The position numbers were made by a program, and so were the translations under genes. This document shows positions 1-64,000 of a stretch of DNA of 64,000 nt, in pieces. The notes beneath the pieces were generated by a model. The model was not told where the DNA came from. It ran no database searches and saw only the letters and a program-made list of their open reading frames with translations. Where the stretch lies: the NCBI GenBank assembly GCA_025055455.1, contig JANWXD010000019.1:1-64000 (forward strand), in the 5' to 3' direction. This DNA comes from Bryobacteraceae bacterium. GTDB lineage: Bacteria > Acidobacteriota > Terriglobia > Bryobacterales > Bryobacteraceae. How positions within the stretch are numbered: the stretch's first letter is position 1; the number at the start of each line of letters is the position of its first letter.

Positions 1-438
1 ACCATCCGGGCCGAGACCGCTGCATTCGTTCCTGTGAGCGAATTGCCTTCGCGTTTCAACACCTCCCCTGGGGGCCACCCGTTCGATCTGTACGATTACC
101 GCAAGGACTTGGGCAACCAAGGGCCACCGGACGGAGAGCGGTACCGGGGACGCGGCTTCGTCCAGCTGACGGGCCGTTACAATTACGCCAGGTTCGGCGC
201 GGCCGTAGGACTGGGCCAGGGCCTGTTGGAGAATCCCGAGCTGGCGAACGAGCCGGACATCGCGGCACGCTTGCTGGCGGCGTTCCTGAAATCGCGCCAA
301 GCCGCCCTGGAAGAGGCTTTGTTCGAGGGGGACCTACGCGCCGCGCGCCGGCTGGTCAACGGGGCGAGTCACGGCCTGGAGCAATTCGCAGAGGCCTATC
401 GCATCGGGGACGCTCTGCTTCCCGATGAGCTCGGTTGA
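1..438 (+). CDS. GH19-type lysozyme/chitinase-like protein, C-terminal part (5' end outside window)
   Basis: The reading frame is open from base 1, so the gene begins upstream. The visible 145 residues start with a TIRAET segment, which matches the region of the catalytic glutamate in GH19 enzymes. They continue with SRFNTS and RGRGFVQLTGRYNYARFG, the family's substrate-groove signature. Such proteins cleave peptidoglycan or chitin and are common as endolysins or cell-wall remodelling enzymes. The first internal GTG, at 34, would remove the catalytic region and is not a credible start. No phage genes are visible beside it. The next gene follows after 38 bases on the same strand. Confidence 0.75.
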   Translation, partial: TIRAETAAFVPVSELPSRFNTSPGGHPFDLYDYRKDLGNQGPPDGERYRGRGFVQLTGRYNYARFGAAVGLGQGLLENPELANEPDIAARLLAAFLKSRQAALEEALFEGDLRAARRLVNGASHGLEQFAEAYRIGDALLPDELG

Positions 439-476
439 GTCGCCTCTCCCATCCCATCGCATCGAGGGAGGTTCTT

Positions 477-818
477 GTGGCTTTGGTCTTGCAAGGCGGC
501 GGTTCCGATCCGCAGTGTCACTTCTGTGCGCCCGCCGGTGCGCAGGTCACGTTACGCGTTCAGGGCACGGCCGGAGTGGTGCGTTTTGCCTCCGCTCGCT
601 ATGACGGCCAAGAGCTGGTGCCCGGAGCTCCGGTCGAGGAGATCCGCTTCGTGGTGAAGCCGGGCCCGAAGGTGCTCACCGCGGTCTATGCCTTCTCGCT
701 CGGGGCCCGAGGCCGCGGGCAGCTTTGCGAGCGCGGCTCCGAGGGAGAGTTGCAAGTCCTCGAAGATGACCTCCGCGGCGACAACGAAGTCCGTGGCCAC
801 CGGATCTGCGGAGTCTGA
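477..818 (+). CDS. hypothetical protein (113 aa)
   Basis: I do not recognise this protein. A GTG start at 477 is chosen because GAGGGAGG ends 5 bases upstream. A TTG at 435 overlapping the previous stop is possible but has no ribosome site. The product has four cysteines, an early CHFC pair and two later ones, and alternating hydrophobic residues that suggest a small beta-rich fold. It lies 5 bases before the next gene, so the two are probably co-transcribed with the upstream GH19-like gene. Confidence 0.5.
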   Translation: MALVLQGGGSDPQCHFCAPAGAQVTLRVQGTAGVVRFASARYDGQELVPGAPVEEIRFVVKPGPKVLTAVYAFSLGARGRGQLCERGSEGELQVLEDDLRGDNEVRGHRICGV

Positions 819-823
819 ACGCC

Positions 824-2302
824 ATGCCCCGATCGATCGCGGCCCTCGTCCTCGTTGCGTGGCGGCTGTCCGGCGCTGAGCTGTGTCCCGCGCTGAAGGA
901 GGCGCTGGCCGCATACCGGGCCGAGACCGACGCGACTCGGAAAGCCCGATGGCTGTCCAGCGTCACCGAAGTCGAACGGTTCAGCCGCTGTTACATCGAG
1001 TTCCTCTACGCGGCGGTAGGATTCAAGGATTTCGTTCGGAATATCGAAGCCCTGCGCACGGACAAACAGCTCGGAGGGGGACCTTCCGGCGGCACGGATC
1101 TTGTGGTTCGGGGCGCTGCGGTGCGAACCCTGTCGGTCGCTGCCGAATATGGCGCGCTGGCGCGATTCGCGAGCGGCCAGGTGGTCACCTTCCGCGGAAA
1201 CCTCGCCGGACTTCCGGCGGTCCTTCTCCGCAAGGATGTTTTCCCCTATTGCGATCCGCGGACGTCGGGAACGGAACAGCCGGGCTTTTGCGTGTCCTCC
1301 TCGCTGCTCGGTCAGCTTCGAAGACTCTCGTTCGGAATTTCCTTCGATACGGGACGCGCGTTGTCATTGGCCGCGTCGGCTAAGGGTCCCGAAGCGGCCT
1401 TTCCGATCCACGGGGGCCACAGCGAACTCTCGGGCTTGGGTCTCCGGTACGAGTTGTGGAACCGCAGGGACGTTTCCTCACCCCTCTATCAGCAGAGGTG
1501 GAATCAGAAGCTAGCCGCCCAAACCCAGGTCTCGGATCTCGCCCGGCAATTGTCGGTGGCGTTCGAGCCGGTCTTCGAGAAACTAGTCGCTTCGCCCGCC
1601 TATGCCGCCTGGCAGGGAGAGACTCAGGAACGGATCCGCCGTTCCCACACTCCGGAAGCGGCTCTGGCTTCACAGATGTCGCGGCTGGCCGCGCTGATGC
1701 TTCGGGAACATATCCTGACGCTCGAGGACATTGGCGAGCTTCGCCGGCTATATTCGCGCTACGGCTTCGAACAGGACGAGCTGATGGAGCTGGCGGCCGT
1801 CGAGCCGGTGATCGCCGTCGAGTACTCTTACAACCGCCCGTTGTTACAGGCTCCCGAGTCCGCCCTGCGGTTTGTTGTCGACGTACCGCTGGGCAGGCGT
1901 TGGTCCCTGGCAGTCAACAGCGCCGGCAGCTTTCATCACGGCGGAGCGGCACGAACCGACGAGGCGCTGGCCGGGATCCGGGATCTGCGGTTCGAGTTCG
2001 CCGCACAAGTGGAGCGCGTTCTCGGAACCTCCCCTTCGCAGGGCCCCGCCACGCTCAGCGCCGCGGTCTGCCTGCAACGCCAGAGCGGCCCCGCAGTTGT
2101 GCGCGCTGCGGGGACGGGAGCAGTTCCAATCGAGGCGCGAAGCATCGCCGCCGCCCAGCTCAAGCTGACGCTCCGCGCCGCCGGTGGCGTGCGTCTCCCG
2201 CTCGCCGTGAGCTACTCCGCCCGCACGGACTGGGGGCCGAAACCCGCCTGGCGGATCCAGCTCGGCTTCGCCTACGACTTCGACCCGGCGTTCTTGCCGT
2301 AG
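824..2302 (+). CDS. hypothetical exported protein, possible outer-membrane barrel C-terminus
   Basis: The 492-residue product begins with a short hydrophobic stretch ending near residue 18 (VAWRLSGAELC), compatible with a signal peptide. The last third has amphipathic alternating segments and ends in aromatic-rich strands (RIQLGFAYDFDP), as in small outer-membrane barrels. I recognise no enzymatic motif. It lies 5 bases behind the 113-aa gene and converges on the OmpA-type gene, whose stop is 2 bases away. Confidence 0.6.
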   Translation: MPRSIAALVLVAWRLSGAELCPALKEALAAYRAETDATRKARWLSSVTEVERFSRCYIEFLYAAVGFKDFVRNIEALRTDKQLGGGPSGGTDLVVRGAAVRTLSVAAEYGALARFASGQVVTFRGNLAGLPAVLLRKDVFPYCDPRTSGTEQPGFCVSSSLLGQLRRLSFGISFDTGRALSLAASAKGPEAAFPIHGGHSELSGLGLRYELWNRRDVSSPLYQQRWNQKLAAQTQVSDLARQLSVAFEPVFEKLVASPAYAAWQGETQERIRRSHTPEAALASQMSRLAALMLREHILTLEDIGELRRLYSRYGFEQDELMELAAVEPVIAVEYSYNRPLLQAPESALRFVVDVPLGRRWSLAVNSAGSFHHGGAARTDEALAGIRDLRFEFAAQVERVLGTSPSQGPATLSAAVCLQRQSGPAVVRAAGTGAVPIEARSIAAAQLKLTLRAAGGVRLPLAVSYSARTDWGPKPAWRIQLGFAYDFDPAFLP

Positions 2303-2304
2303 TG

Positions 2305-5037
2305 TTACGGATGAACGAAGTTCACCCTCACCGTGTCGGTGCTGCTCAAGCCCCAGGCATCGGTCACGGTCAGCTCGAAGATGTACTCGCCCCAGGCATG
2401 CAAGAACCGAACGACGGGATTCGGCGTGTTGGCGTTCTGGATCTCCGCATGCCGTGGACCGATGAAGCGCCAGGCGAAGCTGATCGGATCGCCGTCCGGG
2501 TCGTAGGATCGCGAGCCGTCCAGTCGCACGACGCGTTCCGTGGTCACGAAGTCCGGACCCGCATCGGCCACGGGCGGCCGGTTGCCGGGGCCACCGCCGA
2601 CACGGACCAGCACGGAGGCCGTCGCCTGGGTGCGCCGGCCGTAAGCCATCAAGGTGTAGGTCGTGGTAGCGAGCGGTTTGACGGTCAGCGAACCGTTCGC
2701 GGGCACCTTGCCGACTCCGGTGATATACACCTCGACGGCATTTTCCGTCTGCCAACGCAACGTGACCGGATCGCCCCCTCGGACCGTCGTGGGCTCCGCC
2801 ACGAAGTCGAGGATCTTGACGGGCTTGGCCACGCTGACTACAGCTTGCGCGACCACCTGTCCCTGCGGGTTGGTCGCAGTCAAAGTGTAAGTAGCCGTGT
2901 CCGCCGGGCTGACCGAGGAAGAGCCGCGCAGATCCACACGCCCGAGACCGGTGATGGTCACCTCGGTGGCGTTTTCGACCTCCCAAACCAACGTGGAGGA
3001 CTCGCCTGGCAGGATCTCGGTGGGGCTTGCGGCAAACCGCAGGATCCGCGGCGCCTGCGGCGGGGTCACACGGACGGTAACAGTGGTGCTGACATCGCCG
3101 AACTGGTTGCGCGCCGTCAGGGTGTAGGTCGTCGTCTGCGTGGGTGACACCGTCGTGGCGCCGCTCGGACGCACGCGGCCGATCCCGCTGATTTCGACTT
3201 CGGCCGCCTCTTCGGTCTCCCAGCTCAGCGTGGCGACTTCGCCGACGTTGATGTTGGTCGGTACGGCCTGGAAGCTAAGGATGCGCGGCCGACGAGGCTG
3301 CGCCGTCGTCACCGTGACGCGCGCTCTGGCCTCGGCGCCTTTGTCGTCCTTGACCACGAGGCGGAACGCGTAGGTCTGGCCCGCCTCGGCGGTGAAGCTC
3401 GCGCGCGCCTCATTGGCACCCGTAAGCGAGACCGCTGGTCCTGCGATCTGCGTCCACTGGAAGGTGATGGGATCGCCGTCCGGGTCGTAGGAATTGGAGC
3501 CATCCAGCATGATCCGTCCGGCCAGCACGCCGATCTGATCGCGGCCCGCGTCAGCGACGGGAGGGCTGTTGCCCGTCCGCACCCGGCGCGTGATGAGCTC
3601 GTAGCGCACGCGGGGGATGTCCATCGGAACCGGGTGCTTGACGGCCGCGTACTCTTTCGGCCGCAGCCAGTTGCCGAACTGAAGCCCGAAGACGAACCGC
3701 CCGCTGTCGTTGGCTCCGACCAGCGTCTCGTTCAAACCGGCTTCGAAGGTGAACGCCCATTGGGGGTTGAGCGGTTGCACGAAGCGAAAGGTCCCCCCGG
3801 GACGGTTGCGGCCGCCCTGACGGAACAGCGCGCCGAAATTGCCTTCGGCGTAAGCGTCCTTGTGCAGACCGACCAGTACGCTGCCGCCGATTTGATCCAC
3901 GACATTGATACGCGTCTCGTCGAAGGCGTTGACCCCGACGGGAGTACGCCGCACGACCGGGTCATCCAAGAAGGCCTTCGTGCCGAAACCGCCGACTCGG
4001 CCCCGGGAAAAGATGTAGTCGAGAGCGAAGCCGGCCTGCCCGAGCGTGCCCCCGGCTTGAAACTCTTTGATGTCCACGCGCTTGAAACTCGAAAAGACTC
4101 CGGCTTGAAAGCTCCTGTAGCGATTGACCAGGCCCAAGTCGAACTGACCTTCTTGGCGATCGAAATACCGTAAGTACTCGCCTTCGGCTTGAACAGCGTG
4201 CGCTTCGGCGAAGGGCTGGAAGAAGCGGCCCTTGGCTGTGACGGAGAGGTTCCCGGTCGTATCGGGACCCGCATTGAACGCCAGCAGCGAGAAGCGCCTC
4301 GGGCGCGTCTGCTCGATGGCTTTTTGCGCCGTCTCCTCCATCATCCTGGCCAACTCCTCCCGCTGCGTCGGCTTCGGCAGCTCTTCGACCTTCTTTTGCA
4401 CGCCCGCCTGAGCCTGCTGAAGCGCCGCCACGTCGCGCTTGAGCTGCTCGTTCTCCTTTCTGAGGTCGCGCAGGAGGGCAAGAATCTCGTCCAGCCGGTC
4501 CAGCTTCTTGAGAAGGCTCTCGCAGCATTCCTCCTGCTTTTTTGCCGCTTCTTGAAGAGCTCGGATCGCCTCGCCGACGCCTCCAGCCGTGACGACCTTG
4601 CCCTGCGCATCGAGGAGGGTGATCCGGACTCGCCGGTTGATGAAGCGCCCTTCGCGCGTACGAATCGGCACCCGGGGTTGCCGTTCGCCGAACCCAACGG
4701 TCTCTACCTGCTCTGGCCGCGCGCCGTATTTCACCAAAAACTTTTTCACGGTCTCCGCGCGAGCCACAGAGAGCCTTTCATTGTACGCTTCCGGGCCGAT
4801 ATAGTCCGCGTGGCCCTCCAGACGAACGCGGTAGCCGGGATTCAGGCGCAGAAGCTCCGCCAGACGGAGCAGACTGGGAAAGCCATCCGTGAGCACCGAG
4901 GAATTGAACTCGAAGTTGATTTCCTCCCAGTCCTCCGGAGAGGCGTCGGTAACCAACTCCTGGGCCAGCAGTAGGAAACCCAGGCCGAGCAGCAACCCAA
5001 GCCGGCCCACCGCGCGACAGGTAGTTCTGGTCGACAT
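2305..5037 (-). CDS. OmpA-domain / coiled-coil / barrel-like / PKD and Ig-like repeat fusion protein
   Basis: This is a 910-residue envelope protein. A signal peptide (to about residue 27) is followed by an OmpA_C peptidoglycan-binding domain (about 38-140), recognisable from the EGHADYIGPEAYNERLSVAR stretch with its binding Asp and Arg. Next come a charged coiled coil (about 155-235), a beta-rich barrel-like region (about 245-470), a PKD domain with the SYDPDGDP motif, three Ig-like repeats of about 80 residues each ending in a TTYTL-type strand, and a second PKD domain. The start is supported by GAGGAGAAG just upstream. The likely role is anchoring the outer membrane to peptidoglycan and displaying adhesive repeats. 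It is transcribed divergently from rnpB and the cytochrome cluster. Domain order is visible, but surface exposure is inferred. Confidence 0.8.
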   Translation of the reverse strand: MSTRTTCRAVGRLGLLLGLGFLLLAQELVTDASPEDWEEINFEFNSSVLTDGFPSLLRLAELLRLNPGYRVRLEGHADYIGPEAYNERLSVARAETVKKFLVKYGARPEQVETVGFGERQPRVPIRTREGRFINRRVRITLLDAQGKVVTAGGVGEAIRALQEAAKKQEECCESLLKKLDRLDEILALLRDLRKENEQLKRDVAALQQAQAGVQKKVEELPKPTQREELARMMEETAQKAIEQTRPRRFSLLAFNAGPDTTGNLSVTAKGRFFQPFAEAHAVQAEGEYLRYFDRQEGQFDLGLVNRYRSFQAGVFSSFKRVDIKEFQAGGTLGQAGFALDYIFSRGRVGGFGTKAFLDDPVVRRTPVGVNAFDETRINVVDQIGGSVLVGLHKDAYAEGNFGALFRQGGRNRPGGTFRFVQPLNPQWAFTFEAGLNETLVGANDSGRFVFGLQFGNWLRPKEYAAVKHPVPMDIPRVRYELITRRVRTGNSPPVADAGRDQIGVLAGRIMLDGSNSYDPDGDPITFQWTQIAGPAVSLTGANEARASFTAEAGQTYAFRLVVKDDKGAEARARVTVTTAQPRRPRILSFQAVPTNINVGEVATLSWETEEAAEVEISGIGRVRPSGATTVSPTQTTTYTLTARNQFGDVSTTVTVRVTPPQAPRILRFAASPTEILPGESSTLVWEVENATEVTITGLGRVDLRGSSSVSPADTATYTLTATNPQGQVVAQAVVSVAKPVKILDFVAEPTTVRGGDPVTLRWQTENAVEVYITGVGKVPANGSLTVKPLATTTYTLMAYGRRTQATASVLVRVGGGPGNRPPVADAGPDFVTTERVVRLDGSRSYDPDGDPISFAWRFIGPRHAEIQNANTPNPVVRFLHAWGEYIFELTVTDAWGLSSTDTVRVNFVHP

Positions 5038-5099
5038 GAGCTTCTCCTCAAAACGACAAGTCCCCTAGGATAGCGCAAACGGGCGCCAGGAGTCCCAGC

Positions 5100-5105
5100 T
5101 ATACT
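5100..5105 (+). promoter_or_regulatory. -10 element of the rnpB promoter
   Basis: TATACT lies 7 bases before the first paired base of the RNase P RNA, the spacing expected for a sigma-70 start site. No good -35 match is visible 17 bases upstream. Confidence 0.5.
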
Positions 5106-5112
5106 GGCGAAA

Positions 5113-5503
5113 GGAGGCTGCTGGACGGGCAGTCGCTCGGGAGCCGTAGTGACGGCATCCCGGGAGGAAAGTCCGGTCTCCACAGGGCAGCGTGCCGGCT
5201 AACGGCCGGGGGGATCCGCTCAAAGCGGATTTCACGGAAAGTGCCACAGAAAACATACCGCCGCGGTCCGGATTCCGGGCCGAGGTAAGGGTGAAAAGGT
5301 GCGGTAAGAGCGCACCGCAGCCGGAGCAATCCGGGCTGGCAGGGCAAACCCCACGCGGAGCAAGACCGAATAGGGGAGGATGGAGTGGCCCGCTCCGCTG
5401 GACTCCCGGGTAGGTCGCTCGAGCCGGCCAGCAATGGCCGGCCCAGAGGAATGACTGCCGCCCGCCAGGGCACAGAAACCGGCTTACAGTCCAGCAGGCC
5501 TCC
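5113..5503 (+). ncRNA. rnpB: RNase P RNA, bacterial class A
   Basis: The catalytic RNA of RNase P matures tRNA 5' ends. The hallmark GAGGAAAGTCCGG block is at about 5163-5175, with CACAGGGCAG just after. The conserved 3' section (CAGAAACCGGCTTACAG) is at about 5473-5489. The P1 helix closes the molecule: GGAGGC-TGCTGGAC at 5113-5127 pairs with GTCCAGCAGGCCTCC at 5489-5503 with a single bulged base, which sets both ends. Length is about 391 nt, normal for class A. It sits between the divergent OmpA-type gene and the cytochrome operon. Confidence 0.95.
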
Positions 5504-5713
5504 CGCCCCTCGCTGTGCGATATTTGCCCCACCTGCCGTGTTGGGATTTTCCCCAGGATCCCGGCCGCGCGGACTGGGAGTGCAAAGTTTTTTCATAGAC
5601 GGACAACGGGTTACGCCCTGTGGGATTTGGCCCGCTTGTTGCAAGTGAATGGCCGAGATGCGAGTAGTCGACTGCAACACGATTACGGTGATGAGAGCCG
5701 GGAGGTCGGTCTT

Positions 5714-7756
5714 ATGCGCACTCGTTCCCTGACGCCTCGGATCCTCCGCGCAGCGGTGATCCTGGCATTGCTGGTCGGCGCCCTGTTGCTGGTGAGCGCC
5801 GAAGGACCCCAATTCACAGTCCATGACAAAGCCTATTACGCCGATGCGAACTTGGTCGCTTTCGTGCGCCCGGGGCTGAGGGTAGAAATTCTGTCCGCCT
5901 CGATTGACCCCGACGGCACGATTCGCACGCGATTCAAGATCACCGATCCGCGAGGTCTGCCGCTCGATCGGGAGGGCGTGTTCACGCCCGGACCGGTGAC
6001 GCTTCGATTTTTGGCGGCCTACATTCCTCGGGGCGGCTCGCAGTATGTCTCCTACATCACGCGCGTGCAGACGAGCCCGATCACCGGAGCCTCGGCGGTC
6101 CAAGCCTTCGACGAAACCACTGGCACCTTCACGAAAGTCGCCGACGGCGAGTACATTTACACGTTTCGCACCCGGGCGCCGTCCAATTTCGACCGTTCGG
6201 CCACGCACACTGTGGGGATCACGGCGAACCGGAACCTGACCGAGTTCGACCTGGGTGTTTACCTTGACGACGCGGTGTACCATTTCGTCCCAGACGGTTC
6301 GCGCCGTCCCGAGCCGCGCGATCAGATCAAGACCGCCACGTGTAACAAGTGTCATCAGGACATGAGTTTCCATGGTCAGACCGGGCGCAAGAGCATGGAG
6401 GTGTGCATCCTCTGCCACACCCCGCAAACCACCGATCCGGATACCGGCAACACGGTGGACATGCCGGTGATGACCCACAAGATCCACATGGGGGCCGAGC
6501 TGCCCAGCGTCCAAGCCGGCAAGCCGTACGTGCTGATCGGCTTTGCGCAAACGCGGTTCGACTATTCGCACGTGCGGTTCCCGGCCGACACGCGAAACTG
6601 CACGTTCTGCCACGAGCAAGGCAAGGGTGCCGCGCACGAGAAGGCTTACCTCAAACCGAGCCGGGCGGCTTGCGGCTCCTGCCACGACGACGTCAATTTC
6701 GCCACCGGGGAGAACCACGCCAACCTGCCGCAGTTTAGTGACAGTTTGTGCGCGACCTGTCACATCCCAGAGGGCGAACTGGAGTTCGATGTCTCCATCA
6801 AGGGTGGACACACGATTCCCCGCTTTTCGCGGGATTTGCCGGGCACAGTGTTCGAGCTCATTCGGGTGACCGACGCGGCGCCCGGCCGGCAACCGGTGGT
6901 CACGTTCCGAGTGCGCGACCGCTCGGGCCGTCCGATTCTGCCCTCTCAAATGACCCGGCTGTTTCTGTACTTGGCCGGTCCGACCAGCGATTACGCCTCC
7001 TACGTGGGCGAGGATGTGCGGGGCGCCACGGCGGCTGCGGACGGCACCGCGGTCTACACCTTCCGCTACCGGCTGCCGGCCGACGCCAAAGGCACCTGGG
7101 CAGTAGGCATCGAAGGCTATCGGAACATCACCCTGCTGCCCGGTACGGTCAAACAGCAGACGGTGCGGGACGCGGGCGTCAACAAGGTGCTGTACTTTTC
7201 GGTCGACGGCAGCCGCGTGGAGCCGCGCCGAACCGTGGTCTCTCTGGAGAAATGCAACAACTGCCATTTCAGCCTTTCCTTCCACGGAGACAACCGCAAC
7301 ACCATCGAACAGTGCGTGCTGTGCCACATCCCCAGCGAGACGGACCGGGCGCGGCGGCCTGCGGCGCAGATGCCGCCGGAATCGGTCAACTTTGTCACCA
7401 TGATCCACCGTATCCACGCCGGCGCCTTGCAGGAGCGGGACTACACCATTTACGGGTTCGGCAACGTGCCCCATAACTACAACCACGTGCGCTATCCGGG
7501 CGACCTGCGTTATTGCGATGGGTGCCACGTCAACAACTCGCAGCAGGTTCCGCTCGACACACGCCTGCTCCAGGTCGTGGATCCCCGCGGCTGGTTGAAT
7601 CCGGTGGGTCCGACGACGTCGGCCTGCACGGGGTGCCACGCGTCGCTGTACGCTGCGTCGCACGCTCTGGCGAATACCACACAGCTCGGCGAAAGCTGTG
7701 CGGCGTGCCACAAGCCTGGCGCGCAGTTTTCGGTGGATCGCTCGCACGCCCGGTAG
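5714..7756 (+). CDS. OmcA/MtrC-family decaheme c-type cytochrome
   Basis: The 680-residue product has ten CXXCH haem-binding motifs in two sets of five. The first set is CNKCH 210, CILCH 231, CTFCH 296, CGSCH 320 and CATCH 346. The second is CNNCH 514, CVLCH 534, CDGCH 601, CTGCH 638 and CAACH 662. Each set follows a beta-rich domain (about 32-195 and 365-505), which is the MtrC/MtrF four-domain layout. The halves are internal duplicates (SFHG, HKIH/HRIH and HVRF/HVRY recur). Family members sit outside the outer membrane and pass electrons to minerals, electrodes or shuttles. The ATG at 5714 is preferred because GGAGG lies 8 bases upstream and a signal peptide follows. Unlike Shewanella MtrC there is no lipobox cysteine and no non-haem CX8C pair. 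It is first in a mtrC-A-B order operon. Confidence 0.92.
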   Translation: MRTRSLTPRILRAAVILALLVGALLLVSAEGPQFTVHDKAYYADANLVAFVRPGLRVEILSASIDPDGTIRTRFKITDPRGLPLDREGVFTPGPVTLRFLAAYIPRGGSQYVSYITRVQTSPITGASAVQAFDETTGTFTKVADGEYIYTFRTRAPSNFDRSATHTVGITANRNLTEFDLGVYLDDAVYHFVPDGSRRPEPRDQIKTATCNKCHQDMSFHGQTGRKSMEVCILCHTPQTTDPDTGNTVDMPVMTHKIHMGAELPSVQAGKPYVLIGFAQTRFDYSHVRFPADTRNCTFCHEQGKGAAHEKAYLKPSRAACGSCHDDVNFATGENHANLPQFSDSLCATCHIPEGELEFDVSIKGGHTIPRFSRDLPGTVFELIRVTDAAPGRQPVVTFRVRDRSGRPILPSQMTRLFLYLAGPTSDYASYVGEDVRGATAAADGTAVYTFRYRLPADAKGTWAVGIEGYRNITLLPGTVKQQTVRDAGVNKVLYFSVDGSRVEPRRTVVSLEKCNNCHFSLSFHGDNRNTIEQCVLCHIPSETDRARRPAAQMPPESVNFVTMIHRIHAGALQERDYTIYGFGNVPHNYNHVRYPGDLRYCDGCHVNNSQQVPLDTRLLQVVDPRGWLNPVGPTTSACTGCHASLYAASHALANTTQLGESCAACHKPGAQFSVDRSHAR

Positions 7757-7765
7757 GAGCGGACC

Positions 7766-8716
7766 ATGCCGGTTCCTCCTGCCAGGCGCCGCCGGGGCCC
7801 CCGGAAACGCGGGGGCCCCGGCCCCTTTTCTCCCGGCTGGCTCCTCCTGCTGGTCTGGCCGCTTGTGGCGCAGGCGCCGCCGAAACCCGCACCACAGACC
7901 GTGGGTTCAGAGATCTGCCAGGCGTGTCACGAGGATATTTACAAGGCGTTCCAGCAAACTTCCCACGCTTTGGTGGAAAAAGATCGTCGGCATGGCTGGC
8001 AAGGAAAAGCCTGCGAGTCCTGCCACGGGCCGGGCAGCGCGCATGCCGAATCGGGATCGGCCGCCGACATCCGGAATTTCGCCAAGCTTGCGCCGGCCGA
8101 GGCCGACCGCATTTGCCTTACGTGCCACCTGAATCAGCCCACGCAGGTGGGCCGCATCCATGGCGGACACGCGCGGGGGCAGGTGGCGTGCGTCAGTTGC
8201 CACTCGATTCACAAGCCCCGGGCCGAGACGGTCACTTCGGCCAAGGCCGCCCTCATCAACAAGAACTGCGCCGGATGTCACCTGTCGAGCTGGGCGGAAT
8301 TTCAGAAACCTCACCGCCACCGCCTGCCGGAGGGCGCTATGTCTTGTGTGGACTGCCACAACCCTCACGGAAGTCTCCTGCCGCGTTCCCTCCAGACGGT
8401 GTCAGCCAACGAACCGGGATGCCTGAAATGCCACGGGGACAAACGCGGACCGTTTCCGTTCGAACATGCCGCGGTGCGCGTCGAGGGCTGCACAGCTTGC
8501 CATCAGCCCCACGGGTCCGCCAACCCGCGCATGCTCACACGCCATGAGGTGCGTTTCCTGTGTCTGGAGTGCCACAGCAACCTGCCGGTGGTGGCGGCAG
8601 GTCCGGGAGGCGTGCCGCCGGCGTTCCACGACCTGCGGAGCCCGCGCTTCCGCAACTGCACGACGTGCCACATCAAGATTCATGGATCTTACGTTGACCG
8701 GGCTTTCCTGCGATGA
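7766..8716 (+). CDS. DmsE/MtrA-family decaheme c-type cytochrome
   Basis: The 316-residue protein has ten evenly spread CXXCH motifs: CQACH (51), CESCH, CLTCH, CVSCH, CAGCH, CVDCH, CLKCH, CTACH, CLECH and CTTCH (near 300). It ends in IHGSYVDRAFLR, matching the conserved DmsE/MtrA C-terminus. MtrA-type cytochromes form the haem wire that threads the MtrB barrel from periplasm to surface. The signal peptide has an unusually long basic, Gly/Pro-rich n-region before the hydrophobic core (WLLLLVWPLVAQA). The ATG at 7766 follows AGGAG by 6 bases and lies 9 bases after the upstream stop. Its stop overlaps the next start as ATGA, so translation is coupled. Confidence 0.93.
   Translation: MPVPPARRRRGPRKRGGPGPFSPGWLLLLVWPLVAQAPPKPAPQTVGSEICQACHEDIYKAFQQTSHALVEKDRRHGWQGKACESCHGPGSAHAESGSAADIRNFAKLAPAEADRICLTCHLNQPTQVGRIHGGHARGQVACVSCHSIHKPRAETVTSAKAALINKNCAGCHLSSWAEFQKPHRHRLPEGAMSCVDCHNPHGSLLPRSLQTVSANEPGCLKCHGDKRGPFPFEHAAVRVEGCTACHQPHGSANPRMLTRHEVRFLCLECHSNLPVVAAGPGGVPPAFHDLRSPRFRNCTTCHIKIHGSYVDRAFLR
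7791..7829 (+). promoter_or_regulatory. perfect 12-bp GC hairpin followed by a T-run, inside the mtrA-like signal-peptide coding region
   Basis: GCCGGGGCCCCC at 7791-7802 pairs without mismatch with GGGGGCCCCGGC at 7811-7822 around an 8-base loop, then CCCTTTTC follows. This has the form of an intrinsic terminator or attenuator but lies 25 bases inside the mtrA-like gene. It could reduce readthrough or translation into the downstream genes and so set cytochrome/porin ratios. The structure is seen directly; its activity is inferred. It may alternatively be a by-product of Gly/Pro/Arg codons. Confidence 0.45.
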
Positions 8717-10677
8717 GACGCTACTGGATCGCACTCGTGACCTTGTCTCTTTTAGCGCAGCAAGAGGCTCCGCCGGCTGGACAGCCCTCGCCGGCACCGG
8801 GCGTCGAGCAGTGGTTCACCGGCAGCTTTGAAGTGGGCGAGCGTTTCTTAGGTCCGTTGCGGGGCAACACGGACGCCTACCGCAGCGTGGTGAACCTCGG
8901 GGAAGGTCCCAAGCTGTTCGAAGCGGACCTCACGATCCGGAACCAATCGCGGAAGGCGTTCGACCGCCTGACGGTGCGCGGACATTCCTGGGGCGGCGAA
9001 CCCTACAACACCGCCCGGGTCGAATTGGAACGCGAGGGGAGCTACCGGTTCGGCGTGGAGTACCGCAACTTAGCGTATTTCAACGCCCTTCCCTCCTTCG
9101 CGAATCCCTTCCTCGAGCAGGGGATCCTGTTCAACCAACGCGCCTTCGACATCCAGCGCCGCACCCTGGACGCCCTGCTGGAGTTGCGGCCGGGGAGCCG
9201 GATCGTACCCTACCTCGCCTTCCTTCGGGACTGGGGCGCCGGCTCCGGAGTGACCGACTTCGTGGCGGCCGGCAATGAGTATGCCGTGCGCAACGACCTG
9301 AGCGACCGGACCACGCATCTCCGCGGCGGCGTGCGCTTTGAACTCCGGCGCTTCCACCTGACGCTCGAACAGGGGGGCTCGAAATTCAAGGATCACCAGC
9401 GCGCCTTCCACGCCGGGACGCACTTCGGGAACCGGACGGCGCCCTTGGCCGGGCAGCGGCTGTTCCTGTCATCCCTGGAGCAATCCTGGCGGGCCGAGGG
9501 GGACAGCCTGTACACCAAAGGCCTGCTCAGCACCAATCTCGCCTCTTGGGTGGACCTGTACGGGCAGTTTCTTTACAGCATTCCCTCGAGCGACGTCTCC
9601 TACGACCAAGCCAACCGAGGGCTGTTTCGGGAGCCGTTTGACATTCTGTTCTTCACGGCTCAGCAGCGGATCCTGACGGCGGCCACCAACCAACCGCACA
9701 CCTCCGGGAGCTTCGGCGCCGAGGTCCGTCCGCACCGCCGACTGAGGATCCGGGAGTCGTGGATGACAGACCGGTTTCACATCGCGGGCGCGGTGCGGAG
9801 CGAGCGCAACATTCTCAGAGCCGACTCTGCCGAGATCGCCGGCGCGGTCCCCGACCCGGTACCAGAGCGGTTGATTTTGAACTACCACCGGCAAGAGGTG
9901 AGCCTTCTCTTCGACCCGGTCTCATGGCTGACCTTGCGAGGCGGTCACCGCTACGTTTGGGGCGACGCCGCGTTCCGCAGGCCGAGGCTCACCGTCTCGG
10001 CCGGAGCCCAGTCCGGAGAGCTCAAGATGCACGTGGGGCTCGCTGGCTTGGTGGTGCGGCCTTCGACACGGCTGAACATTAGCTTCGACTTCGAGGGCTC
10101 ATCGGCGGAACGCAATTATTTTCGGACCTCGCTTCAGGATTACCAACGCGTACGTATCCGAGGGCGCTGGCAGGCCTTCGGCTCGCTGGCGTTTGCCGCC
10201 AACGTTGCGCTGCTCCGCAATGAAAACCCGGCGCCGGACATTCGCTTCGATTTCCTCAGCCGGGAGAACTCGTTGTCCGCGTTCTGGACGCCCCAAGGCG
10301 GCAAGTGGCTGGCCCTCACAGGGGACTACACGCGCTCCACGCTTCGGTCGAATCTGTTGATTCGCAACCCCACCGATCTCGGACGAGAGCAGTCGGCATA
10401 CCGCGAGAACGCTCATATCGCCACGGCCGTGCTGGATCTGAACTTCCCGCAAGTGCGCCAGGCGGCCCCCAAGCTCAGCGCGGGGGGTTCGCTTTTCGTC
10501 TCCTCCGGCAACCGGGCATCGGAGTATTACCGGCCGCTCGTGCGATTCTCGTTCCCACTGCACCGGAAAGCGCACTGGTTCTTCGAGTGGAGTTGGTACA
10601 GTCTGTGGGAGCGCTTCTACATCTTTGAGGGCTTCCGGACGCACCATTACTTGACCGGATTGCGGTTCGCATTATAG
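8713..10677 (+). CDS. MtrB/PioB-family decaheme-associated outer-membrane porin
   Basis: This is a 654-residue beta-barrel protein with an N-terminal signal peptide (residues 1 to about 16), alternating hydrophobic strands throughout, many aromatic girdle residues, and a C-terminal strand ending in RFAL. MtrB-family porins enclose the MtrA-type cytochrome and insulate it across the outer membrane. The assignment rests on length, barrel character and position directly after the mtrA-like gene with an ATGA overlap. Primary sequence in this family is poorly conserved. It appears to lack cysteines, including the N-terminal CXXC described for Shewanella MtrB. Confidence 0.82.
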   Translation: MRRYWIALVTLSLLAQQEAPPAGQPSPAPGVEQWFTGSFEVGERFLGPLRGNTDAYRSVVNLGEGPKLFEADLTIRNQSRKAFDRLTVRGHSWGGEPYNTARVELEREGSYRFGVEYRNLAYFNALPSFANPFLEQGILFNQRAFDIQRRTLDALLELRPGSRIVPYLAFLRDWGAGSGVTDFVAAGNEYAVRNDLSDRTTHLRGGVRFELRRFHLTLEQGGSKFKDHQRAFHAGTHFGNRTAPLAGQRLFLSSLEQSWRAEGDSLYTKGLLSTNLASWVDLYGQFLYSIPSSDVSYDQANRGLFREPFDILFFTAQQRILTAATNQPHTSGSFGAEVRPHRRLRIRESWMTDRFHIAGAVRSERNILRADSAEIAGAVPDPVPERLILNYHRQEVSLLFDPVSWLTLRGGHRYVWGDAAFRRPRLTVSAGAQSGELKMHVGLAGLVVRPSTRLNISFDFEGSSAERNYFRTSLQDYQRVRIRGRWQAFGSLAFAANVALLRNENPAPDIRFDFLSRENSLSAFWTPQGGKWLALTGDYTRSTLRSNLLIRNPTDLGREQSAYRENAHIATAVLDLNFPQVRQAAPKLSAGGSLFVSSGNRASEYYRPLVRFSFPLHRKAHWFFEWSWYSLWERFYIFEGFRTHHYLTGLRFAL

Positions 10678-10688
10678 TTGCGTGCGTT

Positions 10689-11786
10689 ATGAGGACTGAT
10701 TGGTTCGTTGTGCTCCTACTGGCCGCCCGAGCCTCGGGCACCATTCCGATTCCTGGCGACGCTCGCCAGGGCGCCGAAGTCTTCAAGGCCCAAGGCTGCA
10801 TCCAGTGCCACAGCGTGGCTGGACAAGGAGGCAAGCTGGGACCCGACCTGGCCCGGCGTGTCGGGCGGGGCTACACGCCCTCGCTCATGGCGAGCTTGAT
10901 GTGGAATCATGCCCCCGAGATGTGGTCGGCCATGGAGAAAGCCGGCATCGCCAAGCCGCAGCTCACGACCGAGCAGGCCGCGGATTTGTTCGCGTACTTT
11001 TACTCTGCGCGGTACTTCGAGCAGCCGGGAGATGCAGGGCGCGGCAAACGACTCTTCGAGTCGCGCCGCTGCGCCGGCTGTCACGGTGTGACCACAGCGT
11101 TGCCGGGCGGCGCCAGACCGGTTTTGGAGTGGGCGTCGCTTGCGGATCCGATCGTCCTGGCCGCGGAGATGTGGAATCACGCCGCGCAGATGAAGGAGGC
11201 CTTCGCCAAGCGCAAAATTCCGTGGGTGCGGCTGACGAGCCAGGAGCTGGCGGACCTACTAGTCTACCTCCAGAACTTGCCCGAGACGCGGGGCGTGCCA
11301 CGCGGGTTTGCTCCGGCTTCGGCCGAAACGGGGGCGATGCTCTTCCGGGCCAAGGGCTGCGCCGGTTGCCATACCGGGAATAACTCCCTGGAAAATCGTT
11401 TCCCCAACCGCACCATGACGGATTTCGCGGTGGCTATGTGGAACCATGCACCCGACATGGGGCCTGAGGCGCCCACGCTTCGACCCGAGGAGATGCGGCG
11501 CATCGTCGGGTACTTGTGGTCGTTGCAGGTCTTCGATCAGCGAGGCGACCCTAGACGTGGCAAGCTGGTCTATGCCGCCAAGCAGTGCGCTTCGTGTCAC
11601 GACTATCCGGCATCCGGCGCGCCGAGAATTCTGGGCAACCAGCAGCTCAATTCGATGTCGATGGTGGCAGCATTGTGGAAGCACGGGCCCGCTATGCTGC
11701 GGCAACGGCAGGCTCTGGGTCTCGCCTGGCCGCGCTTCCGGGGCCCGGAGATGGCCGACCTTCTGGCCTACCTCACGCAGCCGTAA
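10689..11786 (+). CDS. exported tetraheme cytochrome c made of four tandem class I-like domains
   Basis: The 365-residue product has a signal peptide and four CXXCH motifs at about 37, 128, 224 and 300, each starting a domain of 75-95 residues. Every domain carries a downstream MWNHAPEM-type motif (near 72, 162, 251 and 330; the last is LWKHGPAM), which probably supplies the distal Met or His ligand. This regular fourfold repeat differs from multihaem families such as CymA or STC. It lies 11 bases after the porin gene on the same strand, so it probably works with the conduit as a periplasmic electron carrier or link. No Shine-Dalgarno site is obvious. Function is inferred from context. Confidence 0.85.
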   Translation: MRTDWFVVLLLAARASGTIPIPGDARQGAEVFKAQGCIQCHSVAGQGGKLGPDLARRVGRGYTPSLMASLMWNHAPEMWSAMEKAGIAKPQLTTEQAADLFAYFYSARYFEQPGDAGRGKRLFESRRCAGCHGVTTALPGGARPVLEWASLADPIVLAAEMWNHAAQMKEAFAKRKIPWVRLTSQELADLLVYLQNLPETRGVPRGFAPASAETGAMLFRAKGCAGCHTGNNSLENRFPNRTMTDFAVAMWNHAPDMGPEAPTLRPEEMRRIVGYLWSLQVFDQRGDPRRGKLVYAAKQCASCHDYPASGAPRILGNQQLNSMSMVAALWKHGPAMLRQRQALGLAWPRFRGPEMADLLAYLTQP

Positions 11787-12153
11787 TCGGTCCGTCGGGA
11801 ATCGAGCGGCCCACTAGCCGGTGGGGACGAATTTCGGCGAACGCAGTGAACGAAGAGAACCAACTCGCCCAACAAAGGCTTCTCCGGCCGCCTTCGTTCC
11901 TGCCGCCTGGACTTGCTCGACGCCTACTACGGCGCAGCGACGCGTGGCCGGGCAACGAGAGGGACTTCGGAGCGCGATTCTGCGGCGGACACGCCCCACG
12001 CCTCCGGAAGCGTCGCGGCTTGAAGCCCCGCTTTCTGCAACCTGTTCGGAACACAGAGACCGACCCAGCGGTCGGCGCGGCATCCGAGCTCGACCCGAGC
12101 TATAATCGCTTTTGGCTCACAGTGGAAAGACCAATCCTCGGAGAGCGTACACC
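11787..12153. other. intergenic region without a convincing gene
   Basis: Open frames here give low-complexity Arg/Pro-rich products and look like chance. The segment includes a near-perfect inverted repeat around ACGCCTCCGGAAGCGT (about 11999-12014). A TATAAT at 12101-12106 probably drives the downstream DUF6580 gene, but its -35 match is poor. Confidence 0.5.
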
Positions 12154-12705
12154 ATGCCCCGCAGTCGAACGTTGCTGTTAGTCGTCATTATCGTGGCCGC
12201 GGCCGCCTCACGGCTGATTCCCCATCCCCCGAACTTTAGCCCGATTGGAGCGATCGCTTTGTTGAGCGGAGCCTGTTTTGGGATGCGAGGCGTAGCCTTT
12301 CTCGTTCCTCTGGCCGCGATGTTTCTCAGCGACCTGGCGTTGGGCCTTCTTCGCAACGATTTGTCGCTCGGGCTGCACCGGCTGGCGCCCGTCGTCTACG
12401 GAAGCTTCGCGCTGATTGTGTGTTTCGGTTTTTGGTTGCGGGCTCGGCGCCGCCCCTTGCCCATCGCCGCCGCCACGCTGGCCAGTTCGGTGTCGTTCTT
12501 CGTGGTCACGAATTTTGGCGTTTGGGCGTTCGGGACTTACTATCCGAAGACTTGGGAGGGGCTCGCGGCCTGCTACGTCGCCGCAATTCCGTTCTTCCGC
12601 AACACGCTGCTCGGGGACGCTGTTTACGCGGCCTTGCTCTTCGGCACCCTGGCCCTTGCTGAAAAGCTCTCCCCCACCCTCCGCGAGGCGCCCGCGCCAC
12701 GGTGA
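12154..12705 (+). CDS. DUF6580-family integral membrane protein
   Basis: The 183-residue protein has five to six hydrophobic segments. The N-terminal helix is followed by HPPNFSPIGAIALLSGACF, typical of the DUF6580 family, whose function is not established; members resemble small vitamin-transporter S components. The ATG at 12154 is supported by GGAGAG 8 bases upstream, and the first residues form a transmembrane helix. The next gene starts 6 bases later. Confidence 0.8.
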   Translation: MPRSRTLLLVVIIVAAAASRLIPHPPNFSPIGAIALLSGACFGMRGVAFLVPLAAMFLSDLALGLLRNDLSLGLHRLAPVVYGSFALIVCFGFWLRARRRPLPIAAATLASSVSFFVVTNFGVWAFGTYYPKTWEGLAACYVAAIPFFRNTLLGDAVYAALLFGTLALAEKLSPTLREAPAPR

Positions 12706-12711
12706 GCCTGG

Positions 12712-13494
12712 ATGCCTTCGGGCCGGGCGCGCGTGCTGGTCTCCTGGAGCTCCGGCAAGGACAGCGCTTGGGCGCTACACGTGTTGCGCCAGCGGCCCGA
12801 ATTCGAGATCGTCGGCCTGATCACCACGTTGAATGAGACGTCCGACCGCGTGGCGATGCACGGTGTGCGGCGTTGCCTGGTGGAAGCTCAAGCGTCCGCG
12901 GCTGGCTTGCCGCTGTGGATCGTACCGTTGCCCTTTCCCTGTTCGAACGTCGCGTACGAGGAGAGGATGCGAGCAGCGATCGGCCAGGCCTGCAAGCAAG
13001 GTGTCACGCACATCGCCTTCGGCGACCTCTATTTGGAGGACGTGCGCGCCTACCGCACTCGCTTGATGGCCGGCACCGGGGTCGAGCCTCTGTTCCCCCT
13101 GTGGTGTTCCCCACGGGAAACACCGCGGCTTGCCCGGAACATGCTGCGGGCCGGCCTGCGAGCCGTCCTCACCTGCGTGGATCCGAGGCAGCTTTCGGAA
13201 AGCTTCGCCGGCCGCCTCTATGACCGGCGGCTCCTCGAGCAGCTGCCCGCCACGGTGGACCCCTGCGGGGAGCGGGGTGAGTTCCACACGTTCTGCTACA
13301 AGGGACCGATGTTCGACGGGGAACTTCCAGTGCAGGTCGGCCGAACCGTATGCCGGCAGGGGTTTTGCTTCGTCGACGTGACCCTGTTGAAGGCTCCGCT
13401 TCGGGCCGGCTCGAGGGGCGATCGAGCGCCGGAGCACCGATCCGATCCGGAAAGACAATCCGCCACGAGCCGGCGAACGTCGCGCGCGAACTAA
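12712..13494 (+). CDS. Dph6-related PP-loop ATP pyrophosphatase
   Basis: The protein belongs to the adenine nucleotide alpha-hydrolase superfamily. The PP-loop WSSGKDSAWAL lies near residue 13, and family features such as GDLYLEDVRAYR and GERGEFHTFCYKGPMF follow. The eukaryotic/archaeal relative Dph6 makes diphthamide, but bacteria lack that pathway, so the substrate here is unknown. The last 30 residues are a charged, probably disordered tail. The stop codon overlaps that of the convergent PAP2 gene. Confidence 0.85.
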   Translation: MPSGRARVLVSWSSGKDSAWALHVLRQRPEFEIVGLITTLNETSDRVAMHGVRRCLVEAQASAAGLPLWIVPLPFPCSNVAYEERMRAAIGQACKQGVTHIAFGDLYLEDVRAYRTRLMAGTGVEPLFPLWCSPRETPRLARNMLRAGLRAVLTCVDPRQLSESFAGRLYDRRLLEQLPATVDPCGERGEFHTFCYKGPMFDGELPVQVGRTVCRQGFCFVDVTLLKAPLRAGSRGDRAPEHRSDPERQSATSRRTSRAN

Positions 13495-14009
13495 CTCAGC
13501 AAGCTCCAGGAGGCAAAGGCCAGCAGCACGCCCAAAATCGAACCGGCCAGCACATCGCTGAGGAAGTGCATGCCCAGAACGATGCGGGAGGCGGCCACGC
13601 TGGCCGCGCAGAACAAGAGCAGCGGCGCCGCGGCGGGGTAGGCAACGGCCAAGGATACGGCCACCGCGAAGGCCGTAATCGAGTGCCCGGAGGGGAACGA
13701 GAATTGGTCCGGCGGCAGCAGCGTGCACCACACGTGAGGCGCAATGGCGCACGGCCGGCGGCGGCCGGTCAAACGCTTGAGGATGAGGAACAGCACAACG
13801 CCAGCCCCAGCCGCCAGCCCGGCCACCTCCGCGACCAGGAACCGTTCTGGGCCGCCGAACAGCAGCACCAAAGCCCCCGCCACCACCCACAGCCAGCCGT
13901 CGCCTCCGCGCGTGGCCCCCAGCATCCACACTTGAAACCAACGCGGCGGCTCCCATGCATGGACGCGCCGCATCAGGCCATAGTCGCGAGCCGTGATGAA
14001 GTCGCGCAT
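13491..14009 (-). CDS. PAP2-family membrane phosphatase
   Basis: The three phosphatase motifs are visible: KRLTGRRRP, PSGH and SRIVLGMHFLSD, spread over a protein with about five transmembrane helices. Family members dephosphorylate lipid pyrophosphates such as undecaprenyl diphosphate or phosphatidic acid at the outer face of the inner membrane. The start at MRDFITARDYG (14009) is preferred to an upstream ATG that would add a polar, non-family extension and overlap the neighbouring gene's leader. Confidence 0.88.
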   Translation of the reverse strand: MRDFITARDYGLMRRVHAWEPPRWFQVWMLGATRGGDGWLWVVAGALVLLFGGPERFLVAEVAGLAAGAGVVLFLILKRLTGRRRPCAIAPHVWCTLLPPDQFSFPSGHSITAFAVAVSLAVAYPAAAPLLLFCAASVAASRIVLGMHFLSDVLAGSILGVLLAFASWSLLS

Positions 14010-14069
14010 GGCGGACTGCTCTCTGTCCAGTGTACGAGAGCTTATGTTTCGCGAAGATGAAACGCGCAT

Positions 14070-15224
14070 GTGAAACAATCAACACCTGTGACGAAACTTG
14101 ATTTCCTCTTCTTCGACGCCGGCGGGGGCCACCGGGCAGCCGCCACGGCGCTCCGTCTCGTGATCGAGCAGCAGCAGCGCCCCTGGGAAGTCCGGCTCGT
14201 CAACTTGCAGGAGTTGCTCGACCCGCTGGATGTGGCCCGAAAGTGGTTCGGCGTGCGCCTGCAAGACGTCTACAACCTGTTTCTCCAGAAGCGCTGGACG
14301 CTCGGCTCGCCCCAACTGCTGCGCGTGCTGCAAGCGCTCATCCGGCTCTACCACCGCGACGAGGTCCGGCTGCTCGAGGAGTACTGGCGCGCCAGCCGGC
14401 CGGATCTGGTGGTTTCCTTCATTCCCCACTTCAACCGTGCCCTCTACGAGAGTCTGGCGCGCGCCTGCCCGAAGACGCCGTTTGTCACGGTCCTCACCGA
14501 CCTGGCGGATTATCCTCCCCACTTCTGGATCGAGCGCCAGCGGCAGTATTTTGTGTGCGGCACAGCCAGAGCGGTCGAGCAGGCGCTGGCGCTCGGACAC
14601 GAGCCCGAGCGGGTGTTCCGTGTTTCCGGCATGATCCTGCATCCGCGGTTCTACCAGCCCATGGACGTGGACCGCAAAGCCGAGCGGCGCAGGCTCGGCT
14701 TGGATCCCTCGCGGCCGACGGGCCTGGTGCTGTTCGGCGGCCAGGGCTCGGCGGTCATGCCCACGATCGTCCGGCGGCTGGACGGCTCGGATCTCGATCT
14801 GCAACTCATTGCCATCTGCGGCCACAATGACGCGCTGCGACGGCAACTGACGGCGATGCCGACTCGCATTTCCTTGTTCGTCGAGGGGTTCACGGACCGC
14901 GTGCCCTACTACATGTATCTTTCCGACTTTTTCATCGGCAAACCGGGCCCGGGCAGCATCAGCGAAGCACTCGCCATGAAGCTGCCGGTCGTCGTGGAAT
15001 GCAACGCCTGGACGCTGCCCCAGGAGCGCTACAACGCCGAGTGGATCCTGGAGCATGGGGTCGGCTGCGTGGTGCGAAGCTTCCGAGCCGTAGCCGCGAC
15101 CGTGGCCGAGCTGCTTCAGCCCGGAAAGCTGGCCGAGTTTCGGGCCCGGGCGGCGGCGCTCAACAACCGCGCCGTGTTCGAAATCCCCGACATCCTGGCG
15201 CGTATTCTCGCCGCAGGCCCGTGA
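14070..15224 (+). CDS. MGDG synthase-like GT28 glycosyltransferase
   Basis: The 384-residue protein resembles processive diacylglycerol glycosyltransferases and MurG-like GT28 enzymes. The N-terminal FFDAGGGHRAAATAL glycine-rich motif, the central VTDLADYPPHFWI region and the donor-site motif KPGPGSISEALAMKLPVV are diagnostic. It probably adds sugars to diacylglycerol or a related lipid at the inner membrane. GTG at 14070 and GTG at 14088 are both possible starts. It is divergent from the PAP2 gene. Confidence 0.85.
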   Translation: MKQSTPVTKLDFLFFDAGGGHRAAATALRLVIEQQQRPWEVRLVNLQELLDPLDVARKWFGVRLQDVYNLFLQKRWTLGSPQLLRVLQALIRLYHRDEVRLLEEYWRASRPDLVVSFIPHFNRALYESLARACPKTPFVTVLTDLADYPPHFWIERQRQYFVCGTARAVEQALALGHEPERVFRVSGMILHPRFYQPMDVDRKAERRRLGLDPSRPTGLVLFGGQGSAVMPTIVRRLDGSDLDLQLIAICGHNDALRRQLTAMPTRISLFVEGFTDRVPYYMYLSDFFIGKPGPGSISEALAMKLPVVVECNAWTLPQERYNAEWILEHGVGCVVRSFRAVAATVAELLQPGKLAEFRARAAALNNRAVFEIPDILARILAAGP

Positions 15225-15253
15225 CCTATCATGGACAACACGAGGAAGTTGCC

Positions 15254-17245
15254 ATGCGGACCGTGCTCGGCTTGTTTCTTTGTTGCGCCGCCGGAGCCCA
15301 ATCCCAGGATGCGCATGCGCGGCTCACGGCCTGGATGGACCGGCTGGCCCAGCAGGAACTGGACCGCCGCGCGGCCCAGATCGCCGCGGTGCGAACGGTC
15401 GAGGAAGCCGAGCGGCGCAAGCAGTTGGTGCGCGACAAGATCCTGGAGCTGCTGGGGGGCCTGCCGGACTACAACGGCCCTCTCAACGCGCGCATCACGG
15501 GCAAGATCGAGCGGCCGCGCTACGTCATCGAAAAGGTGATTTTCGAGAGCCTGCCGAAGTTCTACGTCACGGCGAACCTGTACCGGCCCGCGGCCCCGGG
15601 CAAATACCCGGGCATCCTGCTGCCGCTCGGCCACTGGGACCAGGGAAAGCCGGCGGTGCAACAGATCGCCGCCAACCTGGCGATGAAAGGATTCGTGGTG
15701 CTGGCGTACGACCCCATCGGCCAGGGCGAGCGGCTGGTAGCGTACGATCGGCGGTTGGGCCGCTCGCTGGCCGGGGGCGCCACCGAGCAACACTTCATGG
15801 CGGGAGCCCAAAGCTTGCTTGCGGGGGAGAGCTTCGCCCGCTACCGCATCTTCGACGGCAAGCGCGCGCTCGACTACCTGGTGAGCCGCCCGGAAGTGGA
15901 TCCCGAGCGGATCGGGTGCACAGGCTGCTCCGGGGGTGGCACGCTCACGACGTACATCTCGGCTCTCGACCCGCGCGTCAAAGTGGCCGCGCCCGCTTGC
16001 TACATGACCTCCTTCCGCGTGCTGTTTTCCGGGCCGGTGGGAGATTCCGAGCAGAGTCTGCCGAATTTTCTGTCTTCCGGCCTGGACCAGACCGACTACG
16101 TCGAGCTGTTCGCGCCGAAGCCGTGGCTGATCGCCTCGACCATCGAGGACTTCTTTCCGCTCGAAGGGGCCCGCCAGATCTATGAAGAGGCCCGGCGGTG
16201 GTACCGGATTTACGGCGCCGAAGAACGGATCGGTTGGGTCGTGGGACCCGGCCCGCACGGCACGCCCCTGCCAGTGCGCGAAGCGATCTACGAGTGGATG
16301 ATCCGCTGGTTGAAAAACGGCGAGGGCGATTTCCACGAAGAGCCGGTCGAGCTGCTGCCCGATCACGCCCTGTTTGTGACCAAAAGCGGTCAGGTCTCCG
16401 AAGAAGGCAGCCGGGAAATCCACGAAATCATCCTGGAGCGGTTTCGTTCCCGTCAGAGCAAAGCCGAATTGAATGTCAAGGAGCTGCTGGACTTCTTGCG
16501 CGGCCTGATGAGCCCCACGCGGGAAAGTCCGCTCGAGGTCACCAGCGGGCCGCCGGTTCCGTCAGCCGATTACACCACCCAGACCGTCGCCTTCGAGACT
16601 GAGCCGGCACTGGAGATCCACGGGACGCTGCTCGTGCCGCGCACCGCAGGACGCAAGCCGGCGGTGCTGGTGGTCGAGACGGGGGCCGGGCCGTCGGATC
16701 TGGCCAAGCGCCTGGCGGCCAGAGGCGCTGTCGTTCTCGCGCTGACGCCGCGGGGACTGCCGCGCCCTGACGACAGAGGACGGTTCTCCGGCGACTGGTT
16801 GATGAACACGCGGGCTTGGCTGATCGGGCGGAATCTGGCCGGGATGCGGGCGTATGACATCCGCCGTGGCGTGGATCTGCTCGCGGCCCGCCTGGATGTG
16901 GATCCCACCGCCATCCGGGGCGTGGCGCGCGGCGAGGCCGGCGTATGGCTCTTGATGACGGCGGCCATCGACCAGCGCCTCACCCGCATTTGGCTGGACC
17001 GCACGCCCTACAGCTTGCGGGCGGCCCTGGAGAACCCCATCCACCGCAATCTCCACGCAGCGGTCATTCCGGGTTTCTGCCTGCGCTGGGATCTGGCCGA
17101 TCTGGTCAAAGCCATCGAGCCGCGCCAAGTCCTCTGGACCGACCCGACGGACTGGATGGGTCGCGTGGTGTTCGCCGGCGACCGCTTCCGCTACCGCGGC
17201 TTCGAGGAGCCCGACGAGCCGCTGTTGGCGGCTTTGCTTCAGTAG
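15254..17245 (+). CDS. exported alpha/beta-hydrolase, acetyl xylan esterase-like
   Basis: The 663-residue product has a signal peptide (MRTVLGLFLCCAAGAQSQ). Its first alpha/beta-hydrolase domain carries a GCSGGG nucleophile elbow near residue 225 and a GPHGTPLP segment that could hold the catalytic His. A second, less typical hydrolase-like domain fills the C-terminal half. The family removes acyl groups from polysaccharides in the periplasm or outside. A longer frame upstream of 15254 overlaps the GT28 gene and is not used; ATG 15254 starts the signal peptide. Confidence 0.8.
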   Translation: MRTVLGLFLCCAAGAQSQDAHARLTAWMDRLAQQELDRRAAQIAAVRTVEEAERRKQLVRDKILELLGGLPDYNGPLNARITGKIERPRYVIEKVIFESLPKFYVTANLYRPAAPGKYPGILLPLGHWDQGKPAVQQIAANLAMKGFVVLAYDPIGQGERLVAYDRRLGRSLAGGATEQHFMAGAQSLLAGESFARYRIFDGKRALDYLVSRPEVDPERIGCTGCSGGGTLTTYISALDPRVKVAAPACYMTSFRVLFSGPVGDSEQSLPNFLSSGLDQTDYVELFAPKPWLIASTIEDFFPLEGARQIYEEARRWYRIYGAEERIGWVVGPGPHGTPLPVREAIYEWMIRWLKNGEGDFHEEPVELLPDHALFVTKSGQVSEEGSREIHEIILERFRSRQSKAELNVKELLDFLRGLMSPTRESPLEVTSGPPVPSADYTTQTVAFETEPALEIHGTLLVPRTAGRKPAVLVVETGAGPSDLAKRLAARGAVVLALTPRGLPRPDDRGRFSGDWLMNTRAWLIGRNLAGMRAYDIRRGVDLLAARLDVDPTAIRGVARGEAGVWLLMTAAIDQRLTRIWLDRTPYSLRAALENPIHRNLHAAVIPGFCLRWDLADLVKAIEPRQVLWTDPTDWMGRVVFAGDRFRYRGFEEPDEPLLAALLQ

Positions 17246-17325
17246 GCCGCCTCGCGCTCGTCGGCGGCGCTGGTATGCTTGCCCGTTGAGGCGCCTGAAG
17301 GCGCAGAAAGGAGGAAATCGAACAC

Positions 17326-18273
17326 ATGCGCTTGCGAGGAGGATTTGCGCTCGCCGCCGTGGCGAGCGCCGCCGCGATGGGTTTCTGGGCGGGTTCCCGG
17401 AGCCGGGACCCCGGAGTCGTGAAAGCCGCTGTCCGCGCACCCGCACAAGCGCCGGCGGACGGCAAGCTGCGGATCATCGTCAGCGGCGCGCATCCCGACG
17501 ACGCCGAGTACCGCGGCGCCGGCGTGGCGTTGAAGTGGGCGCGCTTGGGGCACCACGTCAAGTTCGTCTCGACGACCAACGGCGACATCGGTCACTGGCA
17601 GATGGCCGGAGGGCCGCTGGCACAGCGGCGCACGCGGGAGGTGCAGGAAGTCGCGCGGCGGTGGGGCGTCACCACCGAGGTGCTGGACATTCACGACGGC
17701 GAGATTATGCCGACGCTGGAAAACCGGCGCATCATCACGCGGCTCATCCGGCAATGGAACGCCGACGTGGTGATCACCCACCGTCCCTGGGACTACCATC
17801 CCGACCACCGCTATACCTCCATTCTGGTCCAGGACTCGGCTTACATGGTCACGGTTCCGTTTTTCTGTCCGGACACGCCGCCGCTCAAACGCAATCCGGT
17901 GTATCTCTACGCTCCGGACCGGTTCGAGAAGCCCGTTCCGTTCCGCGCCGACGTGGCGGTGGCCATTGACGATGTCATCGAGCCGACGCTCGACGCCTTG
18001 CTGGTGATGGAGTCGCAGATCCACGAGGGCGGCGCCAACGGCCACGCGGGCCTGTATCCGGCCGACGAGGCGGCCCGCAAGAAGCGTCATGAAGAGGTGC
18101 GCAAGAACCTGGCGGCGCGCTATGCCAGCTATGCCGAGCGCTACCGGCAGGCGTTGATCGAAAGGTACGGCAAGGAGCGCGGCAGCCAGGTGCGCTACGC
18201 CCAAGCCTTCGAGCTGTGCGAATACGGTCGCATGCCGAGCAAAGAGGAGCTGGCGCAGATTTTTCCGTTCTAG
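17326..18273 (+). CDS. exported PIG-L (LmbE-like) deacetylase
   Basis: The zinc-site motif SGAHPDDAEYRGAGV occurs near residue 55, and THRPWDYHPDHRY further on supplies the second histidine set, both typical of N-acetylglucosaminyl deacetylases. An N-terminal hydrophobic segment suggests export or membrane anchoring. The ATG at 17326 follows AAAGGAGG closely. It lies 80 bases after the esterase gene, and the two may act together on surface or external glycans. Confidence 0.9.
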   Translation: MRLRGGFALAAVASAAAMGFWAGSRSRDPGVVKAAVRAPAQAPADGKLRIIVSGAHPDDAEYRGAGVALKWARLGHHVKFVSTTNGDIGHWQMAGGPLAQRRTREVQEVARRWGVTTEVLDIHDGEIMPTLENRRIITRLIRQWNADVVITHRPWDYHPDHRYTSILVQDSAYMVTVPFFCPDTPPLKRNPVYLYAPDRFEKPVPFRADVAVAIDDVIEPTLDALLVMESQIHEGGANGHAGLYPADEAARKKRHEEVRKNLAARYASYAERYRQALIERYGKERGSQVRYAQAFELCEYGRMPSKEELAQIFPF

Positions 18274-18336
18274 TCGGCATCTCGACAGCTGATGTGCAGC
18301 GGGAACGGTCGGGCGTACTTTCGCGCGCGACCAGAG

Positions 18337-19128
18337 CTACCGCGCGGGAAGCACCGCGATAATGCGCACCGGGCCGCCGCTGCCGCCCTCGATCTTCATG
18401 GGCAGGGCGATGAGCGTGGCCCCCCGAGGCGGCAGTCGCTCGAGCTGAGCCACGTTCTCCAAACCGTAGATGTTGGCGGCGCTCAGAATCCGATGCACGA
18501 TGAAGTCCGTCGAACGGCCATAGTCGAGGCTCGCCGTGTCGATGCCGACGCCGCTCACCTTGCGTTCCACAAGAACCTCAGCGGCCTCCTGGGACAGGCC
18601 GGGAAAACTCAGACCGCTGGCGTCGCCGCGTTTGTCCGAACCCAGGTACTGCTTCAAGTCCGGCCAGTACTTGCCCCAACCCGTGCGCACCAGTACAATG
18701 TCGCCCGGGCGGATCCGACCGTAGCGTTTCTCCCAAGCCCGCACGTCGGCGGCGGTGAGCCGGTAGTCCCGGTCTTTTTCGCACGCCGCTTGGATGTCCA
18801 CCACCACCGCCGGCCCGATCAGTCGCTCCAGGGGGATCTCAGCCGTGCTCCATTTGCCTTCCGCGAAATGGATCGGGCTGTCCAGATGCGTGCCGCCGTG
18901 TTCGCTCGTGCAGAAGCCGGCCGAGGCGTACCAGTAACCGCCCGGCGTCACGCCCCAGGCTTCTTTCTTCCACTGGAAGCGTTCCGCCGTGGGCCAATAG
19001 ACGGTTTGCGCATTGTAGGGATACGTCAGATCCATCACGCGGCGCGGATCGATGGCGCTCGTGCTCCGTCGCTGCGCCAAGACCGCACTCGCGGCCACCA
19101 AGAACCCCACGAGCAGTCGCGGCCTCAT
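18337..19128 (-). CDS. exported cyclase-family (kynurenine formamidase-like) metal hydrolase
   Basis: The 263-residue protein has a signal peptide (RLLVGFLVAASAVLAQ) and the HGGTHLDSPIHF motif that binds metal in the cyclase/arylformamidase family. A later GIDTASLDYG block is also typical. Members hydrolyse amide or ester bonds of aromatic metabolites or polyketides; the substrate here is unknown. The frame extends far upstream, but only the ATG at 19128 gives a signal peptide and avoids antisense overlap with the radical SAM gene. Confidence 0.85.
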   Translation of the reverse strand: MRPRLLVGFLVAASAVLAQRRSTSAIDPRRVMDLTYPYNAQTVYWPTAERFQWKKEAWGVTPGGYWYASAGFCTSEHGGTHLDSPIHFAEGKWSTAEIPLERLIGPAVVVDIQAACEKDRDYRLTAADVRAWEKRYGRIRPGDIVLVRTGWGKYWPDLKQYLGSDKRGDASGLSFPGLSQEAAEVLVERKVSGVGIDTASLDYGRSTDFIVHRILSAANIYGLENVAQLERLPPRGATLIALPMKIEGGSGGPVRIIAVLPAR

Positions 19129-19212
19129 GCTGCTATCTTCGCCCAATCGGATTCTGTCGTAGACTGGGGAGAATCGTCTGGGTGCAACTTGCAGGGACGG
19201 AACAGGTGAGCG

Positions 19213-21024
19213 ATGGAGACGAGCAAGACTGGAGGGGTTGGGGAAGGAAAACCGATCGTTCTGACAGCGCCGCTGTCGGAGATCGTGGAACATGCGGGTT
19301 ATTTCATCCAGATGGCGCTGGCCTCGCTGCCCAAACGCCTGGAGCGGATCATTCACCAGAAATATCCGCGGTGGCGCGAACTGGAACGCAACGAGGACGG
19401 CTCGGCCCGAGTCATGCCCGCCGGAGTTCGCGTGCTCGAGGCGGCGTTGCTGCGGCACTTCCCGGCGGACGACGTCGTGGCCTGTTACCCGGACGACCTG
19501 CCCCGGTTCGTCGGGCCGCGCACGCGGGTGGTGGCGGTTTCCACGCATAATCCGCTGGGAGTCACGTTTGCGGCCGGAATTTATGCCTCCATCTTCGGGT
19601 CCTCGCGCGATCCCATCAACTCTTATTACGCGCGAGAGCTGTTTGCCGCCCTCAAAAGTCATCCCTGCCGCAGCCAGTTCCAGGTGATCGTCGGAGGCTC
19701 CGGAGGCTGGCAGGTCGCCCAGACCGGCAGCTACGAAGAGCTGGGTGTGGACTGCGTCGTGGAAGGACGCGGCGAGGCGGCCGACACGGTCGAGCTGTTC
19801 CGCAAGGCGCTTCGGGGAGAGAAGCTTCCCCGGTTCGTGGAAGTCCGCCACCCCGCGGGGCGGGACGGCATCCTCACTCCCGCCAAGCGCACGACCTTCG
19901 GTGTGGTGGAAATGACCACCGGATGCGGGCGGCGCTGCCAGTTCTGCCTGCCGGACTTGAATCCGCAGCTCGACGTTCCCAAGGAGAGGATACTGGCGGC
20001 CGTGCGGGCCATTGTCGAGGACGGCGGATCGCAAGTGTCGCTCGCCACAGAGGACATGTTCATCTGGGGCCAGGTGCACACCGGAGTGCCCTTTTATTTC
20101 CCCAACCGCGAGGCCCTCTTGGATCTGTACCAGGAAATCGTCAGTACTCCCGGCGTGCGGCATCACGTGTTGAGCCACGCCACCATGGCGCCGGCCGTGG
20201 TGGACCCCGTGCTCATCGAGCGATTGTCGGCGATTTTGCTGGACAAGAGCCCCCTGCGGCTGCCCAAGGTCAGCACGCATCCGGAGGGCAAGATCCTCTC
20301 GCCGCTGATCGGACTTGAAACCGCCTCCGTGCGATTGGCCAAGCAGATCATGCCCGGCAAGGCCGCACCGTTTCCCATCGAAGAATGGCCGAGCGTGTTC
20401 ATCCAGGGATTGACGGTCCTCAACCGGAACAATTGGTTTCCGGTCGTCACGCTCATGATCGGCAACCCTGGGGAGACGGACGACGACGTGCGGGCGACGC
20501 TGGATCTGATCTACGAGGTGGAGCGTCGCAACCTGTTCGCGTTGTTCATACCGTCCATCTTCACGCCGCTCCATGACACCCGGATGCAAGACCGCAAAGG
20601 GGTCGTCGAGAGCCGCGAGCTCAGTCCGCTGCAATGGCAGCTCATGATGAAGTGCTGGAAGATGAATTTGGAACGGGCCTTACAAAGCTGGTGGGGCCCC
20701 TGGGCCTGGCGGACGGGAGCGTTGCTGTTCTGGCTGACGAAACTGCGCAAGGCCAACGGGCCAAACTTTACCTGGCCGCTGATGATGTTTGCGGGCGTGC
20801 TGCCGGAAAGCGTGCTCGCCAAGATGGGCAAAATCTACCGCGGGAAACCTCTGCGCATCAAGAGCCGCAAAGAGTTGCTCGCGACGATCAAGCCGCAGCA
20901 CTGGAAATACCTGCGCGCCGACACGGGCGACCTACCGGACGGCTACAGCGCTTGGGCGGGAGAATCGAATCCCAGCGATTTAGTGGTTTTGTCGCCTGGT
21001 CCTGTGGGGGCCGCCAAGAGCTAA
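19213..21024 (+). CDS. B12-binding-type radical SAM protein
   Basis: The 603-residue protein has an N-terminal Rossmann-like cobalamin-binding-type region (about 70-215, with VIVGGSGGWQ and CVVEGRGEAAD) and a radical SAM core. The [4Fe-4S] motif is TGCGRRCQFC near residue 238. Other core elements include LIGLETASVRLAKQIMPGK and TLMIGNPGETDDDV. The classical DxHxxG cobalamin ligand motif is not seen. Relatives perform methylations or ring formation on lipids, peptides or tetrapyrroles; no substrate can be assigned. It converges on hrpB with a 4-base overlap. Confidence 0.85.
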   Translation: METSKTGGVGEGKPIVLTAPLSEIVEHAGYFIQMALASLPKRLERIIHQKYPRWRELERNEDGSARVMPAGVRVLEAALLRHFPADDVVACYPDDLPRFVGPRTRVVAVSTHNPLGVTFAAGIYASIFGSSRDPINSYYARELFAALKSHPCRSQFQVIVGGSGGWQVAQTGSYEELGVDCVVEGRGEAADTVELFRKALRGEKLPRFVEVRHPAGRDGILTPAKRTTFGVVEMTTGCGRRCQFCLPDLNPQLDVPKERILAAVRAIVEDGGSQVSLATEDMFIWGQVHTGVPFYFPNREALLDLYQEIVSTPGVRHHVLSHATMAPAVVDPVLIERLSAILLDKSPLRLPKVSTHPEGKILSPLIGLETASVRLAKQIMPGKAAPFPIEEWPSVFIQGLTVLNRNNWFPVVTLMIGNPGETDDDVRATLDLIYEVERRNLFALFIPSIFTPLHDTRMQDRKGVVESRELSPLQWQLMMKCWKMNLERALQSWWGPWAWRTGALLFWLTKLRKANGPNFTWPLMMFAGVLPESVLAKMGKIYRGKPLRIKSRKELLATIKPQHWKYLRADTGDLPDGYSAWAGESNPSDLVVLSPGPVGAAKS

Positions 21025-23435
21025 TCGCCCCGCGCTGCGGCCTCCGGCGACTCCGGCCAGGCATGCTTGGGATAGCGCCGGCTCAGCTCGCGGCGCAACT
21101 GCGGATAGAGGCGCTGCCAGAAACCAGCTAAGTCCGTCGTGGTTTGCACCGGGCGCTGGTTGGGCGCCAGTAACTGCACCACGACGGGGACCTTGCCGCG
21201 CACCAGTCGCGGCGTCTCACGCACGCCGAAGAAATCCTGAAGCCGGGAGGCGATCCACGGCGGCTTGTGCCGCTCGTAATGCACGCGGACCTGGCGGCCG
21301 TTCGGGAGGCGGAGCCGCTCGGGCGCGATTTCGTCGAGCAAGGCGGCGGCGCCCGCCGGCAGGCGGCGCCTCAGAGCGCTCAGCAAACCTCCTTGCCGGG
21401 CCGCTTGCTCGAGTTCGGCAAAGCTGCGGCAGCCGCGGCACAACTCGACGAGCGCCGCCCGAAGGTCCGCATCCGTGAGGACGGGCAGGGCGGCATGGGC
21501 TGCGGCAAAAGCCACACGAGCGAGAAATGCTTCGATCTCCGCCATCCGCACAAAACGCTCGAGACCGGCCTCGAGAGCTTTCTCGGCGAGCAGCGTCGCG
21601 GCAGCTGTGACGTCGGCGGGCTCGCCCCGCGACTCGGCGAGCACCAAGGCGCCGTACAGCAGGGCCCGCGTTTGCTCCACACGTTCGGCGGCGCGGTTCC
21701 ACTCGATGCGGCAGCGCTCTTCGAGGCGATCGGGGAACAGATCGAGCAACCATTCCGGGCGGATGGCGCTCGCCAGGCGGACCAACGGAAGACCTCGGTC
21801 GGGACGGACCTCCGCGTCCACGGCCACCAGCCATTCGGCTCGAAGCACACAACTGGCCTGAGACAGCATCGCCGAGCCGCCTGAAGCCAGCAGGAGTTCG
21901 TTACCTTGTCGGCGGCGCGCCACCCGATCCGGGAAGGCGGCCAGGGCTGCCACCAGCAGCGCTTGCTCGTCATGCCCGCTGGAAAGGGGCTCGACGCCGC
22001 GGATCTGTTCGAAGATACGCCGTGACGGAGCATCCCAGGGCGCCTCGCGCAGCGCCAACAGATCCGAAGTCGCCTCCTCGCGCGCCTCTGTAGAGCGGCG
22101 CATGCCCGCGCTGAGGCGGGCAGCGATGGCGGCTCCCTCGAGGCCGGCGCCGCGGCAGTCGGCCTCCACGAGCAGCCGCGCCAGCCTCGGGTGCAAGGGG
22201 TAGCGCACCATGCGCCGACCAATCGCCGTCAGACGACCGGCAGCGTCTAGGGCGCCCAGGTGCGCGAGCAACTTCGTCGCGGCCGCGAGCGAGTCCGCAG
22301 GCGGGGCCTCGAGCCACTCCAGCTCCGAGGGATCCAGGTCCATCCCTTTCAGCTGGAGCACGGTCTGCGCCAGCTCCCGCCGGAGGATTTCCGGCCGCTC
22401 TTCCGCGGGGCGGCGCACATAATCTTCAAAGGGATAGAGGCGAATGACGCGTCCCGGGCGGGTCCTGCCAGCGCGGCCCGCCCGTTGGTCCGCTGAGGCC
22501 CGGCTCACACGGGCGAGGCGCAGCACGGGCAAACCCGACCAGGGATCGTCGGAGGCGACACGCGCTAAGCCGCTGTCAATGACCGCGGTGACGCCTTCGA
22601 TGGTGACGGAACTTTCGGCCACATTGGTCGAAAAAATGATCTTGCGCTGCGGGGCGGGCCGCACCGCGTGGTCCTGCTCTTCGGCGGAGAGATCTCCGTG
22701 AAGCGGAAGCAGCAAGGCGCCGGCCCGCTCGCCCAGCCGGGCGCAGGCCCGCATGGCGCGCCGGATCTCGGCCGCACCCGGCAAAAAGACCAGCACGTCT
22801 CCGTCGAGCCCTTCGCGCAGCAGTTGCGATAGGGCGGCAGCGACCTGCTCGTCCAGCTGCGCGGCGGTGGCCGGCGTATACCGCACCGCAAGCTCGTAGC
22901 GCCGTCCCTCACAGCGCAAAACGGCGCAATCTCCCAGGAAGCGGGCCACCGAGCCCGCCTCGAGCGTCGCCGACATGACGAGGAGTCGCAGATCGGGCCG
23001 CGTAGTCTTCTGGAGGCGGCGCAGCAAAGCCAGAGCGAGATCGCCTTCCAAGTGGCGTTCGTGGAATTCGTCGAGCACCACGGCCGCGACCCCGTCCAGG
23101 CGGAAGTCGGACAACAAACGGCGCGTCAGAACACCCTCGGTGAGATAGCGCAGCCGCGTTCGGGGACCGGCCACTTCTTCGAAGCGGACCTGATAGCCCA
23201 CGGTCTCGCCCACCGGTTCTCCCCGCTCGGCCGCCACTCGCCGGGCGGCCAAGCGCGCGGCCAAGCGCCGCGGCTCGAGCACGAGCACTTCTCCGCCGAC
23301 GGAAGCCAGCAACGTCGGAGGCACGCGGGTGGTCTTGCCTGCCCCGGGCGGAGCGACGAGAACGGCGTTGCAGCCCGGTTGCAGAGTCCGCACCAGCTCG
23401 GGGAGTATGGCGTCTACGGGAAGGCGGTCGCGCAT
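21021..23435 (-). CDS. hrpB: ATP-dependent helicase HrpB
   Basis: The DEAH-type helicase of 804 residues carries Walker A PPGAGKTT (near 31), the DEFHER box, the SAT motif, and the QRAGRAGR arginine-finger motif. The HrpB C-terminal domain ends in an HAWPESPEAA-type segment. Length is normal for HrpB (about 800-840). The function of HrpB in bacteria is poorly defined. The start at 23435 (MRDRLPVD) matches family N-termini; the longer open frame upstream is antisense to the aminotransferase. Confidence 0.93.
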   Translation of the reverse strand: MRDRLPVDAILPELVRTLQPGCNAVLVAPPGAGKTTRVPPTLLASVGGEVLVLEPRRLAARLAARRVAAERGEPVGETVGYQVRFEEVAGPRTRLRYLTEGVLTRRLLSDFRLDGVAAVVLDEFHERHLEGDLALALLRRLQKTTRPDLRLLVMSATLEAGSVARFLGDCAVLRCEGRRYELAVRYTPATAAQLDEQVAAALSQLLREGLDGDVLVFLPGAAEIRRAMRACARLGERAGALLLPLHGDLSAEEQDHAVRPAPQRKIIFSTNVAESSVTIEGVTAVIDSGLARVASDDPWSGLPVLRLARVSRASADQRAGRAGRTRPGRVIRLYPFEDYVRRPAEERPEILRRELAQTVLQLKGMDLDPSELEWLEAPPADSLAAATKLLAHLGALDAAGRLTAIGRRMVRYPLHPRLARLLVEADCRGAGLEGAAIAARLSAGMRRSTEAREEATSDLLALREAPWDAPSRRIFEQIRGVEPLSSGHDEQALLVAALAAFPDRVARRRQGNELLLASGGSAMLSQASCVLRAEWLVAVDAEVRPDRGLPLVRLASAIRPEWLLDLFPDRLEERCRIEWNRAAERVEQTRALLYGALVLAESRGEPADVTAAATLLAEKALEAGLERFVRMAEIEAFLARVAFAAAHAALPVLTDADLRAALVELCRGCRSFAELEQAARQGGLLSALRRRLPAGAAALLDEIAPERLRLPNGRQVRVHYERHKPPWIASRLQDFFGVRETPRLVRGKVPVVVQLLAPNQRPVQTTTDLAGFWQRLYPQLRRELSRRYPKHAWPESPEAAARGD

Positions 23436-23486
23436 CCGCTCCTCGCCTTTCGATTCTTTCACGACGCGCGGGATATGATCGGAACT

Positions 23487-24674
23487 ATGAGCAAACCCTA
23501 CGGTCCGCTGAATCCTCCCGGCCGGCTGCTGCTCGGTCCGGGGCCCATGATGGTGGAGCCGCGCGTGTACCAGGCCCTGAGCAAGCCCATCGTGGGGCAT
23601 CTGGACCCGTACTTTTTTCAAGTCGTCGAGGAGATCCGCGAGCTGCTGCGCATGGCGTTCGGCACGAAGAATTCCTTCACCATGGCGATTTCCGGGACGG
23701 GCAGCGCGGGCATGGAGGCGGCGGTGGCCAATTTCGTGGAACCGGGCGACCGCGTGGCAATCTTCGCCAACGGCTACTTCTGCGACCGCATCACGGAGAT
23801 GGTGCGGCGCTACGGCGGCGACCCGGTCCGGCTGGAGAAGCCCTGGGGCGAAGTGTTCGAGGACGACGAGGCGCGCCAGTTCCTTGACCGCGTGCAGCCA
23901 CGCGTCGTGGCGTTCGTCCACGCCGAAACCTCTACCGGCGCGTTGCAGCAGGGTCGGGCGATCTGTGCGGCCGCCCACGAGGTGGGCGCGCTCGTGATTG
24001 CCGACTGCGTCACCTCCTTGGGCGGAATGCCGGTGAACGTGGACGAAACCGGGATCGATGTGGCGTACAGCTGCTCGCAAAAGGGTCTGAGCTGCCCGCC
24101 TGGGCTGGCGCCGATCACGGTCTCCGAGCGCGCCATGGAGCGGCTGCGCGCCCGCCGCACGCCGCCGCGATCCTGGTATCTGGACTTGAAACTGCTGGAT
24201 GATTACTACGACGGGGCACACCGCTACCACCACACGGCGCCAATTTCGATGTTCTACGCCCTCCGGGAAGCCTTAGCCATCATTGCGGAGGAAGGACTGG
24301 AAAATCGCTGGGAGCGGCACCGGCGAAATCATCTGGCGCTGGTGGCGGGCTTGGAGGCGATGGGGCTGAAGATGCACGTGGCGCCCCCGCATCGCCTGTG
24401 GGTCTTGAACACACCCCGCGTGCCCGACGGCATCGACGACGCGGGGGTGCGCCGCCGGCTGCTGGAGCAGGACGGTATCGAAATTCTCGGCGGATTCGGT
24501 CCGCTGGCCGGCAAGATCTTTCGCATCGGGCTCATGGGCGCCTCCTCCACCGAAGAGAACGTCTTGCGGCTGCTCGACGCTTTGGAGCGGGCTCTGTGCG
24601 CCGAGGGGTTCCGTCCGGCGGCCAGCGGGCGGCGCGCCGCCGAGCAGGCTTATTCCGTCTCAGCAGCTCAGTAG
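23487..24674 (+). CDS. PLP-dependent alanine/serine-glyoxylate aminotransferase family protein
   Basis: The 395-residue class V aminotransferase begins with LLLGPGPMMVEPRVYQAL, the family's N-terminal signature. The PLP lysine lies in YSCSQKGLSCPPG near residue 200. It probably interconverts glyoxylate with glycine using alanine or serine. There is no Shine-Dalgarno site; instead a TATGAT lies only 7 bases upstream of the ATG, suggesting a leaderless transcript. Its stop overlaps the convergent fabH stop. Confidence 0.9.
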   Translation: MSKPYGPLNPPGRLLLGPGPMMVEPRVYQALSKPIVGHLDPYFFQVVEEIRELLRMAFGTKNSFTMAISGTGSAGMEAAVANFVEPGDRVAIFANGYFCDRITEMVRRYGGDPVRLEKPWGEVFEDDEARQFLDRVQPRVVAFVHAETSTGALQQGRAICAAAHEVGALVIADCVTSLGGMPVNVDETGIDVAYSCSQKGLSCPPGLAPITVSERAMERLRARRTPPRSWYLDLKLLDDYYDGAHRYHHTAPISMFYALREALAIIAEEGLENRWERHRRNHLALVAGLEAMGLKMHVAPPHRLWVLNTPRVPDGIDDAGVRRRLLEQDGIEILGGFGPLAGKIFRIGLMGASSTEENVLRLLDALERALCAEGFRPAASGRRAAEQAYSVSAAQ

Positions 24675-25690
24675 CTCCAGCGCCAGAGACTCGCCCCAAC
24701 CGTGTAGCCGGCCCCGACGGCCGCGAACAGGACCAGATCCCCCTTCTTTAGCTTGCCCGCCTCGATGGCGTCGCGCGTCGCCAGAGGGATGGTGGCCGCC
24801 GTGGTGTTGCCGTAGCGGTCAATGTTGAGGATGACCCGGTCGCAGTCCAAACCGAGCCGTTCGGCCGTCGCTACGATGATGCGCCGGTTGGCTTGATGGG
24901 GGATGAGGGCCGCCACGTCGTTGGCGGTTAGGTTGTTGCGCGCCAACAGGTCGCGGCAGACCTCGTACATCCGCCGCACCGCAAACTTGAAGACCTGCTG
25001 GCCGTCTTGATGGACGTAGTGCAGCCGTTTTTCGACCGTCTCGAACGAGGGCGGCATGCGGCTGCCGCCAGCAGGCATCTTGAGAAACTCGCCGCCGGAG
25101 CCGTCGATTTCGTTCAAGAAATCGATGAAGCCTTCCTCGCCGTTTTCGGCCGGCTCGACCAGCATCGCTCCCGCCCCGTCGCCGAACAGCACGCAGGTGG
25201 CGCGATCGGTGTAATCCACGATGCGCGACATGGTGTCGGCGCCGATGACGAGCACACGGTCATGGGTACCGGCTGCCACCAAGTGCGCCGCGGTCGTGAG
25301 CCCGTAGACGAAGCCGGAGCAGGCCGCGATCAGGTCAAAGCCCCACACGCCCTTGGCTCCGAGCCGGTCCTGTACCAGACACGCCGTGGAGGGAAAGAAC
25401 ATGTCGGGCGTCACGGTGCACACGAGGATCGCGTCGAGGGCCTCCGGTCCGATGCCCCGCTGGGCGAGCGTGGCTTTGGCCGCCTCCACGGCCATGTCGG
25501 AGGTGGCTATGTCAGGATCGGCGATGCGCCGCTCGGAAATGCCGGTGCGCTCCAAGATCCATTCGTTGCTCGTGTCGACCATCTTTTCGAGGTCGAAGTT
25601 GGTGAGCACTCGCGGGGGAACGTAACAGCCGACCGAAGAGATCTTCGCTCCGCGGATGCACCGTCCCGTCGTGGTTGGAAAAGCGTTCAC
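24668..25690 (-). CDS. fabH: beta-ketoacyl-ACP synthase III
   Basis: FabH starts fatty acid chains by condensing acyl-CoA with malonyl-ACP in the cytoplasm. The catalytic triad is visible: Cys in AACSGFVYG, His in IPHQANRRI and Asn in YGNTTAATIP. The N-terminal GAKISSVGCYVPPRVLTNFDLE matches the family. No ATG precedes it in frame at a suitable place; GTG at 25690 gives a 340-residue protein and is the best start, with about 17 bases before the divergent SprT-like gene. Confidence 0.93.
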   Translation of the reverse strand: MNAFPTTTGRCIRGAKISSVGCYVPPRVLTNFDLEKMVDTSNEWILERTGISERRIADPDIATSDMAVEAAKATLAQRGIGPEALDAILVCTVTPDMFFPSTACLVQDRLGAKGVWGFDLIAACSGFVYGLTTAAHLVAAGTHDRVLVIGADTMSRIVDYTDRATCVLFGDGAGAMLVEPAENGEEGFIDFLNEIDGSGGEFLKMPAGGSRMPPSFETVEKRLHYVHQDGQQVFKFAVRRMYEVCRDLLARNNLTANDVAALIPHQANRRIIVATAERLGLDCDRVILNIDRYGNTTAATIPLATRDAIEAGKLKKGDLVLFAAVGAGYTVGASLWRWSY

Positions 25691-25706
25691 TCTGACTATG
25701 TTACAT

Positions 25707-26465
25707 ATGGGGCCAGTGCAAGTCGAGAGCGCAGTGCTGTTTGAAACCCCCGAGGAGATGTGCCGGCGCGTGTGGCGCACCCTACGCCCCGGTCGGCCCG
25801 TTCCCGAGATCAGGGTGGATTTTTGCCCGTTCGCCAGCGCCCGCAGCTGCGCGCGCCTTCGGGACGGCTGCCTGCACGTGCGCATCAGTGACGTGTTCGA
25901 GGGGGCTCCCGCGCCGGTATTGGAAGCCTTACTTTATCTGCTGCTGGCCAAATTGTTTCGGCTGCCGGTGCCTGCCCCCTACCGCCACAGGTACCGGCTG
26001 TACTGGAATCGCCGCGATGTGCGCCAGCGGCTGCATCGGCTGCGCCGGGAGCGGGGCCGCAAAGCGCTGACGCAACCCGAAGGCCAAGTCTACAATCTAT
26101 CGGAGATCTTCGATGCGCTGAACGCCAAGTATTTTCACGGTCGGCTGAGGCGTCCGGCTCTGGGGTGGAGCCTTCGTCCATCACGTCGGGTCTTGGGTCA
26201 CTATGACGCGGCGCACGACGCCATCATTATAAGCCGCCTACTTGACAGGCCCTCGACGCCGCGCTTGCTGGTGGAATATGTGATGTTTCACGAGATGCTC
26301 CACCTTCAGTTTCCGGACGAATCCCATGGGACGCGACGGCAGGTTCACCCTCCGGCGTTTCGCCAGGCAGAGAAAGCGTTTGACGGCCTGGAGGCGGCGC
26401 GGCGGCTGGCGCGAGCCTTCGGATCGGCAGAACCTCCGGCTCTAACAGAGGGCCACCGGCGCTGA
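25707..26465 (+). CDS. SprT-like/M48-like zinc metallopeptidase-fold protein
   Basis: The C-terminal half carries FHEMLHLQF, an HExxH zinc-protease motif, preceded by the SprT-type segment LNAKYFHGRLRRP and LGHYDAAHDAIIIS. Members are predicted metalloproteases, some acting on DNA-protein crosslinks. The N-terminal 110 residues are helical and basic. The start is uncertain: ATG 25698 and ATG 25707 are both plausible, and a TATGTT immediately upstream suggests a short or absent leader. Confidence 0.75.
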   Translation: MGPVQVESAVLFETPEEMCRRVWRTLRPGRPVPEIRVDFCPFASARSCARLRDGCLHVRISDVFEGAPAPVLEALLYLLLAKLFRLPVPAPYRHRYRLYWNRRDVRQRLHRLRRERGRKALTQPEGQVYNLSEIFDALNAKYFHGRLRRPALGWSLRPSRRVLGHYDAAHDAIIISRLLDRPSTPRLLVEYVMFHEMLHLQFPDESHGTRRQVHPPAFRQAEKAFDGLEAARRLARAFGSAEPPALTEGHRR

Positions 26466-26483
26466 CTCTGTCGCGGCTGTTCG

Positions 26484-27008
26484 TTAGGCGCGCACCGCCA
26501 CTGGCGCCAAGCGCCTCAGTTCGCCGCGCAACAGATCCAAGGAACCGACCAGACGGCGGACGTCGGACGGCTGCAACCCCACACCGTGCAACAAGAGGCG
26601 TCCTTCCGCTGAGAGCAATCCGGCGAAAAACAGCAGCTTCTGTCGGCGCAGGGCCCGAGCCAGATCGGCACGGTCCACCTCGGAATGCACCATCACCCAA
26701 CGCAGGCAGGCCTCCAGTCGCGCGAAATCCTTGCGCAGGCACCGCAGGTATTGGCGGAAAATCCGCCGTCGCGCCGCGCGTAGCTTCCGGCCGATGCGAG
26801 GTTCATAGCCGACTTGAGACGCCAGAAAGGCAAAATCCGCCTCGGATAGCAAACGTTCCATAGGACGGTACCTAGCTGTGTCGAACGACCGCAACCACTC
26901 GGCGCTGGGTCCGTTTGAACTTCGATCCAGTACTCGGCGCGCCAGCAGCAGAAGCACGAGAGCGAGCGCCAAAAACACGCCGCCGGCAGTGACAATCAGC
27001 GGGTTCAT
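26484..27008 (-). CDS. hypothetical protein with one N-terminal membrane helix
   Basis: The 174-residue product begins with a transmembrane helix (residues 4-24) followed by a basic, helical cytoplasmic domain of arginine-rich amphipathic helices. I recognise no family. GGAGG lies 9 bases before the ATG. It follows the seven-helix protein gene on the same strand after 108 bases and may belong to the same transcription unit. Confidence 0.65.
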   Translation of the reverse strand: MNPLIVTAGGVFLALALVLLLLARRVLDRSSNGPSAEWLRSFDTARYRPMERLLSEADFAFLASQVGYEPRIGRKLRAARRRIFRQYLRCLRKDFARLEACLRWVMVHSEVDRADLARALRRQKLLFFAGLLSAEGRLLLHGVGLQPSDVRRLVGSLDLLRGELRRLAPVAVRA

Positions 27009-27116
27009 CGTTCACTACCTCCAGTGTGCATGGCAACAGAATATCCGAAAATACGGGAAATTGCAATGGATTTTCATAGTATTTAAGTACTAGCGGTACT
27101 ACCGCCCGCGGGATAC

Positions 27117-27893
27117 CTATTTGCGGACGATGCGGGAGAGGCTGGCGTTGAGAGCCTCGAGCTGCTCGAGCAGCCGCCCCTCGTCATCGGGGGCTAGCCG
27201 CTGACGCAAGACCACGGTCCGTTGCTCCCCCGCCGGTGACAACAGCAGGAGCCAAGCCAACAAACAAGCATTCGCGATGGCCAGCAAGGCCGTGCTGACG
27301 ATCCGGCGCACCCCGAAGCCGGTGACATTCATCACGAATAGCGACAGTGAGGAGCTGAGGAAGAAGACGGAGAACACAATCGCGTGGACGGCGATATTGC
27401 GCTTGAGGGGAACAGGATATCGCGCCAGGAACAACAGAATGAGCATCAAAAAGACGACCAAACTGAAGGAAATTCCGCGCTCGATGACGCCGTAATACAT
27501 GAGGATTTTGACATTCTCCTTGCGTTGTAGATCCGCCGGGAGCGTGAGCGCGGAAACGCCCACGGCGATCGCGAGGCCAGCGAGCATAGTCCGCCGGCCG
27601 ACCGTGGCAATGCCGGGATGGTCCCGCAGCACGAGCGCGTAGATCTCAAGGGTTATAACGATATAGAGGAACCAGATTATCGGCTGGCTGATCAGGTAGA
27701 TCCAAGCGTAGCTACTTGTCTCAAGGCCCGCTAGCGCTGAGACGACTGCCTGGGCGAAATTGGCAATCAGAAACGTGGTGAACCACGGATACCTGCGATG
27801 TAAGCCGAACCCATACAGACGCCATGCCAGCAATGTGCACAAAGCCCCGCTGGCGATCCATAGGAGCTTCTCGACGGTGGCCAATAACGCCAT
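27117..27893 (-). CDS. seven-helix integral membrane protein of unknown function
   Basis: The 258-residue protein has seven hydrophobic segments spread evenly from residue 5 to about 225. A short charged C-terminal tail (APDDEGRLLEQLEALNASLSRI) looks helical. No kinase, cyclase or transport motif is seen. The arrangement resembles membrane sensor modules without an output domain. It lies 61 bases downstream of the 37-residue exported peptide gene, so the peptide could be a ligand or partner; this is inference. Confidence 0.7.
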   Translation of the reverse strand: MALLATVEKLLWIASGALCTLLAWRLYGFGLHRRYPWFTTFLIANFAQAVVSALAGLETSSYAWIYLISQPIIWFLYIVITLEIYALVLRDHPGIATVGRRTMLAGLAIAVGVSALTLPADLQRKENVKILMYYGVIERGISFSLVVFLMLILLFLARYPVPLKRNIAVHAIVFSVFFLSSSLSLFVMNVTGFGVRRIVSTALLAIANACLLAWLLLLSPAGEQRTVVLRQRLAPDDEGRLLEQLEALNASLSRIVRK

Positions 27894-27954
27894 GGCAGGG
27901 CGCTACGCGCCCTCCCCATTATGCCACCTTGCGCTGCGCTACCGCCCGAACGAG

Positions 27955-28068
27955 CTAACGGACGTCGCAGGGGAAGCAACTCGGAAGCGGCATGAACTCG
28001 GTACGCACGCCGGCTACCGCCGCAAGCTGGAGCACCACAAACAAGGCGAAGATCACCCTCTTCCGCAT
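27955..28068 (-). CDS. small exported peptide (37 aa) with C-terminal CFPC motif
   Basis: A short gene starts at ATG 28068 with a strong ribosome site (AAAGGAGAGG ending 8 bases upstream). The product has a classic signal sequence (MRKRVIFALFVVLQLAAVAGV) followed by a mature part of only about 15 residues ending SCFPCDVR. The two cysteines could form a disulfide or bind a metal. A promoter and a 16-bp palindrome lie upstream. It could be a signalling or structural peptide. Confidence 0.6.
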   Translation of the reverse strand: MRKRVIFALFVVLQLAAVAGVRTEFMPLPSCFPCDVR

Positions 28069-28124
28069 GGTGTTCACCTCTCCTTTTCCTGTGAAATTGC
28101 CCGAATGTTTTCGGTCCCAAGAAC

Positions 28125-28152
28125 AGATTAACAAGGTAGGCCTCGTGCGCAA
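28125..28152 (-). promoter_or_regulatory. candidate promoter of the small peptide gene
   Basis: On the minus strand TTGCGC (28152-28147) and TAATCT (28130-28125) are separated by 16 bases. This would start transcription about 50 bases before the peptide ATG. The 16-bp palindrome ends 15 bases upstream of the -35. Confidence 0.4.
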
Positions 28153-28167
28153 AATTCCGCCGAAAAT

Positions 28168-28183
28168 GTTCCGAACTCGGAAC
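28168..28183. promoter_or_regulatory. palindromic operator candidate, copy 1
   Basis: GTTCCGAACTCGGAAC has 7-bp arms around a 2-base centre. It sits just upstream of the candidate -35 of the peptide gene and 84 bases before the plus-strand gene at 28268. A second copy with the same conserved positions (GTTCYGAAYTCRGAAC) lies at 29596-29611, upstream of the XRE/LexA-fold regulator. Confidence 0.5.
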
Positions 28184-28267
28184 AATTCTGCTGGTGCGCC
28201 TCCGTGCGCAGAAAGCGGTCGTGCGGCACCCCGGCCTAGGGTATAATCGCTACAAGCGGCGGTGGCC

Positions 28268-28726
28268 ATGAGGCAGACCCGCTCGAAAACGGAGTTGGAG
28301 CGCAGCGCGGCGGGCGATCTGTGGCGTCACACGCTGGCACAGATCCCGTCCTTGTTCGGCCGCCTGGTCTATCTGGCCTCGCTGCGCGACCCGAACACGG
28401 GGCGCTACGAGCACCACGGCCTGGCGCAGCTGTTCGGCGAAGAGGCCGCCGACGAAGCACTCCGCCACAGCCATGCGACCACCTTCCAGCAGTGGCTGGG
28501 CTTCAGCCTCGAGCAGCAGAAGGCGGATCTCGACCTCTATCTGGCCAGTCTTAACACGGACAAACGGACCCTGCTGGACACTTGGTTGCGGCTGGCCCCT
28601 TATCGCAGCTTGGTCCCCGCTTCGGCGCGGGATGTAGAGCGCAAGTTGTATCTGGCGGACCTGGAAACCCTGCTGGAACTGCTCAAGAACGAGTACGACG
28701 TCGTTGGGCCAGATCCAGACGCATAG
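28268..28726 (+). CDS. hypothetical cytosolic helical protein (152 aa)
   Basis: The product is acidic and rich in amphipathic helices (LASLRDPNTGRYEHHG, LDLYLASL, LYLADLETLLELLKN); no family is recognised. ATG 28268 is preferred over GTG 28262. There is no clear ribosome site, but a perfect TATAAT at 28242-28247 predicts a very short leader. Its 3' end overlaps the convergent regulator gene by 44 bases. Confidence 0.65.
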   Translation: MRQTRSKTELERSAAGDLWRHTLAQIPSLFGRLVYLASLRDPNTGRYEHHGLAQLFGEEAADEALRHSHATTFQQWLGFSLEQQKADLDLYLASLNTDKRTLLDTWLRLAPYRSLVPASARDVERKLYLADLETLLELLKNEYDVVGPDPDA

Positions 28727-29465
28727 CCACCCCCGCCACTTGGCCGATCACATCCACTTCGTCGGGCCAAGCAAACAGGCGTGGCGGGCACGCCGACGCC
28801 GGGTGGGGCTGCAACGTCAGACGGTCACTCTCCAGACTGCACCAGCCGCAGGCATAGCCGTCACGGTGCTCCAAAAAATAGATCGGGCGTTCGAATTCAT
28901 TCGTCCAACCACCGCTGGCGATTTTGCGTCGGGTCTCGTCAATCAGCACGAGCGAGCCCGGAGCCAGCAGCGGGTACATGGACCAGTCCTCGGTTCCGAT
29001 GAAGGCGTACCGGTGGTTTTTCAGATCCAGGCCGTTCAACAGCATCAGCGGCAGCTTGCCCCAGCGCTGGATGAAGCGGCTCAGGTACGTCGTGCGGCGC
29101 AGATCCAGGCCCGGATCGAGCGACAGCGGGACCTGAATGTCGCCGTAGCCGTCGGCCCCGAATCCGACGAGGTGCGTTCGCTCGACCTCTACGGTGGCGG
29201 CGTCGGCGGGCATTTCCGAAAGGTTGATGCCGTACCACTCCAGCACCTCCAGCAGATCCAGCCGGTAGATAGCGCACAACGAGTACAGCCGGTAAATGGT
29301 GGGAACCGTGCCTTTGTTTTCGATGTCGGCCAAGCGGCTCAGCGCGATGCCGAATTCGCTGTTGTTGTGCCGTTCCGCAATCCGGAGGCTGGCTTCTTCG
29401 ACGTCCCGATAGCGCAGATTCAAACGTTCCCGGGCCCGCTTGAGCTTCAGGCCGGCTTCTTCCAT
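28683..29465 (-). CDS. XRE-type HTH transcriptional regulator with LexA/S24-fold C-terminal domain
   Basis: The 260-residue protein combines an N-terminal helix-turn-helix (residues 1-75: LKLKRARERLNLRYRDVEEA through SRLADIENKGTVPTIYRLYSL) with a C-terminal S24-like domain. EDWSMYPLLAPGSLVLID matches the LexA region around the catalytic serine. The lysine that completes the LexA self-cleavage dyad is not visible (GYACGWC occupies that region), so autoproteolysis is doubtful. The start at 29465 has AAGGA 8 bases upstream. A strong promoter and a palindrome lie upstream, suggesting autoregulation. Confidence 0.8.
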   Translation of the reverse strand: MEEAGLKLKRARERLNLRYRDVEEASLRIAERHNNSEFGIALSRLADIENKGTVPTIYRLYSLCAIYRLDLLEVLEWYGINLSEMPADAATVEVERTHLVGFGADGYGDIQVPLSLDPGLDLRRTTYLSRFIQRWGKLPLMLLNGLDLKNHRYAFIGTEDWSMYPLLAPGSLVLIDETRRKIASGGWTNEFERPIYFLEHRDGYACGWCSLESDRLTLQPHPASACPPRLFAWPDEVDVIGQVAGVAMRLDLAQRRRTRS

Positions 29466-29547
29466 GCTATGGTCCTTGCGAGCCACCGCCGGCTCGCCGC
29501 TGGACGGCCCGCGCGTGTACGGCATCGAAAACTGTTTCTGATCCCGC

Positions 29548-29576
29548 ATTATAGCGGCCCGCGGGAGCGGGAGCAA
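29548..29576 (-). promoter_or_regulatory. sigma-70-type promoter of the XRE/S24 regulator
   Basis: On the minus strand TTGCTC (29576-29571) is followed after exactly 17 bases by a perfect TATAAT (29553-29548). The predicted leader is about 75 bases. The palindrome at 29596-29611 lies 19 bases upstream of the -35. Confidence 0.65.
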
Positions 29577-29595
29577 GGGGAATTTTTCCTTTTTC

Positions 29596-29611
29596 GTTCT
29601 GAATTCAGAAC
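29596..29611. promoter_or_regulatory. palindromic operator candidate, copy 2
   Basis: GTTCTGAATTCAGAAC is a perfect 16-bp palindrome in the divergent region between the XRE/S24 regulator and ubiX. It shares every fixed position with copy 1 at 28168-28183. Placement upstream of the -35 fits an activator site for the regulator gene, or a repressor site for ubiX. Confidence 0.55.
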
Positions 29612-29635
29612 ACATCGGCGCCCAGGAGGCCGATT

Positions 29636-30217
29636 TTGAGAATTGTCGTGGGCATCACCGGAGCAAGCGGTGCCGTCTACGGGGTGCGGCTGCTCGAAAA
29701 ATTGCGGCGGCAACCGGACGTGGAGATCCACTTGGTGGTCTCCAAACCCGGCGAAAGAACGATTTTTGAGGAAACCGGTCGTAAGCTCGCCGAAGTCCGG
29801 GCTCTGGCCCATCACTGCTACGCCATTGACGACATCGGAGCGCGGCTGGCCAGCGGCTCCTTCCCGACCCACGCGATGGTGATTGCCCCCTGTTCGGTGC
29901 ATACCATGGGCGCCATCGCCTCGGGAGTCACCGGCAACCTGCTCACACGCGCCGCCGACGTCACGCTCAAAGAGCGGCGCAAGCTGATCTTGATGATTCG
30001 CGAGTCCCCCCTCCATCTGGGCCATCTGCGGACCATGGCCGCCCTGGCGGAAATGGGGGCGATCATTGCCCCTCCCTGCCCGGCGTTTTACCACAAGCCC
30101 GCCACCATCCTGGAGCTGGTGGACCATAGCGTCGACCGGGTCCTCGACTTGCTCGGCCTTCCAGATCCCGAGGCGCGCCGTTGGCCGGACCGAGGTCGGG
30201 GTGGGCTACAATCCTAG
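29636..30217 (+). CDS. ubiX: flavin prenyltransferase UbiX
   Basis: UbiX makes the prenylated FMN cofactor used by UbiD decarboxylases. The N-terminal GITGASGAVYGVRLLEKL binds FMN, and APCSVHTMGAIASGVTGNLLTRAADV, LKERRKLILMIRESPLH and PPCPAFYHKP are family signatures. The TTG start at 29636 is supported by AGGAGG 6 bases upstream. Length (193 aa) is normal. No ubiD is seen in this window. pheA follows 4 bases later. Confidence 0.95.
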   Translation: MRIVVGITGASGAVYGVRLLEKLRRQPDVEIHLVVSKPGERTIFEETGRKLAEVRALAHHCYAIDDIGARLASGSFPTHAMVIAPCSVHTMGAIASGVTGNLLTRAADVTLKERRKLILMIRESPLHLGHLRTMAALAEMGAIIAPPCPAFYHKPATILELVDHSVDRVLDLLGLPDPEARRWPDRGRGGLQS

Positions 30218-30221
30218 CTCT

Positions 30222-31073
30222 GTGGACGCTCCATCGAAATTGTGCGTCGCCTTTCAAGGGGAATTAGGGGCCTTCAGTCAGGAAGCGGTCCGCAAATTGG
30301 CGGGCGAGCATGTTCCCGTGCTGCCCTGCCAGCGTTTTGAAGACGTCTTCCAGGCGCTCGCCTCGGGGCGCGCTCAGGCGGCCGTCATCCCCATCGAGAA
30401 CTCCCTGGCCGGTTCCGTCCATGAGAACTATGATCACTTGCTGCACTACGACTTTCGCATTGTCGGGGAGACCTCGGTTCGCATCGTTCACCACCTCATC
30501 GCCCCGCCCGGAGTCCGCTTCCGCCAGATCCGCCGGGTCTATTCCCACCCGGTCGCCCTCAACCAGTGCCTGAAGTTTTTCGCCAGGAACCCGCAGATCG
30601 AGAAGGTCCCCTTTTACGACACGGCGGGGAGCGTCAAAATGCTGATGGAAAACGGCCTGCGGGATGCGGCCGCGATCGCCTCGGCGCTGGCGGCCGAAAT
30701 TTACGGCGCGCGGATTCTGCGACGATCCATCGAAGACGACCGCCGCAATTTCACGCGCTTTTTTCTCCTCCGCCGCGAGGAGGCCCGGCCGCCGCGGCAG
30801 CGCGACGCCGGGCGGGGCTGGAAGACCTCGCTCGTGTTCACCACGCGCAACGTCCCCGGCGCGCTCTTCCGCGCCCTGAGCGCCTTTGCGCTGCGCGATG
30901 TGAACCTGACGAAGATCGAGTCGCGCCCGCTGCGGGGCCGTCCGTGGGAGTATCTGTTCTATCTGGACTTTCTCGGGCATGTGGAGGAGCCGCGCGTGCA
31001 GAACGCGCTCCGCCATCTGGGTGAGCTGGCAGACTTTCTGCGGGTGCTCGGCTGCTATCCGCGGGGGGACTGA
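30222..31073 (+). CDS. pheA: prephenate dehydratase
   Basis: The enzyme converts prephenate to phenylpyruvate in phenylalanine synthesis. The catalytic domain (residues 5-185) shows FQGELGAFSQEA, VIPIENSLAGSVHENYDHL, YSHPVALNQC and DDRRNFTRFFLL. A C-terminal ACT regulatory domain (about 200-275: FTTRNVPGALFRALSAFA, NLTKIESRPL) indicates feedback by phenylalanine. The start is GTG 30222. There is no ribosome site, but TACAAT at 30207-30212 suggests a near-leaderless transcript from within the ubiX 3' end. Confidence 0.95.
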   Translation: MDAPSKLCVAFQGELGAFSQEAVRKLAGEHVPVLPCQRFEDVFQALASGRAQAAVIPIENSLAGSVHENYDHLLHYDFRIVGETSVRIVHHLIAPPGVRFRQIRRVYSHPVALNQCLKFFARNPQIEKVPFYDTAGSVKMLMENGLRDAAAIASALAAEIYGARILRRSIEDDRRNFTRFFLLRREEARPPRQRDAGRGWKTSLVFTTRNVPGALFRALSAFALRDVNLTKIESRPLRGRPWEYLFYLDFLGHVEEPRVQNALRHLGELADFLRVLGCYPRGD

Positions 31074-31080
31074 GGCTGGA

Positions 31081-31980
31081 TCAGTAAATCGGAAGCTCGC
31101 CGGGGGGCCGCGTCTTCCACCTACGGTGAATCCACAACCACTGCTCCGGATGGCGGCGGATCACGCTTTCCAGGCGCTTGTGCACGCGCTGCGTGTCCTG
31201 TCCTGTGTCTCCCGTGATCTCGACAGGGGGCTCGAAGCGCAGCACGTACCGCTTTTCCTGGTCGGACCACAAGGCGTAGCCGGGGATCACCGCCGCGCCG
31301 GAGCGGGCGGCCAGACGGGCCAATCCGGCGCTCGCGCAGGCTCGGATGCCGAAGAAGTCCACGAACACGCCCTCGTCGGGGCTGCTGTTCTGGTCCACCA
31401 GGACCCCCACCGCCTGATTGGCGGCCAGGGCTTTGAGGATCTGGCGGGCGGCCTCCCTCTTTTCGATGAGGCGGTTGCCGCTCAACGTACGGCGTTTGGC
31501 AACCAAAGCATCCAGCTTCGGATTGTCCAACGGGCGCACCACGACGTTCATCGGCTCGCGCAGCAGCGCGTACGCAAAGGCACTCAGCTCCCAGTTGCCG
31601 AGATGCCCTGTGGCAAACAAGATTCCCCGACCCCGCTCGAAGGCCGCCCGGACGTGCTCTTCTCCCTCGCAGCGGATCCAGCGCCCGATGTTCGTGCGGT
31701 CGAGCCGGGGAAAGCGGGCGAAAACGACCAGAGCGCGGGCCAAGGACCGGTACATGCCCGCGAGGATTCGGCGGTGGGCGATGGGACCGAGTTCGGGCAG
31801 CGCCAGTTGGAGGTTTTGCAAGGCGACGCGGTCGAGCCGGGGCACCAGCCGCCCCAGCACTCGTAAACCCGTCCGCGCCACGAGCTCCGCGATGGGTACA
31901 GGCAGCCACTCGAGGACCGCCAGCAATAAGCGGACCGCGGCATACTCGGCAGCGTCGCGGGCGGTGGAACGGCGCGGCAA
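31081..31980 (-). CDS. LpxL/HtrB-like lysophospholipid acyltransferase
   Basis: The 299-residue protein has the HxxxxE acyltransferase motif in ATGHLGNWE (near residue 126), followed by VVVRPLDNPKLD and LVDQNSSPDEGVFVDFFG, typical of lauroyl/myristoyl acyltransferases of lipid A. It acts at the cytoplasmic face of the inner membrane. The gene follows mnmA on the same strand by 5 bases, so it may be the last gene of an iscS-mnmA-acyltransferase operon. Confidence 0.88.
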   Translation of the reverse strand: MPRRSTARDAAEYAAVRLLLAVLEWLPVPIAELVARTGLRVLGRLVPRLDRVALQNLQLALPELGPIAHRRILAGMYRSLARALVVFARFPRLDRTNIGRWIRCEGEEHVRAAFERGRGILFATGHLGNWELSAFAYALLREPMNVVVRPLDNPKLDALVAKRRTLSGNRLIEKREAARQILKALAANQAVGVLVDQNSSPDEGVFVDFFGIRACASAGLARLAARSGAAVIPGYALWSDQEKRYVLRFEPPVEITGDTGQDTQRVHKRLESVIRRHPEQWLWIHRRWKTRPPGELPIY

Positions 31981-31985
31981 TCCGG

Positions 31986-33092
31986 CTACTCGATCCAGCC
32001 GCCTCCCAGCACGAGGTCGCCTTGGTAGAAAACGGCGGCCTGGCCGGGAGTGACCGCTCGCTGGGGTTCATCGAAGCGGACGCTTACGCGGTGGGGATCC
32101 TCGGTCGGATAAACGGTCGCCGGCGCCGCGATGTGCTTGTTGCGAATTTTGACCTCCGCTCGCACCGGCGTCGTAAGGACGGGCCACGGGAACCAGTTGA
32201 CGTCGCGCGCCGTGAGCGTGGCGCGCAGCAGCTCCGGGTCGCGGCCGACGATCACGCGCTGGGTGGCGGGCTCGGTGGCGATGACGTAGAGCGGCTCGCC
32301 GGCCGCCACGCGCAAGCCGCGCCGCTGACCGATGGTGAAGTGATGGATCCCCGCATGCTCACCCAGGACCCGGCCGTCGCTGGAGACGATCTCGCCCCGC
32401 ACCGGCACCCGTGGAAGGCCCTTCTCCTGGAAGTAGGCCTCGATGAACGCCGCGTAGTCTCCGCTCGGCACGAAGCAGATCTCCTGGCTGTCTTCTTTCC
32501 AAGCCACCGGCAATTGCATCTCTTCGGCCAGGCGCCGCACCTGCGCCTTGGTGAACTCGCCCAGCGGGAAGTCCGTGCGCGCCAACTGCTCCTGCGTAAG
32601 TCCCCAAAGGAAATAAGTCTGATCCTTGGAGGCGTCCACGCCGCGCAGGAGCAGCCACCGGCCGGTGTCCGGGTCGCGGCGGATGCGGGCGTAGTGGCCG
32701 GTGGCGATGCGCTCGGCGCCGAGCCAGGCCGCGAGCTCCAGAAATCGGTCGAATTTGATGAAGTTGTTGCACAGCGTGCAGGGGATGGGGGTGCGGCCCG
32801 CCAAGTAGTCCGCAATGAAGGGGCGCACGACCCGCTCTTCGAACTGCGCTTCTAGGTTGACCACGTAGTAAGGAATCCCGAGGGTTTCGGCCACGCGCCG
32901 GGCGTCGTAGACGTCATCGAGGGAACAGCAGCGGCCGGTGGCGCCCTCACGGGACAGCTCGGGCAAGCGGCGCTGGTTCCAGAGCTGCATCGTGAGCCCG
33001 ATCACGGCGCGTCCCTGGCGCACCAGCAACCCGGCGACGGTGGAGCTGTCCACGCCGCCGCTCATGGCGACGGCCACGAGGTTCTCAGGCAT
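31986..33092 (-). CDS. mnmA: tRNA-specific 2-thiouridylase MnmA
   Basis: MnmA adds sulfur to U34 of Lys, Glu and Gln tRNAs. The PP-loop AMSGGVDSS is at residue 9, the first catalytic cysteine lies in [15 protein letters not shown], and the second in [13 protein letters not shown]. Length (368 aa) is normal. Its start overlaps the end of the cysteine desulfurase gene by 8 bases, fitting sulfur transfer from that enzyme. Confidence 0.96.
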
Positions 33093-34248
33093 GCGTGTAG
33101 GTCGGCGAAAGCTTGCGGAGCCTCTCGGCCACTTCGGCGACGGCCTCGATCAAGGCGTCCACCTGCTCCTCGGTGTTGGAGCGCCCCAGCGAAAAGCGCA
33201 CGCTGGCCTTGGCCATCTCCGGCGGCCGCCCGAGAGCCGTGAGCACGTGCGACGGCTCGATGGCCCCGCTCGAGCACGCCGAGCCGGTCGAAACCGCGAA
33301 ACCCTTGAGGTCCAGCGCGATGACCATCGCCTCGCCCTCGATGCCGGCAAACGAGATGTTCGTCGTATTCGGCGTGCGCGGAGCTTGGCCACCGTTGACG
33401 GTTGCCTGCGGCACCCGCTCGAGGATGCCCCGTTCCAGGCGGTCGCGCAGGGCGGCCAGCCGTGCCGCTTCCTGCTCCCAGTTGGCCTGAACCCAGGCGG
33501 CCGCCGCCCCGAAAGCGACCGCGCCCGGGACGTTCTCGGTGCCCGGCCGGCGGTCTCGCTCCTGGTGTCCGCCGTAGAGGATGGGGGTCAGCGCCGTTCC
33601 CCGGCGCACGTAGAGCGCGCCGATGCCCTTCGGGGCGTAGATCTTGTGGCCGCTCATCGAGTAGAGATCCACGCCGAGAGCTTCGACGTCGACTCGCACC
33701 TTTCCGAGGGCCTGCACGCCGTCCGAGTGGACGACCGCGCCGGCGTCGTGCGCCAAGCGGGCAATCTCGGCCACCGGCTCCACGACGCCAATTTCGTTGT
33801 TGGCGTGCATGACCGAAACGAGCACCGTTTCGGGGCGAAGGGCGCGGCGCACGTCGTCCGGGTCTACGACTCCATCCGAGCTGACCGGCAGGTACGTCAC
33901 TTCGACCCCCTCCCGTTCCAGCTGAGCGCACGCGGCCAGAACGGCGGGGTGCTCGATGGCGGTGGTAATGACGTGCTTGCGCGGCTTAGGCGCCCGGCGC
34001 ACGGTTCCCAGAATGGCTAGGTTATCGGCCTCGGTGCCACCGCTCAAGAAAACAATCTCCTGCGGGCGTGCTCCGATGAGGGCGGCCAGCTGACGGCGCG
34101 CCGTTTCCAGTCGCTGTTTGGCGGCCTGGCCCCAGTAATGGATGCTCGAGGCGTTGCCCCAGACCTCGCCAAGCACGGGCATCAGCGCCTCGAGCACCTC
34201 GGCCGAGACGGGGGTCGTGGCATTATGGTCGAAGTAGAAGCGATCCAC
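33085..34248 (-). CDS. cysteine desulfurase, IscS/NifS type
   Basis: This PLP enzyme takes sulfur from cysteine to supply Fe-S clusters and tRNA thiolation. Features are the N-terminal [13 protein letters not shown] lysine in [12 protein letters not shown], a [15 protein letters not shown] block and the persulfide cysteine in STGSACSSG. Length is 387 residues. It is co-transcribed with mnmA, which suggests tRNA thiolation as a main client. No iscU or iscR is next to it. Confidence 0.95.
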
Positions 34249-34276
34249 GGAGTTGCTGAACTCATTCTAACAAGCC

Positions 34277-35065
34277 ATGTCCCGCCCCCTGATCACGCTG
34301 ACTACCGATTTCGGATCGAAGGATCACTTCGTCGGTACGATGAAGGGCGTCATCCTCGGGATCTGTCCGCAGGCCGCCATCGTCGACATCAGCCACGAGA
34401 TCACTCCGTTCGAGATCGCCGAAGCGGGCTTTGTCATCGCACAGGCGTACCGCTATTTCCCGAAACAAACCGTGCACGTGGTGGTGGTGGATCCGGGCGT
34501 GGGGACCTCGCGCCGGCCGATTTTGGCCGAAGCCGCGGGCCAATACTTCATCGCGCCGGACAACGGCGTGCTGTCGATGATTTACGCCCGGGAAACGCAC
34601 AAGGTCCGGGTGATCACCGCCGAAAAGCTCTTTCTGAGGCCGGTCAGCCAGACCTTCCACGGCCGTGACGTGTTCGCTCCCGTGGCGGCGCATCTGGCCC
34701 GAGGGGCCAGGCCAGCGAAACTTGGGAAATTGATTCGGGATTATTTGCGGTCGGATTTCGACCGGCCTACCCGTACCGGCAAACGATACTGGACGGGGCG
34801 CATTCTCAAGATCGACCGGTTCGGCAACCTCATCACGAACTTTCCAGCGGCGGAGTTTTCCGTGCTGGAGCGGCGGCCTTTCGAGCTGACGGTGGGGCCC
34901 CACTCGGTCCGGCGCCTGGTGCACAGCTACGCCGAGGGAGGCTACGGCGAGCTGGTGCTGATCGCTGGGAGCACGGGCTTTCTGGAGATCGCCACCAACC
35001 AGGCCTCGGCCGCCCAGATGATCGGCTGCGCCGTGGGAGCGCAAGCCGAGCTGGCGGTGTGGTAG
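34277..35065 (+). CDS. SAM hydroxide adenosyltransferase (DUF62, SAM hydrolase)
   Basis: The 262-residue protein starts LITLTTDFGSKDHFVGTMKG and contains VDISHEITPF, VVVVDPGVGTSRRP, FIAPDNGVLS and FHGRDVFAPVAAHLA, all hallmarks of the fluorinase-related SAM hydroxide adenosyltransferases that split SAM into adenosine and methionine. It lies 28 bases from the divergent desulfurase gene and just upstream of a homocysteine methyltransferase/MTHFR gene, pointing to SAM and methionine balance. Confidence 0.92.
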   Translation: MSRPLITLTTDFGSKDHFVGTMKGVILGICPQAAIVDISHEITPFEIAEAGFVIAQAYRYFPKQTVHVVVVDPGVGTSRRPILAEAAGQYFIAPDNGVLSMIYARETHKVRVITAEKLFLRPVSQTFHGRDVFAPVAAHLARGARPAKLGKLIRDYLRSDFDRPTRTGKRYWTGRILKIDRFGNLITNFPAAEFSVLERRPFELTVGPHSVRRLVHSYAEGGYGELVLIAGSTGFLEIATNQASAAQMIGCAVGAQAELAVW

Positions 35066-35151
35066 CGAGGCGGCCGACGGCTCGTTGGCAAGAAATCGCC
35101 AATTCCACAGCGCGCAATCGTCGTTCGCCCGTCCGACATAACCACGCCAAA

Positions 35152-35180
35152 TTGTTCCACTCGAACGAATGCGTTACAAT
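35152..35180 (+). promoter_or_regulatory. promoter of the homocysteine methyltransferase/MTHFR gene
   Basis: TTGTTC (35152-35157) and TACAAT (35175-35180) are separated by 17 bases, giving a leader of about 27 bases. No SAM or cobalamin riboswitch fits in the short leader. Confidence 0.6.
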
Positions 35181-35213
35181 TGCAACAGATCGCCCGCCCA
35201 GGCCGCTGGATCC

Positions 35214-37073
35214 ATGTCCACCACGCGAAGTCGCCAGTTTCGACAGCACTTGGCCGAGCGCGTCCTCGTGGCCGACGGGGCCATGGGGACGATGCTGTAT
35301 GCCAAGGGCGTCTTCATCAACCGGTGCTACGACGAGCTGAACTTGTCGGCGCCCCACTTGGTCAAGGAGATCCATGAGGAATATATCCGCGCCGGGGCCG
35401 AGATCCTGGAAACGAACACATTCGGCGCGAATCGGGTGCGGCTGGGCCACTTCGGCTTCGCCGACAAGCTGAAGGAGATCAACCATGCGGGCGTCCGCCT
35501 GGCGCGGGAAGCTGCCGGAGAAGCGGCCTTCGTCGCCGGCTCGGTCGGACCGCTCGGCATCCGCATCGAGCCGCTCGGGCCGACCTCCTTCGCTGAAGCC
35601 CGCGCCCTGTTCCGGGAGCAGATCGAAGCCCTCCTCGAGGCGGGCGTGGACTTGTTGATCCTGGAGACCTTCTACGACCTCAACGAGCTCCGGGAAGCGA
35701 TTTTTGCCGCGCGGGAAGCGGCGGGCGACGAGGTGGTGGTGATCGCCCAGGTGACCATCGACGACGACGGGCACCTGCCGGACGGCACCGACACGGCGAC
35801 GTTCACGCGGCGCCTGGACGAATGGCCGGCCGACGTGGTGGGCTGCAACTGCTCGGCCGGGCCCAAAGTGACCTTCGAAACCATCGAGAAGATGCAGCGC
35901 TACACGCAAAAGCCCTTGAGCGCCATGCCCAACGCTGGCCACCCAGCCACGGTCGAAGGCCGCAAGATCTATCTGTGTTCGCCGGAGTACATGGCGCAGT
36001 ACGCGCGGCGCTTTCTGTGGGCCGGCGTGCGCATCATCGGAGGCTGCTGCGGCACCACCCCCGAACACATCAAAGCGGTGCGCTCCGAAGTGCGGTCGCT
36101 TCGGCCGCTCCATCGCCGGCTCGAGGTCACGGTCGAGGAACCGTCGGTAAAGGCGCAGGCGCTGCCGAAAGTCCCCATGGCGGCCAAGTCCCAGTTGGGA
36201 GCCAAGCTGGCGGCGGGCAAATTCGTGGCGTTCGTCGAAATTCTTCCTCCGCGGGGCGTGGACGCGAGCAAAGAGATTGCCGGCGCCCGCCTGTGCGCCG
36301 CGCACGGTATCGACTGTATCAACGTGCCGGACGGCCCTCGCGCCAGCGCCCGCATGAGCGCCCAGGTCACCTGCCAGTTGATCCAGCAGCAGGCCGGCAT
36401 CGAAGCGGTGCTGCATTTCTGCTGTCGGGATCGCAACATTCTCGGCATCCAGTCCGAGCTGCTCGGCGCCTACGCGGCCGGGATTCGGAACTTGATCTGC
36501 ATCACCGGGGATCCGCCGCGGATGGGATCGTATCCGGCGGCCACCGCGGTCTTCGACGTGGACGCGATCGGGCTTGTCAACATCGTCAACAATTTGAATC
36601 ACGGCCTGGACCTCGGCGGCAATCCGATGGGTTCGCAAACCGCGCTGCTCATCGGCGTGGGCGCCAACCCAGGGGCGGTCAATTTGGAGGAGGAGATCCG
36701 GCGGTTCGAATGGAAGGTGCAAGCGGGGGCGGAGTACGCAGTCACTCAGCCGGTGTTCGACCTGCGGCTGCTCGAGGAGTTTCTCAAGCGCATCGAGCAC
36801 GTGCGCATCCCGGTCATCGCGGGCATCTGGCCGCTGACCAGTTACCGCAACGCCGAGTTCATGGTCAACGAGTTGCGCGTGCCGGTGCCCGAGGAATACA
36901 TGCGACGCATGCGCCTGGCCGACAGCGCGGAAAAAGCGCGGCAGGAAGGCGTGGCCATCGCCCGGGAAATGGTCCAACGCGTGCGGCCCCTGGTACAAGG
37001 AGTACAATTGAGCGCGCCGTTTGGCCGCTACCAGATGGCGATCGAAGTCGCCGAAGCCATCGGCCCCAGATAG
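35214..37073 (+). CDS. bifunctional homocysteine S-methyltransferase / 5,10-methylenetetrahydrofolate reductase
   Basis: The 619-residue fusion resembles Bacillus YitJ. The N-terminal Hcy methyltransferase domain (1-300) has ADGAMGTML and the zinc cysteines in VVGCNCSAGP and IIGGCCGTTPEHI. The C-terminal MTHFR barrel (about 320-615) has FVEILPPRGVD, ICITGDPPRMG and VTQPVFDLRLLEEFL. It regenerates methionine and supplies methyl-folate. The ATG at 35214 gives the family N-terminus. No ribosome site is clear. Confidence 0.94.
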   Translation: MSTTRSRQFRQHLAERVLVADGAMGTMLYAKGVFINRCYDELNLSAPHLVKEIHEEYIRAGAEILETNTFGANRVRLGHFGFADKLKEINHAGVRLAREAAGEAAFVAGSVGPLGIRIEPLGPTSFAEARALFREQIEALLEAGVDLLILETFYDLNELREAIFAAREAAGDEVVVIAQVTIDDDGHLPDGTDTATFTRRLDEWPADVVGCNCSAGPKVTFETIEKMQRYTQKPLSAMPNAGHPATVEGRKIYLCSPEYMAQYARRFLWAGVRIIGGCCGTTPEHIKAVRSEVRSLRPLHRRLEVTVEEPSVKAQALPKVPMAAKSQLGAKLAAGKFVAFVEILPPRGVDASKEIAGARLCAAHGIDCINVPDGPRASARMSAQVTCQLIQQQAGIEAVLHFCCRDRNILGIQSELLGAYAAGIRNLICITGDPPRMGSYPAATAVFDVDAIGLVNIVNNLNHGLDLGGNPMGSQTALLIGVGANPGAVNLEEEIRRFEWKVQAGAEYAVTQPVFDLRLLEEFLKRIEHVRIPVIAGIWPLTSYRNAEFMVNELRVPVPEEYMRRMRLADSAEKARQEGVAIAREMVQRVRPLVQGVQLSAPFGRYQMAIEVAEAIGPR

Positions 37074-37088
37074 GAGACCGGACATTCC

Positions 37089-37730
37089 GTGCCCACGGAC
37101 TTGATCGAGATCGACCCGGAACATCCCAGTCCGGAGGCGATTGACCGCGCCGCAACCGCGATCCGCCGCGGCCGCGTGATCGCGATTCCCACGGATGCCT
37201 TGTACGTGGTGATCGCCGATCCGTTCAACCTGCACGCTGTCGGTCTCGTTTTTGTGGCCAAAGGGCGCGAAATTCATCGGTCGTTGCCCTTGCTGGTCAC
37301 CGACGTGCTGATGGCCGAAGATCTGGCCAAGGAGCTCCCGCCACCTTTCCACCCGCTCACGCGGCGATTCTGGCCCGGACCGCTGACGATCATCGTGCCG
37401 GCCTCGGCCAAGGTGCCGCTGAAAGTGACGGGCAATACGGGACGGCTCGCGGTACGGCAGAGCCGCTCCCGCGTGGCCGAGGCGTTGCTCGAGACGCTGG
37501 GGCACCCGCTAATCGCCACCAGCGCCAACATCTCCGGCCAGCCCACCTGCCGCAGCGGCATCGAAGTCTTCGGGATGATGGACGGCCGCATCGATCTTGT
37601 GCTGGACGGCGGGGTCTGCACTGGGCCGGGCAGCACGACCGTGGACATCACCGGGCCGGGCTGGCGCCTGATCAAAGAGGGGGCGGTGACGAAGGAAGAG
37701 ATCGAGGAGTGCCTCAAAGAAGGAAATTGA
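37089..37730 (+). CDS. Sua5/YciO/YrdC-family L-threonylcarbamoyladenylate synthase
   Basis: The protein makes threonylcarbamoyl-AMP for the t6A37 modification of ANN-decoding tRNAs, or is the YciO paralogue. Motifs are the N-terminal RGRVIAIPTDALYVV, KGREIHRSLPLLV, RRFWPGPLTIIVP and PLIATSANISGQPT. In the usual KxR...SxN set the KGREIHR segment fits, but TDTVYGL is altered to TDALYVVI, which may indicate a YciO-like variant. GTG 37089 is the start, 15 bases after the previous stop. Confidence 0.88.
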   Translation: MPTDLIEIDPEHPSPEAIDRAATAIRRGRVIAIPTDALYVVIADPFNLHAVGLVFVAKGREIHRSLPLLVTDVLMAEDLAKELPPPFHPLTRRFWPGPLTIIVPASAKVPLKVTGNTGRLAVRQSRSRVAEALLETLGHPLIATSANISGQPTCRSGIEVFGMMDGRIDLVLDGGVCTGPGSTTVDITGPGWRLIKEGAVTKEEIEECLKEGN

Positions 37731-37762
37731 GACCGCCCCGTTACCAGGTGGCTCCCAGCTTG

Positions 37763-38143
37763 TCAGCGGACCGCAACGGGATCCGCCCCGACCGCAGTGC
37801 CCGATAAACAAGCCGACAGGCGCTGCGTTTCCGCCGTGGGCGCCTCCTCCGGCGGCTCCTGAACGTGGACGTAGTAGGTAGCGGCGCCCATCAGCAGCAT
37901 CAGAGCCAGGGCGATCACCAGCCACGCCAGAGTCCGCGCCGTCCAGGCCCGTTCGCTCTCGATGGCCGCCGCCGTAAGCTGCACCACAGCGGCGGCGAGC
38001 CCGCCGCCCAGGACAAGTTTCCACTGCCATGGCATCAGGTCGAGGTGCTCCTGGCCCCCGACCTGGCTCCACAGCGTGAAGATCGCAATTAGCGCTAGGA
38101 GAAACTCGGCTGCCAGAGCCAAGCGGATCGCCGCTCGAGGCAT
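37763..38143 (-). CDS. hypothetical three-helix membrane protein
   Basis: The 126-residue product has hydrophobic helices at about 6-26, 43-60 and 70-92, then a polar tail rich in Glu and Pro. No family is recognised. It starts 1 base after the stop of the aldo/keto reductase gene, so the two are translationally linked. Confidence 0.6.
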   Translation of the reverse strand: MPRAAIRLALAAEFLLALIAIFTLWSQVGGQEHLDLMPWQWKLVLGGGLAAAVVQLTAAAIESERAWTARTLAWLVIALALMLLMGAATYYVHVQEPPEEAPTAETQRLSACLSGTAVGADPVAVR

Positions 38144-38144
38144 C

Positions 38145-39251
38145 TCAGGCGGCCAGCTTCCGGCCGGCCAGCGGGAGGTTGTCTCTGACCATATCGGCGT
38201 TCACCATCTCGGAGATCACTCCACTCAGGTTGGGATTCTGTAGGGCCCACAGGTAGGCCTTCTGCGGCCGCTTCCACGGACCGGGCACCGCCGTTTCGAT
38301 CCGCTCGGCGTGCCCCGGTTCGGCAGCTCGCTCGTCGCCGCCCCGGTAAACCGGCCGCGCCACCTTCATGGCGATGACCCCGAAGTCGGCCTGCCGGGCC
38401 TTTTCGAGAGCCCGGTCCACATAGCGATGGTTCACGATGTTGTAGGCCACCATCGCCATCGAGTAAACCTTCGCCTCGATGGCGGCTTCCAGGATCCCGG
38501 CCGGATCGGTGTGCGCCGAAAGCCCCAGGTAGCGGACCTTGCCGGCCTTTTTCAAGACTTCGAAGGCATCGAAGATCTCCGGATAATTCAGCACTTCATA
38601 AGGCGTGCTGGCCCCGTGGGGGCACATCAGGATGTCGAGGTGATCGGTTCCGAGCCGCTTCAAACTTTCTTCCACCGAATCAAGTACCAGCTTCTTATAA
38701 TTCTTCTCCCGGTCGATGCGGCGCCCGTATTCTTTCTCCATGACGTTGGCGAGGGCGGCGGCGTCGAGTTCCGCCCGCTGACCTTCGAAATAGTTGCCGA
38801 AATAATCCGGGTCCGTCACCTTGCGCCGTTCGATCTCTTCCTGAGCCCGGAGTCGGAGTTTTCGCTGTTCGGGTTCCGGCAAGCTCTCGAAAATTTCCCG
38901 GTACACACGGTTGCGGTTGATGTCCCAGAGGCTGACCTTGGTGGTAAGGAAAACGGTCTCGCGGCTGCGAGATTGGATCACCCGAGCGAAACCGAGCTCG
39001 CTGGCCCCTTTGCCGTAAGCCGGCGCCGTGTCCAAATAATTCAACCCCATGTCGAGGGCCAGCAGGACGTGCTCGTAGTTATCCGGCGCGATGCGGTTGC
39101 CGCCCATGACCACTTCCGAGACCATGAACCCCGTTCGTCCCAGACGGCGGTAGGCCATCCCGGGCTGCCGATTGCGCCATTCGAGAGAAGCAGCGGGGAG
39201 CGGCCCAGGCATCCCGGCGGCCGCACAGAGGAGAAAATTGCGACGCGTCAT
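38145..39251 (-). CDS. Tat-signal aldo/keto reductase family protein
   Basis: The 368-residue protein begins with a twin-arginine-like signal (MTRRNFLLCAAAGMPG). The AKR tetrad is visible: Asp and Tyr in YLDTAPAYGKGASELG, Lys in LTTKVSLW and His in MCPHGAS. An insertion rich in charged residues follows strand 3. Periplasmic AKRs of this type are frequent in Acidobacteriota and Planctomycetes and their substrates are unknown. The ATG at 39251 has GAGGAGG 7 bases upstream, and the longer open frame is rejected. Confidence 0.88.
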   Translation of the reverse strand: MTRRNFLLCAAAGMPGPLPAASLEWRNRQPGMAYRRLGRTGFMVSEVVMGGNRIAPDNYEHVLLALDMGLNYLDTAPAYGKGASELGFARVIQSRSRETVFLTTKVSLWDINRNRVYREIFESLPEPEQRKLRLRAQEEIERRKVTDPDYFGNYFEGQRAELDAAALANVMEKEYGRRIDREKNYKKLVLDSVEESLKRLGTDHLDILMCPHGASTPYEVLNYPEIFDAFEVLKKAGKVRYLGLSAHTDPAGILEAAIEAKVYSMAMVAYNIVNHRYVDRALEKARQADFGVIAMKVARPVYRGGDERAAEPGHAERIETAVPGPWKRPQKAYLWALQNPNLSGVISEMVNADMVRDNLPLAGRKLAA

Positions 39252-39340
39252 CTGGAGGCCTCCTCGGGAATTTGGCTCCATTGTAAAGGCCGGCCCGGCG
39301 AACGGGCAAGGTCTCCGGTTAAGATGAAATCGAACGCGGC

Positions 39341-40600
39341 ATGGAGCGGCAACGGGCGGGCTGGGTCCGCACAATCCACAATGTTCGCACGGCGGGTTCC
39401 CTGGCCTGGGACGCCATTCGCGCGCACAAGCTCCGCAGTTTCCTGACGCTGCTCGGGGTCATCATCGGCGCGGCCAGTCTGGTGACCGTTGGAGCGGCCA
39501 TCCACGGGCTGGGGATCTACGCGGAGGACAACACGGCGAAGGTGTTCGGTACCGACACCTTCATGCTCGCCCAGGTGGCCGCGGCCACCACGGCGCAAGA
39601 GTACTGGGACAAGATGCGGCGCAACAAGCCGATCCGCTACCCCGACTTTCTCTACCTCCAAGCGGCCACGGGCGACCAGATCCTTTACAGCACCATGCGC
39701 ATGCAGTCGGAAGAATTGCGGCGCGATGGGGCCGTGTTCGACGACGCGGCCATCTTGGGAGTGTCCTTCACGCTGCCCGAGATCCGCGACGTCCCCTTGA
39801 GCGAAGGCCGGTTTTTCACCCAGGACGAGGAGCGGCGGAGCCGCTTTGTGTGTGTGATTGCGGCGGACGTGGCTCGCGCCTTGTTCGCTGGCAGCTCGGC
39901 CGTGGGACAAAACCTGCGCATGCGCGGTTACGACTTCCACGTGGTCGGTGTCCTCGACAAGGTGGGCGCGGCGTTCGGCATGCCGCAGGACAATCTGGTT
40001 TACATTCCTGCCACGGTGTACTCGCGCTTATATGGGACACGGCAATCGCTGCAAATCTATGGCAAGCCGCGGCCGGGGCTCGATTTCGAGGAGGCCCTGG
40101 ACATGGCGCGCGTAGCCTTGCGCACGCGCTTCCGCACACCGCTCGGGCAGCCGGACAACTTCGACGTGGCCACGCCCGAAGGCGTACGCGCCTGGGTGGG
40201 CGGGGTGCTGGGAATGATTTCCGCCGTGGTGGTGCCGGTGACGTGCATTTCCCTGCTGGTCGGAGGCATCGTGATCATGAACATCATGCTGGTGACGGTG
40301 ACCGAGCGCACGCACGAGATCGGCATCCGAAAATCGCTGGGCGCCCGCAGCCGGGATATCCAGTTGCAATTTCTGCTGGAAGCGATTCTGCTGGCGGGTT
40401 TGGGAGGGGTCACTGGTGTCGCTGTCGGGGCGGCTTTGGCGGAGCTTTTGGAGTCAGTCTTCCAAATCGCGCTCGCCGTCACGGTCAACTACGCCCTGCT
40501 GGCGGTGTGCGCCGCCTGTGGGGTCGGCATCCTCAGCGGCTGGTACCCGGCTCGGCGAGCGGCGCGTCTGGATCCGGTCGCCGCGATCCGAATGGAGTGA
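39341..40600 (+). CDS. MacB/FtsX-type ABC transporter permease (pair 1, first gene)
   Basis: The 419-residue protein has a first transmembrane helix (about 30-58, LRSFLTLLGVIIGAASLVTVGAA), a large periplasmic MacB_PCD domain, and three C-terminal helices of the FtsX fold beginning VGGIVIMNIMLVTVTERTHEIGIRK. There is no fused ATPase. Such permeases act in mechanotransmission or export with a partner ATPase and adaptor, neither encoded nearby. It overlaps nothing and is followed 3 bases later by a paralogue. Confidence 0.9.
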   Translation: MERQRAGWVRTIHNVRTAGSLAWDAIRAHKLRSFLTLLGVIIGAASLVTVGAAIHGLGIYAEDNTAKVFGTDTFMLAQVAAATTAQEYWDKMRRNKPIRYPDFLYLQAATGDQILYSTMRMQSEELRRDGAVFDDAAILGVSFTLPEIRDVPLSEGRFFTQDEERRSRFVCVIAADVARALFAGSSAVGQNLRMRGYDFHVVGVLDKVGAAFGMPQDNLVYIPATVYSRLYGTRQSLQIYGKPRPGLDFEEALDMARVALRTRFRTPLGQPDNFDVATPEGVRAWVGGVLGMISAVVVPVTCISLLVGGIVIMNIMLVTVTERTHEIGIRKSLGARSRDIQLQFLLEAILLAGLGGVTGVAVGAALAELLESVFQIALAVTVNYALLAVCAACGVGILSGWYPARRAARLDPVAAIRME

Positions 40601-40603
40601 GCC

Positions 40604-41854
<1,251 letters not shown>

Positions 41855-41882
41855 GCCGGCCCGGTGCTATATTGAAGGTGGT

Positions 41883-43154
41883 TTGAGTCTGAAATTCATC
41901 CTCTTGTCGGCGTTGGCGTACCTCCAGGCGGCCTCAGGGGCTTCGCCTCGGGTGGTCGCAGTGGATCTGGACGGTGTGGTGCACCCCATCACGGTAGATA
42001 TCGTTTCCCACGCCATCGAACAGGCGCAGCGGGAGAACGCCGAGCTTTTGCTGGTGCGCCTCAATACCCCGGGCGGGCTGCTGGAAGCCACGCGGCAGAT
42101 CGTGGAGAAACTGGTGGCTTCGCCCGTTGCGGTGGCCACGTTCGTGACCCCGAGCGGCGGCCGGGCCGCCTCCGCCGGGTTCTTCATTCTCATGGCCGGG
42201 GACGTGGCGGCGATGGCGCCGGGGACGCACACGGGAGCTGCCGCACCAGTGCTGCTCGGCCAGCAGATGGACCAGGTCATGCGGAAGAAGGTGGAAAGCG
42301 ACGCTGCAGCCTGGCTGCGCTCCATTGCCGCCAAGCGCGGACGGAACGCCACGCTGGCTCAGAGCGCAGTGCTGGAGTCCAAGTCCTTCACAGAAAAGGA
42401 GGCCCTGGACAGCCAGCTCATTGATCTCGTCGCGCGGGACGAGGGACAGCTCCTCGAGCTGCTCAACGGGCGTGAGGTCACGCGCTTTGACGGGCGCAAA
42501 CAGAGGTTGCGCTTGACGGCCGCCCTGGTTGCGCCGTATAAGCTAACTCGCCGTGAGCAGATCATGAAGGCCGTCAGCGATCCCAACATCGCCTTGGTGT
42601 TGCTCGTGCTCGGCGCGCTGGGAGTATACATCGAGTTCAGCTCGCCCGGCCTGATCGTGCCCGGCGTGTTGGGAGGCATCCTCGTCCTGCTGGGACTCTC
42701 GGCGCTTTCCGTGCTGCCCATCAATTGGATCGGCGTCGCTTTGCTCGTGCTAGCCGCGGCGCTATTCCTTCTGGAGGCCAAGTTCGCCTCCCACGGGATT
42801 CTGGGTGCCGGCGGCGCGGTCGCCATGATTCTCGGGGCGCTCCTGCTCATTGACAGCCCGCTGCCGGAAATGCGCGTCCACTTGAGCACGGCAGTAGCTT
42901 TGGCGCTGCCGTTTGCGGCAATTACGGTGTTTCTGTTGTCGCTCGTGCTACGGGCGCGCAAGTATAAAGTGGCGACGGGCGACGCTGGCATGGTCGGAGA
43001 GGTCGGCCGGGCGGAAACGGCGCTGAATCCTGCCGGAAAGGTGTTCGTCCACGGCGAGTTTTGGGATGCGGTCTCGTCGGCTCCGGTCGAGGCGGGCCGG
43101 CGCGTCCGGGTCGTCGGCGTCGACGGCTTGCGGCTCAAAGTCGAGCCGGAATAA
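41883..43154 (+). CDS. NfeD-family membrane serine protease (ClpP-class)
   Basis: The 423-residue protein has a signal-like N-terminus, a ClpP-type protease domain (about 25-225) with nucleophile region [12 protein letters not shown] and a downstream Lys region ([10 protein letters not shown]), four membrane helices (about 235-360), and a C-terminal NfeD OB-fold. Members pair with slipin/stomatin proteins and act in membrane quality control. The start is TTG 41883 with AAGGTGG just upstream. The slipin gene follows after 19 bases. Confidence 0.92.
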
Positions 43155-43173
43155 GCTCAACACGGAGGTTCCG

Positions 43174-43974
43174 ATGCTGCTGGACATCCCCACCATCGCA
43201 CTGATCATCGTCGTGCTCTACGTGCTGTCCGCGATCAAGATTCTGGCCGAGTACGAGCGCGGCGTCATTTTCCGGCTGGGCCGCGTGCTGCCTCGTCCCA
43301 AAGGACCGGGGATCATCCTGGTGTTCGCTCCCATCGACCGCATGGTCCGGGTTTCGCTGCGTGTGGAAACTTTGGAGGTGCCTCCTCAGGATCTGGTGAC
43401 ACGCGATAACGTCACCGTGAAGGTCAACGCAGTGATCTATTTTCGGGTCATCGACCCGATCAAAGCGGTCATCGAAGTCGAGAACTTCCGCTACGCCACC
43501 TCACAGCTGGCGCAGACCACCCTTCGCAGCGTGCTGGGAGAAGTGGAACTCGACGACCTGCTGAGTCAGCGACAGAAGCTCAACATCCGGCTGCAAAGCG
43601 TTCTGGACCAGCACACCGAACCATGGGGGGTCAAAGTGGCCCTTGTCGAGGTCAAGCAGGTGGATCTGCCCGAGCAGATGATCCGTGCCATCGCCCGTCA
43701 GGCGGAGGCAGAGCGCGAACGGCGGGCCAAGATCATTCACGCCGAAGGTGAATACGCGGCCGCCGAGCGGCTGGCCATGGCCGCCGAGATGATCCAGCGC
43801 CAGCCGGTGGCCATTCAGCTCCGCTACCTGCAAACCCTGGTGGAGATCGGGGCGGAGAAAAACACTACGGTGGTGTTCCCCGTCCCGGTGGACATTTTCT
43901 CCGGCATCAAAGCGATTCTCGACAATCTGGCGCGGGCCACAGCGGCGAAGGAATCGCCCACGGCCGCAAGCTGA
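43174..43974 (+). CDS. slipin/SPFH (stomatin-prohibitin) family membrane protein
   Basis: The 266-residue protein has an N-terminal membrane helix, then [38 protein letters not shown] and the oligomerisation helix ([25 protein letters not shown]). SPFH proteins form ring-shaped membrane microdomain scaffolds. CGGAGG 5 bases before ATG 43174 sets the start. Pairing with the NfeD protease gene upstream is a conserved arrangement. Confidence 0.95.
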
Positions 43975-44169
43975 GTAGCCGCTCCGCTCGCTTCGTGCGT
44001 CGGACACCCGGGCGCCGGGGTGCTGCTGCGGGTGGAGCGAACCGGGCGTCCCCGCGCTCGGTCGGCTCGCGGGCAGTCGAGCCACACCTTCCCGCCCCAG
44101 AGGGACGATCGCTCGAAACTCCGATTGGGCTGGCGTCGCTATAATGGGGTGCCGTCGCAGAGGGCTTCC

Positions 44170-45270
44170 ATGAGATGGTCCTGGAAAATCGCTGAATTCG
44201 CCGGCATCGGCGTCTACGTGCACGCTACGTTCACCTTGCTCATCGCCTGGGTGGTCCTTACCCACTGGCTGGAGGGTCAAAGCTTGGAGGCGACGCTCGC
44301 CGGCGTGCTTTTCATCCTGGCTCTGTTCGCCTGCGTTGTTCTGCACGAGTTCGGCCACGCCCTGGCGGCGCGCCGGTTCGGCATTGCCACGCGCGACATC
44401 ACGCTGCTGCCCATCGGCGGCGTCGCTCGCCTGGAACGGATGCCTGACGATCCCCGGCAAGAGCTGTGGGTGGCCTTGGCGGGCCCGGCCGTGAACGTCG
44501 GCATCGCCGCCCTGCTGTACCTGTGGCTGGATCTGACGGGAGGCTGGCAGCCCGTCGACGCCCTCACCGTCACCCGGGGCTCGTTTGCCGAGCGGCTCCT
44601 GCTGGTCAACGTCTTCCTCGTGGTCTTCAACATGCTGCCGGCGTTTCCCATGGATGGCGGTCGCGTGTTGCGGGCCGCCCTGGCGATGCGGATGGAGTAC
44701 ACCCGAGCGACGCAAATCGCCGCCTCCCTCGGACAGGCCATGGCGCTGCTATTCGGATTTCTCGGCTTCTTCTACAACCCCTTCCTCTTGTTCATCGCCC
44801 TCTTTGTCTGGATGGGAGCGGCGCAAGAGGCGAGCATGGTCCAGATGAAGTGGGCTCTGGGCGGCATCCCGGTGCAGCGCGCCATGCAGACCGACTTCCG
44901 CACCCTCGCCGCCGGCGATCCGCTCGAGCGAGCCGTGGAAATGATCCTGGCGGGCTCGCAGCAGGATTTCCCCATCCTCGACGACGGGCGCCTGGTGGGC
45001 ATTTTGACTCGCAACGATCTGCTCAAAGCGCTCGCCCAAGGCCGCACACACGCGACCATCCGCGAGGTGATGCAGCGGGACTTCCGGCCGGTGGAGGCCT
45101 CCGAGATGCTCGAGACCGCGTTCTTGAAGCTTCAGGATTGCCAGTGCCACACGTTGCCCGTGGTGCGCCGCGGCGAGCTGGTCGGACTGGTCACGGCGGA
45201 AAATCTGGGCGAGTTGCTCATGATCCAGGCCGCACTGCAAAAATCGGGCAGGAGCTGGCCGCTAGCGTGA
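44170..45270 (+). CDS. site-2 protease (M50) family protein with tandem CBS domains
   Basis: The 366-residue protein has the zinc motif VVLHEFGHALAARR in an early membrane helix and the second motif NMLPAFPMDGGR. Six or so helices are followed by two CBS domains (about 235-360). Such proteases cut transmembrane regulatory proteins, and the CBS domains may sense adenine nucleotides. ATG 44170 gives the family N-terminus. A TATAAT at 44140-44145 is a likely -10 element, though without a good -35. Confidence 0.92.
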   Translation: MRWSWKIAEFAGIGVYVHATFTLLIAWVVLTHWLEGQSLEATLAGVLFILALFACVVLHEFGHALAARRFGIATRDITLLPIGGVARLERMPDDPRQELWVALAGPAVNVGIAALLYLWLDLTGGWQPVDALTVTRGSFAERLLLVNVFLVVFNMLPAFPMDGGRVLRAALAMRMEYTRATQIAASLGQAMALLFGFLGFFYNPFLLFIALFVWMGAAQEASMVQMKWALGGIPVQRAMQTDFRTLAAGDPLERAVEMILAGSQQDFPILDDGRLVGILTRNDLLKALAQGRTHATIREVMQRDFRPVEASEMLETAFLKLQDCQCHTLPVVRRGELVGLVTAENLGELLMIQAALQKSGRSWPLA

Positions 45271-45322
45271 CTGGCTTAGCCGGTCGGGGAGGCCGCGTGT
45301 CGGCGCAAACGCAGTCCTGCGC

Positions 45323-45703
45323 TTACGCCTGGCGATCACTGAACGGGAGACTCCGTAACCGGATGCACCCGTGACGAAACACTACTACACACCCCGCTTC
45401 CAAGTCGCCCTCTAACACCGAGAGACTGTCCAAGATACGAGATGCATAGTCATGGGGGCGGATCAGGGCGGGCTCCCGGAAGAGAATAAATGAAGGCTTG
45501 GCTCTCCGCATCACTGCGAGAAGCGCTGCGAAGTCTGTGTCGGCCGAAACCAAGATGCGGTCTTCCACTTCCGCCCGCTCCAGGATCTCATGGTCTTCTG
45601 CTGCTTGGAGGCCATAGTCGCGCACGTGGACAGCATCGTGGCCCGCACTCCGTAATAACCGAGCCACCTCGGCGGGGAGAGCGTTGTCTATGAGAAATCT
45701 CAC
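45323..45703 (-). CDS. DUF5615-family PIN-like toxin
   Basis: The 126-residue protein begins MRFLIDNALPAEVARLL and contains AGHDAVHVRDYG and RILVSADTDFAALL, giving the acidic residues of a PIN-like nuclease site. It is the usual partner of DUF433 proteins. The GTG start at 45703 overlaps the antitoxin stop (GTGA), so translation is coupled. Confidence 0.85.
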   Translation of the reverse strand: MRFLIDNALPAEVARLLRSAGHDAVHVRDYGLQAAEDHEILERAEVEDRILVSADTDFAALLAVMRRAKPSFILFREPALIRPHDYASRILDSLSVLEGDLEAGCVVVFRHGCIRLRSLPFSDRQA

Positions 45704-45939
45704 ACCCGCCGGGGAAGTGCCAATTCGCGCTCCATCGCTGACACTGCCGCGAATCGGAGACACTCGCGGATATCTTCCGGTTCCAAGTCGGGATACTCAG
45801 CCAGGATCTCTTGCTCCCTCATGCCCCCGGCAAGCATCCGGAGAACCGTAGCCACGGGGATGCGCAGACCTCGAATGCATGGCACTCCCCCCATCTGGTT
45901 CGGGTTCACTGTGATGCGCTCGAAGCTGGTGACGTGCAT
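45700..45939 (-). CDS. DUF433-family antitoxin
   Basis: The 79-residue protein matches DUF433: RITVNPNQMGGVPCIRGLRIPVATVLRML followed by EILAEYPDLEPEDIRECLRFAA. It probably binds DNA and neutralises the DUF5615 partner. On the minus strand, GATAAT (45960-45955) is a likely -10 element giving a leader of about 10 bases with AGGG as ribosome site. Confidence 0.88.
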   Translation of the reverse strand: MHVTSFERITVNPNQMGGVPCIRGLRIPVATVLRMLAGGMREQEILAEYPDLEPEDIRECLRFAAVSAMERELALPRRV

Positions 45940-46111
45940 GATCGCCCTTTTTTCATTATCGCAGCCGCCCCACTGATCCGACAGGATCGCCAGGAGCCTG
46001 AACCGTCATTCGAGGACTCACACCTGTCGCCATGCTCATCTCCCCGCCAAGTACCCTTGGTCGCCACGATGCGCGGCCGACGGGCACCGCGCTGACTGAT
46101 ATCGTCGGCGC

Positions 46112-47413
46112 TCAAGACATCGTGCCCAGAGCCGCGTCCACCGCCTCCACGGTGCCATGGACCTGCTCGGCGCCGTGTACGGCGGATACATAGAAGCGCC
46201 CGTCCGGCAGCATGTAGACGCCCCGTTCGAGCAGAGCGAGCGCGAAACGGCGCAACCGCTCGCGGTCGTCGGCCAGCGTGTCACGGTAGTGGTACAAGTC
46301 GGCCTTGTCGGTAAAGTGCACCGCGAAGGCCGCCCCAAAACCCGAGACGACTAACGGCACGCTCCGGCGACGGGCGGCTTCCCGAATGCCGTCCATCAAC
46401 GCTTGCCCCATGCGATTGGCGTGTGCGAGCGCAGCCCCGTCGTTACGGGAGAGCTCCTCGAGCGTTGCCCGCGCCGCCGCCAGCACGATCGGATTCCCGT
46501 TGAAACTTCCCCCGAACGCCACCTCATGGCCGATGAGATCCATCACCGCGGAGCATCCGGCGACGGCGCTCACCGGCAGGCCGCCGCCCAACGCTTTGCC
46601 GAACGTGGCCAGATCGGGTGTGACGCCGTAGTATTGCTGCGCACCCCCCACCGCCATGCGGAACCCCGTAATGATCTCGTCGAAAATCAGCAGCGCTCCT
46701 TCGCGCCGGCAAATCTCGCGCACCGCCTCCAGATAACCCGGACGCGGCATCAGGCATCCGCTGTTGCACAACACCGGTTCCATGATGACGGCCGCGATTT
46801 CTCCTCGCGCGCGGGCAAAGGCCGCTTCCACCGCCTCCACCCGGTTCCACACCGCCACGAGGACGTTCTCGGCCGCATTGGGCGTCTGACCGCGAGATTC
46901 GAGAACGGCCACCGGCGCTTCTTCCGCCCCGACGGCTTCCGCCGGCGGATGGTGGCTGATGAGCACGGAGTCCATCCAACCGTGGTAGTGGCCCTCGAAC
47001 TTGAGGACGCGATGGCGGCCGGTGAAGGCTCGCGCCAGACGGAGCGCCAGCTGCACCGCTTCGCTGCCGCTCGAGCTGAAGATGACCCGCTCGGCGCACG
47101 GCACCAGCTCGCGAATCTTCTCCGCGACCAGAAACTCCAGCTCGTGTTGGGCGCCGTACGTGTGCGGCCCGGCGGCCTGCCGTTGTAGCGCCTCGACCAC
47201 GGCCGGATGCCCGTAGCCGAGGATGTTCGGCCCCCACCCCAGCGTGTAATCGATATAGCGGTTGCCGTCTACATCGGTGAGATAGGGGCCGCGTCCGCCA
47301 GCGAAGTAGAGCGGTACGGGAAACTTCGCCCGGAACGGGCTGCTGACGCCCAGCGGCAGTGAGCGGCGCGCCCGCTCGAGCCATTCCCGCGACTTGGCCC
47401 ACTTGTCCGACAT
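46112..47413 (-). CDS. glutamate-1-semialdehyde 2,1-aminomutase-like class III aminotransferase
   Basis: The 433-residue PLP enzyme shows YIDYTLGWGPNILGYGHP, SSSGSEAVQLALRLARAFTG, LIFDEIITGFRM and the PLP lysine in LATFGKALGGGLP. It resembles HemL, which makes 5-aminolevulinate, but FSSSGSEA and lack of other haem genes make a paralogous transaminase possible. Haem supply would suit the many cytochromes here. The next gene upstream on this strand ends 3 bases before its ATG. Confidence 0.82.
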   Translation of the reverse strand: MSDKWAKSREWLERARRSLPLGVSSPFRAKFPVPLYFAGGRGPYLTDVDGNRYIDYTLGWGPNILGYGHPAVVEALQRQAAGPHTYGAQHELEFLVAEKIRELVPCAERVIFSSSGSEAVQLALRLARAFTGRHRVLKFEGHYHGWMDSVLISHHPPAEAVGAEEAPVAVLESRGQTPNAAENVLVAVWNRVEAVEAAFARARGEIAAVIMEPVLCNSGCLMPRPGYLEAVREICRREGALLIFDEIITGFRMAVGGAQQYYGVTPDLATFGKALGGGLPVSAVAGCSAVMDLIGHEVAFGGSFNGNPIVLAAARATLEELSRNDGAALAHANRMGQALMDGIREAARRRSVPLVVSGFGAAFAVHFTDKADLYHYRDTLADDRERLRRFALALLERGVYMLPDGRFYVSAVHGAEQVHGTVEAVDAALGTMS

Positions 47414-47416
47414 AGC

Positions 47417-48634
47417 TCACCAGTTCGTGATCGAGCCGTCCCGGCGGCGGTAGAGCGGAATGGGCCGGGACCGCTCCGTGACTTCGGCTATCAGGGGGAG
47501 GCGCTTGGCGTCGAACTCGACGCCGAGCCCCGGGCGCCGGTTCGGCCACAGCTTGCCGTTGCGGAAATCGAAGTGTTGCGGCAGGTGCGGAACCTCCCGC
47601 GGACCCGCCCCCAGCATCTCCATCAGCACGGGTCCCGAAAACGCCGCGCAGCAGTGCACCACCGCCGCGGTGGCCACGGGGCCGGTGAAATGCGGCACGA
47701 GGCCCACGTAATGGGTCTCGCAGAGTGCCGCGATCTTCATGAACTCGGTGACACCCCCGCAGTTGGGGATCGTGACGCGGGAGTAATCGATCAAGTGCTG
47801 TTCGACGAGCTCATTGATTTCCCAGCGGTCGCCGAACTGCTCGCCTACGGCGATCGGAACCTTCACCTGCGGACGCAAGGTGCGATACACGGCCGGATTT
47901 TCCGAGCGCACCAGATCCTCGACGAAGAAGGGATCCAGATCTTCGAGGAGCGTGCACAGCCGCACCGCATCCGCGAAATCCAAGCGGGTGTGAATGTCGA
48001 TCGCCCAGTCGCCGTCCTTGCCGACCCCTTCGCGAATCTCCCGGCACTGCTCCACGGTCTTGCGCACCATCTCGCGGGCGTCGAAGGGGGCATCCCCCTG
48101 CGGGCCCGCCATGCTGGTGCGGAAGGCGCGGAAGCCCGCCTCGATACAGGCGCGCGCCGTCTCCCGCAGACTGCCCTTGCTCGGGAAGCCGGTGGAATAG
48201 CACTCGATGTGCTCTCGCGTTGCGCCGCCCAGCAGCTCGTAGACGGGAACGCCCAAGGCTTTGCCTTTGATGTCCCACAGCGCCAGATCCAGAGCGCCGA
48301 GGGCATGCAGTTTCTCGCGGCCTGGTGGGTAAAAGTAACCCCGGTACATCAACTGCCAGAGGTGCTCGATGCGAAACGGGTCTTCCCCGATGAGCATCGC
48401 CGCGCACTGCTCGATCGTGTCTTTGCTGCCCCCTTCCCCGATGCCCGTGATGCCTTGGTCGGTTTCCACCGTGACAATATGCGAACTCTGGTTGAAGATG
48501 GGCCGCGAATTGGGATCGCGGTAGAAACGAATCCGCGTAATCTTCATGGGGCCTGGCGCCGCAACCGCGGGCGCTGGCCTGGCCGTGGCGGCGGCGCCGG
48601 CCAGTCCCACCGAAAGAAACTCTCTGCGCCTCAT
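47417..48634 (-). CDS. Tat-exported mandelate racemase/muconate lactonizing (enolase superfamily) enzyme
   Basis: A 405-residue protein with a twin-arginine signal ([16 protein letters not shown]) and an MR/MLE barrel. Metal ligands are likely in [21 protein letters not shown] and [11 protein letters not shown], and the general-acid His in [11 protein letters not shown], as in galactonate dehydratase-like members. It probably dehydrates sugar acids outside the cytoplasm. It is paired with the aminomutase-like gene. Confidence 0.87.
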
Positions 48635-48672
48635 ACGGGGGTTCTCCGTCCCCTCAATCGTACAATGAAAGC

Positions 48673-49905
48673 GTGAGTTCGCTGCCGCTCGACGAGCAGA
48701 TCACGTACCTCAAGAAAGGCTTGGAAGAACTCATCCGCGAAGACGAATTGCGCGAACGCCTGGCCGAGTCGGCGCGCACCGGAAAGCCGTTGCGCGTCAA
48801 GGCGGGCTTCGATCCGACCGCTCCCGATCTCCATCTCGGCCACGCCGTGCTGTTGCGCAAAATGAAACATTTTCAGGATCTCGGCCACACGGTGATTTTC
48901 TTGATCGGCGACGGCACGGCGCGCATCGGGGATCCCACGGGTCGCAACGTCACCCGCCCTCCCATGACGCGGGAAGAAATCGAGGCCAACGCGGAGACCT
49001 ACAAAGCACAAGTCTTCAAGATTCTCGACCCGGACAAGACCGAGATCCGCTTCAACAGCGAGTGGCTGGACAAGCTGACCTTCGAAGACATGATTCGCCT
49101 GTGCGCGCGCTATACGGTGGCGCGCCTGCTCGAGCGGGACGATTTTGCCAAACGCTATCGCGAAGGCTCGCCCATTTCCATTCACGAGCTGCTGTACCCG
49201 CTGGCGCAGGCCTACGATTCGGTCATGCTCGCCTGCGACGTCGAGCTGGGCGGTACAGACCAGAAGTTCAACCTTCTGGTGGGCCGCGAGATCCAAAGAG
49301 ACTACGGCCAGCGGCCGCAGATCGTGGCCACCACGCCGCTGCTCGAAGGCACCGACGGCATCAACAAGATGTCCAAGTCGCTCGGCAACTACATCGGCAT
49401 CACGGAGGCGCCCGAAGTGATGTACGCCAAGGTCATGTCCGTCAGCGACGAGCTGATGTTCCGCTATTACGAGCTGCTCACGGATCGGAGCCTGGCGGAA
49501 ATCGAAGCCATGCGCGCGCGGATCGCACAGGGCGAGTTGCATCCGATGGAGGCCAAGATGGCGCTGGCGCGCTCGATCGTCACCGATTTCCACGGCGCCG
49601 CCGCAGCCGCTCGGGCCGAAGAGGAATTCAACCAGGTCGTGCGCCGGGGGGAGGTTCCGACCGAGTTGCCGGAGGTCCGTCTCCCCCGCGCCGCCCAACC
49701 GGCGGGCGCGGAGGCTCCGACGATCCGGCGAATCGACAAAATCTTGGTCCAAGCCGGCCTGGCTGCTTCCGTGAGCGAGGCCGTCCGCAAGCTCAAAGAA
49801 GGAGCCGTTCAGGTGGACGGCCGGCGCTTGAACGGTCTGGAGTTCCTCGAACCGGGCACCTACGTCATCCGCTTGGGCAAGCAATGGCGGCGCGTCATCG
49901 TGTGA
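48673..49905 (+). CDS. tyrS: tyrosyl-tRNA synthetase
   Basis: The 410-residue class I synthetase has HLGH in [17 protein letters not shown] in [13 protein letters not shown] and a C-terminal S4 domain ([18 protein letters not shown]). The longer linker and HLGHA form are those of the TyrRZ-like bacterial group. The start is GTG 48673. TACAAT at 48661-48666 lies only 6 bases upstream and there is no ribosome site, so the transcript is probably leaderless. Confidence 0.96.
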
Positions 49906-49909
49906 GCCG

Positions 49910-51136
49910 ATGCTCGCTTGGCGCGACACGCTGAGCGAAACCGCCGCCGCCTTGAAAGCGTACCGGCTCCGGGCGCTCCTGGCCAGTCTGGGCATCACCC
50001 TCGGTGTTGCGACCGTCATCACGGTGATGACCCTGATCCAGGGCGCCAACCTCTACGTCGAAACCAAGATCGCCAACCTAGGCACGAACGTCTTTCAGAT
50101 TTCCCGTCTGCCTTTCAACGTGGCCGATTATGACCTGTTGATCAAAGCCCTCCGTTTCAAGCGGCTCACCCTGGAGGACATGCAGGCGGTGGCGGCACGC
50201 TGCCGGCACTGCCTCCGCGTGGGCGCCGAGGTCCGCGCGAGCGTTCGCTCCCGCTATCGCGACCGCGAGCTGACCGATACCGCCCTCATCGGTCACACCG
50301 CCAACATGGCGGACATTGACACACGCACGGTCGCCCTCGGCCGCTATTTCACCGAAGCCGAGGAGCGCCGGTCCGCGCAGGTCTGCCTCATCGGTTCGCG
50401 CCTGGTGGAAGAGTTCTTCGCCGGAACGGATCCCGTCGGGCGCATGGTGCGCCTGGGCGAGCAGGAATTCCTGGTGATCGGCGCGTACGAAAAAATCGGC
50501 TCCGTGCTGGGGCAGGACCAGGACAATTTCGCGGTCATCCCCATGCACACGTTCCTGAAGCTGCGCGGCAGCCGGAGCAGCGTCACCCTCAGCGTGCAGG
50601 CCGCCGGAGCCGGCCCGGAGTTCGAGCAGGCACAGGACGAGGCGCGGCTGGCCCTGCGCGCCGCCCGCCGCGTGCCGCCCGACCGCGAAGACGACTTTTT
50701 CATCGGAACCAAGGAAAGCTACCTCGCGCTCTGGCGCCGCATCAGCGCCGCTTTCTTCGCCGTCTACGTCATGGTGAGCTCGATCGCCGCCCTGGTCGGC
50801 GGCATCGTGGTCATGAACGTGATGCTCGTCAGCGTCGCCGAGCGCACCAAAGAAATCGGCGTTCGTCGCGCCTCGGGCGCGACGCAGGGCGACATCGTGC
50901 GCCAGTTCCTCGCCGAGAGTCTGGCGCAGTGTTTGCTCGGTGGGATGGCGGGGGTGGCCGCCGGCTTCGCCGTGGCCCTGCTGCTCGACAACTACACCCC
51001 TTTCCCGGCCGCCGTGCGCGGCTGGGTGGTTGTGTTCGGGCTGGGCTTCAGTTGCCTCATCGGTCTGTTTTTCGGCATCTATCCGGCCACGCGCGCGGCG
51101 CGGCTGGATCCGGTGGCCGCCCTGCGGGCGGAATGA
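49910..51136 (+). CDS. MacB/FtsX-type ABC transporter permease (pair 2, first gene)
   Basis: The 408-residue protein has the layout of pair 1: helix at about 20-45, periplasmic domain, then VGGIVVMNVMLVSVAERTKEIGVRR and further helices. No ATPase is fused or adjacent. It starts 4 bases after the tyrS stop, and the next permease begins 1 base after its stop. Confidence 0.9.
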   Translation: MLAWRDTLSETAAALKAYRLRALLASLGITLGVATVITVMTLIQGANLYVETKIANLGTNVFQISRLPFNVADYDLLIKALRFKRLTLEDMQAVAARCRHCLRVGAEVRASVRSRYRDRELTDTALIGHTANMADIDTRTVALGRYFTEAEERRSAQVCLIGSRLVEEFFAGTDPVGRMVRLGEQEFLVIGAYEKIGSVLGQDQDNFAVIPMHTFLKLRGSRSSVTLSVQAAGAGPEFEQAQDEARLALRAARRVPPDREDDFFIGTKESYLALWRRISAAFFAVYVMVSSIAALVGGIVVMNVMLVSVAERTKEIGVRRASGATQGDIVRQFLAESLAQCLLGGMAGVAAGFAVALLLDNYTPFPAAVRGWVVVFGLGFSCLIGLFFGIYPATRAARLDPVAALRAE

Positions 51137-51137
51137 G

Positions 51138-52394
51138 ATGAGCCGGGCCGAGCTGCGGGAAAACCTGCTGGTGGCCCTGGAAACCCTGCGCGCCCACAAG
51201 GTGCGTTCCGCTCTGACGCTGCTCGGCATCGTCATCGGCGTCACCAGCGTGATTTCGGTGGCGGCCATCATCGAGGGCCTCAACCGTTACATTCAGAATC
51301 AGGTGCAAGCTCTGGGCTCGCGGACGTTTTTCATCACGCGCTTCCCCGCCGGAACGAACCCGCAGGCCATGCCCGAAAAAATCCGCACCCGCAAATACCT
51401 CGACTACACCGACGCTGCGTTTCTGCGCGAAAGCTGCCCGTCCCTTGCCGTCATCACCACGTTCGGCACGCGGGCGGCGATGCTCGGCGAGACCAATGAG
51501 ATCCGCTACGGAGGCCAGGTCGTCGAGCGGCTGATCCTCCGCGGCGTGGAACCGGAGTACGCGCAGGCGCTACCGATCTTCGCCATCGCCGAAGGCCGCT
51601 TTATCTCGCGCTACGACGAAAACCACGGGCGGGCTGTCGCGGTGCTGGGTCACAAAGTGGCGGAGGGTCTTTTCCCCCACTCCGACCCGCTTGGCAAGAT
51701 CGTCCAACTCAACGGCAAGCCCTACGAAGTGATCGGCGTGCTGGAAGAATACCCCGGACTGTTCGGCGGCCCGGGCGTGGACGACTTCATCCTCATCCCT
51801 CTGAGCAACTTCCGCAAGAACTACCCCGACTCGCGCGAGCTGGTCATCGCCTTCACCGTGCCGCCCGAGGCCGGCCTCGAGCGCGCGCTCGATGAAGTGG
51901 TGGAGGCGATGCGCCGGCGGCGCAAGGTGCCGCATCACGCCGAAAACGATTTCGAAGTCATCTCGCCCGAATTCCTCGCCGATCTCTGGGAGCAGTTGAC
52001 CGGTGCGCTGGTGATCCTCACCGGCGCCGTGAGCTCGATCGGCCTCATCGTGGGCGGCGTGGGCGTCATGAACATCATGCTGATTTCCGTCACCGAGCGC
52101 ACGCGGGAGATCGGGGTGCGAAAGGCCGTCGGCGCGCGTCGCGCCGACATCCGCGCCCAGTTTCTCTTGGAGGCGGTAGCCGTCTCCCTGGCGGGCGGTC
52201 TACTGGGGATCGTCCTCGGCGCAGGCGTGGCGTTGGCGGTCCGGAGGCTGCTGCCCTCGGTGCCCGCTACGGTATCTTTGCTCTGGGTGTTGCTGGGAGT
52301 GGCCATGTCGGCAGGAACCGGGGTGTTTTTCGGGTATTATCCCGCCAACCGCGCCGCGAACCTCGACCCGGCGGTGTGCCTGCGCTATGAATGA
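51138..52394 (+). CDS. MacB/FtsX-type ABC transporter permease (pair 2, second gene)
   Basis: The 418-residue paralogue carries RSALTLLGIVIGVTSVISVAA in the first helix and VGGVGVMNIMLISVTERTREIGVRK before the C-terminal helices, ending AANLDPAVCLRYE. ATG 51138 is used because the longer frame overlaps the previous gene. Its end overlaps the GNAT gene by 8 bases. Confidence 0.9.
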   Translation: MSRAELRENLLVALETLRAHKVRSALTLLGIVIGVTSVISVAAIIEGLNRYIQNQVQALGSRTFFITRFPAGTNPQAMPEKIRTRKYLDYTDAAFLRESCPSLAVITTFGTRAAMLGETNEIRYGGQVVERLILRGVEPEYAQALPIFAIAEGRFISRYDENHGRAVAVLGHKVAEGLFPHSDPLGKIVQLNGKPYEVIGVLEEYPGLFGGPGVDDFILIPLSNFRKNYPDSRELVIAFTVPPEAGLERALDEVVEAMRRRRKVPHHAENDFEVISPEFLADLWEQLTGALVILTGAVSSIGLIVGGVGVMNIMLISVTERTREIGVRKAVGARRADIRAQFLLEAVAVSLAGGLLGIVLGAGVALAVRRLLPSVPATVSLLWVLLGVAMSAGTGVFFGYYPANRAANLDPAVCLRYE

Positions 52395-53208
52395 GACGAT
52401 TCTGCGCCTGGAGCCGGCGCACATCCCCGCCGCCATGCGGCTGAATCTGCTGGCCGGTTGGAACCAAACCCAGGCCGACTGGCAGCGGGTGCTCGAGCTC
52501 GAGCCGGAGGGTTGCTTCGGCCTCTTCCGGGACGGCCTGCTGGTCTCCACGACGACGGCTGTTTGTTACGGGCGGAAGCTGGCCTGGATCGGCATGGTGC
52601 TCACGGATCCCGAATACCGGAACCGCGGCTACGCCCGCCGCCTCATGGAACACGCCCTGGCGTTTCTGGAGGCGCGCGGCGTCGAGTGGATCAAGCTCGA
52701 CGCCACCGCCATGGGCCGGCCGCTGTACCGGAAGCTCGGCTTCGAAGACGAAGCGCCGGTCGAACGGTGGGCCGCGGTGGCGCCCGCGATGTCGCCGGCG
52801 ACAACGGGCGATTACGTCGCGGATGCGGAGCTGGACCTCCGCGCGTTCGGCGCCGACCGCTCAGCGCTGCTCGCCCGTCTGGCGCGCGGAGAGGCGGCGG
52901 CCATTCCGGGCCAGGGGTTCGCCTTCGCCCGGCCTGGGTCACTGGCGGCTTACTTCGGTCCTTGCGTGGCGCGTTCGGCCGAGGCGGCGCGGAATCTGCT
53001 TCAATGGTGCTTGGGCCGCCACGCCGGCCAGCCGGTCTTCTGGGACCTGCTGCCCGCCAACGAAGCGGCCCTGGCGCTGGCGCGGGAATTCGGATTCGAG
53101 CGCCGGCGCGAGCTGGTCCGCATGGTTCGCCGCGGGGCTGCGGCGCGCGGTTCGTTCGATCACGACGATTCGCTCATCTACGCCATCGCCGGCTTCGAGT
53201 ACGGCTGA
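52387..53208 (+). CDS. two-domain GNAT acetyltransferase
   Basis: The first GNAT domain (1-130) has the acetyl-CoA loop in VLTDPEYRNRGYARRLM and a PLYRKLGF motif. The C-terminal half is a second, degenerate GNAT-like domain (about 150-270) typical of this family. The substrate is unknown. The start overlaps the preceding permease gene and folP follows by 11 bases. Confidence 0.85.
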   Translation: MNETILRLEPAHIPAAMRLNLLAGWNQTQADWQRVLELEPEGCFGLFRDGLLVSTTTAVCYGRKLAWIGMVLTDPEYRNRGYARRLMEHALAFLEARGVEWIKLDATAMGRPLYRKLGFEDEAPVERWAAVAPAMSPATTGDYVADAELDLRAFGADRSALLARLARGEAAAIPGQGFAFARPGSLAAYFGPCVARSAEAARNLLQWCLGRHAGQPVFWDLLPANEAALALAREFGFERRRELVRMVRRGAAARGSFDHDDSLIYAIAGFEYG

Positions 53209-53219
53209 ACACGACCCCC

Positions 53220-54074
53220 ATGACGCGCAAGCGGTACGAGTGGAAGCTCAGCAAGCGCACCCTCCAGCTCGGCGACCGCACCCTCATAATGGGCGTGCTG
53301 AACGTGACGCCGGATTCCTTCTCTGACGGCGGCAAGTACTTGGATCCGGACCGGGCCTTCGCCCGTGCCGTGGAGCTCGAAGAACAAGGCGCCGACATCG
53401 TGGACATCGGCGCCGAATCCACGCGGCCCGGCTCGGCGCGCATCTCTCAAGCCGAAGAACTGCGCCGCCTCGTTCCGGTGCTCAAGCGGCTCCGCGACAA
53501 GCTAGCCGTGCCGATTTCGGTGGATACGTACAAGGCGGCCGTGGCCGAGCGCGCCCTGGAGCTCGGCGCGGAGATCATCAACGACCCGAGCGGTCTGACC
53601 TTCGACCCCCAACTGGCGAAGGTCGTGGCCCGCTACAACGCAGGCCTGGTTCTCAACCACATGCGCGGCACGCCGGAGACCTGGGCCAAGCTCCCGCCGC
53701 TACCGGACGTCATGGGCACGATCCTCCACGATTTGGATGCGGCCGTGCACCGTGCCCGGCGGGCGGGCATCGAGCGGGCGCAAATCGTCGTGGACCCGGG
53801 CATCGGCTTCGGCAAACGCAAGGAGCAGAACTCCGAGATTCTGGCGCGGCTGCACGAGCTGGCCCGGCTTGACTTGCCCATCCTGGTGGGGCCTTCGCGC
53901 AAGTCGTTTCTAGCGCAGCGCACCGAACGGGAAACCGTCTTTGCGACCGCCTCGGCCGTCGCGGCAGCCATACTGGGCGGAGCGCATCTGGTGCGCGTGC
54001 ATGACGTGGTCGAGATGCGGGCAGCCGCCGCCGTGGCGGACGCCATCGTCGAAGCCCGCAATCAGAGGAGCTGA
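53220..54074 (+). CDS. folP: dihydropteroate synthase
   Basis: FolP joins pterin pyrophosphate and p-aminobenzoate in folate synthesis and is the sulfonamide target. Motifs are GVLNVTPDSFSDGGKY, GAESTRPGS, ISVDTYKA, INDPSG, VDPGIGFGKRKEQN and GPSRKSFL. Length is 284 residues. ATG 53220 is chosen because the frame further upstream is a shadow of the GNAT gene. The 3' end overlaps mutM by 13 bases. Confidence 0.96.
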   Translation: MTRKRYEWKLSKRTLQLGDRTLIMGVLNVTPDSFSDGGKYLDPDRAFARAVELEEQGADIVDIGAESTRPGSARISQAEELRRLVPVLKRLRDKLAVPISVDTYKAAVAERALELGAEIINDPSGLTFDPQLAKVVARYNAGLVLNHMRGTPETWAKLPPLPDVMGTILHDLDAAVHRARRAGIERAQIVVDPGIGFGKRKEQNSEILARLHELARLDLPILVGPSRKSFLAQRTERETVFATASAVAAAILGGAHLVRVHDVVEMRAAAAVADAIVEARNQRS

Positions 54075-54835
54075 CAGCGCGGGCAGTAGTAGGTTCCGCG
54101 CTGCGCCACCACGATGCGACGGATCGGCGTGCCGCACGCGAGGCACGGCTGACCGGCGCGGCCGTAGACGCGGTGGTCGAACTGGAACAACCCCTCGGCG
54201 CCCTCGGGCGTGATGTAGTCGGAGACCGAGGACCCGCCCGCAGCGATCGCCTCCGAGAGGACGTCGCGAATCGCTCGGTATAACGCGCGGGCGCGCTCCC
54301 GACTCAGGCGGCCCACAGGGGCGCGCGGGTGGATGCGAGCGCGGAACAGACTCTCGTCGGTGTAGATATTGCCCAGCCCGCGCAGGAACCGCTGATTGAG
54401 CAGCAGCGCTTTGATGCGCCCCTTGCGGCCGAGCAAGCGGTCGAGGAATTCGCTTTCGGAAATTTCCAGAGCGTCCGGACCGAGCCCGGCGGGCGGCGCA
54501 AAGCCGTAGCGAATGCCACCGAACTGCCGCGGATCGTCGAACAGAACCGCGTCTTGACCCGTTAGGCGCAACACGGCGCGGGTGTAGGGACCGGGACGGC
54601 CGTTCCACAGCAAGCGCCCGGTCATGCCCAGATGCACCGCCAGCATTCCGCGGTCGAGGTCGATGAGGATGTACTTGCCGTAGCGGCGCACGGCGCGGAT
54701 TTGGCGGCCGCGCAGCTCCGGCACACGGCCCCGCCGGGCGCGCCGCGCCAGGAAGCGCAGGCCTGCGATCCGCTGCCCCGTCAACCGGGGCGCCAACGCC
54801 CGCACGATGGTCTCCACTTCCGGCAGCTCGGGCAC
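54062..54835 (-). CDS. mutM: formamidopyrimidine-DNA glycosylase
   Basis: MutM removes oxidised purines such as 8-oxoguanine. The N-terminus MPELPEVETI carries the catalytic Pro and Glu; GMTGRLL, FDDPRQFGGI and GLGNIYTDESLFRARIHP follow. The C-terminal zinc finger uses CLAC and CPRC. Length is 257 residues. Confidence 0.97.
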   Translation of the reverse strand: MPELPEVETIVRALAPRLTGQRIAGLRFLARRARRGRVPELRGRQIRAVRRYGKYILIDLDRGMLAVHLGMTGRLLWNGRPGPYTRAVLRLTGQDAVLFDDPRQFGGIRYGFAPPAGLGPDALEISESEFLDRLLGRKGRIKALLLNQRFLRGLGNIYTDESLFRARIHPRAPVGRLSRERARALYRAIRDVLSEAIAAGGSSVSDYITPEGAEGLFQFDHRVYGRAGQPCLACGTPIRRIVVAQRGTYYCPRCQLL

Positions 54836-54915
54836 CTCACCACGATAGCCCGTGGCGGGTCGTCGCCGCCTCCCCCCAACTTGGCCTGCTGGGCAGTCGC
54901 GCCCGGTGCCACACT

Positions 54916-55494
54916 GTGCAGCGGGACGTAGACGGTTCCGTCTCCTCGCTCCGCTTCGAACTGCTGCGCGAGGGGATCGAGGATTACGAGTACCTGTGGC
55001 TCTTGCGTACCCTGGGCGACGCGCATTTTGCGGATCGGGTTGTGAGCGACCTCGTGGTGGACGTCAGTGCCTTCTCTCGCAATTCGGCGGCGCTGTTCGC
55101 GGCGCGGGAGAGGATGGCCCGCCGCATCGAGAAACTTGCGGCGAACCCGGACCCGGCCGGGCTGTTTGCCGACAACGAATCGAGTTCCGTGGGTGCCGTC
55201 CAGGCGCTGAAGTCCCGTGGCGCCCGCCATGTCAAGCTGGTGGCCTTCGACGCCTCCGAGCAGCTCGTCGCCGATCTCGCGGCGGGCTGGATCGATTCCC
55301 TCGTTGTGCAGAATCCGTTCCAGATGGGCTAGGAGGCGACGCGGGCCGTGGCCGTTTATCTGGCCGGAACGACGCCACCGGCGTACGTTGATTCCGGCGT
55401 GGCGATCGTCACCGCCGCCGACCTGAAACGCCCGGAGATCCACCCGCTGCTGTTTGCCGACATCGAGCGCTACCTTAAGGGTGCGGTAAAATGA
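54916..55494 (+). pseudogene. chimeric remnant: DUF4091 C-terminus fused to sugar-binding protein C-terminus, with internal stop
   Basis: The first part (about 54930-55150) reads SSLRFELLREGIEDYEYLWLL, typical of the end of DUF4091 glycosidase-like proteins. From about 55150 it changes in frame to GLFADNESSSVGAVQAL, VAFDASEQLVADLAAGWID and VVQNPFQMG, the end of a periplasmic sugar-binding protein. A TAG at 55330-55332 replaces the expected tyrosine (MGYEA), after which the frame continues to a natural end at 55494. Both parents lack their N-termini. It looks like a deletion fusion followed by decay, next to a tRNA gene. Confidence 0.7.
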
Positions 55495-55504
55495 GCGGTA
55501 GCGA

Positions 55505-55580
55505 GCCACCCTAGCTCAGCTGGCAGAGCGGCTGATTCGTAATCAGCAGGTCGTGGGTTCGATCCCCACGGGTGGCTCCA
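55505..55580 (+). tRNA. tRNA-Thr (anticodon CGT)
   Basis: The cloverleaf is complete: acceptor GCCACCC/GGGTGGC, D arm with AGCTCAGCTGG, anticodon stem GCTGA/TCAGC with loop TTCGTAA (anticodon CGT, codon ACG), and T arm GTGGGTTCGATCCCCAC. The terminal CCA is encoded. A TAAAAT at 55487-55492 may be its -10 element. Confidence 0.95.
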
Positions 55581-55621
55581 GCGCCTCGCCACCCAGGCTT
55601 CGTTTCTAGTATTCCGCGAGC

Positions 55622-56773
55622 TCATTTAGAAGCCTGCCGCCAAGCGGCATACATCCCTTCGAACACCGCCTCCCAACTCGGCGCCTGCCAGGCGCGCGCT
55701 CCTGCCTTCAGCCGCTCGAGCAACCTGCGGTCGCCGGCTGCGCGGAGCACGCACTCGATGAACTCGCCGTCGGTCCGAGCCACGAGCGCATTCACGCCCT
55801 CCGTCACGATGAACTTTGGCCCGCCGCCGTCGGTGACGATGACCGGCGTGCCCGAGGCCAGGGCTTCCTGAACCACGTTGCCGTAGGTGTCGGTGCGCGA
55901 CGGAAACAAAAAGAGATCCAGGTCCGCATACAGCCTCGCCAGGCGTTCCGGCGAGAGAATGCCGTAGAACTCCGCCCGGGGCAGGCGCGATTGGAGCCAC
56001 CGGCGCTCGCGGCCGAGTCCAGCGATCAGGAGGCGGTAATCGGCCACACGGGCGCGCGCCAAGGCCTCATCGACCCGCGCCAGCAGCCGGACATTCTTCT
56101 CCGGCATCAGACGCCCCACATAGCCCAGCCACAACACGTCATCCGAGCGGCGCCGACGCCCCGGATGGAACAGCGACGTGTCGACCCCGCGAATCATGCG
56201 GTGGACCTTCCGCCCGGTTGCCCGCTCGAGGAAGGTCACCAGCTCCGGATTCGGCGCAAAGAGCACCTTTGCACGGCGGTAGAACGCGAGGGCGGCCCGC
56301 TCGAGCCAACGTTGCAGCCAGCCCGGCGACGGGCGGACCCGACTCGGCAGCCCACTCAGCATGCGCGACAATCGCCATGCGCCGAACTCGTGCAGATTCG
56401 TGTGCCAAGCCGCCGACAGGGGAATGCCCAAGCGGTGAGAACAGAGCGCTCCCAGAAGTCCCACATCGCCCGGACTGGTGACGTGAATGAAATCCGGCGC
56501 GAACTCGCCCACGGCTCGCTCGACCCGGCGGAGGTGCCGCAGAAAAAGCAGGTCGAAGTCCAGGTCCGGATCTACAGTCACGGCCAGCCGGCTGCGTCGC
56601 AGCAAAAGGCAACCGCCGGCCGGCTCAGCAGGGCGGCTTGCGGCCCGAACCAGCAACAGCGGCAACTGGCGGCGACGGGCGTAACCGGTGAACTGACGGG
56701 TCGTCAGCGCTACGCCGTTGACTTCATCGAAACAATCCGCAAAGTACGCAATGCGCGGGGTCTCGCCTGGCAT
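55622..56773 (-). CDS. GT4 glycosyltransferase (tandem copy 1)
   Basis: The 383-residue protein has the GT-B fold signs: N-terminal ADCFDEVNGVALTTRQF, IHVTSPGDVGLLGAL, WHTNLHEF, YVGRLMPEKNVRLL, and the donor-site FPSRTDTYGNVVQEALASG. It resembles the alpha-mannosyltransferase/sulfolipid synthase branch. It probably acts on a lipid or surface glycan from the cytoplasmic face. It is a paralogue of the next gene. Confidence 0.9.
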   Translation of the reverse strand: MPGETPRIAYFADCFDEVNGVALTTRQFTGYARRRQLPLLLVRAASRPAEPAGGCLLLRRSRLAVTVDPDLDFDLLFLRHLRRVERAVGEFAPDFIHVTSPGDVGLLGALCSHRLGIPLSAAWHTNLHEFGAWRLSRMLSGLPSRVRPSPGWLQRWLERAALAFYRRAKVLFAPNPELVTFLERATGRKVHRMIRGVDTSLFHPGRRRRSDDVLWLGYVGRLMPEKNVRLLARVDEALARARVADYRLLIAGLGRERRWLQSRLPRAEFYGILSPERLARLYADLDLFLFPSRTDTYGNVVQEALASGTPVIVTDGGGPKFIVTEGVNALVARTDGEFIECVLRAAGDRRLLERLKAGARAWQAPSWEAVFEGMYAAWRQASK

Positions 56774-56785
56774 CGACGGGCTGGT

Positions 56786-58024
56786 TCAGTCGGCCGGGCG
56801 GCGCGAGGCCGCGGGAACAAACCCATTGACGCAGGCCAGCCGCCGGGGCCCCACCTTGAGTTCCTCATAAACCGCATACATTCGTTCGAAGACGTCGTCC
56901 CAGTTTTGGATCGCCCCGTGGTTGCGGACACGTTCCCGCATGGCGTGCAACCGCGCCGGGTCGGCGGCGAGCTCGATCACCGCTTGACAAAACTCTTCGT
57001 CGCTGCGAGCGACGCGGCCGGTCTCACCGTTGCGAACCAAGAATTTCGGACCGCCACCATCGGTGACAACGGCTGGCACCCCGCTGGCCAGCGCCTCCTG
57101 CACCACGTTACCGAACGTGTCGGTGCGAGACGGGAACACGAACAGATCCATGTCGGCATATGCCTGGGCCAGCGCTTCGCCGTGCAGCCGCCCGGTGAAT
57201 TGGGCCCGCTGAAGCTCGCGCTCGAGCCAGGGTCGCTCCCAACCCTCCCCCACCACCACGAATCGGTACCGCTCGATGCCGGCACGGATCAAAGCGCGCT
57301 CGACGGAGGCCAGCAAACGGACATTTTTCTCCGGCACCAGCCGGCCCACATAGCCGAGGACAAGCGTTCCGTCGTCGCCATTGCGGGACCGGCGCGAAGG
57401 ATGGAACAATCGGGTGTCGATCCCGCGCCCCATCCGATAAACAGGCCGTCCGGTGGCGTTCCGCAACAGATCTACGAGCTCCGCCGTCGGCGCAAACACA
57501 GCGCGCGGGATGCGGTAGAAGCGCAGCACCGCGGCCAGCACGGCGCGCGCTGCGATCGCCGACAGCCGGCCCGCCAAGCCGAGCGGGAGCCAGCCGAGCC
57601 ACCCGAGCAGGCGGCGCTCGGCGAACTCGTGCAAGTTGGTGTGCCAAGTGGCGCACAACGGCACACCGAGCTCGGCCGCAAGGATCGCGCCGAGCAAACC
57701 CACATCGCCCGGGCCCGTGATGTGGATCACGTCCGGACCGAAGGCGCGCACCTCGGGGCGAAGCCGCGGGAGGCGGCGGAAAAACAACGGGTCGAACCAC
57801 AGATCCACATCGACGGCGAACGCCAGCCGGCTGCGCCGAAACTCGACGGCGCGCTGAGCCCCATGGCAAACCACCGCATCGCTGGGCCCATTGCGCACAA
57901 TCAACAACGGCAGGTTCCGCTCACGGGCGTACCGCTCGAACTCCCGGTAGGTGCGGGCTACGCCGTTTGTTTCGTAGTAGCAGTCGGTGAACACCGCCAC
58001 GCGCGGTGACCCGCCGGGGCTCAT
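56786..58024 (-). CDS. GT4 glycosyltransferase (tandem copy 2)
   Basis: The 412-residue paralogue of the neighbour shares TDCYYETNGVARTYREF, IHITGPGDVGLLGA, WHTNLHEFAERRL, YVGRLVPEKNVRLL and FPSRTDTFGNVVQEALASG. The ATG at 58024 overlaps the stop of the upstream PHP gene (ATGA), so the PHP gene and both glycosyltransferases form an operon. Confidence 0.9.
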   Translation of the reverse strand: MSPGGSPRVAVFTDCYYETNGVARTYREFERYARERNLPLLIVRNGPSDAVVCHGAQRAVEFRRSRLAFAVDVDLWFDPLFFRRLPRLRPEVRAFGPDVIHITGPGDVGLLGAILAAELGVPLCATWHTNLHEFAERRLLGWLGWLPLGLAGRLSAIAARAVLAAVLRFYRIPRAVFAPTAELVDLLRNATGRPVYRMGRGIDTRLFHPSRRSRNGDDGTLVLGYVGRLVPEKNVRLLASVERALIRAGIERYRFVVVGEGWERPWLERELQRAQFTGRLHGEALAQAYADMDLFVFPSRTDTFGNVVQEALASGVPAVVTDGGGPKFLVRNGETGRVARSDEEFCQAVIELAADPARLHAMRERVRNHGAIQNWDDVFERMYAVYEELKVGPRRLACVNGFVPAASRRPAD

Positions 58025-59175
58025 GAGAACGCTTCCTCTCCCACCGGATCGCCGAGCAGGGGGCGGCGCAACCGCTCCGCTTTTGGATTGGCCAGGAGCA
58101 GACGTTCCACAACCCGCATCGTGCCCAAAAACCACCGCACCAGGGCCGGCGGGCGGTCGTCTGGGAAATAGGCCGACACGGGGACCACGCCCCACTGGTC
58201 GCTGTCAAAAAACACCCGATCGCTCCAGCGGGTCCAGCCAAGGACATGGTCGGGCGCCTCCTCCAGAATCTCCACCATCGAGCGCAGAATGCGGACCCGT
58301 CGCGGCTCGCGGTGTGGGGGCAGCGCGAGGATCGTGCTCCGGCGACGCACGCGGACTTCCTCGATGAATTCCGCCAAGGTCGCGCATGCGGTTAGGTTCA
58401 GCAGCATGGCCGGCGATCGGCCGTGGCGATCTCCCCCAGCTACGACCGGCAGATCGTACTGCCGAGATAACTCGAAGCCGCCTCGAATCTCATGGTCGGG
58501 CCGAAAGGCGTTCATTTCGAGGGCGTGGATCCAGCGGCCAAAGTCTCGGAGGAAGGCATGCACGCTGCGGCGATGTTCAGATTGTCCGATGCGGGCTTCA
58601 TCCCACAGCGGGTGGTTGAAGACGGTCAGCACGCCCGGTTCGCGGTCCAAGGCGGCCAGGATCTCGCGCGCGCGGCGGATGTTTCGTTCGCGAGTGGCTT
58701 CGGCCATCTCGGCAAACCAGGCCGCGGCGCGCCGCCGTGGAAGGTTGTGGATGCCCAGGTGGAAGAACGTCGGCCCGTAGTGCACCGTCCATTCGAAGGA
58801 GATGGGCGCGTCTTCCCGCACCAGCGACAGCGCCAACGGCGCTTCGATGCTGTCATGGTCGGTGAGCGAAACCAACGCTTTCAACCCGAGCCCGTTTTCG
58901 ATCTGGTCGGCTTCGACTTGCCAAGCTTGTCGTGGGCACAACGGCGGCGTCCACCACAAGCGGGCGAAATCCACCGGGGGGTCCCCCGGGGCGCGGCAGC
59001 GAGCCTCCTCCAGCGAGATCGCCCAACCGAGGATCGGGTGTTGGGCGCACAGTCGGGTCAGGAACGACAAGGGTTCCCGTGAGTGCAGGGTGTGGCCGTG
59101 AAGGCACACGGCCGTGCGGAAGCCCGAGCCGGACGGGTGGAAATCCTCGAAGACGAGCAATTCTGTGTGCTGCAT
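58021..59175 (-). CDS. PHP-domain metal-dependent phosphoesterase family protein
   Basis: The protein of about 384 residues has the PHP motifs CLHGHTLHS (site I), SLTDHDS (site II), NHPLWDEA and VVAGGDRHG (later metal ligands). PHP proteins often hydrolyse phosphoesters; the link to two glycosyltransferases suggests removal of a phosphate from a sugar or lipid intermediate. ATG 59175 follows TAGGG; ATG 59199 is an alternative start. Confidence 0.85.
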   Translation of the reverse strand: MQHTELLVFEDFHPSGSGFRTAVCLHGHTLHSREPLSFLTRLCAQHPILGWAISLEEARCRAPGDPPVDFARLWWTPPLCPRQAWQVEADQIENGLGLKALVSLTDHDSIEAPLALSLVREDAPISFEWTVHYGPTFFHLGIHNLPRRRAAAWFAEMAEATRERNIRRAREILAALDREPGVLTVFNHPLWDEARIGQSEHRRSVHAFLRDFGRWIHALEMNAFRPDHEIRGGFELSRQYDLPVVAGGDRHGRSPAMLLNLTACATLAEFIEEVRVRRRSTILALPPHREPRRVRILRSMVEILEEAPDHVLGWTRWSDRVFFDSDQWGVVPVSAYFPDDRPPALVRWFLGTMRVVERLLLANPKAERLRRPLLGDPVGEEAFS

Positions 59176-59328
59176 GGCCCTAGTCTCGGCGCTGTGCATC
59201 GCAAGGAGTTGACGATTCGGCGAAGGTAGAATGAAACATTTCGTTCTCGAGCTGTTTTTCTTCGGGATGTCATCCGTCCGTCATCGGCCTTCAACGCGTG
59301 CCCGCTAGACTCAGCGGTGACCGCGCCA

Positions 59329-60768
59329 ATGAAGACCTTGCACCTCACCAACGCCTGGCATCGTTGCTCCGGAGGGGTGGCGACCTTCTACCGGGCCTTG
59401 CTCGAAGCGGCCAATGCCCGCGGCCACCAGCTGCGGCTGGTCGTCCCCGCCTCGGAGGACCGCATCGAGGCGGTGGGACGCTTCGGGCGCATTTACCACG
59501 TCCAAGCGCCACCTTCGCCCTATGACTCCGACTATCGCGTGCTCTGGCCCGGCACGTATCTCCGGCGGCGGGGCACGGTGGCGGAAATTCTGAGGCAGGA
59601 GCGGCCGGACCTGGTCGAAGTCTGCGACAAGTACACGCTGCACTACCTGGGCGGCTTGTTACGTCTGGGCGTCATTGGGGGTTTTCGCCCGGCCGTCATC
59701 GGGCTCAGTTGCGAGCGCTTCGACGACACCATCCGCGCTTATCTACGCCCCGCCGCCCACCGCCTGCTGCGGCCGCTGTGCCGACCCTATATGAAGTGGC
59801 TCTACTTCCCGCTGTTCGACCATCACATCACGGTGAGCGAGTACACGGCGGAGGAGCTGCGGGCCGCCGGGCGTGGCCACCGCATCCTGCGCGGCGTCTG
59901 GATCCGGCCCATGGGCGTGGATCTGGAGCGCTTCTCGCCCCAGCGCCGCACTCCAGAACGGCGCCGCCAGCTACTCGATCGGCTGGGCTGTCCCGAAGAT
60001 GCCACCGTCGTGCTCTACGTGGGCCGCTTGGCGCCCGAGAAAAACCTCGATCTTCTGGCGGAGACCATGGCCCGCCTGCCGGGTCGCTTTCACCTAGCGC
60101 TCGCCGGTTCCGGAATCTTGGCGGATTCCTTGGCCCGCAATTTCCGGGCCCGCGGCGTCGCCGCCAGCTTTCTCGGCCACGTGGCCGACCGCGACGAGCT
60201 CGCCGATCTGTATGCCAACGCCGACGTCTTCGTGCACCCCAATCCGCGCGAGCCCTTCGGCATCGCTCCCCTAGAGGCCATGGCGTCGGGCCTCCCGCTG
60301 GTTGCCCCAGACCGTGGCGGTGTCCGTGCTTACGCCAATCCGGGCAACGCTTGGCTGGTCCCACCCGATCCGGAGTGCTTCGCCGCCGCAGTGCGGGCAG
60401 CGGCTGATGATGCCGAGGTGCGCGCGGCGCGCGTGCGGGCCGCCCGAGCCACTGCCGAGCGATTGCCCTGGCCAGTCGTCGCCGACGACTTCCTCCGTCT
60501 CTACGAGGAGCTATACCAGCTCGTTAAGGAAGGGCGGAACGCGAGCGCGCCCCAGCCGTCCCCGGACGAAGACCCCGACACGGCCGCCCAACTGCTCACG
60601 AAGGGCTTGCTCGGAACTCGTGACCGCCTCCTCCGCTTGCGCTGCCGGATCGTGAACCTGCGAGCCCGCAAAACTGACGCAGTTCGTGGTCTGAGCAGGG
60701 CGTCCGGGGACTGCCATCCCGGTGGACTACGAGCTGAGCCCGGGCGCCTTCCTCTGCATCGTCTCTAA
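59329..60768 (+). CDS. GT4 glycosyltransferase with unusual C-terminal tail
   Basis: The core (residues 1 to about 400) shows LTNAWHRCSGGVATFYRALL, RPMGVDLERFSP, YVGRLAPEKNLDLL and NPREPFGIAPLEAMASG, a typical GT4 enzyme. The last 80 residues are Arg/Pro-rich with no family similarity and may result from a frameshift or loss of the original stop. ATG 59329 is preferred to GTG 59317. It is divergent from the PHP gene. Confidence 0.88.
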   Translation: MKTLHLTNAWHRCSGGVATFYRALLEAANARGHQLRLVVPASEDRIEAVGRFGRIYHVQAPPSPYDSDYRVLWPGTYLRRRGTVAEILRQERPDLVEVCDKYTLHYLGGLLRLGVIGGFRPAVIGLSCERFDDTIRAYLRPAAHRLLRPLCRPYMKWLYFPLFDHHITVSEYTAEELRAAGRGHRILRGVWIRPMGVDLERFSPQRRTPERRRQLLDRLGCPEDATVVLYVGRLAPEKNLDLLAETMARLPGRFHLALAGSGILADSLARNFRARGVAASFLGHVADRDELADLYANADVFVHPNPREPFGIAPLEAMASGLPLVAPDRGGVRAYANPGNAWLVPPDPECFAAAVRAAADDAEVRAARVRAARATAERLPWPVVADDFLRLYEELYQLVKEGRNASAPQPSPDEDPDTAAQLLTKGLLGTRDRLLRLRCRIVNLRARKTDAVRGLSRASGDCHPGGLRAEPGRLPLHRL

Positions 60769-61017
60769 GGCCAACCAGCCCGCGCGGTGACGGATCTTCG
60801 CCGATTACCGCTTGCCCGAGCTTGACGGAGGATCCCGGCCATCGATTTTGCGTGCGACGAGCAGCCCTGGGAAAACTCGCCCACACCGGGCCAAATCACG
60901 CAGCTCCCGAGTGCTCAGGATCTGAGAACCCACGCGTGTGGCTCGGTAAGGCCTCAAAATACGGAGCGAATCCGGGAGGGGTAACTTGGCACTCTACGTG
61001 CAGCTAGGTTTGGCAAA
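60769..61017. other. intergenic region with possible coding remnants
   Basis: No intact gene is seen. Short stretches read plausibly as protein in changing frames (VDYELSPGAFLCIVSKANQ at about 60722-60778, IFADYRLPEL at 60794-60823, and IDFACDEQPWENSPTPGQIT from 60841). This might mark a decayed gene. Support is weak. Confidence 0.25.
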
Positions 61018-61114
61018 TAAGTCGTCATCGACTTACGCATCCCCAGCGACGAGGCCCAGCTCGTCGCAAAGCCCCTCTGAGTGGAGACCCCGGGCCCCCA
61101 ACCCGGGGCTCCAC
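61018..61114. repeat. three consecutive hairpin-forming inverted repeats
   Basis: TAAGTCG/CGACTTA (61018-61024 and 61029-61035, 4-base loop), GCGACGAG/CTCGTCGC (61046-61053 and 61060-61067), and GTGGAG-A-CCCCGGG/CCCGGGGCTCCAC (61081-61094 and 61102-61114, one bulge). They sit between convergent genes, followed by a terminator hairpin. Confidence 0.6.
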
Positions 61115-61129
61115 TTCGCAATTGGCCCC

Positions 61130-61170
61130 TTAAAAACAGAAACCGGCTTCCGTCGAAGGAAGCCGGTTTC
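61130..61170 (-). terminator. intrinsic terminator of the Spy/CpxP-like gene
   Basis: A perfect 13-bp stem GAAACCGGCTTCC/GGAAGCCGGTTTC (61139-61151 and 61158-61170, 6-base loop) is followed on the minus strand by TGTTTTTAA. It lies about 50 bases after the stop of the gene at 61221. Confidence 0.85.
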
Positions 61171-61220
61171 TCGAACAGCGACCCAAAAGGGGGTCGTCCT
61201 AGGGGATCGGCGAACCGTTA

Positions 61221-61790
61221 CTAAAAGCCCCGGCGCAGGCGCATCATGCGCCCCATACCCGCTGCGGGGCCCGGATCCGTGCCGGGTCCGAAGCCGAGCG
61301 GTCCGAGGCCCAACCCGCGCCCGAGTCCGCGCAGTCCGAAGCCCGGCCCGAATGGAGCGCCGCCGCTCGAATCCAGCAGGTTCAAGGCGGTCGCTTGGCG
61401 AATGGCCGGAGCCAATTTGGCCGCCGCTTCGAGCTGCGCCAACTTGGTCTTCTGATCCGCAGTCAACAAGGCTACCGCCTGAGCGCGGTAGGTCTGGTTC
61501 GTCGCCTCGATCTGTTTGCGCAGATTCTGAATGTCGACCAGCAATTGTCCTAACCGGAGCGCATCGGTGCTGCCAGCCTCCAAGGCCTGCCGAAGCGCTC
61601 CCTGTTTCTCAGCGATCTGGTCGGCAACCGAGCGCAGCGCTTGCCGCTCTTGCGTCCTCAAGTCCCGCAACTGCGTCAGCTGTGCGTCCGTCAAGCCCAA
61701 GAACGTCTTCAGCTCGCTGAAATCCGGGCCGGACGACTGACCCAGCAGGATTGCCGGCATGAGCGCCATCAAGAATCGGTGGATCGTCAT
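61221..61790 (-). CDS. Spy/CpxP-like exported LTXXQ-motif protein
   Basis: The 189-residue product has a signal peptide (RFLMALMPAILLGQ), a long helical region with LTDAQLTQLRDLR and LTADQKTKLAQLE (LTxxQ motifs of the Spy/CpxP periplasmic chaperone family), and a Gly-rich tail of FGPGFGLRGLGRGLGLGPLG type. It probably responds to envelope or metal stress. AAAGGAG precedes ATG 61790. Confidence 0.8.
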   Translation of the reverse strand: MTIHRFLMALMPAILLGQSSGPDFSELKTFLGLTDAQLTQLRDLRTQERQALRSVADQIAEKQGALRQALEAGSTDALRLGQLLVDIQNLRKQIEATNQTYRAQAVALLTADQKTKLAQLEAAAKLAPAIRQATALNLLDSSGGAPFGPGFGLRGLGRGLGLGPLGFGPGTDPGPAAGMGRMMRLRRGF

Positions 61791-61983
61791 CTCTCGTAAC
61801 TCCTTTCACCTGTGGATGACGGCTGACCCGAAACCGGGATTACACTCCCCGACCCGGAGTCCGGGTTGTAGTACTTGCCAAGGAAAAATGGACCGATCCG
61901 GCCATTGGTTTCGGGGACGCCCTCGGTCACGATAGGGGCAGGCAGGAGGCACGGTCAGTCGGCCTTAAGAGATTGCGACCCCG

Positions 61984-62259
61984 ATGGACGGAACCATTAT
62001 GCGACAACAAAACACAGACAGACCTGACATCCGTGCAAGGCTGGAGTCTGGATTTCGGATCCTCGAGCTGATTCGCCGCCAGCGAGTCTTGAGGAACTCA
62101 CCCGGATTGGGCTGGGCAGTGGAACAAGCCATCCTCCGGCGCGAGCTGGAGGAACTGGAGCGCGAGTGGAGGTTCAATCCAGTTCCAGCCGGGACCATCG
62201 CCCGGCGCGGCCGCCAGCAGGAACTCAACGCGCGGCGGACCGCTTCAGCTGATCCGTGA
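61984..62259 (+). CDS. hypothetical small helical protein
   Basis: The frame encodes about 86-91 residues rich in Arg, Glu and Leu (ILELIRRQRVLRNSPGLGWA, LRRELEELEREW), suggesting a helical hairpin. ATG 61984 or ATG 61999 may start it. No ribosome site is seen and the last 35 bases overlap the convergent methyltransferase gene. It may be spurious. Confidence 0.35.
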   Translation: MDGTIMRQQNTDRPDIRARLESGFRILELIRRQRVLRNSPGLGWAVEQAILRRELEELEREWRFNPVPAGTIARRGRQQELNARRTASADP

Positions 62260-62782
62260 TCGTCCACAGGTACACGCGCCGCCCGTTGACTTCGATCTCT
62301 CTGTCGGGCTTCCAGTCTCCCATATCGAAGGTGTTGGAAACCACGCGCGCTCCGGGCCGCAGCTCTTTGATCAGCTTGGGCCGCAACTTGAGGTTGACGC
62401 TCGACAACAGGTACAGCGTCACGACGGTTGCCTCTTGAATGTCCGCATCGAACAAGTTGCCCTGGATGAATCGCACGCGCCCTGTCACGCCGGCCTTCCG
62501 GGCGTTTTCCTCCGCTTCGCGGATGCGCTCGGGGTTGATGTCGATGCCGACTCCCCGGGCGCCGAACTTCTCGGCGGCCATGATGACGATGCGCCCATCG
62601 CCGCAACCCAAGTCGTAGACCACGTCGCTGCTCTTGACGCCGGCCAGCTTGAGCATCCCCTCCACCACTTCCGGAGGCGTGGGAACGTATGGTACGTCCC
62701 CGGACTCCTCGTACTGAGCAGCTACCGGCAGGGCCAGTAGTGCAGCCAACAAGACAACTGCCCAACGTCTCTCCAAAAACAT
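62225..62782 (-). CDS. exported class I SAM-dependent methyltransferase
   Basis: The 185-residue protein has an N-terminal signal peptide (MFLERRWAVVLLAALLALPVAAQ) followed by a compact Rossmann methyltransferase: VPYVPTPPEVVEGML, the SAM loop VVYDLGCGDGR, GVGIDINPERIREAE and NLFDADI. It resembles small protein-lysine methyltransferases. Export is unexpected because SAM is cytoplasmic. GGAG lies 6 bases before ATG 62782. Confidence 0.82.
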   Translation of the reverse strand: MFLERRWAVVLLAALLALPVAAQYEESGDVPYVPTPPEVVEGMLKLAGVKSSDVVYDLGCGDGRIVIMAAEKFGARGVGIDINPERIREAEENARKAGVTGRVRFIQGNLFDADIQEATVVTLYLLSSVNLKLRPKLIKELRPGARVVSNTFDMGDWKPDREIEVNGRRVYLWTITDQLKRSAAR

Positions 62783-62884
62783 GTCGCTCCACTCCCTCAG
62801 CATCTCGCCGGCGGCCGAGAGTGCCGCAGGCGCTCACAACTCGCTTAGCATACTACAAAATCGCGGCGGCCCCAGTGCGCACCC

Positions 62885-64000
62885 TCAGCCCGGCAGCGGC
62901 AGCCCCGACGCGCGCGGATCGAACGGCAACCGAGCGAATCTCTCGATCTCCAGCAGCCGGTTATACTTCGCCAAGCGCTCGGAACCGGCCAGAGACCCGA
63001 TCTTGATCTGTCCCGCCCCGGAGGCCACCGCCAAGTCCGCCAGGAAATCATCCTCGGTCTCGCCCGAGCGCGCCGAGACGACCGCACGCCAGCCCGCCTG
63101 GCGCGCCCGCTCCACGACGGCGAACGTTTCCGTCAGCGTCCCGATTTGATTCATCTTGACCAGCACGGCATTCGCCAGTCCCTCCTCGATGCCGCGCGCC
63201 ACGCGCTCGAGGTTCGTGGCGAAAAGATCATCGCCCACAATCTGCGTGTCCTGGCCCAGCCGCGCGGTCAGTTGGCGCCAGTCGCGCCACTCGTCTTCGG
63301 CCAGTGGGTCCTCGATCGAAACGAGGGGGTATCGCCGGCACCACTGCTCCATCCGTTCGATCATCGCTTCGCCGGAAAGCCTGAGGTTTTCCGAGATCAA
63401 TTGATAACGGCCGTCCCGGAAGAAGTGGGTCGCTGCGACGTCCACGGCAAGCGCAATCTGCTCGCCGGGCCGGAAACCGGCGCGCGCGATGGCATCCGCC
63501 AAGATTTCGATTGCGGCTTCGTTTCGCTCCAAGCGGGGCCCCCAGCCTCCTTCATCCGCGATGCCGGTGAGGCGGTAGCCCAACGCCTCCAGCCGTTGCC
63601 GCACCAGGCGGCGGATGCGTCCGGCCGCCTCCAATGCCTCCGCCAGGGAGGAGAAACCGTGCGGGATCACCATGAAATCCTGGAACTCGATAGCGCGTCC
63701 GGCGTGCAGCCCCCCGGAGATCACGTTGATCATCGGAACCGGAAGCCGCGGCGAGCGGCCGCCGGCCAGGTAGCGCCACAGCTCGAGGCGGTTGGCTTGC
63801 GCCGCCGCGCGCGCCACGGCGCAAGAGATGCCCAAAATGGCGTTGGCGCCGAAGAAGGACTTGTCCGCTGTTTTGTCCAGCTCGACCAGCCGCCGGTCCA
63901 CGGTCGCTTGCTCCTCGGCCGGCAGGCCTTCCACCGCCGGACCCAGGGCCTGCTCCACGCTCGCCACAGCGCGGCGCACCCCTTGGCCCTCGTGCCAGCC
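62885..64000 (-). CDS. divergent enolase (5' end outside window)
   Basis: The frame is open to the window end and begins GWHEGQGV; 371 residues are visible. Enolase landmarks are SGGLHAGRAIEFQDFM, IADEGGW, VSIEDPL, VGDDLF, LVKMNQIGTLTE, SGETEDDFLADLAV and GQIKIG. Metal ligands and the general base lysine are kept. In yeast numbering, however, His373 is Ala (SARSGETED instead of SHRSGETED) and Glu168 is Asp (QDFM instead of QEFM). It may be an enolase paralogue with altered activity rather than the housekeeping enzyme. Confidence 0.85.
   Translation of the reverse strand, partial: GWHEGQGVRRAVASVEQALGPAVEGLPAEEQATVDRRLVELDKTADKSFFGANAILGISCAVARAAAQANRLELWRYLAGGRSPRLPVPMINVISGGLHAGRAIEFQDFMVIPHGFSSLAEALEAAGRIRRLVRQRLEALGYRLTGIADEGGWGPRLERNEAAIEILADAIARAGFRPGEQIALAVDVAATHFFRDGRYQLISENLRLSGEAMIERMEQWCRRYPLVSIEDPLAEDEWRDWRQLTARLGQDTQIVGDDLFATNLERVARGIEEGLANAVLVKMNQIGTLTETFAVVERARQAGWRAVVSARSGETEDDFLADLAVASGAGQIKIGSLAGSERLAKYNRLLEIERFARLPFDPRASGLPLPG

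Follow-up and report, generated by a model that had tools for sequence, protein, structure and literature searches.

The four genes described here raise two questions: whether they encode an outer-membrane electron conduit of the MtrCAB type, and which enzyme of the inner membrane would supply it with electrons. They lie near the start of a 64,000-nucleotide stretch of DNA (the window, G000:C56:1-64000) from a 3.95-Mb Bryobacteraceae genome that is divided into 145 contigs and is 98.75% complete. The reading that we consider probable is that the window holds the Bryobacterales form of the MtrCAB conduit, described as Group 5 by Baker et al. (2022, PMC8805035), and that this conduit is fed from menaquinol by ImcH and CbcL-like proteins.

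The mtr genes of the window

When the open reading frames of the window were examined, we found four tightly packed genes on the plus strand at 5714-11786, in the order mtrC-mtrA-mtrB-four-haem cytochrome (Table 1), with 24 CXXCH motifs across the run. The mtrC and mtrA genes are separated by 9 bp, mtrA and mtrB overlap by 4 bp, and 11 bp lie between mtrB and the cytochrome gene. The initial annotation had given these positions, haem counts (10 + 10 + barrel + 4 CXXCH) and spacings exactly. It had also likened the gene order to that of Shewanella mtrCAB, and the order C-A-B, with the four-haem gene following, recurs in many genera of Bryobacteraceae. Baker et al. (2022, PMC8805035) use the clustering of mtrC, mtrA and mtrB as their criterion for MtrCAB, and in the window the three genes are clustered in this sense, being adjacent at 5714-10677.

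Table 1. Features of the mtr region of the window
Feature	Position	Strand	Matches and remarks
mtrC-like gene; OmcA/MtrC-family decahaem cytochrome, 680 aa, 10 CXXCH	5714-7756	+	TIGR03507, PF22113
mtrA-like gene; DmsE/MtrA-family decahaem cytochrome, 316 aa, 10 CXXCH	7766-8716	+	TIGR03508, 6r2q_A
mtrB-like gene; outer-membrane beta-barrel, 654 aa, no CXXCH	8713-10677	+	AF2 model compared with 6r2q_B
Cytochrome gene (c-cyt group 5); four class-I cytochrome c domains, 365 aa, 4 CXXCH, exported	10689-11786	+	PF00034 (four times)
Bacterial class A RNase P RNA	5117-5502	+	284.7 bits; directly upstream of mtrC

Beyond the RNase P RNA, the upstream flank carries a gene for an OmpA/PKD protein on the opposite strand, and the run is followed by genes for a DUF6580 protein, a diphthamide-synthase-like ATPase and a PAP2 protein. 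These neighbours do not look like components of the conduit. The minus-strand open reading frames that overlap the RNase P RNA are spurious. A scan of the mtr region for promoters and terminators gave nothing above chance.

Profile searches showed that the window MtrC scores 505 bits with the OmcA/MtrC model TIGR03507 (cut-off 209) and also matches PF22113 (MtrC/MtrF domains II/IV), and that MtrA scores 256 bits with the DmsE/MtrA model TIGR03508 (cut-off 192). The initial annotation had proposed these two TIGR models as a check on the cytochromes, and both passed it. In a phmmer search, MtrA aligned over its full length with the MtrA chain of the solved Mtr complex (6r2q_A, E 5e-36). Exactly 10 His residues outside the CXXCH motifs are invariant in an alignment of 101 MtrA homologues, and 10 distal His are kept in at least 99% of 77 MtrC homologues; this is the number required for ten bis-His haems in each protein.

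MtrC has a Sec signal peptide (hydrophobic stretch 10-28), and the test for a lipoprotein anchor was negative, with no Cys before residue 210. A motif check likewise found no lipobox-like motif in 84 of 88 MtrC relatives. Since MtrC is without a lipobox, its attachment to the cell surface would depend on MtrB/MtrA instead of a lipid. A search of the genome did not reveal a second OmcA/MtrC protein.

Among the parts of the conduit, the barrel is most in doubt by sequence. It scored 17.7 bits (E 0.0014) with PF11854 (MtrB_PioB), below the cut-off of 23, a value to be read in light of the uncertain sensitivity of this profile beyond Proteobacteria. As neither the PDB nor NCBIfam yielded a sequence match to the barrel, structure comparison was used. 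An AF2 model built from an alignment of 61 sequences was all-beta, with a mean pLDDT of 85, and both Foldseek and VIA-align returned solved MtrB (6r2q_B) as its top structural match. The Foldseek E value was 2.3e-14, and VIA-align gave a Z score of 25.5 over 545 residues at 3.6 Å, the next match being an unrelated barrel with a Z score of 17.1. The initial annotation had made its reading depend on a match of the barrel to MtrB/PioB models; the match was obtained by structure and failed with the Pfam profile. The modelled barrel has the MtrB fold.

The fourth protein had been taken for a tetrahaem cytochrome. It is exported and carries four CXXCH motifs, as was stated, but a tetrahaem fold was not borne out: the protein contains four stretches of PF00034 and of PF13442 and thus consists of four tandem class-I monohaem domains. 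A multihaem protein of the NapC/STC or CymA type is ruled out by the four PF00034 domains. A WNHxxxM-type motif is conserved in all four domains across 55 homologues, with WKHxxxM as its form in domain 4, and as this motif holds an invariant His and Met, the haems are likely to be His/Met-ligated. The protein is predicted to act as a periplasmic shuttle. A second copy was not found when the window genome was searched.

Relatives of the conduit

Orthologues of the barrel (37-52% identity) occur in most Bryobacteraceae genomes and in far fewer genomes outside the family. We inspected 80 loci in named genomes, nearly all of which are Bryobacterales/Solibacteraceae or unclassified Acidobacteria MAGs; the loci nearest to the window cluster are Bryobacterales/Solibacteraceae MAGs. 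The gene for MtrA was present in 77 of them, mtrC in 68 and the four-domain cytochrome, beside mtrB, in 52. Contig ends interrupt several of the loci, which affects these counts, and some of the 28 loci in which the cytochrome gene is absent are truncated. The contigs of L071 (= L032) and L099 (= L040) do carry mtrA. Two contigs with Bryobacterales-type mtr genes bear the labels Sumerlaeaceae (L120) and Arcobacter (L150) and are probably misbinned MAG contigs.

Some loci depart from the arrangement seen in the window. A tandem second mtrC lies upstream of mtrCAB in L094 and L109 (and in L042 and L048), and in L123, L126, L132 and L144 mtrC lies downstream of the other two genes (mtrA-mtrB-mtrC) and the locus shows no four-domain cytochrome. 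Bryobacterales commonly carry a further, divergent MtrA-MtrB pair that has no MtrC and whose barrel is about 25% identical to the window barrel. The window genome has such a pair on another contig (L163:4749-7660, G000:C68), with a decahaem MtrA that is 45% identical to that of the window and a barrel that is 24% identical (E 2e-26).

ImcH as a candidate inner-membrane partner

The initial annotation had pointed out that a CymA-type quinol oxidase was missing and had guessed at a different inner-membrane partner, and both points were supported. There was no CymA-type tetrahaem cytochrome (single-TM NapC/NirT) in the whole genome, and the sole PF03264 match was a protein of the ImcH type, P0005 (487 aa), the presence of whose family tracks this MtrB across Bryobacteraceae. 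The P0005 gene is on contig C134 and not on the window contig. The protein has three N-terminal TM helices (31-49, 59-77 and 110-128), an atypical CX3CH motif at 142 directly after them, and five CX2CH motifs. The signature of ImcH is three TM helices, an atypical CX3CH and 5-9 CX2CH (Zhong and Shi 2018, PMC6295460), and by these features the predicted protein belongs to the ImcH family; the CX3CH motif is kept in 47 of 47 relatives. The gene for P0006, a CbcL-like protein, overlaps imcH by 4 bp. P0006 is a nonahaem protein (9 CXXCH) with a b561-type membrane part (PF01292, 54 bits). A hydropathy scan indicated five TM helices after the signal, the CbcL/MtrH/MtoC type consisting of a multihaem N-terminus and a six-TM b-type cytochrome.

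Across 160 genomes of the family, ImcH was present in 112 of 119 genomes with an orthologue of this MtrB, as against 10 of 41 without one (Fisher 7e-18, with genomes counted as independent and relatedness uncorrected). Within several genera (e.g. g25, g65 and g80) the two proteins are jointly present or jointly absent. Most of the exceptions, i.e. seven MtrB-bearing genomes without ImcH and ten ImcH-bearing genomes without this MtrB, are draft MAGs. The co-occurrence may stem from a lifestyle that these organisms have in common and need not indicate contact between the two proteins. Physical linkage of the two genes is the more direct evidence: imcH lies at most 10 kb from the barrel gene in 35 of the 160 genomes, where chance would place well under one, given a single such gene per genome of roughly 6 Mb, and within 8 kb in 22 of the 80 loci. 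In some loci imcH belongs to the mtr gene run itself: 4 bp separate it from the following mtrC in L186, it comes 1 bp behind mtrB in L187, with the gene for a small trihaem protein next in line, and it is placed between mtrC and mtrA in L185, giving the order mtrC-imcH-mtrA-mtrB. The L185 ImcH (9317-11950) has 17 CX2CH motifs, including 12 extra haem motifs that form four trihaem repeats. Genes resembling cbcL and imcH are both found beside mtrCAB and the four-domain cytochrome in L106, L109, L122, L125 and L127.

In L050 (10811-14305), an ImcH with such an extension of 12 haems in four trihaem repeats likewise lies between mtrC and mtrA and is in frame with mtrA, so that the reading frame encodes 1164 aa with 27 CX2CH motifs. 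The internal MtrA part keeps a signal-peptide-like stretch, and there is no in-frame ATG, GTG or TTG in the 30 preceding codons; the fusion may be genuine or may reflect a lost stop or a sequence error, and it carries no weight in the argument made here. Split or alternative CbcL-like pairs, composed of an 11-haem protein and a separate haem-free b-type part, follow imcH beside mtrCAB in L092 and L121.

In the imcH tree, the mtr-adjacent copies without cbcL are on one side of a branch with 94/87 support, and the copy of the window genome is on the other side, together with mostly unlinked and cbcL-linked copies. Considering the linkage in the family and this position in the tree, the case for ImcH as the partner is strong for the family and moderate for the window genome. 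On balance, we favour the view that MtrCAB of Bryobacteraceae is driven by ImcH: imcH would be its standing quinol oxidase gene, at times within the mtr operon, and the ImcH of some genera has a built-in 12-haem extension that could span the periplasm as far as MtrA.

In the proposed route, menaquinol would be oxidised at the inner membrane by ImcH and/or the CbcL-like nonahaem cytochrome b, and the electrons would cross the periplasm to MtrA via the four-domain cytochrome or similar carriers. MtrA, assembled inside the MtrB barrel, would pass them on to MtrC on the outside and presumably from there to an extracellular substrate. A Geobacter-type inner-membrane step would thus be joined to a Shewanella-type outer-membrane step.

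The electrons could instead run inward, entering at MtrC from Fe(II) or from a partner cell and being delivered by the four-domain cytochrome to respiratory enzymes of high potential (Alternative Complex III or an aa3 oxidase). Class-I domains with a conserved Met, as present in the shuttle, are usual in high-potential cytochromes, and Fe(II) oxidisers have the monohaem MtoD. The genome also contains an NrfD/COX cluster that includes a monohaem cytochrome, and it encodes two haem-copper oxidase subunits I; given this cluster and the second haem-copper oxidase, the organism can probably respire oxygen facultatively, and inward flow is conceivable. Nevertheless, we regard it as unlikely, as mtrCAB is linked to and co-occurs with the gene for ImcH, a protein connected so far with quinol oxidation alone (PMC6295460), and the shuttle gene is not found beside mtrB in the 28 loci mentioned above, some of them truncated. 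Mtr conduits are reversible, and direction is not a matter that sequence can settle.

It is similarly doubtful that MtrA is fed by an enzyme other than ImcH/CbcL, such as the HmcC-like complex of the NrfD type on C101, which includes a ferredoxin subunit. The window genome does encode two NrfD proteins, and its imcH is unlinked to mtrCAB; however, no NrfD gene was seen beside mtrCAB in the inspected related loci, where imcH is recurrent. The name of the model matched by MtrA, TIGR03508 (DmsE family), could suggest a DmsEF-like module for respiration of DMSO or another extracellular oxyanion. This is very improbable, since an OmcA/MtrC protein stands in the place of a molybdoenzyme. Extracellular DMSO respiration was rejected, as there was no molybdoenzyme among the checked neighbours (RNase P RNA, OmpA/PKD, DUF6580, diphthamide-synthase-like ATPase and PAP2).

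Comparison with known systems

The cluster type itself is already known; new here is the proposal that ImcH is the inner-membrane partner of Group 5 MtrCAB. No such partner had been assigned to this group, and the ImcH link gives a complete electron route that can be tested in a common soil and peat family. It would also mean that natural systems combine inner- and outer-membrane modules from both textbook cases, and finding ImcH in acidobacterial MAGs could then point to extracellular respiration.

The description of Group 5 is based on five Acidobacteriia, in which mtrB is directly followed by the gene for a tetrahaem cytochrome predicted to be periplasmic; mtrC duplicates were reported as absent, and the group was the only one without a nearby quinone oxidoreductase, where only the locus was considered (PMC8805035). 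The window cluster fits this type by taxon, gene order and fourth gene, sharing with it the Bryobacterales affiliation, the C-A-B order, a four-haem gene after mtrB, the lack of an adjacent quinol oxidase and a single mtrC. The present analysis goes beyond the published description (PMC8805035) in dividing the fourth protein into class-I domains, in describing MtrC as non-lipidated and in proposing an inner-membrane partner, and it differs in that some relatives have duplicate mtrC genes (L094 and L109).

With Shewanella MtrCAB (6r2q), the window shares the decahaem A and C proteins, a barrel of the MtrB fold and the order mtrC-mtrA-mtrB. However, the barrels are just 10-12% identical in the structural alignment, the window MtrC is without a lipobox, CymA is missing, and a class-I shuttle is predicted instead of CctA/FccA. 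Geobacter ImcH/CbcL (PMC6295460) are resembled by P0005 in its three TM helices, CX3CH and CX2CH motifs and by P0006 in its nine CXXCH and b561-type part, whereas P0005 has five CX2CH motifs and the Geobacter protein six (stated range 5-9). The survey of Zhong and Shi (2018, PMC6295460) reported no mtrAB/mtoAB adjacent to imcH, and we did not find a physical linkage of imcH with mtrCAB in the literature available as open-licence full text; in Bryobacteraceae, by contrast, imcH tracks mtrCAB and often adjoins it. According to an excerpt of the report on Desulfuromonas acetexigens (PMC12133095), which notes no imcH-mtr linkage, this member of another phylum differs from the window organism in also expressing a CymA homologue. 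The same excerpt describes homologues of ImcH, CbcL and MtrCAB as expressed together on electrodes, and so the proposed mixture of modules has a parallel there.
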